A stretch of 34,957 nt of DNA from an uncultured Pelagibacteraceae bacterium (GTDB lineage: Bacteria; Pseudomonadota; Alphaproteobacteria; Pelagibacterales; Pelagibacteraceae). The translations under genes were made by a program, and so were the position numbers. The stretch lies in the NCBI GenBank assembly GCA_902595885.1, contig CACJRQ010000011.1:1-34957 (forward strand). The letters run 5' to 3'. Numbering within the stretch: the stretch's first letter is position 1; each line of letters starts with the position of its first letter. Below the pieces are notes generated by a model. That model had not been told where the DNA came from and made no database searches. It worked only from the letters and a program-made list of their open reading frames with translations. This document shows, in pieces, positions 1 to 34,957 of this stretch.

Positions 1-1
1 A

Positions 2-256
2 GATGCAGGAGCAGGAACAGCTGCACATAGAGCTGCAGGAAATGCTCCATGTGTAACTATCTCCTTAGATATAAAATTTATAGGCGCTTCAAAAGTTGGA
101 GATGAAATTATTGGACATACAAAAATTTTAAAAAAAACGAATACTCTTGTGTTTTTATTTTGTGAGCTAAAGTGTAATGATAAAATAATTACCTCTGCGT
201 CTGGAGTATGGAAAATTATTAAAATAAAGCTTTCTAATTTAGGTCCAGGTGGGTAA
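2..256 (+). CDS. PaaI-type hotdog thioesterase, C-terminal part
   Basis: Only the last 84 codons are in the window; the gene begins upstream. The reading frame is open from base 2 to the TAA at 254-256. The visible part matches the back half of a PaaI/YbgC-like hotdog acyl-CoA thioesterase: a stretch reading APCVTISLDIKFIGASKVGD, where the family places the long hotdog strand, then a VFLFCELKCNDKIITSASG pattern near the end, as in proteins that finish with 'xASGTFKI'. Such enzymes hydrolyse acyl-CoA thioesters in the cytoplasm; the substrate cannot be told. It converges on the TRAP permease with only 2 nt between the stop codons and no terminator hairpin. The assignment rests on fold-level similarity in a partial sequence. 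Confidence 0.7.
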   Translation, partial: DAGAGTAAHRAAGNAPCVTISLDIKFIGASKVGDEIIGHTKILKKTNTLVFLFCELKCNDKIITSASGVWKIIKIKLSNLGPGG

Positions 257-258
257 TT

Positions 259-2580
259 TTACTCTTTTCTTTTTAAGTTAAAGTAGCCAAATACTACTAA
301 CAATAATATTGCTATAGGATAAACGATATTTTTGGATGGTCTATCCGAATTTTCAATTTTAAATTCACTTATATAGTCTCCCATTTCAAAACCACTTTTT
401 TTTGCTTCTCCATTCCATTTCAAATTATCAACAACAACTTTATCATCTTGTTTCATTAATGTAATTCCATAGTCCTCTAAAGTAAATTTATCCTCAAAAG
501 TATTTTTTGATATCACAAATAACTTATATCTTTCTCCGTATAAACTAGGCCTTGTTATTTTAATTTGAATTTCTTTTGTTGAGTCTAATTTCATTGAATT
601 AATTTTAGTAATTTCCTCATAATTATATTTTGGATAAAATTTGTTTAAAACAAAGTCGGGTGATAACAAGGAAATAGAAATTACTAAAAAAATAATTATT
701 TCATACCATTTAAGTTTATTAATAAACCATCCTTGAGTGGCTGAGGTAAATACTAAAATCCCAATTAAAGAAGTTATAATTACAATCAATCCATGCCAAA
801 TATTTTCAATACCAATAAGTAAAAGTTCATGGTTAAATAAGAATACAATTGGCAAAATTCCTGTTCTTAAACTATACCAAAAAGCTTGCACACCTGTTCT
901 TAAGGGGTCTCCACCAGATATTCCTGCAGCTGCATAAGAGGCAAGTCCCACTGGTGGCGTTACATCAGCCATTAAGCCAAAATAAAAGACAAATAAATGA
1001 ACTGCAATTAACGGAAAAATAAAACCTGAGGCATTCCCAACATCCACTAACACAGTCGCCATTAAAGAAGCAACAACAACATAATTTGCCGTTGTTGGCA
1101 AACCCATTCCTAAAAGTAAGCACAAAATAATTGTTAAAAATAATAATATAGTAACGTTATCTTTAGCTATAGATTCTATAACTATTATTAAATTAGTACT
1201 TAAGCCTGTAGATCCAACTGCACCAACAATAATTCCTGCAGTTGCAATCGCTATACCAACAGCAACCATATTTAAAGCGCCTTTTTCAAAACCAACTATT
1301 GTTTGATTAAACCATTCTTTAAGAGCATCTTTTTTAATTTCATTTTTAATTAACAAATTTATTAAATTGACTAAAACCAAAGTAATGGTTGCATAAAAAA
1401 TTGAATATGAGGCAGTAAATCTTAAATAAACCAAAGTATAAATTAAAACAAAAATTGGTATTAAAAAATGTATCCCAGATAAAAAAGTTTTTTTTAAATG
1501 AGGAACATCTGCATCATCCATTCCTTTGAGATTTAATTTTAAAGCTTCTAAATGTGAAATATAAAATAATGCTATGTAAGAAATAATTGCTGGTAAGAAA
1601 GCATGTTTAACTATTTCAAAGTAAGTTACACCAATAAAACTTGCCATTACGAATGCAGCCGCGCCCATGACAGGTGGCATGATCTGACCATTGACTGATG
1701 AGGAAACCTCGATAGCACCAGCTTTTTCTTTTGAAAAACCAGTTTTTTTCATAATTGGAATTGTAAAAGTTCCAGTAGTAACTGTGTTTGCAATTGAAGA
1801 TCCCGAAATTAATCCAGTCATACCTGAGCCTAATATTGCTGCCTTTGCAGGTCCTCCTCTCATTTTTCCAACCATTGCAAAAGCAAGATCTAAAAAATAT
1901 TTCCCACCACCAGCAGTTTCAAGCAAAGCGCCAAATAAAACAAATAAGAAAATAAAATCTACTGATACCCCAATCGGAATTCCAAAAATTGCTTCTTGAT
2001 CAAGCCACTGGAAGCCTACAAGTCTATTTAAAGATAAACCACCATGCGATATTATTTCAGGCGCATACCTTCCAAAGTATGAAAACAACAGAAAACAACT
2101 AGCAATAATTACTAAAGGTAAACCAATTGCTCTTCTGGTAGCCTCTAAAAGAATTAAAATTCCACATCCTCCCAAAATCAATTCTAACGGAAAATTTAAT
2201 GTTTCTGATATCTTCAAATTTAAAAGAACGCCTCCTCTTTCAACCAACTGATCATAAAAAAAATAAATATAAAGACACGATATCGCTCCCATAAAACTGA
2301 TCAAAACATCAAAAAACGAAATTTTCTTTCCCTTTGATATTGGGTAAATTAAAAAGGCTAAAGTTAAAGCAAACCCTAAATGAATTGCCCTTGCTGGCAA
2401 TCCCTTAAACATTCCAAAATTTAACATAAATGGAAATGGTGAAGCGTACCAAAGTTGAAATAATGACCAAATAATTGCTATTGCTGAAACAATTTTCAAA
2501 TGAAAACCAGTAATATTTCTAGTTGGTGATAAGTCTTCGCTTATTTTATTTTTAATTTTACTACTGATTGAGTCGCTCAT
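259..2580 (-). CDS. TRAP transporter fused permease (4TM/12TM, TAXI type)
   Basis: A 773-residue, very hydrophobic protein joining the small DctQ-like and large DctM-like membrane subunits of a TRAP transporter in one chain, the usual form for TAXI-type systems. It would use an ion gradient to import the ligand delivered by the periplasmic binding protein encoded just upstream. The DctM part shows glycine-rich conserved loops such as GSGMTGLISGSSIANTVTTG and LLGMGLPTTANYVV. The last ~170 residues carry two membrane segments around a soluble stretch and resemble the DUF3394 tail often attached to this family. It lies 71 nt downstream of the binding-protein gene, separated by a strong hairpin, so it is probably expressed at a lower level. 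The ligand is unknown. Confidence 0.9.
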   Translation of the reverse strand: MSDSISSKIKNKISEDLSPTRNITGFHLKIVSAIAIIWSLFQLWYASPFPFMLNFGMFKGLPARAIHLGFALTLAFLIYPISKGKKISFFDVLISFMGAISCLYIYFFYDQLVERGGVLLNLKISETLNFPLELILGGCGILILLEATRRAIGLPLVIIASCFLLFSYFGRYAPEIISHGGLSLNRLVGFQWLDQEAIFGIPIGVSVDFIFLFVLFGALLETAGGGKYFLDLAFAMVGKMRGGPAKAAILGSGMTGLISGSSIANTVTTGTFTIPIMKKTGFSKEKAGAIEVSSSVNGQIMPPVMGAAAFVMASFIGVTYFEIVKHAFLPAIISYIALFYISHLEALKLNLKGMDDADVPHLKKTFLSGIHFLIPIFVLIYTLVYLRFTASYSIFYATITLVLVNLINLLIKNEIKKDALKEWFNQTIVGFEKGALNMVAVGIAIATAGIIVGAVGSTGLSTNLIIVIESIAKDNVTILLFLTIILCLLLGMGLPTTANYVVVASLMATVLVDVGNASGFIFPLIAVHLFVFYFGLMADVTPPVGLASYAAAGISGGDPLRTGVQAFWYSLRTGILPIVFLFNHELLLIGIENIWHGLIVIITSLIGILVFTSATQGWFINKLKWYEIIIFLVISISLLSPDFVLNKFYPKYNYEEITKINSMKLDSTKEIQIKITRPSLYGERYKLFVISKNTFEDKFTLEDYGITLMKQDDKVVVDNLKWNGEAKKSGFEMGDYISEFKIENSDRPSKNIVYPIAILLLVVFGYFNLKRKE

Positions 2581-2598
2581 TAAAATTATTCATACCAT

Positions 2599-2635
2599 AA
2601 AAAAAAGGCCCGGTAAAAATTACCAGGCCTTTTTA
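2599..2635 (-). terminator. Bidirectional intrinsic terminator between TRAP genes
   Basis: A ten-pair stem with one C-A mismatch (arms 2607-2616 and 2620-2629, loop AAA) is preceded by eight A on the plus strand and followed by five T. Read on the minus strand it is a canonical hairpin followed by eight U. It sits after the binding-protein gene and before the permease gene transcribed in the same direction, so it probably attenuates the operon. Confidence 0.85.
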
Positions 2636-2651
2636 ATTAATAAAAATTGGA

Positions 2652-3656
2652 TTACATTAACCCAGCTTCTTTATAGTATTTTATTGCTCCTGGATGTAAT
2701 GGAGCAGATAAACCATCTTTAATCATGTTTTTCTTTTCCAAGAATCCAAATGCTGGATGTTGTTTTTTGAAATCATCAAAATTTTCCATTACAGCTTTTG
2801 TAACTAAATAAACAAGCTCCTCAGAAACATCCGCAGAAGTTACAACAGTAGCTTTTACGCCAAAAGTTGTAGCATCTTTTTTCTGACCTGTATAAGTTCC
2901 TTTAGGTATTACTGCCTGTGCATAATAGTCAGCACCATTAATTAAACCTTGAACTTCAGAACCTGTTAAATTGATTGGAGACGCTTTAGCTGCACAAGTT
3001 GCTGCTTGTTCCATGGCACCATTAGGAAATCCAACAGAATAACCAAATGCATCTATTTTTCCATCACATAGAGCTTTAACTTGTTCAGAAGAAGTAAGTT
3101 CAGTTGTTGATTTAAAGAAACTATTATCAACACCCATTGCTTTCATCAGTTCTTCCATAGTTCCTCTTTGACCTGAACCAGGATTACCGATGTTAACTAC
3201 TTTTCCTTTTAATCCAGCAAAATCTTTGATTTTTGCTTTTTTTCTAGCCCAAATTTGAAAAGGCTCATTGTGAACTGAGAAAACTGCTCTCAAATTACTA
3301 AATTGTTTTCCTTCCCATTTACTAGATCCATTAACAGCATGATACTGCCAGTCTGATTGCGCTACACCAAATTGGAATTCTCCAGCTGCTATCTGACCAA
3401 TATTGTAGTTAGATCCACCAGTGGATGGAGCAGTACATCTATAAGCTTTAGCTGTACCTTTTTTTCTACCATGTTCAGCACTAATTGCTGATTTGTGAAG
3501 CATTTTACATATAGCGTTCCCTGTTTGGAAGTATACTCCTGTAGGTCCGCCTGTTCCTATCGTAAAGAACTCAGCTGATTTAGCAACAGTTGTCAAAGAC
3601 AATGATGCAAATAAAATCAGTAAAGCACTTGATAGAGATGTGATTATTTTTTTCAT
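2652..3656 (-). CDS. TAXI family TRAP transporter solute-binding protein
   Basis: A 334-residue periplasmic binding protein. Residues 1-28 form a signal peptide with a lysine start, a hydrophobic core and an AKSA cleavage site. The mature protein starts with FFTIGTGGPTGVYFQTG, the conserved opening of TAXI (TRAP-associated extracytoplasmic immunogenic) proteins, and later has NIGNPGSGQRGTMEELM, also typical. It should capture a solute in the periplasm and hand it to the fused permease encoded next. Known TAXI proteins that have been studied bind organic acids such as glutamate or 2-oxoglutarate; nothing here fixes the ligand. A purine-rich AGAGGGG lies about 7 nt before the ATG. The following terminator suggests the usual excess of binding protein over permease. 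Confidence 0.93.
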   Translation of the reverse strand: MKKIITSLSSALLILFASLSLTTVAKSAEFFTIGTGGPTGVYFQTGNAICKMLHKSAISAEHGRKKGTAKAYRCTAPSTGGSNYNIGQIAAGEFQFGVAQSDWQYHAVNGSSKWEGKQFSNLRAVFSVHNEPFQIWARKKAKIKDFAGLKGKVVNIGNPGSGQRGTMEELMKAMGVDNSFFKSTTELTSSEQVKALCDGKIDAFGYSVGFPNGAMEQAATCAAKASPINLTGSEVQGLINGADYYAQAVIPKGTYTGQKKDATTFGVKATVVTSADVSEELVYLVTKAVMENFDDFKKQHPAFGFLEKKNMIKDGLSAPLHPGAIKYYKEAGLM

Positions 3657-3735
3657 TGTTTACCCCTCTATTTATATGTCGTTATTTTTATAAGTTTATT
3701 CTAACAAAAAATAATCGTAGGTGTACAGAGTGATT

Positions 3736-4962
3736 TTATAAGTTTTCTGACCAATTCTTTAGTTTATTTACACCTTCTACTACTTTTGGCGCAAACTTAT
3801 TAATTAAATTTTCATCAATTTTTTTAGTTTCATCAATATTTTTCATAAACTCTTGTCCATCAAAATCTGTAAAACTTAACCTTGCTAACATTTTATCTGG
3901 ATTAAATCCAAAATCAGAACCTGGTAATAAAGCAACTCCAGTACTATTTAATATATCGCTACACATTTCTGATGAAGTTTTAAATTTGTTATTTAAAAAT
4001 TCTGGCATCAAATAAAACCCCCCCTGAGGCTCATTAATCAATACCTTATTTGATTTTAAATTTAAAAAAACATATTTACCAACTGCATTTAAAATATTTA
4101 TTGATTTTGTAATATAATTTGAATGATCATTTTCGTAAGCTTTAATAGCTGCATACTGAATAGGTGCACTCACAGCAGAAAAAGTTTCGCTTGCTAATAC
4201 ATTGATCATATTTTTTATATCATTCAATTCATCTGGAATTATAAAATAACCAAGTCTCCATCCCCCAGCACCACACCATTTACTAAGTCCTGTGCTAATA
4301 ATTGTTTTCTCAGGACAATAACTTGAGATAGATTTGAAATTTTTTGAAAATGTTAATTCCGAATATATTTCATCTGATAAAATTATAAGATTGTATTTTT
4401 TGGCAATTTCTGAAATTTCTTCTAGTTTATCACAAACCTGCCCAGAGGGATTGTTTGGTGAATTTAAAAACAATAAATAATTTTTATTTTTATCTTTTAA
4501 TATGATTTTCTCAATTTGTGTTCCTGTAGGAAACCAATTGTTATCCCTTTCTGTTTGGAGAATTTGAATTTTATTTCTACCTAAAATAGCTTGCGGCACG
4601 TATGAAACCCAACTAGGTGCTGGCAGTATAATCTCACCATCAAAAATTATATGTAACAAAAACATTAATTCTTTAGATCCAGGTCCAATTATTACATTGT
4701 GCGATTTATAGTTATAATTTTTCTTTTTAGATGAATATTTAGCAACAGCTTCCCTCAGTTCGTCAAGACCCTGCATAGGTAAATATTTATTTTGATAAGC
4801 ATTATTTCTTAATTCTTCAACTATATCTTCAGGCACTTTAAATGGGGATTGTCCAAAACCAAATTTAAAAATTTTCTTACCTTGATCTTCCAATCTTTTT
4901 GAAGTTTCATTAATTAAAAGAGTAGAAGATGGCTTTAAATTTTTAACTAATTTTTTTAACAT
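3736..4962 (-). CDS. PLP-dependent class I/II aminotransferase
   Basis: A 408-residue fold-type I aminotransferase of the aspartate aminotransferase family. Visible catalytic features are the NSPNNPSG loop (167-174, N171 to the cofactor ring), SDEIYSEL (D197 to the pyridine nitrogen, Y200), STGLSKWCGAGGWRLGY with the Schiff-base lysine K228, and a C-terminal R-SFTDFDG stretch supplying the substrate-carboxylate arginine. It transfers amino groups between an amino acid and a 2-oxo acid in the cytoplasm; sequence alone does not separate aspartate, alanine, aromatic or other specificity. It is upstream of, and co-directional with, the TRAP genes (79 nt gap), so a link to a transported organic or amino acid is possible but unproven. 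The upstream 168 nt is shared with the divergent helicase gene. Confidence 0.88.
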   Translation of the reverse strand: MLKKLVKNLKPSSTLLINETSKRLEDQGKKIFKFGFGQSPFKVPEDIVEELRNNAYQNKYLPMQGLDELREAVAKYSSKKKNYNYKSHNVIIGPGSKELMFLLHIIFDGEIILPAPSWVSYVPQAILGRNKIQILQTERDNNWFPTGTQIEKIILKDKNKNYLLFLNSPNNPSGQVCDKLEEISEIAKKYNLIILSDEIYSELTFSKNFKSISSYCPEKTIISTGLSKWCGAGGWRLGYFIIPDELNDIKNMINVLASETFSAVSAPIQYAAIKAYENDHSNYITKSINILNAVGKYVFLNLKSNKVLINEPQGGFYLMPEFLNNKFKTSSEMCSDILNSTGVALLPGSDFGFNPDKMLARLSFTDFDGQEFMKNIDETKKIDENLINKFAPKVVEGVNKLKNWSENL

Positions 4963-5034
4963 TAAATTATTTTATTATTATAGGATTAAACTTATTTATG
5001 ATAATCTCACTAAGTTTAAAAAGAAAATGAGAAC

Positions 5035-5108
5035 TTTTTACCCTACGATTCGGTCATGTTTTAGTCTATTTTTGTTCTTTAACAGTAACAATATCTGGTA
5101 GGTAAAAA
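5035..5108 (+). other. Possible structured leader of the helicase gene
   Basis: The arms TTTTTACCCTAC (5035-5046) and GTAGGTAAAAA (5098-5108) can pair over 11 positions with one bulged C, enclosing about 51 nt that contains a smaller TTGTT/AACAA pair. It lies in the divergent intergenic region, ending 22 nt before the helicase ATG. It could be a folded 5' leader or chance in AT-rich DNA. Confidence 0.25.
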
Positions 5109-5130
5109 AAAAGAAGCACAAAAGATAGAA

Positions 5131-7611
5131 ATGACTAAAAATAAAATTACAGCTGTTCTGGGTCCTACCAATACAGGCAAAACTCATCTTGCTATTGAAA
5201 CAATGCTTTCATTTGAAACTGGTATGATTGGATTTCCACTTAGATTACTTGCAAGAGAAGTTTATGACAAAGTAATAAAGAAAATAAATTTAGATAAAGT
5301 TGCACTTATAACCGGCGAAGAAAAAATAATTCCATCTAACGCTAAATATTTTTTATGCACGGTAGAGTCTATGCCAATTGACAAACATCTAGAGTTTGTT
5401 GGCGTGGATGAGATTCAAATGTGCTCTGATCATGAAAGAGGTCATATTTTTACTGATAGACTTTTAAATATGAGAGGAGAAAAACTTACAATGCTAATGG
5501 GTTCAAGCACCATTAAAAATATTATCACAAAATTAGATGGAGATATTGAATTTATAAATAGAGAAAGACTTTCTAAACTTACCTACGCTGGTCATAAAAA
5601 AATATCGAGAATTGACAGAAAAACAGCAATCATTGCATTTTCAGCAGAGGAGGTTTATGCCATTGCTGAGTTAATAAGAAGACAAAAGGGTGGTGCCGCT
5701 ATTGTAATGGGATCACTAAGTCCAAAAACAAGAAATGCTCAAGTTGAATTATATCAATCTGGAGATGTTGATTTCCTGGTTGCGACAGATGCAATTGGGA
5801 TGGGAATAAACATGGATTTAGATTTTGTTTATTTTTCAAATGTTAAGAAATTTGATGGAAAAAAATTAAGAAGATTAAATCTATCTGAAATAGGTCAAAT
5901 AGCCGGTAGAGCCGGTCGATACCTTAACGATGGAGGTTTCGGTATTACTGGTGATTGTAAAGAAATATCTCCAGAAGAGGTAGAATTATTAGAAAATCAT
6001 AAATTTGAAGAAATAAGAACTTTGTTTTGGAGAAATTCAAATCTTAATTTCAATAACCCAATTAGTTTAATTAAAAGTTTAGAGGAAAAACCTCAGGTGG
6101 AATGGCTAAGAAAAATTCATGAATGTGAGGATGAAAAAGCACTTAAATATTTTTTAAAAGATCAAAAAATTTTAAATAAAGAATTTGATAAGAAAACTTT
6201 AATGCTCTTGTGGGAATGTTGCCAAATACCTGATTTTGTAAAAAAAACTTATGGGAATCATTTTGAAGTTATAGGAAATGTATTTAAATTTTTAACTAGC
6301 AAAAAAGGACTAATTTCTGAAGATTATATGAGATTACAGCTCATGAAACTAGATAAATTAGATGGAAATGTAGATTCTTTATCAAATAGAATTGCAAATG
6401 TCAGAACTTGGTCATATGTTTCAAATAAAAATAATTGGGTAGAAAATCAAAGTTATTGGATTGAAAAAACTAAACACTTAGAAGATAGACTTTCAGACAG
6501 ATTACATGAAGAACTTACTAAAACTTTTATTGACAAAAGAGCAAGCGTGCTCGCCAGAGGTTTAAAACAAGATATGGAATTTAAAACTGAAATTTTACAA
6601 AACAATGATGTTAAAATTGATGATCAATTCATCGGAAAGATAAAAGGACTAAAATTAGAACTAGATCTAAAAAAAGGTGCTTTGGAAACAGATATTAAAT
6701 CTTTAAAAAAAGCTGCCAGGCAAACTATTGGTCCAGAATTAGAAAAACGTGTTCAATCAATAATTGATACAGGATTAATTAGTTTGAATGAAGATTTTAA
6801 AATTTACTGGAATGAGTTCCCAATTGCCAAATTAACAACAGGTAGTGACTATTTAAATCCTAATTTTGATTTAATTGTTGATGATGTTATTCAAAAAAAT
6901 ACTAAACAAAAATTAAATGACTATATTAATAAATGGATACATTCAAAAATAAATAACGTTCTTAAAAGTTTAATTGATTTAAAAAATATAAAAGAAAATA
7001 ATTCATCAATTAAAGCACTGGCATACCAACTCTATGAAAATAATGGAGTATTAAAAAGAGATCAAGTTTCTGAATACTTAAAAAACTTAGAACAAAATGA
7101 AAGAAAAATTCTTAGAGACTTAGGAGTAAAGTTTGGGAGATATCATGTTTTCCTTTATCAATTAATTAAACCAGAAGCAGTATCTTTGCGAACATTATTG
7201 TGGAAAAATTTTTATCAAAAATTTCATAATTTAAAACCACCTACCTTCGGTTTAAATTTTTTGGATAATAAAGAAATAAAAAATAAAAACTTTATGCTTT
7301 TGTGTGGATTTGAAAAATTTGATAATTTTTTCGTAAGAATTGATATTTTGGAAAGATTATTTGTATTAATAATAAATTCTAGTTCAAAAGAAAATTCTGA
7401 AATAAAATTAGTTCCAGAAATGTTAAATCTTTTAGGATGTAGTAAAGATAACTTCAAAAAATTACTTCAAAAAATGAATTATAAAATATTTGAAAAAGAA
7501 AATGATACATTTTTTAAATATAGCCCTACTAAGAAATTTAAAAAAATTACTACAAAGAAGATCTCAAATGAAAATCCATTTAAAATATTAAAGAATTTGA
7601 ATTTAAGTTAA
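5131..7611 (+). CDS. SUV3-like superfamily 2 RNA helicase
   Basis: An 826-residue helicase close to mitochondrial SUV3 (SUPV3L1). The N-terminal core shows Walker A GPTNTGKT (11-18, K17), motif II DEIQ (93-96) rather than DEAD, GSSTIKN as the motif III region, ATDAIGMGINM (218-228) and motif VI QIAGRAGR (256-263). The rest is helical with a long lysine-rich stretch and no extra domain I can name. SUV3 is an NTP-driven 3'-5' RNA helicase that partners PNPase in mitochondrial RNA decay; the bacterial relative is assumed to unwind RNA in the cytoplasm. It ends one base before the TerB-like gene and probably leads an operon with fdxA and carD, as in many alphaproteobacteria. The ATG at 5131 gives the glycine-loop start expected of the family. 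Confidence 0.88.
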   Translation: MTKNKITAVLGPTNTGKTHLAIETMLSFETGMIGFPLRLLAREVYDKVIKKINLDKVALITGEEKIIPSNAKYFLCTVESMPIDKHLEFVGVDEIQMCSDHERGHIFTDRLLNMRGEKLTMLMGSSTIKNIITKLDGDIEFINRERLSKLTYAGHKKISRIDRKTAIIAFSAEEVYAIAELIRRQKGGAAIVMGSLSPKTRNAQVELYQSGDVDFLVATDAIGMGINMDLDFVYFSNVKKFDGKKLRRLNLSEIGQIAGRAGRYLNDGGFGITGDCKEISPEEVELLENHKFEEIRTLFWRNSNLNFNNPISLIKSLEEKPQVEWLRKIHECEDEKALKYFLKDQKILNKEFDKKTLMLLWECCQIPDFVKKTYGNHFEVIGNVFKFLTSKKGLISEDYMRLQLMKLDKLDGNVDSLSNRIANVRTWSYVSNKNNWVENQSYWIEKTKHLEDRLSDRLHEELTKTFIDKRASVLARGLKQDMEFKTEILQNNDVKIDDQFIGKIKGLKLELDLKKGALETDIKSLKKAARQTIGPELEKRVQSIIDTGLISLNEDFKIYWNEFPIAKLTTGSDYLNPNFDLIVDDVIQKNTKQKLNDYINKWIHSKINNVLKSLIDLKNIKENNSSIKALAYQLYENNGVLKRDQVSEYLKNLEQNERKILRDLGVKFGRYHVFLYQLIKPEAVSLRTLLWKNFYQKFHNLKPPTFGLNFLDNKEIKNKNFMLLCGFEKFDNFFVRIDILERLFVLIINSSSKENSEIKLVPEMLNLLGCSKDNFKKLLQKMNYKIFEKENDTFFKYSPTKKFKKITTKKISNENPFKILKNLNLS

Positions 7612-7612
7612 A

Positions 7613-8023
7613 ATGTTTTTTAAAAAAAAAGAAATAAAAAATTATAATTTTCTTACAAAAGTTTGTGCTTTATTAATTCATGCTGCTAAAATAGATGAGA
7701 ATTATTCAGATAAAGAGGAAGAAATTATTAAAAAAACACTTGGTGAGCTTGGTTTAGGAGATAATAATATTTCTAAAACGATTGAAGAAGCAAAAATAAT
7801 TGAAGAAAGCTCAAATCAAATTTTAGATTTTACTAAAGAAGTAAAAAATTTACCTGAACAAGACAAAATTAAAATCGTAGAGGCTTTATGGTCTATAATT
7901 TATTCAAACAAAGATGCTGATATATATGAAACTAATTTAATGAGACGACTTGCGGGATTACTTTATATTGACAACAAAACTATGGGCGATATTAAAGAAA
8001 AAATTAAACAAAATTCAAAATGA
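7613..8023 (+). CDS. TerB-like (tellurite-resistance family) helical protein
   Basis: A 136-residue cytoplasmic protein, mostly helical. The N-terminal part ([20 protein letters not shown], then [11 protein letters not shown]) and the C-terminal part ([20 protein letters not shown], then [11 protein letters not shown]) show the two-helix repeats with acidic turns seen in TerB/DUF-type proteins, which are thought to bind metal through those acidic residues. No enzyme activity is known for stand-alone members and I assign none. It starts one base after the helicase stop and overlaps fdxA by 4 nt (ATGA), so the three are translationally coupled. In other alphaproteobacteria I recall a small S4 RNA-binding protein gene in this slot; no S4 gene is present here. 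Confidence 0.75.
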
Positions 8024-8346
8024 CATATATCGTAAACGACAATTGTATTAAGTGCAAACTAACAGACTGCGTTGATGTCTGCCCAGTTGATTGCTTTTAC
8101 GAAGGTAAAAATATGCTTGTAATTAAACCCGATGAGTGTATAGATTGTGGCGTTTGCGAGCCAGAATGTCCCGTTGATGCCATAAAAGCAGACACTGAAC
8201 CTGGAAGTGAAAAATGGTTAGAGATCAATAAAAAATATTCTGAAATCTGGCCTAACATAAGTGAAAAAAAAGATCCACCAGCGGATCATGAGAAATTTAA
8301 AAATGAGCAAAATAAGTACGAAAAATATTTTAAAGAAAATCTTTAA
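8020..8346 (+). CDS. fdxA: Seven-iron ferredoxin FdxA
   Basis: A 108-residue ferredoxin carrying one [3Fe-4S] and one [4Fe-4S] cluster. The cysteine pattern matches Azotobacter ferredoxin I shifted by one: C9, C17 and C50 for the 3Fe cluster, and C21, C40, C43 and C46 for the 4Fe cluster, with C12 and C25 extra. The strings [13 protein letters not shown] and [16 protein letters not shown] are nearly identical to that protein, and the tail ending in [11 protein letters not shown] is also conserved. It is a soluble low-potential electron carrier; partners are not identifiable here. It overlaps the TerB-like stop by 4 nt and the carD start by 44 nt if carD begins at 8303. Its conserved position before carD fits the alphaproteobacterial order. 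Confidence 0.95.
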
Positions 8347-9199
8347 AGGCAAAACAAATAAAAAAGTGAAAAAAAAAGTTTCTAAAAAGAAGGTTGTAAA
8401 AACAAAAAAAACGGTAAAAGCTAAAAAAGCTAAAAAAATAATTACAAAAAAAGTCAAAAAAGTTACTAAAAAAGTTTCACCTAAAGTTAGTAAAATAAAA
8501 AAAACCGTTAAAGCTGCAGAAACAACAGCTGATCCAAAAGTAGATAATTTAAGAATTTCTAAAACAAATGAGGTTAAACCAGAAATTAAGAAAGTTAAAA
8601 AACAAGATAGTGAAAAAAGAGAATTTAAAGTGAAAGATTATATAGTCTATCCTAAACATGGAGTTGGTCAAATTACTGAATTCAAAAAAATCAACATAGG
8701 AGGAATTGATGTTGAAACCTACGTGATTAAATTTGAAAAAGATAAAGCTAATGGGATGGTTCCTGTAAATAAACAATCACACTTAAGACCACTTTCAACT
8801 GTTAATCAAATTAACAAATGTATTTCAATATTAAAAAGTAAACCAAAAATAAAAAGATCTATGTGGAGTAGAAGGGCCCAAGAATATGAGTCTAAAATTT
8901 CATCTGGAAAGGTTTATGAGTTAGCTGAAGTGGTAAGGGATTTAAACAAGGGTGATGACCTTATGGTAGAACAATCATACAGTGAAAGACAATTATTTGA
9001 AAAAGCATATGATAGAATACTTAATGAATTTCAAATAGTTTTGAATATATCCTTAGAAGATACCCAAAAAAAATTAGATAAAGCTCTAAAAAGAAATTTA
9101 GCTGGACAATCTCAAACAACATCAATTCCAAAACCTCCAGCTTCGGATCTGCCAGTTGATGAACCTATTTCAGAAACAGAAGAACCTATAGAAGAATAA
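8303..9199 (+). CDS. carD: CarD/CdnL RNA-polymerase-binding regulator with lysine-rich N-terminal tail
   Basis: The core is a CarD_CdnL/TRCF-type RNA polymerase interaction domain ([20 protein letters not shown]) beginning near residue 107 of a 298-residue product, followed by the helical DNA-binding part ([16 protein letters not shown], then LAEVVRDLN, then [17 protein letters not shown]). CarD proteins bind the beta subunit and stabilise open promoter complexes, notably at rRNA promoters. Ordinary alphaproteobacterial members are about 165-170 residues; here about 90 extra residues precede the core, dominated by Lys with Ala, Val and Thr and resembling a histone H1 tail, and an acidic Pro/Glu tail ends the protein. 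I chose the ATG at 8303; in-frame ATGs at 8261 and 8288 and a GTG at 8366, which would avoid overlapping fdxA, are alternatives. A terminator follows at once. Confidence 0.88.
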
Positions 9200-9200
9200 A

Positions 9201-9242
9201 AAAAAACGCCTCTCACACAAACTGTAATGAGAAGCGTTTTTT
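9201..9242 (+). terminator. Bidirectional terminator between carD and the mini-protein gene
   Basis: Stem CGC-C-TCTCA (9207-9215) pairs with TGAGA-A-GCG (9228-9236) with one C-A mismatch and a 12-nt loop. It is flanked by A on the left and T on the right, so it works as an intrinsic terminator for carD on the plus strand and for the converging mini-protein gene on the minus strand. Confidence 0.85.
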
Positions 9243-9260
9243 ATAAAGAATACTAAGTTA

Positions 9261-9353
9261 CTATTTTCTTCTTCTTTTTTTTGCTTTTTTCTTAGCTTTT
9301 TTCTTAGCTTTTTTCTTAGTTTTCTTTGCCGCTTTTTTTCTTTTCTTAGGCAT
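9261..9353 (-). CDS. 30-residue Lys/Arg/Ala mini-protein, H1-tail-like
   Basis: A very short reading frame: ATG at 9353-9351, TAG at 9263-9261. The product starts MPKKRKKAAKKTKKK, continues with KKKA repeats and ends KKRRRK. Apart from Met, Pro and one Thr it contains only Lys, Arg and Ala, so it should be disordered and bind nucleic acid by charge, like a minimal histone H1 or a lysine-rich nucleoid peptide. That is inference; I know no characterised homologue. Support for a real gene: a GGGAG ribosome site 7-11 nt before the ATG, a TTGACA promoter element and palindrome upstream, and a terminator 18 nt after the stop. The middle is built from three perfect 12-bp units (9284-9319) each coding KKKA. 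It faces carD, whose own tail has the same composition. Confidence 0.78.
   Translation of the reverse strand: MPKKRKKAAKKTKKKAKKKAKKKAKKRRRK
9284..9319 (-). repeat. Three perfect 12-bp tandem units inside the mini-protein gene
   Basis: Plus-strand units CTTTTTTCTTAG occur at 9284-9295, 9296-9307 and 9308-9319. On the coding strand each gives a lysine-rich KKKA-type block. Being in frame, gain or loss of a unit would only lengthen or shorten the peptide. Confidence 0.9.
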
Positions 9354-9377
9354 CTTTAGCTCCCTTTTTTAGTTAAA

Positions 9378-9394
9378 CGAATCAAATTGATTCG
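9378..9394. promoter_or_regulatory. Perfect palindrome upstream of the mini-protein gene
   Basis: CGAATCAA-A-TTGATTCG is a perfect 8-bp inverted repeat around one base. It lies 25 nt upstream of the mini-protein ATG and just downstream of its predicted transcription start, a position typical of an operator or a short 5' hairpin. It contains two GANTC sequences, the CcrM methylation target in alphaproteobacteria. Confidence 0.55.
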
Positions 9395-9405
9395 CTATTA
9401 ACATA

Positions 9406-9434
9406 TTTTTATTTTTTTCTATACGTTATGTCAA
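9406..9434 (-). promoter_or_regulatory. Predicted sigma-70 promoter of the mini-protein gene
   Basis: On the minus strand a consensus TTGACA (9434-9429) is followed after 17 nt by TAAAAA (9411-9406), a four-of-six match to TATAAT. Transcription would begin near 9399, giving a leader of about 45 nt that includes the palindrome and the GGGAG site. Confidence 0.5.
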
Positions 9435-9451
9435 TTCTTTAATTAGAAATT

Positions 9452-9496
9452 AAGTTTTATAAAAATTATTTTTTACTTTTTATTTTTATAAAACTT
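9452..9496 (-). repeat. 15-bp perfect inverted repeat after the acyl-CoA synthetase gene
   Basis: AAGTTTTATAAAAAT (9452-9466) is exactly complementary in reverse to 9482-9496 across a 15-nt loop. It follows the synthetase stop by about 57 nt. The stem is almost all A-T, so it may be a weak terminator; the U run follows it only on the plus strand. Confidence 0.4.
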
Positions 9497-9553
9497 TTTT
9501 TTATTAATTTAGTTAATGTTTATGCGGTTAATAAACAACTTTAATTAAATAGT

Positions 9554-11284
9554 TTAATAAAGATTTTCTAGCAGATTTTTATATTTTTCTGTAACTTTTT
9601 TTCTTTTTACTTTCATTGTTGGTGTCATTAAACCATTTTCAATAGAAAAATTTTCATCTATTAATTGAATTCTTTTTATCTTTTCTAATAAAGTTAATTT
9701 TGTATTTATTTTTTCAATTACTTTATTTATTTTTTCTTTTTCATTTAAAAAATCTTTATTAGGAACAATTAAAGCAACTAAATAATTTTTTTTATCACCG
9801 TAAACCATGCATTGATCTATCTCTGGCTCATTTGTAATCATATTTTCAATTTTAGCTGGTGAAATATTATCTCCTCCAGCACTTACTATGATATCTTTTT
9901 TTCTATCAGTTATTTTTAAATAGCCATCATTTGGATCTATCTCTCCAATATCACCTGTATGTAGCCATCCATTAATAATTACTTTTTCAGTTTCTTCTTT
10001 TTTGTTCCAATATCCTAACATTACATTTTCTCCTTTAACCAAAATTTCTCCATCTTCAGCAATTTTGACTTCATTTCCTTTAAATGGAGGTCCTACAGTT
10101 TCTACTTTTATTTTGTGTATTGGATTACAACTTACTACTGGTGATGTTTCTGTTAAGCCGTATCCCTGAAGTGTCGGTAATCCTATAGCATTTAAAAATT
10201 CACCTATTTCTTTATCTAAAGCACCACCACCTGAAACAAAAGCTTTCAAATTTCCTCCGAACTGTTTTTTTATTTTTTTTCTAACTAATTTATCAACTAT
10301 AAAATTGAGTAATTTTTCAGAAAATGTCATTTTTTGATTTAATAGTTTTTTTCTTCCCAAACGAAGAGTTGCTTCAATTAATTTTGCTTTAAAACCTGTT
10401 TGTTTTTTTAAATTTATGTTTATTTTGTTGTAAAGGTTTTGGTAGAACCTGGGAACTGCTGTCATTATTGTGGGTTTAGCTTCAGATATATTTTCTAAAA
10501 GTTTTTCTATTTTCTCTGCATAAAATACTTTTGCTCCTACTGCTATCTGCGCAAATTGAACACTATGCTCATAAGAGTGTGAAAGTGGAAGCCAAGTTAA
10601 AAATACTGGTCTTGAGTTAAACAATGGTTTCATAATTTCACATGCTCCTACGAGATTATTTAAAATTCCACCATGACTTAAAATTACTCCTTTAGGATTA
10701 CCCCCAGTTCCGGAAGTATAAATAATACATGCAGGAGAATTTCTTTTTAATTTATTATTTTCAATTTTATCTTCTGCTAATAAATTATTCTTTATAATTG
10801 AATCAAAGTCTAAATATTTTTCTTTGTTAATTATATTTAAGCTATTTGTTACCTTGGTTTTTTCATCCAAAGTAATTACTTTTTTGATAAAGTCTTTTTC
10901 ATTAATTGAATTATTTAATTTTTTTAACATCTCATTGTTTGAAACAACAACTAAGCTAGGCTCACAATCTTCTATCAAATACTTATAATCATCTTCTGTA
11001 TAAGTTGTGTATGCTGGAACTGTAATTCCACCAGCTAACATAATAGCTAAATCAGAAACAAACCACTCAGGTCTATTCTCTGAAACTAAAAGACATCTAT
11101 CGCCTTCTTTTATATTTTCTTTAATAACTTTTGATAATTTTAAAATATTCTTTTCGGTTTGTTCCCATGTGTATGTTTTTTTATTGGTTGGATTTAGCCA
11201 TTCTAAAAAAATATCTTTTTTATTTTGTTTATTTGCTTGATGAGCAAATAATTCGATTAAGTTATTTAAATTATCTAAATTCAT
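9554..11284 (-). CDS. Long-chain acyl-CoA synthetase (AMP-forming)
   Basis: A 576-residue adenylate-forming enzyme of the long-chain fatty acid-CoA ligase branch (COG1022-like). Motifs in order: the P-loop IIYTSGTGGNPKGVILSHGG, LQGYGLTETSPVVS (motif II), GWLHTGDIGE with the ribose-binding aspartate, and the hinge ITDRKKDIIVSAGGDNISP leading to the small C-terminal domain; the catalytic lysine lies in the final MKVKRKKV stretch. It would activate free fatty acids with ATP and CoA at the inner membrane surface. At 576 residues it is slightly shorter than the usual ~600. Its ATG is only 7 nt after the CCA end of tRNA-Leu on the same strand, with no room for a promoter or ribosome site, so it is probably co-transcribed with the tRNA. 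Chain length preference cannot be read. Confidence 0.9.
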   Translation of the reverse strand: MNLDNLNNLIELFAHQANKQNKKDIFLEWLNPTNKKTYTWEQTEKNILKLSKVIKENIKEGDRCLLVSENRPEWFVSDLAIMLAGGITVPAYTTYTEDDYKYLIEDCEPSLVVVSNNEMLKKLNNSINEKDFIKKVITLDEKTKVTNSLNIINKEKYLDFDSIIKNNLLAEDKIENNKLKRNSPACIIYTSGTGGNPKGVILSHGGILNNLVGACEIMKPLFNSRPVFLTWLPLSHSYEHSVQFAQIAVGAKVFYAEKIEKLLENISEAKPTIMTAVPRFYQNLYNKININLKKQTGFKAKLIEATLRLGRKKLLNQKMTFSEKLLNFIVDKLVRKKIKKQFGGNLKAFVSGGGALDKEIGEFLNAIGLPTLQGYGLTETSPVVSCNPIHKIKVETVGPPFKGNEVKIAEDGEILVKGENVMLGYWNKKEETEKVIINGWLHTGDIGEIDPNDGYLKITDRKKDIIVSAGGDNISPAKIENMITNEPEIDQCMVYGDKKNYLVALIVPNKDFLNEKEKINKVIEKINTKLTLLEKIKRIQLIDENFSIENGLMTPTMKVKRKKVTEKYKNLLENLY

Positions 11285-11291
11285 AGTTACT

Positions 11292-11376
11292 TGGTGGGCG
11301 AAGAGAGAATCGAACTCTCACTTCTTGCGAAACACGATTTTGAGTCGTGCGCGTCTACCAGTTCCGCCATTCGCCC
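11292..11376 (-). tRNA. tRNA-Leu (anticodon CAA)
   Basis: An 85-nt tRNA with CCA encoded. Read on the minus strand: acceptor GGGCGAA/TTCGCCC, D arm GCGGAACTGGTAGACGC, anticodon stem CACGA/TCGTG with loop CTCAAAA giving CAA, a class II long variable arm of 13 nt, and T stem GAGAG/CTCTC with loop TTCGATT. It decodes UUG. A TATAAT (11397-11392, minus strand) lies 15 nt before the mature 5' end and is a plausible -10 element; the -35 region is poor. The 3' end is 7 nt from the synthetase start codon. Confidence 0.97.
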
Positions 11377-11438
11377 TAGGTATTCAATTAAATTATATTT
11401 AAATAGTATAAGAACTAAATTTATATTAAAACCAAAAA

Positions 11439-12044
11439 ATGTTTCAAACACTTTACAAAAAATGTTTAGAATTAGCTGCACATAAAAGTTCTAATTTTTA
11501 TTTAGGGCTTGTTTCTTTTATAGAAAGTTCTTTTTTTCCTATACCTCCAGATGCAATGATAATTCCAATGGTTATTGCTAAAAAAAAGGAATATTTTAAA
11601 ATATTTTTAATAGCATCAATATTTTCAGTCTTTGGTGGAATTTTTGGGTATTTAATTGGGTATCTATTTTTTGATTTAGCAATGTATGTAATCGAATTTT
11701 ATGGATATCAAGATAAAGTTGAAAATTTAAAATTCAGCATGTCCCAAGGTAGTGGATTCCTCGCATGGCTGAGTATTCTTTTTTTAGCTGGCTTTACTCC
11801 ATTACCTTATAAAGCCTTTACGATTTCAAGTGGCTTAATCGCTTTTAATCTTCCTGTTTTTATAATTGTTAGCTTAATTTCAAGAGGCCTGAGATTTTTT
11901 ATAGTTGCCTTTTTATCTTATAAATTTGGAGAATTATTTACAGAGTACATGGAAAAACATGGATCAAAATGGTTCACCATAATTGGAATTATTATAGTTA
12001 TAATATCTATTATTATTTATTTATTTTTTAAATTTAATGTTTGA
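11439..12044 (+). CDS. YqaA/DedA-family (VTT domain) inner membrane protein
   Basis: A 201-residue polytopic protein with the YqaA-type SNARE-associated/VTT domain: GLVSFIESSFFPIPPDAMII near residue 25, where the PIPPD loop is the family's re-entrant motif, then GGIFGYLIGYLFF and AGFTPLPYKAFTISSGL, and a final membrane helix (IIGIIIVIISIIIYLFF). Relatives act in membrane lipid translocation or envelope homeostasis; the exact role of YqaA-type members is not settled. In many alphaproteobacteria it precedes dsbB, as here, with an 8-nt overlap. The promoter must lie in the 62 nt between the tRNA-Leu 5' end and this gene. Confidence 0.87.
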   Translation: MFQTLYKKCLELAAHKSSNFYLGLVSFIESSFFPIPPDAMIIPMVIAKKKEYFKIFLIASIFSVFGGIFGYLIGYLFFDLAMYVIEFYGYQDKVENLKFSMSQGSGFLAWLSILFLAGFTPLPYKAFTISSGLIAFNLPVFIIVSLISRGLRFFIVAFLSYKFGELFTEYMEKHGSKWFTIIGIIIVIISIIIYLFFKFNV

Positions 12045-12519
12045 GATTAACAAAACAATTACCTTAAAATTAATTTTTTTAATCAGTATTATTGCTTTAT
12101 CTTCGGCATTTTTTATTGAATATGTTTTAGGTCATCAACCTTGTAACTTATGTATTTTAGAGAGAATTCCATACTTAATGGCTATAATAGTTATTGTACT
12201 AAATTATAAATTTATTCATCTTGAAAAATATTTTATACTTTTGCTTATCTTAGTTTTTTTAGCTGCTACAATTTTATCTTTATATCATCTAGGTATTGAA
12301 CAAGGTTTCATTGAGGAATCGTTAGTTTGTGATTTAAAAAAAGGGTCAGATTTAATATCTAAAGAGGACATATTAAAACAATTACAAGAAAAAAATATAA
12401 ACTGCAAAGATGTGACATTTAAAATTATGGGATTATCACTTACAAGTTATAATATTTTGATTTCTTTGCTAATAACTATTAGTACTGCAAGGATTTATTT
12501 AAACTATGACAAAAATTAA
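12037..12519 (+). CDS. dsbB: Disulfide bond formation protein DsbB
   Basis: A 160-residue four-helix inner membrane protein. The first periplasmic loop has the redox pair in QPCNLCILERIPY (C36, C39), which passes electrons to quinone, and the second has C98 and C123 in LVCDLKK and NINCKDV, which exchange with DsbA. It keeps DsbA oxidised using ubiquinone. It overlaps the YqaA gene by 8 nt and coq7 by 14 nt, so all three are probably one message; pairing a quinone-reducing enzyme with ubiquinone biosynthesis is at least consistent. No dsbA gene is visible in the window. Confidence 0.93.
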   Translation: MFEINKTITLKLIFLISIIALSSAFFIEYVLGHQPCNLCILERIPYLMAIIVIVLNYKFIHLEKYFILLLILVFLAATILSLYHLGIEQGFIEESLVCDLKKGSDLISKEDILKQLQEKNINCKDVTFKIMGLSLTSYNILISLLITISTARIYLNYDKN

Positions 12520-13039
12520 TAAAAAAAGAGTTGAGGAATTTATAAGAGTTGACCACGCAGGTGAACGTGGGGCTGTTAAGATTTATGAAGGGCAACTGCT
12601 AGCTTTAAATACTTTTGTAAAAGATGAAAATCTTAAAAAAACTATTGAGGAAATGAAAATTCATGAAAAAGAACACTGTGAATTTTTTGAAAATGAAATT
12701 AAAAAAAGAAATATACAACCAACTAAATTTTTACCTTTGTGGGATTTATTAGGTGTTGGACTAGGATTTGGATCAACTTTACTTGGAAAAAAAGCTGCAA
12801 TGTTATGTACTGCCTCTGTCGAAGAAGTTATAGATGAACATTACTTAAATCAAATTAACCAACTGGATAAGAGTGAGAAAGATTTAAAAAAAAAGATTAC
12901 AAAATTTAGAAAAGATGAAATAGACCATAAGGATATTGCATATGATGAAGGTGCAACAAAAAAAGGACCCTATTTATTGCTAGATAAAATTATTAAAACT
13001 GGCTCTAGAATTGCAATAAATATCTCTGAGAAAATTTAA
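12506..13039 (+). CDS. coq7: 3-demethoxyubiquinol 3-hydroxylase Coq7
   Basis: A 177-residue di-iron carboxylate enzyme that performs the C6 hydroxylation in ubiquinone synthesis. The iron ligands are visible: E20 in VDHAGERGAVKIYEGQ, E54 and H57 in HEKEH, E106 or E107 in ASVEEVIDEHY, and the pair E138/H141 in DEIDHKD. The length equals that of the short alphaproteobacterial/mitochondrial Coq7 form. It is peripheral to the inner membrane through its hydrophobic middle segment (LLGVGLGFGSTLLG). Its stop codon TAA shares a TTAA with the stop of the converging HNH gene. ubiE and ubiB of the same pathway are 10 kb away. Confidence 0.95.
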   Translation: MTKINKKRVEEFIRVDHAGERGAVKIYEGQLLALNTFVKDENLKKTIEEMKIHEKEHCEFFENEIKKRNIQPTKFLPLWDLLGVGLGFGSTLLGKKAAMLCTASVEEVIDEHYLNQINQLDKSEKDLKKKITKFRKDEIDHKDIAYDEGATKKGPYLLLDKIIKTGSRIAINISEKI

Positions 13040-13605
13040 GCCTCTAACTCTACATCCCAATACAAGTAATCCATCCAGCTTTTATGCAAAAAATTTGGAG
13101 GGAAATTTTTTCCATTTTTATGTAGATCTTCTGTTGATGGTCTATAAGGATATTGATGTAGTTTCATACCTGAATGCTTTAAAAGTTTTCCACCCTTTTT
13201 TACATTACATGCAGAACAAGCTGTCACCACATTATCCCAATTTGTTTCGCCACCTTTTGACCTAGGCAATAAATGGTCGAAAGTTAACTCCTCATTGCTT
13301 CCACAATACTGACAAGAAAACTTATCTCTTAGAAACACATTAAATCTAGTAAAACTTGGCTTGCTTTGAGGAACAATATAATCTTTTAATGCAATGACAC
13401 TTGGCAATTTCATATTAAAAGAGGGACTTCTTATAGTTCTATCATAATTACTGACAATAATAACTCGATCAAGAAAAACTGACTTAACTGTATCCTGCCA
13501 TGACCATAAAGATAAAGGGTAATAACTCAAAGGTCTGTAGTCAGCGTTAAGAACTAATGCTGGACACTTTTCTAATGAAACATTTTGTTCAATAAAGTTA
13601 TTCAT
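13036..13605 (-). CDS. HNH endonuclease family protein
   Basis: A 189-residue protein with a C-terminal-half HNH nuclease domain: zinc-binding pairs C98/C101 and C130/C133, and the catalytic LTFDHLLPRSKGGETNWDNV with the D110-H111 pair and N122/N125. The N-terminal part (PALVLNADYRPLSYYPLSLW) is the conserved head of the stand-alone HNH proteins found in nearly all alphaproteobacteria, usually of unknown role; it is a housekeeping-type gene and not a sign of a restriction system or intron. It converges on coq7 with a shared TTAA stop and follows the esterase gene by 48 nt in the same direction. Confidence 0.92.
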   Translation of the reverse strand: MNNFIEQNVSLEKCPALVLNADYRPLSYYPLSLWSWQDTVKSVFLDRVIIVSNYDRTIRSPSFNMKLPSVIALKDYIVPQSKPSFTRFNVFLRDKFSCQYCGSNEELTFDHLLPRSKGGETNWDNVVTACSACNVKKGGKLLKHSGMKLHQYPYRPSTEDLHKNGKNFPPNFLHKSWMDYLYWDVELEA

Positions 13606-13653
13606 TGATTTAATTTTAACTTAGTTAAACAAATTTATCAATAATAAGAGATG

Positions 13654-14304
13654 TTAAATTTTTTTTAAGATAAAATTTAAAGCTGTACTTGATGCTTCAA
13701 TAGGAATATGATGATCACAATTTTTTATTAATAATGTATCAACTTTAACATTATTTCTAATTAAAAAATCTTTTGCTTCTAGTAAATGTGTTGATGAGAC
13801 AATTTGATCTGCTTCACCGTGTATAAGTAATGCTTCAGTATTATTTTTGATTCTGTTTTTCAAATCTTTTTGATTAATTATTTTTCCAGAAAAACCAACT
13901 ATACACAAAAATTTTTCTTCAGATGTAAGACCAACATTTAAAGACATCATACAACCCTGACTGAATCCTGATAAACAGATTTGATTATTTGATAACTTAA
14001 ACTCTTGTTTTATTTCATCAATAAATTTTTTTAAAACTTTTTCAGCTTTAATTGATTGCTCTAGGATGTAGTCAGAATCATCTTTAGTTAAATCAAACCA
14101 CTGGTAACCCGAAGGATTTATAGCGCATGTTTCGTGACCATTAGGACAAATAAAAATTGTGTTAGGCATATGTCTTTTCCAGTTTAAAGAAAGCATGCTT
14201 ATATCCTTTCCATCACCTCCATAACCATGAAGCAAAATAATTGCGTTTTTGATTTCAACACCATTTTCTGGTTTAATAATTATTGAATCTAGGCAAAATG
14301 TCAT
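13654..14304 (-). CDS. Alpha/beta-hydrolase, phospholipase/carboxylesterase family
   Basis: A 216-residue serine hydrolase of the YpfH/acyl-protein-thioesterase-like family. The fold markers are ILLHGYGGDG (oxyanion loop, about 23-32), the nucleophile elbow GFSQG (113-117, S115), the acid D166 in HGEADQIV and the base H198 in CDHHIP. No signal peptide, so cytoplasmic. It hydrolyses an ester or thioester of unknown nature. It is divergent from the HIG1-like gene with 49 nt between starts, and upstream of the HNH gene. Confidence 0.88.
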   Translation of the reverse strand: MTFCLDSIIIKPENGVEIKNAIILLHGYGGDGKDISMLSLNWKRHMPNTIFICPNGHETCAINPSGYQWFDLTKDDSDYILEQSIKAEKVLKKFIDEIKQEFKLSNNQICLSGFSQGCMMSLNVGLTSEEKFLCIVGFSGKIINQKDLKNRIKNNTEALLIHGEADQIVSSTHLLEAKDFLIRNNVKVDTLLIKNCDHHIPIEASSTALNFILKKI

Positions 14305-14353
14305 AGCTGATAAATTATGTTTTTTATTTCAAAAAACAATCTAAAATAAAAAT

Positions 14354-14557
14354 ATGTTATCAGGAATATTTGTAAAAGTATTATCAATAGCTCTTTTGAT
14401 TGCTGTAGGAATAGTTTTAATTTTGGGCATAGGCACTCTTTTTAAAGGTGGAGAAACTAGTAAAAAATATTCAAACAAATTAATGCAATTAAGAGTTCTT
14501 CTGCAATTTATTGCTATTCTTGCTTTGGTTGGCTTTGCTTACTTTTTTAAAAATTAG
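14354..14557 (+). CDS. HIG1-domain twin transmembrane protein
   Basis: A 67-residue protein with two membrane helices (about 5-27 and 47-65) joined by a loop carrying KYSNKLMQLRVLLQF. The loop matches the HIG1 signature region, where alphaproteobacterial members usually read LMRLRVLLQ; here the first Arg is Gln. In mitochondria HIG1 proteins (Rcf1/HIGD1A) associate with cytochrome c oxidase, and bacterial members are presumed to do likewise, but no oxidase gene is nearby. It shares a TTAG stop overlap with the converging thioredoxin-like gene. Confidence 0.83.
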   Translation: MLSGIFVKVLSIALLIAVGIVLILGIGTLFKGGETSKKYSNKLMQLRVLLQFIAILALVGFAYFFKN

Positions 14558-15063
14558 TTATATTTTTTTATCCAATTAACAAAATTTTTATCTTCAAAAT
14601 CAATTGAACCAATTATTCTAGCAAATTCTTGACCCTCTTTATTAATTAGAATTGTTGTAGGGACACCTCTTAAAGTAAACATTTTTGCTAATGTAGTAGG
14701 TGGATCAAAATAAGGTTCAAAATTTTTAATGTTAAGATCTATAAAAAATTTATTAACTTTGTTTAAAGTTTCTTTTCCAATATTAATTGGAAAAATTTTT
14801 ATTTTAACCAATTCTGGGTTAGCTTGGAGTTTATCTAAAGATGGCATTTCTTCTTTACAAGGTTCACACCAGGTCGCCCAAAAATTCAATATCAATATGT
14901 TGCCAGTATATTCATTGATATTAATTTTTTGATCATTTTTATCTAAAAAAATAACATTATCATATGTTTTTGGTATTTTATGGATTACAATATTTTTAAT
15001 ACCAGGTACTTCTTTGGCTACAACATTTGTTATCAAAAAAATAAATATTATTAAAAATCTCAT
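14554..15063 (-). CDS. TlpA/ResA-like periplasmic thioredoxin
   Basis: A 169-residue protein with an N-terminal hydrophobic signal (1-16, ending NVVA) and a thioredoxin-fold domain of the TlpA/AhpC-TSA type. The active site is FWATWCEPCKEEMPSL with C66 and C69, and the cis-proline is in RGVPTTILI. Such proteins keep periplasmic thiols reduced, often for cytochrome c or oxidase assembly. It lies divergently beside argH with only 24 nt between the two start codons, a position shared with many alphaproteobacteria, where tlpA neighbours argH. The target is not determinable. Confidence 0.9.
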   Translation of the reverse strand: MRFLIIFIFLITNVVAKEVPGIKNIVIHKIPKTYDNVIFLDKNDQKININEYTGNILILNFWATWCEPCKEEMPSLDKLQANPELVKIKIFPINIGKETLNKVNKFFIDLNIKNFEPYFDPPTTLAKMFTLRGVPTTILINKEGQEFARIIGSIDFEDKNFVNWIKKYN

Positions 15064-15087
15064 GTTAAATAGGTATAATTAAATATC

Positions 15088-16479
15088 ATGGCAAAAAATA
15101 AAAACAACCAAGCAATCTGGAACACTCGGATAAAAAAAAATACATCAAGTTTGTTTCAAAAAGTCGGTAATTCATTAGATATTGATAAAAGACTCTATAA
15201 AGAAGATATTCAGGGATCAATTGCTCATGTTGAAATGCTTTTTAAACAAAAAATAATTTCATTTAAAATAAAAAATAAAATTATTTATGGACTAACAAAA
15301 ATTGATAAAGAGATCACAAACAATAAATTTGAATTTAATAAAAAATATGAAGATATTCATATGAATATCGAAATGAGACTTTTTCAAATTATAGGTGAAG
15401 AAGCTGGCTATGTTCACACTGCAAGATCAAGAAATGATCAAGTAATTACAGATTTTAAAATTTGGATGAAAAATTCAACTAACAAAATAAATAATAATCT
15501 TAATAAAATTATTAAGAGCACAATTAAGTTAGCTGAAAAAAATGTTGAGACTATTATGCCTGGATTTACACATCTTAAAAATGCTCAAGCTATCTCTTTT
15601 GCACATTATTTAATGTCTTATGTAGAAATGTTTAATAGAGATAAAAAGAGATTTTCTAATAATTTAGAAAGTTTAAATGAAAATCCCTTAGGCGTTGCAG
15701 CTTTAGCAGGAACATCATTTAATATAGATAGAAATTATACAACCAAAAAACTTGGTTTTAAAATACCTACAAATAATTCTATTGATACAGTTTCAGATAG
15801 AGATTTTGTTTTAGATTTTTTATATGCTTCGTCTGTATGCGCTATGCATATTTCTAGAATTGCTGAAGAATTAATTATTTGGAATTCTGATGGTTTTAAC
15901 TTGATCAATTTATCTGATAAAGTTGTTACCGGATCGTCTATAATGCCACAAAAGAGAAATCCTGATCTTTTAGAGTACTTGCGCGGAAAATCAGGAAGCA
16001 CTTATGGAAATTTATTTTCGATGCTTACAATTTTAAAAGGTTTACCATTGTCTTATTTTAAAGATTTACAAGACGACAAGGAAATTGTTTTTAAATCGAA
16101 CGATAATCTAAATAATTGTTTAAAAATTTTTGATGAAGTACTAAAAAATTGCAATCCAAATAAGAGAAGAATGTTAGAACTTGCTAATTCTGGATACATT
16201 ACAGCAACTGATTTGGCTGACTATCTTGTAAAAAATCACACAATGTCTTTTAGAAAAGCATATCAAAAAACTGCTGCTGTAGTTAATTTTGCTGAAAAAA
16301 GAAAAAAGAAATTAAACGAATTAACTTTAGACGAGTTAAGAAAAATTGAACCTAAACTTAAAGAAGATGTATTAAAAGTATTTAATTTAAAAAATTCAAT
16401 TAATTCGAAAAAATCTTATGGTGGAACTTCTTTTGATAATATTAAAAAAATGATAATGAAATATAAAAAAGAAAAATGA
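15088..16479 (+). CDS. argH: Argininosuccinate lyase
   Basis: A 463-residue member of the fumarase/aspartase superfamily that splits argininosuccinate into arginine and fumarate. It has the HTARSRNDQV stretch (110-119), the proton-transfer T161-H162, and the superfamily signature GSSIMPQKRNPD (282-293) with the catalytic serine. Length is normal. It starts 24 nt from the divergent tlpA-like gene; a TATAAT at 15074-15079 is only 8 nt before the ATG, so the message may have almost no leader. It overlaps the small lipoprotein gene by 4 nt (ATGA) and heads an arginine/lysine operon with lysA. Confidence 0.97.
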   Translation: MAKNKNNQAIWNTRIKKNTSSLFQKVGNSLDIDKRLYKEDIQGSIAHVEMLFKQKIISFKIKNKIIYGLTKIDKEITNNKFEFNKKYEDIHMNIEMRLFQIIGEEAGYVHTARSRNDQVITDFKIWMKNSTNKINNNLNKIIKSTIKLAEKNVETIMPGFTHLKNAQAISFAHYLMSYVEMFNRDKKRFSNNLESLNENPLGVAALAGTSFNIDRNYTTKKLGFKIPTNNSIDTVSDRDFVLDFLYASSVCAMHISRIAEELIIWNSDGFNLINLSDKVVTGSSIMPQKRNPDLLEYLRGKSGSTYGNLFSMLTILKGLPLSYFKDLQDDKEIVFKSNDNLNNCLKIFDEVLKNCNPNKRRMLELANSGYITATDLADYLVKNHTMSFRKAYQKTAAVVNFAEKRKKKLNELTLDELRKIEPKLKEDVLKVFNLKNSINSKKSYGGTSFDNIKKMIMKYKKEK

Positions 16480-16607
16480 TTAAAAAATTTACCATAATTA
16501 TATTGTTATTTTGTGTAGTTATTTCTTGTGGAAAGAAAGGTGATCCTAAGTACGTAGATCCAGATAAAAAAACAGAAATAAAAAAAGTTTTAATTAACTT
16601 AACTTAA
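16476..16607 (+). CDS. Small LptM-like lipoprotein
   Basis: A 43-residue product: two lysines, a hydrophobic core, then a lipobox-like VVISC with C18, followed by GKKGDPKYVDPD. The CGxKGxP pattern just after the lipidated cysteine is the signature of LptM (YifL), a tiny outer-membrane lipoprotein that helps the LptD disulfides mature in enterobacteria. Genes of this type commonly sit immediately before lysA in proteobacteria, which is the position here: its ATG overlaps the argH stop and its TAA overlaps the lysA ATG. The lipobox is weak (Ile at -2, Ser at -1), and whether the cell has a matching LptD role cannot be told from this window. Confidence 0.78.
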   Translation: MIKKFTIIILLFCVVISCGKKGDPKYVDPDKKTEIKKVLINLT

Positions 16608-17821
16608 TGAAATACATAAATAGAAAATTAACAATAGAAAAAATTAGTCTCCAAAAAATTGCAAACAAATTTGGAACTCCATTTTATTCTTATTCTTATT
16701 CCAAATTAAAAGAAAATATTAATAATTTTAAAAAAAGCTTTAGATCTTTTTCACCCCTTATCTGCTTTGCAGTTAAATCCAACACAAATGTTAATATAAT
16801 TCGAGAAATTAAAAAATTTGGATTAGGTGCTGATGTTGTTTCGGTAGGAGAACTCATGATGGCATTAAAAGCAGGAATTAGTCCAAGCAAAATAGTATTC
16901 TCTGGTGTTGGAAAAACAACAAGTGAAATCAGCTTTGCTATTGATAAAAGAATTTTGCTTATTAATGCTGAGTCTTTAAGTGAAATAAAAGAAATAAATC
17001 GAATAGCAAAATCAAAAAATAAAAGAATAAAAATTGGTGTGAGACTAAATCCTAATACAGATGCAAAAACATTAAGTCAAATATCCACTGGGAAAAAAGA
17101 AAATAAATTTGGTGTAAATAAAAATACATTATATGAAATTATAAATTATTGCAAAAATTCTAAAAATATTGATTTAAAATGTCTAAGCGTTCATATAGGT
17201 AGTCAAATTTTAGACCATAAACCTTATGAAAAAATGCTTAAAGCGGTTAGTCAAATTCTCAATAAAACAAATCATAATTTTGAATTTATTGATTTAGGTG
17301 GAGGTATGGGCATTACTTACACTGATAAAAACAAAAAACTTAATTATAAAAAATACAACACAGCTATTCTTAAATTTTTAAGAAAACATAAAGTTAAAAT
17401 TATATTTGAGCCTGGTAGATCAATTATTGGCGATACTGGTACATTAGTGTCAAAAATAATCTATATAAAAGATAGCGGAAGTAAAAAATTTATCATTTTA
17501 GATGCAGCAATGAACGATTTAATGAGACCTGCTTTGTATGGTGCGTTTCATAAAACCTTACCTGTTACAAAATCTAATAAAACATCTAAAAAACCATATG
17601 AATTTGTAGGTCCTATTTGTGAAAGTACGGATAAATTTGGTACATTAAAAAAGTTTCAAGTGTTGAAAGAAAAAGATTTAATAGCAATATGTGATGTGGG
17701 AGCTTATGGAATGTCACTTAGCTCAAATTATAATTTAAGACCTAAACCAGTAGAATTATTAATAAATGGTTCAAAAATTAAAGTAATAAGAAAAAGACAA
17801 AAGCATAAAGATATAATTTAG
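16607..17821 (+). CDS. lysA: Diaminopimelate decarboxylase
   Basis: A 404-residue fold-type III PLP enzyme making L-lysine from meso-diaminopimelate. Markers: K57 in CFAVKSNTN (Schiff base), HIGSQI (196-201), GGGMGI (231-236), FEPGR (267-271) and GPICESTD with C338 that completes the active site of the partner subunit in the dimer. It starts in the TAATG overlap with the LptM-like gene and is followed, 12 nt later, by plsC. Length is within the family range. Confidence 0.97.
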   Translation: MKYINRKLTIEKISLQKIANKFGTPFYSYSYSKLKENINNFKKSFRSFSPLICFAVKSNTNVNIIREIKKFGLGADVVSVGELMMALKAGISPSKIVFSGVGKTTSEISFAIDKRILLINAESLSEIKEINRIAKSKNKRIKIGVRLNPNTDAKTLSQISTGKKENKFGVNKNTLYEIINYCKNSKNIDLKCLSVHIGSQILDHKPYEKMLKAVSQILNKTNHNFEFIDLGGGMGITYTDKNKKLNYKKYNTAILKFLRKHKVKIIFEPGRSIIGDTGTLVSKIIYIKDSGSKKFIILDAAMNDLMRPALYGAFHKTLPVTKSNKTSKKPYEFVGPICESTDKFGTLKKFQVLKEKDLIAICDVGAYGMSLSSNYNLRPKPVELLINGSKIKVIRKRQKHKDII

Positions 17822-17833
17822 CTTTTGACAAAA

Positions 17834-18535
17834 ATGATAAGAAACTTTTTATTTTCAATATTATTTTTCATTGGAATTATTTTTATTTCGATAATTTTTT
17901 TACCATCATTTTTTTTGCCTAAACAGGTCGTTTTAATAGGAGGTAAATTAATGGGACATTGGGCAAGTTTTTGCTTAAGGTTTATTCTTTCAGTAAACAT
18001 TTCAATCAAAGGAAGGGAAAATATTATTAATAATGAAAAATTTTTTATAGCAGCATCTCATCAATCAATGTTTGAAACTTTTTATTTACAAACAATCTTT
18101 AACTCACCTGTATTTATTCTAAAAAAAGAATTATTACTAATTCCAATATTTGGTTGGTACTTAAAAAAAATAGGATCAATTTCAATAAAAAGAAATAAAG
18201 TTACAAAAGATAACTTGGGTTTTTTTGATGATATTTCAAAAATGGTAGCTAATTCTAATAGACCTTTAATTATTTTTCCTCAAGGAACTAGAGTTCTTCC
18301 AGATGAAAGACCACCTTTTAAAAAAGGTGCATCGAGAATTTATGAGCAGCTAAATGTTACTTGTCAACCAGTTGCAATTAACTCTGGATATGTATGGCCT
18401 AAAAAAGGTGAAAAAAAATCTAATAGAACTATTACAATCTCTATTCTAAAACCTATTCCCTCTGGGTTAACAAAGGAAAATTTTATTCAAATTCTTGAAA
18501 AAAATATTTATTCAGAGTTAGACTTAATCAATTAG
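17834..18535 (+). CDS. plsC: 1-acyl-sn-glycerol-3-phosphate acyltransferase (PlsC-like)
   Basis: A 233-residue membrane-bound acyltransferase with an N-terminal hydrophobic helix (about 4-28). The acceptor motif is H76-QSMF-E81, an HX4E version of the usual HX4D, and the glycerol-phosphate motif is FPQGTR (148-153), followed by PVAINSG. It should add the second acyl chain of phosphatidic acid in the inner membrane; a lyso-ornithine-lipid or related acyltransferase is an alternative for the HX4E subgroup. I start at the ATG at 17834; an in-frame TTG at 17825 is possible but less likely. It ends in a TTAG shared with the dnaN stop on the other strand. Confidence 0.88.
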   Translation: MIRNFLFSILFFIGIIFISIIFLPSFFLPKQVVLIGGKLMGHWASFCLRFILSVNISIKGRENIINNEKFFIAASHQSMFETFYLQTIFNSPVFILKKELLLIPIFGWYLKKIGSISIKRNKVTKDNLGFFDDISKMVANSNRPLIIFPQGTRVLPDERPPFKKGASRIYEQLNVTCQPVAINSGYVWPKKGEKKSNRTITISILKPIPSGLTKENFIQILEKNIYSELDLIN

Positions 18536-19644
18536 CCCTTCATAGGCATGACAACAAAAATACTATCAAAATCACCTGGATCTTTTATTAGTGCTGGTGA
18601 ACCAGTATCATTAAAGAAAATTTCAACTCTATCTCCATCTAGTTGTGAAGCAATATCTATCAAATATCTAGAGTTAAAACTTATCTCTAAGTCATGATCA
18701 AACTTAACACTTAAAGTTTCTTTACCATCACCACTATTGGTATTATTTACCGAAAGATCTAAAGTGTCTTTTGATAAATTGAATTTCACACCATCTTTTT
18801 TATCTAATGAAACTGATGCTACTCTATCTACAGAATTTAAAAATAATTTTAAATCTGTTTCTAATTTTTTTTGATTATTTTTAGGTATAACTTGAATGTA
18901 ATTAGGAAATTTTCCATCAATAAGTTTTGAAATTAAAATACTATTATTTAATTCAAATTTTATTTTTGATTTCACATTTGAAATTTTTACATCTCCGTCA
19001 TAGCTATCTAATAAAGAACAAAGTTGAAAAATTGTTTTTTTAGGTAAAATTATTGGATCAAAATCAATTTTTTTCTCTAATCTAATTTTTGAAATAGACA
19101 TTCTATGACTGTCAGTTGCAACTGCTGTTAAATAATTTTTATCTTCAACTTCTGTTTGATGAAAATAAATTCCACTTAAGTAATGCCTTGTTTCATCATT
19201 TGAAACTGAAAATTTACACTTATTTAATAATTTCAACAATTGTTTTGATTTAATTATAAATTCATTTTGATTAAAATTTTCATCTGTCAATGGAAACTCC
19301 GTTGCACTTATGCAATTCAAATTAAAAATAGATTTTTCAGACTCTACTTGTAATTTACTTATATCTGTTAAAGAGAGATTTATTTTTTTTCCTGAGTTGA
19401 ACTTCCTTATAATGTCATACATAATTGAGGAAGTTGTAGTTGTTTTGCCCTCTTCTAAAATTTCTACATTGTTTAACTGATGTATAAATATTAAATCTAG
19501 ATCAGTTGCAGTAATAGTAAGTTTTGAATTACTTGCATCTAACAAAATATTAGAAAGTATTGGTAATGTACTTCTTTTTTCAATAACTCCTTGGCAATAA
19601 TTTAATGCTTGCTGAAGGTCTTGTTGATTAACGTTAAATTTCAT
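18532..19644 (-). CDS. dnaN: DNA polymerase III beta sliding clamp
   Basis: A 370-residue protein with the three-domain clamp layout. It starts MKFNVNQQDLQQALNYCQGV, has the VATDSHRMS stretch of the second domain, and ends VVMPMKG, all conserved clamp features. Two copies ring DNA and tether the replicative polymerase. It overlaps the dnaA end by 11 nt and is read after it, giving the ancestral dnaA-dnaN order; recF does not follow, since the next gene is convergent plsC. Confidence 0.97.
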   Translation of the reverse strand: MKFNVNQQDLQQALNYCQGVIEKRSTLPILSNILLDASNSKLTITATDLDLIFIHQLNNVEILEEGKTTTTSSIMYDIIRKFNSGKKINLSLTDISKLQVESEKSIFNLNCISATEFPLTDENFNQNEFIIKSKQLLKLLNKCKFSVSNDETRHYLSGIYFHQTEVEDKNYLTAVATDSHRMSISKIRLEKKIDFDPIILPKKTIFQLCSLLDSYDGDVKISNVKSKIKFELNNSILISKLIDGKFPNYIQVIPKNNQKKLETDLKLFLNSVDRVASVSLDKKDGVKFNLSKDTLDLSVNNTNSGDGKETLSVKFDHDLEISFNSRYLIDIASQLDGDRVEIFFNDTGSPALIKDPGDFDSIFVVMPMKG

Positions 19645-21052
19645 TTTCTTTATTATTATATAAAATCTGGTTTTTTAATTTATTTATATTATCAACCATC
19701 TCAGGATCTTTTTCTTTTATCTTTTCAATAGTTTTTACTGAATGAATTATTGTTGTATGGTCTCTGTTAGAAAATTCTCTTCCAATTTCAGGTAATGATT
19801 TAGAAGTCAAAATTTTAGTTAAATAAATCGCTGTTTGCCTAGGTCTTACTAAATATCTTGATCTTCTAGAGGATAACATTTCATTTTTGCTGATTTTGAA
19901 AAACTTACAAACAATTGTCTGAATTAGATCTATTGTAACCTTATTTTCTGCTAAATTTAATAAATCCTTTAAAACCACTTTGGTTTCAGCAAGATTTGGG
20001 ACTTTGTTGTAAATTCTTGAAAATGAAACAATTCTGTTTATTGCACCAACTAGTTCCCTTACACTTCCAGTTATTTCATTACTTATAAAATCTTGAATTT
20101 CTCTAGAAACTTGTAATTGTTCGGAATACAAAGCATTTAATTCTTCAGTTTTTTTTTCAACTATTTTTTTTCTTAGCTCAAGGTCAGGCTTTTGAATATC
20201 AACAACTAATCCGCCAGAAAATCTTGATTTAATTCTTTCTTGAATCCTTGATAATTTATTTGGTGCCCTATCAGCTGATACAATTATTTGAGATCCCTTA
20301 TCAAGTAATGCATTGAATGTATGAAAGAACTCCTCCTGCATAGCTTCCTTCCCACTTATAAACTGAATATCATCAATCAATAAAATATCTGTGTTTCTAA
20401 AATATTCTTTAAACTTTACCATATCATTTGATTTAATAGATTTTACAAACTGATACATAAAACGTTCAGCAGAAATAAACATCACTTTGTTATTTTTTTT
20501 AAGCTCTAAGCCTATTGAATTTAATAAGTGAGTTTTTCCCATTCCAACACCACCATAAATATAAAGCGGATTATAGTGAGATATATTTTCTGAAACTTTT
20601 AAAGAAGCTTCGTATGCCAATTTATTCGAAGAACCCGTTATAAAATTATCAAATCTTTTATTTGGATCAATTCGATTATATTGAAGGTAAGAGTCTTTTA
20701 TAAATGAAATATTTTCATTTTTATTGTTCTCTTTAATATTGCTTTCCTTTAAGGCGATATCTTGAACTTTTTCAACTATTTTAAACTCTATTCTTATAAT
20801 ATCTTTTTTATATACTTTAATTATTTGTAATATTTGGTCTAAATATCTTGACGTAATCCAGTCTCTAATAAATCTAGTTGGAACTGATAATAATAAATAA
20901 TTATTAAATTCCTCTACAAAAGAAATCTTTTTTAACCAGCTCTCATAAACTTCTAAGCCGAGTTTGTTTTTCATTTCACTCTGAATTTGTTTCCAGTCGA
21001 AGCTTTCAGAGGAAAAATTATTAATATTTTTTGTATTTGTTAATTTATTCAT
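19634..21052 (-). CDS. dnaA: Chromosomal replication initiator DnaA
   Basis: A 472-residue initiator with all four domains: N-terminal interaction domain (to about 90), a Lys/Asn-rich linker, the AAA+ ATPase with Walker A GGVGMGKTH (167-175), Walker B DILLIDDIQ (222-230) and the arginine-finger region QERIKSRFSGGL, and the DNA-binding domain with GREFSNRDHTTIIHS (424-438). It binds DnaA boxes and melts the origin. The upstream 311 nt contains repeats but no array of clear TTATCCACA boxes, so an adjacent origin is not shown. No obvious purine-rich ribosome site precedes the ATG. Confidence 0.97.
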   Translation of the reverse strand: MNKLTNTKNINNFSSESFDWKQIQSEMKNKLGLEVYESWLKKISFVEEFNNYLLLSVPTRFIRDWITSRYLDQILQIIKVYKKDIIRIEFKIVEKVQDIALKESNIKENNKNENISFIKDSYLQYNRIDPNKRFDNFITGSSNKLAYEASLKVSENISHYNPLYIYGGVGMGKTHLLNSIGLELKKNNKVMFISAERFMYQFVKSIKSNDMVKFKEYFRNTDILLIDDIQFISGKEAMQEEFFHTFNALLDKGSQIIVSADRAPNKLSRIQERIKSRFSGGLVVDIQKPDLELRKKIVEKKTEELNALYSEQLQVSREIQDFISNEITGSVRELVGAINRIVSFSRIYNKVPNLAETKVVLKDLLNLAENKVTIDLIQTIVCKFFKISKNEMLSSRRSRYLVRPRQTAIYLTKILTSKSLPEIGREFSNRDHTTIIHSVKTIEKIKEKDPEMVDNINKLKNQILYNNKENEI

Positions 21053-21363
21053 AAATTAAGGGGAAATCTCAGTTAGAACTATTTAAAAAAATTTGCAACA
21101 AGTTAATAAGGAAAATAAAAAAAAAAATAAAATCTATGATTGTGAATTATATTTTCAAAATAATTTAAAATTAAAAAAAATTTTAAAATTATAAATTGAA
21201 TCAAATATAGATTGAATCAATTAATTCATTGAGTTAAAATTAAATCAAATACAGATTGAATAACTAAAATCCAAATATTTACTAAATCTAAATATAGTAA
21301 CTTGAAAAAATAATTAAATATATAATGTAGATATCAGGAGTTGTTTAAAATTTAAGCTAACGT
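21053..21363. other. 311-nt AT-rich gap between rpsT and dnaA
   Basis: No credible reading frame or RNA gene is visible. It holds the dnaA promoter region and long A/T runs. In the middle, a 19-nt element AATCAAATAYAGATTGAAT occurs twice (21199-21217 and 21243-21261, one difference, 44 nt apart), and ATTGAATCAA occurs at 21195-21204 and 21211-21220. One near-DnaA-box (TGTGAATTA, 21141-21149) is present. It may be a regulatory region of dnaA. Confidence 0.6.
21199..21261. repeat. Two iteron-like 19-nt repeats upstream of dnaA
   Basis: AATCAAATATAGATTGAAT (21199-21217) and AATCAAATACAGATTGAAT (21243-21261) differ at one base. They share ATTGAAT(C/A)A ends with a further copy at 21195-21204. 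GANTC occurs at 21198 and 21214. Spacing near four helical turns puts both copies on a similar DNA face. Confidence 0.6.
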
Positions 21364-21624
21364 TTAGATTGCAGCAATTTTTTTGGTAATTCTAGAAACA
21401 TTTCTAGAAGCATTTTGTTTTTTTATTATTCCTGTTTTTGCAATTTTCATCAACTCAGAGTTTAACTTTGGTAAAAATTTTAAAGCTTCATCTTTCTTTT
21501 TACCATCAATTAAAAGATTCATTTTCTTAAGAGCATTTCTAAACCTGCTCTTTCTAGCTTTATTTACTGCTGTTTGTTTAGAAATTCTTCTAATTCTCTT
21601 AATTGCTGATTTTGTGTTTGCCAT
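21364..21624 (-). CDS. rpsT: 30S ribosomal protein S20
   Basis: An 86-residue, strongly basic helical protein. It begins MANTKSAIKRIRRISKQTAV and has NKARKSRFRNALKK, as in all S20 proteins, which bind 16S rRNA early in small-subunit assembly. The open frame extends 24 codons further upstream (to 21696), but the conserved start and family length fix the ATG at 21624. It follows mutM by 50 nt in the same direction, an arrangement shared with many alphaproteobacteria. Confidence 0.97.
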   Translation of the reverse strand: MANTKSAIKRIRRISKQTAVNKARKSRFRNALKKMNLLIDGKKKDEALKFLPKLNSELMKIAKTGIIKKQNASRNVSRITKKIAAI

Positions 21625-21674
21625 CTGCGCAGGGGTATAGCTTGAGAATTTATAGTGGTCAACTAAATATTTAA

Positions 21675-22538
21675 TTATTTTTGACAAGAAACACAAAAAA
21701 AAGTCGATCTATTTGATGTTATTTTTTTTTTTATAAAACCCTTGCACTTTGTGCGCTTACAATTAGTACCGTCTTGCTGATAAACTTTAAACTCCTTTTG
21801 AAAGTTACCTTTATTACCTGAGATATCTTTAAAATCTCTGATACTTGAACCTCCCTTATTAATTGCTTGTTGAAGTATTTTCTTGGAATTTAAGATAACA
21901 CTTAAACATTCGTTTTTATTTAGTCTTTTTGCTTTTTTAAACGGATTTATTTTACTAGCGAAAAGAATCTCACTTGCATAAATATTACCTATTCCAGAAA
22001 CAAATCTCTGGTCAAGTAAAAAACTTTTTATATCTTTATTTTTATTCTTAAAATAATTAACTACATAATTTAAGTTAAATTTATCACTAAAAGGTTCAGG
22101 TCCCATTGATTTAAATCTTTTCTCTAAATCTTGATGATTTTTGATTATTTCAAAAAATCCAAAGCGTCTTGGATCATTATAAATTACTTTCAAGTTATCA
22201 AATACAAACTCTGCATGATTGTGTTTTTCAGTTAAAAATGGTGAACGATAAAAACTAGTGTTTGTAAATTTTAGAGGCTTTTTCTTATCAAGAATATGGA
22301 TTGTTCCTGACATTCCTAAATGAATTAAACAATAGTCATCATTTTGAAAATGAATGATTAAATATTTAGAAAATCTACTAACTTCAATTATCTTTTTATC
22401 TTTTAGAAAATTTTCGAAATCACCTGGTATTTTAAACCTTAAATTCCTGTTTCTAATTATTACTTTTTGTATGCTTTTTTTTTTGATCTTTTTATGGAGG
22501 GATTGTCTAACAATTTCTACTTCTGGTAATTCTGGCAT
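21675..22538 (-). CDS. mutM: Formamidopyrimidine-DNA glycosylase
   Basis: A 287-residue bifunctional base-excision enzyme that removes 8-oxoguanine and nicks the abasic site. It begins MPELPEVEIVRQSL, with P2 as the catalytic amine and E3 as the acid; the helix-two-turn-helix region includes LLDQRFVSGIGNIYASEILF, and the C-terminal zinc finger is C-x4-C then C-x2-C (CKRTKC...CVSC), the spacing usual for alphaproteobacterial MutM. It is divergent from ubiE with only 29 nt between start codons. Confidence 0.96.
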   Translation of the reverse strand: MPELPEVEIVRQSLHKKIKKKSIQKVIIRNRNLRFKIPGDFENFLKDKKIIEVSRFSKYLIIHFQNDDYCLIHLGMSGTIHILDKKKPLKFTNTSFYRSPFLTEKHNHAEFVFDNLKVIYNDPRRFGFFEIIKNHQDLEKRFKSMGPEPFSDKFNLNYVVNYFKNKNKDIKSFLLDQRFVSGIGNIYASEILFASKINPFKKAKRLNKNECLSVILNSKKILQQAINKGGSSIRDFKDISGNKGNFQKEFKVYQQDGTNCKRTKCKGFIKKKITSNRSTFFCVSCQK

Positions 22539-22567
22539 TTGATACTATATTCAATATATATTTTTTT

Positions 22568-23272
22568 ATGCAACAAAATCTTCAAAATAAAAAAGGCCTT
22601 GTAGAAAATGTATTTAATCAGGTCTTCAACAAATATGACTTGATGAATGATTTTATGTCTATGGGTGTTCATAGATATTGGAAAAAAAGTTTAATTAAAA
22701 TGATGAATCCAAGAGATAAAAGGAAGCTAATTGATGTTGCATGTGGGACGGGAGATGTTGGAAAGTTATTTTTAGATAACACAAATAAAGAAGCTGAAGT
22801 TACTTGTATAGATCCCAATAAAGGGATGATTGGTCAGGGAAAACAAAAATTATCTAATTATAAAAATATAAAATGGGTTATTTCGCCAGCAGAAAAGTTA
22901 CCAATAGGGGACAATTCATTTGATTATTACACTATTAGTTTTGGGCTCAGAAATACAAAAAATTTAAATAAAGCACTTTCAGAAGCTTATAGAGTTTTAA
23001 AACCTGGTGGGCGTTATCTATGTCTAGAATTTTCCAAGATTCAAAATTCAAATCTTGATTTTATATATAAAAATTACTCAAAACTTATTCCTATAATTGG
23101 TCAGTTTGTAGTTGGAGAAAAAGAACCTTACGAATATTTAATCAAAAGTATTGAACAATTTATTAATCAAGATGAGTTAATAGAGTTGATGGAGAAAAAT
23201 AATTTTCAAAAATGTTCTTATAGGAATCTTTCTGGGGGTATTGTTTCAATTCATAGTGGTTGGAAAATTTAA
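22568..23272 (+). CDS. ubiE: Ubiquinone/menaquinone C-methyltransferase UbiE
   Basis: A 234-residue class I SAM methyltransferase. SAM motif I is DVACGTGDVG (56-65); the UbiE family signatures YDLMNDFMSMGVHRYWKK (23-40) and RVLKPGGRYLCLEFSK are present. In ubiquinone synthesis it adds the C2 methyl group. It overlaps ubiB by one base (TAATG), and the pair plus coaBC and dut forms a conserved alphaproteobacterial run. Confidence 0.96.
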   Translation: MQQNLQNKKGLVENVFNQVFNKYDLMNDFMSMGVHRYWKKSLIKMMNPRDKRKLIDVACGTGDVGKLFLDNTNKEAEVTCIDPNKGMIGQGKQKLSNYKNIKWVISPAEKLPIGDNSFDYYTISFGLRNTKNLNKALSEAYRVLKPGGRYLCLEFSKIQNSNLDFIYKNYSKLIPIIGQFVVGEKEPYEYLIKSIEQFINQDELIELMEKNNFQKCSYRNLSGGIVSIHSGWKI

Positions 23273-24840
23273 TGATTAAAAAACTTATTACTTTATTTAA
23301 ACTAGGGAGAAAAATTGCAAAATCTGATATTTTAAAAATTGCATCAAAATTTAAAAAACCTCCTTTAGCTGTAACAGTATTTTTCCAAATTTTATCTATT
23401 TCATTTGAAAAAAAGGAACAAAATAATTTAATTGAAGATGATGGTGAAAGACTATCTAGATCATTAGAGTCAATGGGTACAACTTTTATTAAACTTGGGC
23501 AATTTCTTGCTACTAGACCTGATATAATTGGAGAAGAATTATCTTTAAGGCTAGAAAAACTTCAAGATCGGTTACCGCCTTTTTCAATTCATGAAGCAAA
23601 AGAAATTATTAAAGAAGATCTTGGAATTGATGCATTTAATTCAATAATAGATTTAAGTGAGCCAGTTGCTGCTGCATCAATTGCCCAAGTCCATAAAGCA
23701 AAAATAAATGACAATGGAACGATCAAAGATGTAGCTATTAAAATTTTAAGACCAAACATAAAAAAAATATTCAATGAAGAAATAGATGCGATGATGTTGT
23801 TTGCATTTATTATCGAGTCATTTATAAAAAAAACAAAAAGATTAAAACTTGTTGAAGTTGTTTTTTTGCTCAAAGAAATAACTAATCTTGAAATGGATTT
23901 AAGATTCGAAGCTGCTGCAGCAAATGAATATGCAGAAAACACTAAAAATGATGCTGGGTTTAAAGTTCCTGAGATTTATTGGAATTTTACTAGTGAAAAT
24001 GTAATGACTTTAGATTGGATAGATGGAATTTCAATAAGAGAAGCTGAAGAGTTAAAGAAAAGAAATTTAGATACTAATAAAATTGCAGAAGATATTATCC
24101 AGCATTTTTTGAGACATGCTGTGAGAGACGGTTTTTTTCATGCAGACATGCATCAAGGAAATATTTTTGTTGATAATAGTGGCCAGATCGTACCTATAGA
24201 TTTTGGGATTATGGGTAGGTTAGATAAACTTAGTAAAAGGTTTTTAGCAGAAATTTTATTTGGATTTATTCAAAGAGATTATCGCAAAGTAGCTGAGGTT
24301 CACTTGATTGCTGGATTAGTTCCCAAAGAAGTACCAATTGATGATCTGGCTCAAGCTTTGAGATCAATAGGTGAGCCTATATTTGGTCAAGAAGTAAAAG
24401 ATATTTCAGGAGGTAAATTACTCAAACAATTGTTTGATGTAACAGAAAAGTTTAATATGCAAACTCAACCTCAATTATTAATGTTGCAAAAAACTATGGT
24501 TGTTGTTGAAGGTGTAGCAAGAAAATTAAATCCAAACACAAATATTTGGACAACTTCAAAACCTGTACTAGAAAATTGGCTTAAAGAAACAAAAGATCCA
24601 ATTAATAATTTAAATGAAACTTTAAAAAATACATCTGAAGTTATTAAACGTTTACCAGAATTTCCTGAGATTATGGATAAAGCTAATCAGGCTTTAACAT
24701 TTTTAGCCAGTGGTCAAATTCCACAAAATTCAAATTCATATACCGCTTTAAATGATAAGAAATCAGAAATGATAGCATTTAGAAATCAATCTATTATTGG
24801 TTTATTACTTCTTGTAATTTTTGGCCTTATAGTATTTTAA
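23272..24840 (+). CDS. ubiB: Ubiquinone biosynthesis kinase-like protein UbiB
   Basis: A 522-residue atypical kinase-like protein of the UbiB/ADCK family needed for aerobic ubiquinone production. It shows the KxGQ motif in TFIKLGQFLATRPD (K74-Q77), the alanine-rich loop PVAAASIAQVHKA that replaces the glycine loop, VAIKIL with K157, DGFFHADMHQGNIF and PIDFGIMGRL, and one C-terminal hydrophobic segment (SIIGLLLLVIFGLIVF) that anchors it in the membrane. I use the ATG at 23272; an in-frame TTG at 23260 would add four residues. coaBC starts 8 nt after the stop. Confidence 0.96.
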   Translation: MIKKLITLFKLGRKIAKSDILKIASKFKKPPLAVTVFFQILSISFEKKEQNNLIEDDGERLSRSLESMGTTFIKLGQFLATRPDIIGEELSLRLEKLQDRLPPFSIHEAKEIIKEDLGIDAFNSIIDLSEPVAAASIAQVHKAKINDNGTIKDVAIKILRPNIKKIFNEEIDAMMLFAFIIESFIKKTKRLKLVEVVFLLKEITNLEMDLRFEAAAANEYAENTKNDAGFKVPEIYWNFTSENVMTLDWIDGISIREAEELKKRNLDTNKIAEDIIQHFLRHAVRDGFFHADMHQGNIFVDNSGQIVPIDFGIMGRLDKLSKRFLAEILFGFIQRDYRKVAEVHLIAGLVPKEVPIDDLAQALRSIGEPIFGQEVKDISGGKLLKQLFDVTEKFNMQTQPQLLMLQKTMVVVEGVARKLNPNTNIWTTSKPVLENWLKETKDPINNLNETLKNTSEVIKRLPEFPEIMDKANQALTFLASGQIPQNSNSYTALNDKKSEMIAFRNQSIIGLLLLVIFGLIVF

Positions 24841-24848
24841 TTCTGCAA

Positions 24849-26054
24849 ATGAAAAATCTTTCAAATAAAAAAATACTATTTATTATCTGTGGAGGCATAT
24901 CCGCCTATAAAAGTCTTGAAACAATTAGAATTTTTAAAAAAAATGGTGCAGAAATAAAAACTATCCTTACTAAAAGTGCAAAAGAATTTGTAACTCCACT
25001 TTCAATTACATCACTTTCTCAAGGTAAAGTGTATAGCGATTTATTTAGTGTAGAAAATGAGGCTAAAATGGATCATATCTCACTTTCAAGATGGGCAGAT
25101 ATAATTGTGATTGCACCAGCAACGGCAAATACAATTTCAAAACTGGCTCAAGGAACAACTGATGACTTAGCATCTACTGTTGTTTTAGCATCAGATAAAG
25201 ACATTATTTTAGCCCCAGCTATGAATGTAAGAATGTGGGAGCATCCAACTACTAAAACAAATATTAAAAAATTAGAAGAGTTTGGATATAAACTAATTGG
25301 TCCAGAGATTGGTGATATGGCATGTGGTGAATATGGAGAAGGTAAAATGTCAGATCCATTAATAATTGCTGAAGAAATTAATAAATATTTCTTAAGTCAA
25401 AAAAATAATAAAAAATTAAAAGCATTAGTAACAGCAGGACCAACTAATGAGTATATAGATCCAGTTCGTTTTATTACAAATAAATCAAGTGGCAAACAAG
25501 GATATGAATTAGCAAAATCATTGTCTAAAAAAGGTTTTGATACAACATTAATATCAGGTCCAACTAATCTTGAAATAATAAAAGATGTTAATCTTATAAA
25601 AGTTGAAACAGCAGATGAAATGTTGGTTGCAACTCAAGAAAATTTACCTGTAGATGTTGCAATATTTTCTGCTGCAGTAGCTGATTTTAAAATTAATAAA
25701 AAGTATGAAAATAAAATTAAAAAACAAGAGAACTTAAACTTAAATTTAGAAAAGAATATAGATATACTTAATTATGTGTCCAACCATAACTCCATGAGAC
25801 CTGAGCTTGTCATTGGATTTGCGGCAGAAACTAATGAGATTGATAAAAATGCAGAAGAAAAATTAAACAAGAAAAATTGTGACTGGATAATTTCTAATGA
25901 TGTATCAAATAAAGATATAGGATTTAATTCTGATTATAATGAGGTAACAATTCATTACAAAAACAGAGATTTTAAAAAAGAAAAACTTTCTTACAAAAAA
26001 AAATCTGGAATTTCTGATGAAATAGTTGATAGAATAATTGATCAATTGAATTAA
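24849..26054 (+). CDS. coaBC: Bifunctional phosphopantothenoylcysteine decarboxylase/synthetase
   Basis: A 401-residue fusion catalysing two successive steps of CoA synthesis. The N-terminal FMN-dependent CoaC half has the catalytic histidine in KMDHISLSRWAD, the PAMNVRMWEHP substrate loop and MACGEYGEGKM with its active cysteine. The C-terminal CTP-dependent CoaB half starts at ALVTAGPTNEYIDPVRFI and includes NKSSGKQGYELAKS and a VIGFAAET motif. Its last base overlaps the dut ATG. Confidence 0.96.
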   Translation: MKNLSNKKILFIICGGISAYKSLETIRIFKKNGAEIKTILTKSAKEFVTPLSITSLSQGKVYSDLFSVENEAKMDHISLSRWADIIVIAPATANTISKLAQGTTDDLASTVVLASDKDIILAPAMNVRMWEHPTTKTNIKKLEEFGYKLIGPEIGDMACGEYGEGKMSDPLIIAEEINKYFLSQKNNKKLKALVTAGPTNEYIDPVRFITNKSSGKQGYELAKSLSKKGFDTTLISGPTNLEIIKDVNLIKVETADEMLVATQENLPVDVAIFSAAVADFKINKKYENKIKKQENLNLNLEKNIDILNYVSNHNSMRPELVIGFAAETNEIDKNAEEKLNKKNCDWIISNDVSNKDIGFNSDYNEVTIHYKNRDFKKEKLSYKKKSGISDEIVDRIIDQLN

Positions 26055-26491
26055 TGGCAAAAGTTCTTATCAAAAAGTTAGATCCTGCAGTTGAATTACC
26101 TTCCTACAAAACAGATGGTGCATCAGGTATGGATTTAATGGCATTACTAAATGAACCCATCAATCTGAAACCAAACTCTTCATGTTTGATTCCCACTGGA
26201 ATTGCAGTCGCATTTTCAAGTGATTTCGAAATCCAAATAAGACCAAGATCTGGTTTAGCTGCAAAAAATAGTATAAGCGTTTTAAATACTCCTGGTACCA
26301 TTGATAGTGATTACCGCGGAGAGATAAAAGTAATCCTTTTTAATCATGGAAAAAATGATTTTTTAATAAACAATAAAGATAGAATAGCACAAATGATTTT
26401 AACACCTGTAATTAAAATGGAATTTGAAAAAACAGATGATCTTCCAAAAACTGTTAGAGGAGAGGGTGGTTTTGGCTCGACTGGAAAATGA
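26054..26491 (+). CDS. dut: Deoxyuridine 5'-triphosphate nucleotidohydrolase
   Basis: A 145-residue trimeric dUTPase that removes dUTP and makes dUMP for thymidylate synthesis. All five family motifs are seen: SGMDLMAL, RPRSGLAAK, GTIDSDYRGEI (uracil pocket and catalytic Asp), RIAQMIL and the C-terminal RGEGGFGSTG that closes over the active site. It overlaps coaBC by one base and the next gene by 4 nt (ATGA). Confidence 0.97.
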   Translation: MAKVLIKKLDPAVELPSYKTDGASGMDLMALLNEPINLKPNSSCLIPTGIAVAFSSDFEIQIRPRSGLAAKNSISVLNTPGTIDSDYRGEIKVILFNHGKNDFLINNKDRIAQMILTPVIKMEFEKTDDLPKTVRGEGGFGSTGK

Positions 26492-27255
26492 GCAAAAATT
26501 TAAGCAAAAAAGAAATAGATAAATTTTCGAGGCAAATAATTTTAAAAAACATAGGTCCATTAGGACAAAAAAAAATTCTAGACTCAAAGGTTTTAATAAT
26601 TGGAATGGGTGGTCTAGGATGTCCAGCAGCTGATTTTTTAACCCGATCTGGTATTGGGAAACTAGGAATTGTTGATCATGACTTCGTTAGCCTATCAAAT
26701 ATTCATAGACAAAGTTTATATGATGAAAAAGATTTAAATCACTCAAAAGTTATAATTGCGAAAAAAAAACTAAATAGAATAAACCCAAAAACAAAAATAA
26801 ATCTTTATAAATTTAAAATGGATAGAGTAAAATTTGAAAAAATAATAAAAAATTATGACTTCATTATTGATGGTACTGACAATTTTGAAAGTAAATTTTT
26901 AATTAATGATTTAAGTTTAAAATATAAAAAATATCTTGTGACAGGAGCAATTAGTAAATTTGATGGTCATATTTTTACTTTTGATTTTGTAGATAAAAAC
27001 ACTCCTTCTTTACGAGACTTCTATCAAGAGGAAGTTATTACTGATGAAATATTAAACTGTGAATATGAAGGAATATTGGGACCAGTAGCAGGAACAATTG
27101 GGACAATGTTAGCTAATGAAGTTTTAAAAAAAATATTAAAAGTTGGCCAAAATTTAAATGGATTTATTCTTATTATAGATTTATTAAATTTAAGCTTTAG
27201 AAAAGTTAAATTAAATAAAACAAAAAAAAGTGAAAATAAAAAATTTAATAAATAA
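26488..27255 (+). CDS. E1-like adenylyltransferase (ThiF/MoeB/HesA family), zinc-less
   Basis: A 255-residue Rossmann-fold enzyme that would adenylate the C-terminal glycine of a small ubiquitin-like sulfur carrier. It has the nucleotide loop GMGGLGCPAA (39-48), R15 and R74 (FSRQI, NIHRQ), K87, DGTDNFESKF and the cysteine C191 in NCEYEGILGPVAGTIG. Normal ThiF/MoeB proteins also hold a zinc ion with two CxxC pairs; here the first pair's place reads TPSLRDFY and the whole protein has only C45 and C191, so the zinc site is gone. The carrier partner (ThiS- or MoaD-like) is not in the window, so thiamin or molybdopterin roles cannot be separated. Confidence 0.87.
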   Translation: MSKNLSKKEIDKFSRQIILKNIGPLGQKKILDSKVLIIGMGGLGCPAADFLTRSGIGKLGIVDHDFVSLSNIHRQSLYDEKDLNHSKVIIAKKKLNRINPKTKINLYKFKMDRVKFEKIIKNYDFIIDGTDNFESKFLINDLSLKYKKYLVTGAISKFDGHIFTFDFVDKNTPSLRDFYQEEVITDEILNCEYEGILGPVAGTIGTMLANEVLKKILKVGQNLNGFILIIDLLNLSFRKVKLNKTKKSENKKFNK

Positions 27256-27685
27256 TATTTTTATATTCGCTCTTTTAATATTCTTTATTACCTCAAGTAA
27301 TGCAGGAGAAATATTCGTCTCTCTTAAAAAAAATAAGGTGAACGTACGCTATGGACCAAGTTTTGAATCTGACATTAAGTATGTTTATAAAAAAATAAAT
27401 TTACCTTTAAAACAAATTGATAAAAAAGAAAATTTTAGACGAATTATTGATTATAAAAATAACAGTGGATGGATTCATATTTCACAATTAAAAAAAAGTA
27501 ATTCAGTAATAACCACGAAAGATAAAGTTTTATTTAAGAAACCTACATCTTTTGCTAAACCAGTTGCTCGAATTAAGGAAGGAAGATTATTAATTATTGA
27601 AAAATGTGAACAAAATTGGTGCAAAATTAAATCAGATAAATTTGAGGGTTGGATTAAAACAGATAATATTTGGGGGCTAAATTAA
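27230..27685 (+). CDS. Exported bacterial SH3-domain protein
   Basis: A 151-residue secreted protein. I use the GTG at 27230, which gives a clean signal peptide (1-25, ending SNA); no ATG precedes that region in frame. Two SH3b-like repeats follow: about 28-82 (VSLKKNKVNVRYGPSFESDI, ending GWIHISQL) and about 90-148 (VLFKKPTSFAKPVARIKEG, ending GWIKTDN). Such domains bind cell-wall or protein ligands in the periplasm. It overlaps the adenylyltransferase by 26 nt and shares a TTAA stop overlap with the converging DUF3501 gene. Specific role unknown. Confidence 0.85.
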   Translation: MKIKNLINNIFIFALLIFFITSSNAGEIFVSLKKNKVNVRYGPSFESDIKYVYKKINLPLKQIDKKENFRRIIDYKNNSGWIHISQLKKSNSVITTKDKVLFKKPTSFAKPVARIKEGRLLIIEKCEQNWCKIKSDKFEGWIKTDNIWGLN

Positions 27686-28275
27686 CTAAAATCAGTAGAT
27701 AAAGAGGATATATTTTCTTTAGATAATTTTGTGCTGTGAGAATATTCTTTATGATCAATACCAAGCTCAATTTCTGAACTACTAGATTTAAATTTTTCTA
27801 TTTGATCATCGGTAAAATTAAAATGAATAAATTGTACTGAAGATGCTTTTCCCTCAGTAGAAGTTCTATCTACATCTTCTTCTGGAACCGCTTTAATTTT
27901 CTCACCATTTATTTTCATAAATACTGTTTCTTCTATTCCACCAACTTTTCCAAGAAAAGACGCTCTTGAAATAGGATTATCTATTTCAAACATTAGGGTT
28001 GCTGTAAGCTCCTTTCCGTTAGGTATTAGAGGATTATACGCAGAAAGCTCGTCTTGAAGTTGTTCATCACCACCTTTTTCAATGTATAGCATTTCTTGAA
28101 CTTGAGCTAACATTGTTTCATAACTTTCAAAATAAAAAGTAGCATAAGGACCTAAAGCAACTCTTCTATTTTTTTTATAATCAACAATATTTTTTCTTAA
28201 TTCACGTCTCTTACCTATATAAACATCTAGAGGCATGATATCTTCTTTTTGGATTTCTCTTTTTTCTCTAGGCAT
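27682..28275 (-). CDS. DUF3501 family protein
   Basis: A 197-residue soluble acidic protein. The opening KREIQKEDIMPLDVYIGKR and the stretch RVALGPYATFYFESYETM match DUF3501, a family of unknown function that I know mainly as a partner of a GlpC-like iron-sulfur protein and rubrerythrin. No cysteines, no membrane segment and no enzyme motif are visible. It begins 2 nt after the stop of the CCG-type Fe-S protein gene, so the two are almost certainly co-translated. Confidence 0.85.
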   Translation of the reverse strand: MPREKREIQKEDIMPLDVYIGKRRELRKNIVDYKKNRRVALGPYATFYFESYETMLAQVQEMLYIEKGGDEQLQDELSAYNPLIPNGKELTATLMFEIDNPISRASFLGKVGGIEETVFMKINGEKIKAVPEEDVDRTSTEGKASSVQFIHFNFTDDQIEKFKSSSSEIELGIDHKEYSHSTKLSKENISSLSTDFS

Positions 28276-28277
28276 GA

Positions 28278-29609
28278 TTATAAGTTATAACTTTTTGCCA
28301 TCAATTCTATAGGGTGTAGTGCCTCATCATTAGATATATTAGTGTCAACTTCTAACTGTTTTAGATGTTTGCCAGCTAAAGGACAATCCGAAGCCATATA
28401 CTTATTATTTTTTGTTTTAATTTGTCTAGCTGTAGGCCTTCCAACTTTATTAGCTAAATCATGAGTTTCTTTCATTACTCCAAAAGTTCCTCCATGACCT
28501 GCGCATCTTTCAACTACATCAATTTTAACATTTGGTATTAATTTTAACATATCTCTTGCTTTAATACCCATATTCTGTGCTCTTGCATGACACGCATGAT
28601 GCACAGTTACTCCTCCATCAATCTCATTTAATCCTTCTGCTAATCCCTCATTGTTTGCTATATCAACCACATATTCATCAATATCCATAACATTTGCAGA
28701 CAATTTTTTAATTTTTTCATCATTTGGTAATAACAAAGGCCATTCAAATTTTAACATCAATCCACAACTTGCTGTCAAAGTTAATACTTTGTATCCTTTA
28801 TCTATCCATTGTATTAAATCTTTTGAAACTTTCTTTGCCTGTTCGACAACTTTTGGAAGATCTGCTTGCTCTAAAAATGGCATTCCACAACAACCAGGAT
28901 AAGCCTCCTGAACCTCAACACCATTTTTTTTCAAAACTTTTAAAGCAGCAATACCTGTATTTTTTTTATTAAAATTTACAAAACAAGTTGAATATATAAC
29001 AACTTTTCTATCCTTAGAGGATATTTGATAATTTATTTTATCTTTATTTTTTTTGAAAAAATTAGAAAAAGTTTCTGTGTTATATTTTGGCAACTGAACT
29101 CTCTTATCTATTCCAGTAATTATTTCCAAAAGTTTTCTAATTAATTTATTTTTAATATTTGATGCCCAATTAATTATTTTAGAGAACATTACACCAATTT
29201 TAGCGTTTCTGTCTATTTGGGCTAATTGTGTTGGTACGCTTGATAATTTACCTAATTTTTTTTGCGCTGTTCTATATCGCAGCATTAAATGTGGAAAATC
29301 TAAATCGAAATCATGAGGTGGAACATATGGGCATTTAGTCATAAAACACATATCACACAAAGTACACGCATCAACAACAGGTGGAAATTGATTGCTAGAT
29401 AAGCTTTCAACATCCTCATTTTTAGACTCATCAATCATGTCAAACAACTTTGGAAATGAATCACAAAGATTAAAACATCTTCTGCACCCATGGCAAATGT
29501 CAAATACTCTTCTCATTTCAGCATCTAATTTTTCTGGATTTAAAAAATCAGGATGTTCAAAATCTATTGGATGTCTTATAGGTGCGCCTAAGCTTCCTTC
29601 TTTGCTCAT
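28278..29609 (-). CDS. GlpC/HdrD-like CCG-domain iron-sulfur protein
   Basis: A 443-residue cytoplasmic redox protein. The N-terminal part binds two [4Fe-4S] clusters: C39, C42, C45, C49 (CHGCRRCFNLC) and C82, C85, C88, C93 (CTLCDMCFMTKC). The C-terminal part has two CCG-type modules as in heterodisulfide reductase and GlpC: YPGCCGMPF with upstream YSTCFVN, and a variant second module with HHACHARAQNMG, ERCAGHGG and ASDCPLAG. In the second the canonical CC is CA, which is usual in this subfamily as far as I recall. It probably shuttles electrons to or from a neighbour; the rubrerythrin two genes' length upstream is the obvious candidate. Donor and acceptor are not established. Confidence 0.88.
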   Translation of the reverse strand: MSKEGSLGAPIRHPIDFEHPDFLNPEKLDAEMRRVFDICHGCRRCFNLCDSFPKLFDMIDESKNEDVESLSSNQFPPVVDACTLCDMCFMTKCPYVPPHDFDLDFPHLMLRYRTAQKKLGKLSSVPTQLAQIDRNAKIGVMFSKIINWASNIKNKLIRKLLEIITGIDKRVQLPKYNTETFSNFFKKNKDKINYQISSKDRKVVIYSTCFVNFNKKNTGIAALKVLKKNGVEVQEAYPGCCGMPFLEQADLPKVVEQAKKVSKDLIQWIDKGYKVLTLTASCGLMLKFEWPLLLPNDEKIKKLSANVMDIDEYVVDIANNEGLAEGLNEIDGGVTVHHACHARAQNMGIKARDMLKLIPNVKIDVVERCAGHGGTFGVMKETHDLANKVGRPTARQIKTKNNKYMASDCPLAGKHLKQLEVDTNISNDEALHPIELMAKSYNL

Positions 29610-29637
29610 ATAATTAAGTTATTTGAAATTCGAATTA

Positions 29638-29668
29638 TTTTTAGTGGGCGTTAGTCGCCCACTAAAAA
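29638..29668. other. 13-bp hairpin with reversed A/T flanks between rubrerythrin and the CCG protein
   Basis: TTTTTAGTGGGCG (29638-29650) pairs perfectly with CGCCCACTAAAAA (29656-29668) over a TTAGT loop. Unlike an intrinsic terminator, the T run leads and the A run follows on both strands, lengthening the stem with no U tail. It may protect or process the 3' end of the rubrerythrin message rather than stop transcription. Confidence 0.75.
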
Positions 29669-29674
29669 AATTGA

Positions 29675-30091
29675 TTAGCTAATAGATTCTAAAGTTTTTT
29701 GAAATTTACCAGCGTGTGATTTTTCAGCTTTAGCTAAAGTTTCAAACCAGTCAGCAATTTCTTCAAAGCCTTCTTCCCTAGCTGTTTTAGCCATACCAGG
29801 GTACATATCAGTGTACTCATGAGTTTCACCCTGTACTGCAGAAGCCAGGTTAGCTTTTGTTTCGCCAATTGGCATACCAGTTCCTGGGTCACCAACTTCT
29901 TCTAGATACTCTAAATGGCCATGTGCGTGACCAGTTTCACCTTCAGCTGTTGATCTAAAAACTGCAGCTACATCGTTGTAACCTTCTATGTCAGCTTTTT
30001 GTGCAAAATAAAGATATCTTCTGTTTGCTTGACTTTCGCCAGCAAAAGCTTCTTTTAAATTTTCTTCTGTTTTACTTCCTTTTAAAGACAT
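29675..30091 (-). CDS. Rubrerythrin-type di-iron protein without rubredoxin domain
   Basis: A 138-residue ferritin-like four-helix protein. The di-iron ligands are E19, E52 and H55 (ETGH), E89 and/or E92 ([11 protein letters not shown]), and E123 and H126 (EKSH). It starts [20 protein letters not shown], as in rubrerythrins, which reduce hydrogen peroxide to water. The C-terminal rubredoxin domain with its two CxxCG knuckles is missing, so an external electron donor is needed. A strong AAGGAG ribosome site (30102-30097) and a good promoter precede it, suggesting high expression. Irr-box-like and palindromic sites overlap or adjoin the promoter. Confidence 0.92.
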
Positions 30092-30119
30092 TTTTTCTCC
30101 TTTTTAATGATAAATAAAT

Positions 30120-30147
30120 CATATAATCAATATTGACTGTATGTCAA
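30120..30147 (-). promoter_or_regulatory. Rubrerythrin promoter
   Basis: Minus-strand TTGACA (30147-30142, perfect -35) followed after 16 nt by TATATG (30125-30120). The start would be near 30113, giving a leader of about 22 nt that ends in an AAGGAG ribosome site. Confidence 0.7.
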
Positions 30148-30149
30148 TA
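30131..30149. promoter_or_regulatory. 7-5-7 palindrome overlapping the rubrerythrin -35 box
   Basis: TATTGAC-TGTAT-GTCAATA is a perfect inverted repeat and covers the TTGACA -35 element. A dimeric regulator bound here would block RNA polymerase. The regulator is not identified; the Fur-family protein next door is one candidate. Confidence 0.55.
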
Positions 30150-30150
30150 C

Positions 30151-30167
30151 TTTAGAATTATTATAAT
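30151..30167. promoter_or_regulatory. Irr-box-like (ICE) site upstream of rubrerythrin
   Basis: TTTAGAATTATTATAAT matches the rhizobial iron control element, as I remember it (TTTAGAA-N3-TTCTAAA), at all but two arm positions. It lies immediately upstream of the -35 box of the rubrerythrin promoter. Confidence 0.5.
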
Positions 30168-30196
30168 GTAGATTTTAAATGATTGATTAGATAGAA

Positions 30197-30625
30197 TTAT
30201 TTTTGAGTTTGATTATCACTCGCAACTTTAATCAAAACTTCCACTGAATTTATTTTTTTTCCAGTAATATTTTTTTTTATATTTACCGGATCAATATCAC
30301 TTTCATCACAATCGATTAGCTCATGTGTGTCTTCATCAAAAAAATGATGATGTGCTGAAGTGTTTGTATCAAAATAACTTTTATGACTATCAATTGATAT
30401 TTCTTTTAAATATCCTTTTTTTTCGAATGCATGTACCGTATTATAAACTGTGGCAAGAGATATTTTTTGATTCATTTTTTCAGATATCATTTTTACCAGA
30501 TCGTTAATTGTGAAATGAAAAGTTTTTTCCCTATTATATAAGACCTCACATATTTTTACTCTTTGCTTAGTGGGTCTCAGTCCAACTTCTCTTAATTTAA
30601 CAATAAAATTGCAGTTTTTTGCCAT
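30197..30625 (-). CDS. irr: Fur-family regulator, probably Irr
   Basis: A 142-residue Fur-superfamily repressor: winged helix at about 10-85 (LRPTKQRVKICEVL, then SLATVYNTVHAFEKKGYLKE), then a dimerisation/metal domain with SAHHHFFDEDTHELIDC. The HHHFF motif and the lack of C-terminal CxxC zinc pairs favour Irr, the iron/haem-responsive regulator of alphaproteobacteria, over true Fur. The divergent fabA-fabB-fabI neighbourhood also matches irr in rhizobia from memory. The N-terminal haem-regulatory GCPWHD motif of Bradyrhizobium Irr is absent, as in many Irr proteins. It probably controls its own promoter and the rubrerythrin promoter downstream. Confidence 0.8.
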   Translation of the reverse strand: MAKNCNFIVKLREVGLRPTKQRVKICEVLYNREKTFHFTINDLVKMISEKMNQKISLATVYNTVHAFEKKGYLKEISIDSHKSYFDTNTSAHHHFFDEDTHELIDCDESDIDPVNIKKNITGKKINSVEVLIKVASDNQTQK

Positions 30626-30630
30626 AATTG

Positions 30631-30647
30631 TTTATAATTGTTCTAAA
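30631..30647. promoter_or_regulatory. Irr-box-like (ICE) site at the irr start
   Basis: TTTATAA-TTG-TTCTAAA fits the remembered iron control element TTTAGAA-N3-TTCTAAA with a single arm mismatch. It ends 5 nt before the regulator's ATG on the minus strand and lies in the gap shared with fabA, so it suggests autoregulation. Confidence 0.55.
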
Positions 30648-30717
30648 GTAAGAATAAAAATATAGTGTTTTATTATATTATATTAGGATTAAATCAAGTA
30701 TTAAGGGTGCTCAAATT

Positions 30718-31218
30718 ATGAAAAAAAACTCATACTCCTATGATGATCTTATAACTTGTGGAAATGGAGATCTTTTTGGGCCCGGCAATGCAAAATTACC
30801 TCTTCCGCCAATGCTTATGTTTGACAGAATAACTGAAATCAATGAAAATAATGGTGCATTTAATAAAGGCTCTTTAAAAGCTGAATTAGATATAAAAGAT
30901 AATCTTTGGTTTTTTGATTGTCATTTTAAAAAAGATCCAGTTATGCCAGGATGCCTAGGTTTAGACGCTATGTGGCAACTGGTTGGGTTTTTTCTAGGTT
31001 GGCTAGGAAATCCTGGAAAAGGAAGAGCTTTAGGTGTTGGTACTGTAAAATTTACAGGTGAAGTTTTACAGAGTGTAAAAAATGTAAGATATGAAATAGA
31101 TATGAAAAAAATTATGTCTCCTGGAGGAACAACTGTTGGGCTTGCAAATGGAATTGTTCTTGCAGATAATAAAAAAATATATTCAGCAGAAAGTTTAAAA
31201 GTAGGATTATTTAAATAA
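30718..31218 (+). CDS. fabA: 3-hydroxydecanoyl-ACP dehydratase/isomerase FabA
   Basis: A 166-residue hotdog dehydratase that forms and isomerises 2-decenoyl-ACP, the branch point to unsaturated fatty acids. The active site is H69 in [17 protein letters not shown] and D83 in GLDAMWQ. The isomerising FabA rather than FabZ is indicated by the length, by [24 protein letters not shown] and by the following fabB. It is transcribed away from irr from a 92-nt gap, and its last base overlaps the fabB ATG. Confidence 0.96.
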
Positions 31219-32429
31219 TGAGAAGAGTAGTTGTTACAGGTTTAGGGGTGGTTTCTTGTTTAGGAAATAATCAAGAAGAAGTTCATCAATCTTTATTAAA
31301 TTCAAAATCAGGAATTTCTTATGCTGAAGATTATAAAGAGCATAACCTAAAAAGTCATGTTCATGGTAAACCAAATATTAAACTTGAGGATCATATCGAT
31401 AGAAAAACAATTAGATTTATGGGATCAGGCTCAGCTTACAATTATATTGCAATGAAAGAAGCAATTGAAGACTCTGGATTAGAAGAAAGTGAAGTAAGTA
31501 ATTTTAAAACTGGAATTGTGATGGGCTCAGGGGGACCTTCTATAGAAAATGTAATTTTAGCTGCAGATAAAACTAGAGCGAAGACACCAAAATTAATGGG
31601 ACCTTTTATTGTTCCAAGAACTATGGCCAGTACTGCCTCAGCAACACTTGCAGTACCATTTAAAATTAAGGGGACTAATTACACAATGAGTTCTGCTTGT
31701 GCAACAAGTGGACACTGCATAGGAAATTCTATGGAATTAATTCAAATGGGCAAACAAGATGTTGTATTTGCAGGTGGAAGTGAAGAAATTCATTGGGCGA
31801 TGACAGCAATGTTTGATGCTATGACAGCTTTATCATCAAAATATAATGACACTCCACAATCTGCGTCTAGAGCTTACGACAAAACTAGAGACGGATTTGT
31901 TATTGCAGGTGGTGCTGGCGTGTTAGTACTTGAAGAATACGAACATGCTAAAGCTAGAGGTGCTAAAATATACGCGGAATTAACTGGTTATGGAGCAACT
32001 TCAGATGGATACGACATGGTAGCACCATCAGGTGAAGGGGCTGTAAGATGTATGCAAATGGCGATGGCAACAGCTAAAAATAAAATTGATTACATTAATA
32101 CTCACGGAACATCTACTCCAGTTGGAGATATAACTGAACTTAATGCTATTAAAGAAACTTTTGGGGAGGATATTCCAAAAATAAGTTCAACAAAATCTTT
32201 GTCAGGTCATCCATTAGGCGCTGCTTCTGTTCATGAAGCAATTTATTGTTTGATAATGATGAAAAATAATTTCATTACGGGTTCTGCAAATATTACTGAT
32301 ATGGATGATGATGCTAAAAAATTTCCTATAGTTTCAAATACTGAAACAGGAGCAACTTTAAATACAGTTATGTCAAATAGCTTTGGTTTTGGTGGAACTA
32401 ATGCAGCTTTAATTTTTGAAAAGGTTTAA
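31218..32429 (+). CDS. fabB: 3-oxoacyl-ACP synthase I FabB
   Basis: A 403-residue condensing enzyme that elongates unsaturated acyl-ACP. The catalytic triad is C161 ([12 protein letters not shown]), H296 ([11 protein letters not shown]) and H331 (SLSGHPLGA), and the C-terminal glycine loop is [15 protein letters not shown]. FabB rather than FabF follows from the pairing with fabA and the [18 protein letters not shown] start. It is separated from fabI by 3 nt. Confidence 0.96.
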
Positions 32430-32432
32430 TTT

Positions 32433-33218
32433 ATGAGTTTAATGAAAGGTAAAAAAGGATTGATTATGGGTGTTGCGAATGAAAGATCTATTGCCTGGGG
32501 TATATCTCAAAAACTTGCGGAGGCTGGAGCTGAGCTAGCATTTACTTATTTGGGTGACGCTTTAAAAAAAAGAGTAGTTCCTTTAGCAGAAAAATTAAAT
32601 TCAAATGTTACATTTAGTTGTGATGTTGAAAAAAAAGAAGAGGTTGTAAAATTATTTGAAGATATTAAATCTCAATGGGGTGAAATTGATTATGTAGTCC
32701 ATGCAGTTGCTTTTTCAGACAAATCAGAGTTATCAGGTGAGTACCTAAATACGACAAGAGAAAATTTTTTAAGAAGTATGTTAATTTCTTGTTTTTCATT
32801 TACTGAAGTAGCAAAAGAAGCTTCAAAAGTAATGAAGCAAGGTGGAAGTTTATTAACTTTAACTTACGAGTCTACTAAAGCTATTCCAAATTATAATGTA
32901 ATGGGTGTTTGTAAATCAGCTCTTGAAGCAAGTGTTAAGTATCTTGCAAGAGATTTAGGTGCCAAAGGTATGAGAGTAAATGCTATAAGTGCTGGACCAA
33001 TTAAGACATTGGCTGCCTCTGCAATTGGAGACGCAAAATTCCTATATAAATGGAATGAAGACCATTCTTTCCTTAAAAGAAACGTAGATATCCATGATGT
33101 TGGAAATTCAGCATTATATCTATTAAGTGACCTTGCAAATGGTGTTACTGGTGAAATTCACTATGTAGATGCTGGATATAACAAGGTTGGGATGCCAGAT
33201 CCTAAAAATATATCTTAA
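32433..33218 (+). CDS. fabI: Enoyl-ACP reductase FabI
   Basis: A 261-residue short-chain dehydrogenase-like reductase for the last step of the elongation cycle. The NADH-binding start is LIMGVANERSIAWGI, and the catalytic residues are Y145, Y154 and K161 (Y-x6-K in YNVMGVCK), matching the E. coli FabI spacing. The SAGPIKTLAASAIGD substrate loop is present. It completes the fabA-fabB-fabI operon and is followed after 2 nt by a methyltransferase gene. Confidence 0.97.
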   Translation: MSLMKGKKGLIMGVANERSIAWGISQKLAEAGAELAFTYLGDALKKRVVPLAEKLNSNVTFSCDVEKKEEVVKLFEDIKSQWGEIDYVVHAVAFSDKSELSGEYLNTTRENFLRSMLISCFSFTEVAKEASKVMKQGGSLLTLTYESTKAIPNYNVMGVCKSALEASVKYLARDLGAKGMRVNAISAGPIKTLAASAIGDAKFLYKWNEDHSFLKRNVDIHDVGNSALYLLSDLANGVTGEIHYVDAGYNKVGMPDPKNIS

Positions 33219-33220
33219 AA

Positions 33221-33910
33221 ATGATTGAAGATAAATTTCGTTATTTTATAGCAAATGCTAGATTTTTACAATCTATTGTAAGCAAATTTATTTTATCAAT
33301 ACCAATTTATATTCCTCATAATATTTCTAAATATAAAACACTAAATAAAATTATATACACTCTCTTCATTGATAATATCAAAGGTGATTATGCTGAATTT
33401 GGTTGTTTCACAGGATCATGTCTTGTTCATTCCCATAGATGTTTTGAAAAATACTTTGGAAAAAATAAATCTTTAATTTATGGATTTGACTCATTTGAGG
33501 GATTTCCAGAAGAGGTTCATAAAGAATTTAAAAGTGATAATTTTATCAGTAGCTATCATAAAGTAAAACTTTTAGAAAAGAAATATGAAGGTATAAACAT
33601 TATCAAAGGTTTTTTTTCAAATTCTTTAAATGACTTACATATAAAAGATAAAATTAAAAATATATCACTAGCATTTGTGGATTGTGATTTAGCAATTTCC
33701 TCTCAAGATGTATTTAAGTTTATTAAACCAAGACTAGTAAATGGCGCATTTATAATGATAGATGACTACTTTAATCTAGATAAAAATAAAAATTCAATAC
33801 ATCAAGAATTTGTAAAACACTTTGAAATAAATAAAGATGTTTTTAAATTTAAAGAGTTTGGAGTCGCAGGTATTGTTTTTAGGTATAATAAAAAACCCTC
33901 AGAGTTATAG
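33221..33910 (+). CDS. TylF/MycF-like class I methyltransferase
   Basis: A 229-residue protein with a SAM-binding fold of the TylF (macrocin O-methyltransferase) superfamily: GDYAEFGCFTGSCLVHSH as motif I, YGFDSFEGFPEE as the acidic motif II loop, and FVDCDLAISSQDV with MIDDYFN, the metal/acceptor-binding carboxylates. The acceptor is unknown; relatives methylate sugars or other hydroxylated molecules and many sit in surface-polysaccharide genes. It begins 2 nt after fabI with no promoter, so it is the last gene of the fatty acid operon. Its stop lies inside the loop of the terminator hairpin. Confidence 0.82.
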   Translation: MIEDKFRYFIANARFLQSIVSKFILSIPIYIPHNISKYKTLNKIIYTLFIDNIKGDYAEFGCFTGSCLVHSHRCFEKYFGKNKSLIYGFDSFEGFPEEVHKEFKSDNFISSYHKVKLLEKKYEGINIIKGFFSNSLNDLHIKDKIKNISLAFVDCDLAISSQDVFKFIKPRLVNGAFIMIDDYFNLDKNKNSIHQEFVKHFEINKDVFKFKEFGVAGIVFRYNKKPSEL

Positions 33911-33926
33911 TTCTGAGGATTTTAAA
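33891..33926 (-). terminator. Terminator between the methyltransferase gene and pnp
   Basis: CCTCAGA (33897-33903) pairs with TCTGAGG (33912-33918) over an 8-nt loop that contains the methyltransferase stop. On the minus strand it is followed by a G then T run, a proper terminator for pnp; on the plus strand the T run is short, so it probably serves both genes with unequal strength. Confidence 0.8.
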
Positions 33927-33940
33927 ATTTAATAATTTAA

Positions 33941-34957
33941 TTATTCAATTGCTTGTTTCATAGAAAGTTTAACTTTACCTCTGTCGAAACCAATTACTTT
34001 AACTTTTACATCGTCGCCTTCTTTAACAACATCAGTAACTTTAGCTACTCTTTTATCAGCAAGTTCTGAAATATGAACAAGCCCATCTTGTTTTCCTAAG
34101 AAATTAACGAATGCACCAAATTCCATAATCTTCATTACTTTACCTGAATAAATTTTATTCAGTTCAGCTTTTGCGGTTATGTCTTTAATCATTTGCATTG
34201 CGATGTTTCTAGACTCTTCATCTGGAGCAGCAACTGTTACAATACCTTCGTCATTTACATCTACTTTCGCACCTGATTTTTCAACTATCTCTCTGATGGT
34301 TGCACCACCTTTTCCAATTACAGCTGCAATGTCTTTTTTATCAACATTAACTTGTTCCATTTTTGGAGTATGTTTTCCAACATCAGATCTTGAAGCTGAT
34401 AATGCTTTATTCATTTCTCCCAAGATATGAACTCTTCCATCTTTAGCTTGGCTCAATGCCTGCTCCATAATTTCAAAAGTAATACCTGTAATTTTGATAT
34501 CCATTTGAAGAGAAGTAATTCCATCTTTAGTTCCAGCAACTTTAAAGTCCATGTCACCAAGATGATCTTCATCACCTAAGATATCTGAAAGGACGCTGAA
34601 ATCATCACCTTCTTTAATTAATCCCATTGCAATACCAGCAACTGGCTCTTTTATTGGTACTCCAGCATCCATTAATGCTAAAGAAGTTCCGCAAACAGTA
34701 GCCATTGAAGAAGAACCATTAGACTCTGTAATCTCTGAAACTACTCTAAAAGTATATGGAAATGCTTCTTTTGTAGGTAATGAAGAGTTAATTGCTCTCC
34801 AAGCTAATTTACCATGACCAATTTCCCTTCTACCAGTTCCAATTCTTCCAGTTTCTCCAACTGAAAAAGGAGGAAAATTATAGTGAAGCATAAATCGCTC
34901 TCTTTGTAATCCATCTAGACTTTCAATTCTTTGCTCATCATCAGATGTTCCTAAAGT
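33941..34957 (-). CDS. pnp: Polynucleotide phosphorylase, C-terminal part
   Basis: The frame is open from the window end to the stop at 33941, 338 codons, so the N-terminal half lies outside. Visible order: second RNase PH domain ([11 protein letters not shown], then [17 protein letters not shown] and [14 protein letters not shown], with MGLIKEGD and the metal-binding [20 protein letters not shown]), then a KH domain ([19 protein letters not shown]) and an S1 domain ([20 protein letters not shown], then [10 protein letters not shown]). It ends just after S1 ([11 protein letters not shown]) with no long tail. PNPase degrades RNA 3'-5' phosphorolytically. The SUV3-like helicase at the other end of the window is its partner in mitochondria. 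Confidence 0.98.

Follow-up and report, generated by a model that had tools for sequence, protein, structure and literature searches.

Protamines are very basic, Arg-rich proteins of about 21–30 residues. The antisense small RNAs (sRNAs) that act in trans form a class whose members cover the Shine-Dalgarno sequence (SD) and the start codon. Among bacteria, Hc1 and Hc2 of Chlamydia and AlgP of Pseudomonas display, in the excerpts of the sources available, a Lys/Ala-rich low complexity, and the length of Hc2 varies through lysine-rich repeats (excerpts of PMC2848022). Another described element, the rhtB RNA (RF01814, 'rhtB sRNA' in Rfam), was reported by Meyer et al. in 2009 (PMC2704228) next to an adjoining LysE-type gene. 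The available portions of that paper mention a poly-U track 3' of about half of the examples, including that of P. ubique, and name no target or function. It was alone among the open-access matches for the names of this RNA, for which no function was found in that literature.

The window analysed here is the whole stretch of 34,957 nucleotides from an uncultured Pelagibacteraceae bacterium. It carries, between carD and a gene encoding an AMP-binding enzyme (PF00501), a small reverse-strand gene, hereafter called the mini-gene. Its peptide, MPKKRKKAAKKTKKKAKKKAKKKAKKRRRK, comprises 18 K, 4 R, 5 A and one each of M, P and T, i.e. 22 Lys/Arg and five Ala among 30 residues. The order read in the mRNA sense is TTGACA, a weak A-rich −10, the hairpin CGAATCAATTTGATTCG, GGGAG, CTAAAG, ATG, the frame, TAG and a hairpin with a T-run. 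The features are as follows.

8261–9199, forward strand: carD, frame as listed (PF02559, PF21095)
9201–9242, both strands: hairpin with T-runs on both strands, terminator common to the mini-gene and carD, seen as an inverted repeat
9261–9353, reverse strand: mini-gene, 30 codons, Lys/Arg/Ala peptide (ATG 9353–9351, TAG 9263–9261)
9345–9364, reverse strand: start region, from the SD to codon 3, complementary to the RF01814 loop with one C-C mismatch at codon 2
9360–9364, reverse strand: SD GGGAG, from sequence and conservation in relatives
9378–9394, reverse strand: palindrome CGAATCAATTTGATTCG, 8-nt arms around one base, read as an mRNA 5'-end hairpin
9405–9411, reverse strand: predicted weak A-rich −10, AAAAAT (spacing 18) or TAAAAA (spacing 17)
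9429–9434, reverse strand: −35 box TTGACA, from sequence and leader conservation

The frame, its composition and the GGGAG ribosome site (9364–9360), all of them put forward in the original prediction, were found again on re-reading the sequence. At the Rfam gathering thresholds, the whole window has a single match, a tRNA at 11295–11376.

The frame at 9261–9353 on the reverse strand is a real gene. The carD loci of relatives were gathered independently of the small frame. Among the first relatives, 33 of 41 genomes matched and 30 loci were kept, window included; a Lys/Arg/Ala frame lies downstream of carD and opposite to it in 27 of these, and the other three (L014, L018 and L030) are cut by contig ends and too short to judge. 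In the named Pelagibacteraceae and Pelagibacterales loci, which are the best 80 of the matches, a mini-gene convergent with carD and equipped with a GGAG site is found in 79; a search of other SAR11 genomes had been proposed in the original prediction. The sole named locus devoid of it, L064 (CVSD01000016.1), carries different DNA directly behind carD, owing to a rearrangement or an assembly join. Twenty-six further genomes, of which G033 also belongs to the first set, yielded 23 carD loci in ten other genera of the order (g5–g10 from the same family; g2, g3, g4 and g11 from the sister family), and the mini-gene is present in all 23. Outside the order, 95 genomes matched and the mini-gene was found in none of the 28 carD loci examined, one of which offered just 309 nt behind carD; in a GC-rich locus, the composition filter let through a single GTG frame of 18 codons. 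The mini-gene is more than a chance frame, as relatives share its position, frame, composition, SD and leader; the check set by the original prediction, for a frame or signals broken in close relatives, left it standing. Few cells on Earth are as numerous as the Pelagibacterales, which have very little spare DNA, so that a nitrogen-rich mini-gene kept across the order likely matters. Gene callers whose floor is near 30 codons would miss most of its copies in the window's genus.

The window and the 79 named mini-genes comprise 48 different ORFs, which encode 30 different peptides (22–35 aa). Their pairwise pN/pS is 0.31 at 25 aa (n=15 distinct), 0.27 at 26 aa (n=4) and 0.23 at 27 aa (n=13), and it is higher in the small sets of 29 aa (0.58, n=3) and 30 aa (0.52, n=4). 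To judge from the two largest sets (0.23–0.31), the mini-gene evolves as a protein. All the loci read give 63 distinct peptides, the shortest of 21 aa (MAKRRKKAKKKKAKKRRRRRR) and the longest of 91 aa (AAPKKK repeats), with a Lys+Arg share of 53–86% (1155 K vs 359 R); some peptides from the sister family f2 are trimmed in this set, as they start at an internal GTG, and their full forms were read separately. This family has forms of 76–91 aa with AAPKKK/KRKPAKK and one form of 40 aa. As in H1 tails, the length drifts whereas composition and a basic C-terminus persist, and the low-complexity Lys/Arg/Ala(/Pro) composition with variable length is that of an H1-tail-like or protamine-like polycation. 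The H1-tail-like composition pointed out for the window is plainer still in the long f2 forms.

The mini-gene peptides of the window's genus (21–35 aa) are much shorter than Hc2 (165–237 aa). They are like protamines in size and basicity, the shortest ones ending in Arg runs, and differ from them in being Lys-rich overall, bacterial and known here from sequence alone. No Pfam, NCBIfam or PHROGs family matched the window peptide and its relatives, a difference from bacterial H1-like proteins; a Pfam line at E 8.5 for one f2 form is meaningless, and one match at E 0.52 among PDB sequences is uninformative. The HC2 family (PF07382) was found in none of 58 genomes of the order and for none of three related peptides in Pfam-A, and no Hc1 family came up when the window peptide and three relatives were compared with Pfam-A. 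As for the winged-helix of linker histone H1, the 30 residues have no Pfam match up to E 10 and resemble the tail alone. The resemblance of the peptide to an H1 tail or a protamine is one of composition. The mini-gene has no description in the open-access literature among the matches listed; the available portions of PMC5069961, PMC2864753, PMC2864571, PMC11109978 and PMC5069720 mention neither the mini-gene nor a function of RF01814, and the terms asked for are absent from PMC7368042. The gene thus appears to have escaped description, as had been suspected.

Promoter-like sites alone are at chance level in the window (2 found vs 1.7 expected in shuffles). Support for the promoter comes from the conservation of TTGAC across leaders, since it lies 38–42 nt ahead of CGAATC in 122 of 122 distinct leaders; with the orthologues behind carD, this upholds both the TTGACA element (9434–9429) and the idea that the mini-gene is genuine, conserved and served by its own promoter. 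Of 297 genomes of the order, 212 match the leader pattern CGAATCAN{1,8}GATTCRN{8,36}GGGAG; the reversed pattern has one hit among the matches listed for these 297 genomes. The palindrome is perfect (9394–9378), as first described, but it does not behave as a fixed operator. Indeed, both families share its 5' half CGAATC, whereas its 3' half varies such that other genera restore the hairpin with a different sequence: the arms are CGAATC/GATTCG in g1, CGAATC/GATTTG in most g8 leaders and in the g9 leaders, GAATCA/TGATTC in f2, TCACTTAG/CTAAGTGA in g7 and ATCACATA/TATGTGAT in g5. The palindrome is therefore best read as a 5'-UTR RNA hairpin, which would perhaps serve message stability. Folding beats that of CGAATC-keeping shuffles in 15 of 18 representative leaders (p at most 0.022) and is not better than shuffles in g1 L020 (0.062), g8 L158 (0.218) and g9 L172 (0.164). 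Further copies of the palindrome in the same genome were rejected as near control level: with up to three mismatches, its pattern has five sites, of which one, that of the mini-gene, is exact, and the reversed pattern has three.

The hairpin at 9201–9242 has 15-nt arms, 93% complementary, around a 12-nt loop; it is absent from the list given by the terminator scan, which was restricted to loops of 3–8 nt. The terminator ascribed to the mini-gene is thus present but not exclusively its own, as the T-runs on both strands imply that it ends the convergent carD as well.

An 18-mer around the SD and the ATG, GGGAGNTAAAGATGSCTA, was searched in 399 genomes of the genus and is present in 338. Among the 19 genomes at least 95% complete, it occurs exactly twice in 16 and once in three, according to a count by eye. 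The second site in the genome of the window is the following.

L210, 1468–1548, reverse strand: RF01814, identified by its covariance model

This partner is a member of RF01814, with 78.8 bits vs a cut-off of 55 (82.1 for L205 and 80.3 for L207) and a LysE-type neighbour, the adjoining PF01810 gene at L210:862–1476. On the Rfam strand, the sequence exposed by the hairpin is CUUAGCCAUCUUUAGCUCCCGG; the window mini-gene differs from its reverse complement, GGGAGCUAAAGAUGGCUAAG, by one base, at codon 2. The start region of the genus, GGGAGCUAAAGAUGGCUA, is the complement of the RF01814 loop, and the Rfam consensus carries the same loop. This match between loop and mini-gene start is a new point with respect to the available portions of PMC2704228. 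It had also been missed by the original prediction.

Several observations bear on the strand of this RNA. An extended −10, TGnTA, lies 7–9 nt ahead of the hairpin in 34 of 34 genomes on the Rfam strand and in 0 of 34 on the opposite one, and a T-run lies 3' of the hairpin in 8 of 34 genomes on the Rfam strand vs 0 of 34 on the other. G-U pairs are found in the stem on the Rfam strand in five of 38 genomes, none being seen on the other strand; four of the five sit at one stem position and may be few events. The 34-genome counts, like the 32 pairs described below, omit four genomes with a stem wobble (G189, G197, G200 and G230), with which the total is 38. A LysE-like start lies at most 32 nt 3' of the hairpin in 30 of the 34 genomes. 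The hairpin and its loop are kept in the four others (G042, G472, G577 and G652, at L279, L280, L311 and L285), which favours an RNA with its own role. As in the trans-acting antisense sRNAs, the loop of RF01814 is complementary to SD and AUG, and the RNA has its own promoter-like site; it differs from them by a near-perfect match of 18–20 nt, which in the 19 most complete genomes recurs at no more than one further site each, and by usually running towards a LysE gene.

The complementarity is extended and covers the start region of the mini-gene. In the genome of the window, loop and start pair at −34.2 kcal/mol with one mismatch (C-C, codon 2); the next best of 37 start regions of the window, whose start positions were taken from the listed frames, reaches −17.9 kcal/mol, and the best tile clear of the mini-gene, among 6984 tiles of the window, −24.6 kcal/mol. 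In the 32 genomes with both parts, pairing ranges from −33.3 to −38.3 kcal/mol and is in each case below all of the genome's own 200 shuffles. However, the 38 genomes with both sites fetched were selected by the exact 18-mer, so that the independent evidence comes from the carD-chosen mini-genes, the covariance-model copies and the Rfam consensus. From the SD to the ATG, GGGAGCTAAAG is found in 79 of the 80 carD-chosen mini-genes (window included) and GGGAGTTAAAG in one. Six RF01814 copies found by the covariance model carry the antisense loop, with 14–19 nt exact; the loop of G001 was compared with the mini-gene of another genome because its own is cut off.

The RNA exceeds its cut-off in six of eight genomes of the window's genus and in none of 37 genomes of other genera; thus, it cannot explain the conservation of the mini-gene across the order. 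Matches in other genera are weak, at most 29.2 bits, and 5 of 14 control genomes also matched below the cut-off. The weak matches of which a locus was retained (L218–L230, L232–L241) were rejected, as they are either devoid of an antisense to the start region compared or the mini-gene itself; for G028, G062, G130, G140, G149 and G172, the start region compared was that of a genus-mate's mini-gene. In 46 genomes from other genera of the same family, the antisense pattern TTAGCCATN{3,10}CTCC gave no second site with the genome's own spacer among the matches listed. The spacer between SD and ATG is variable in 17 loci from other genera of the family (AAAAG, ATAAG, ATAAAG, GCAAAG, CTGACA and others) and fixed in the window's genus, as expected if the RF01814 loop fixes it. 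Within the genus, start region and loop stay constant together; outside it, RF01814 was not found above the cut-off in the 37 genomes scanned. Codon 2, however, is CCT in 50 of 80 mini-genes of the genus, a mismatch that the unchanged loops do not follow, and the pair therefore does not covary at this position.

In our judgement, it is rather probable that the mini-gene is a conserved, translated SAR11 gene encoding a nucleic-acid-binding polycation, whose translation would be controlled by RF01814 as an antisense RNA in the window's genus. It would be transcribed from its own sigma-70-type promoter into a short mRNA that has a 5' hairpin and ends at the terminator common to carD. The peptide, a minimal polycation that is probably disordered, would bind DNA and/or RNA by its charge, like an H1 tail or a protamine; it may be the abundant nucleoid peptide that the original prediction proposed, beside an RNA-binding one, from composition. 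RF01814 would be transcribed from an extended −10 promoter of its own, in most cases just upstream of a LysE-type exporter gene, and its loop would pair with the SD, the start codon and codon 2, hindering ribosome binding and lowering synthesis of the peptide in this genus. The adjoining LysE gene suggests, speculatively, a link to amino-acid export.

The nature of the ligand is where the closest rival departs from this explanation. We regard it as possible, while leaning against it, that the polycation binds RNA, as an RNA chaperone or in association with ribosomes, and is not a nucleoid peptide. Its charge comes without sequence-specific features, and a leader hairpin together with what looks like antisense control of translation would be fitting for an RNA-binding protein; Gaballa et al. 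reportedly describe small basic proteins alongside an sRNA in B. subtilis. However, the 76–91 aa forms of f2 resemble H1 tails (AAPKKK, KRKPAKK), and no ribosomal-protein or chaperone family matched. The peptide might also be a by-product of a message acting mainly as RNA, whose run of Lys/Arg codons would sense charged tRNA. Lys and Arg account for about three quarters of the codons and a LysE-type gene adjoins the complementary RNA, but the amino-acid constraint seen in pN/pS, the versions of up to 91 aa and the presence of the mini-gene in genera where RF01814 was not found make such a sensor hardly credible.

Two other rivals concern the regulatory signals. The palindrome could be the DNA operator of a repressor, as its dyad is perfect in the window and its CGAATC 5' half is kept in both families. 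This is highly unlikely: half-site spacing varies, g5, g6 and g7 have a different, longer stem in place of the dyad, most representative leaders (15/18) fold better than shuffles, and the genome of the window has no second exact copy. Regulation could also be reversed or two-way, the mini-gene mRNA acting on the LysE leader; the short distance to a LysE-like start in most genomes (30/34) and the AGGA, a possible LysE SD, within the 3' arm of the RF01814 hairpin would fit. We nevertheless hold it to be decidedly unlikely, given that hairpin and loop persist in the four genomes without a LysE-like start and that loop pairing need not open the outer stem.

The match provides a testable target for an RNA described in 2009, and if RF01814 acts as an antisense RNA on the mini-gene, the two would rank among the few defined pairs of an RNA and its target in streamlined marine bacteria. 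Mini-gene and RF01814 are two orphans that may explain each other. A bolder reading, which we consider unlikely, would make the peptide an order-wide bacterial 'protamine', nucleic-acid-condensing and down to 21 residues, its synthesis being set in Pelagibacter by an antisense loop in the leader of a LysE-type exporter. Genome streamlining may have whittled such a peptide down from an ancestor resembling an H1 tail. Should this hold true, a peptide made of three-quarters Lys/Arg would be tied to amino-acid export, and RF01814 would gain its first function.

Occlusion of the SD in cis was considered, as a CUCC or CCUC in g5, g7 and f2 leaders is able to pair with the SD or codons 2–3. It was dropped since accessibility from SD to AUG is not clearly below that of shuffles in 20 leaders (fraction of shuffles at or below the observed value: 0.02 in g9; 0.09 and 0.11 in g5; 0.72–0.98 in four of seven f2 leaders). 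The f2 leaders (e.g. L022, L024 and L174) display a conserved AACCTCTAAC(T/G)AAAC, then a small stem immediately ahead of the SD; the arms of this stem are CCC/GGG in most leaders and CGC/GCG in those of genus g4. Viral copies were also sought: the 18-mer is present in four IMG/VR stretches, three of which have it at the beginning of one kind of frame (MANNLEAVIPKV...) and the fourth in another context, none resembling the mini-gene or RF01814. In the genome of the window, a DUF2805 gene (PF10985; L210:1594–1890, forward strand) is divergent from RF01814, and a gene with the same start is also found in L205 and L207. Lastly, the N-terminus of CarD (window 8309–8530, forward strand) carries a long Lys-rich H1-like tail, and a similar tail is found in SAR11 and several other alphaproteobacterial loci (L177, L178, L183, L186, L187 and L198). 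The mini-gene thus adjoins the gene of a transcription factor with a similar tail.
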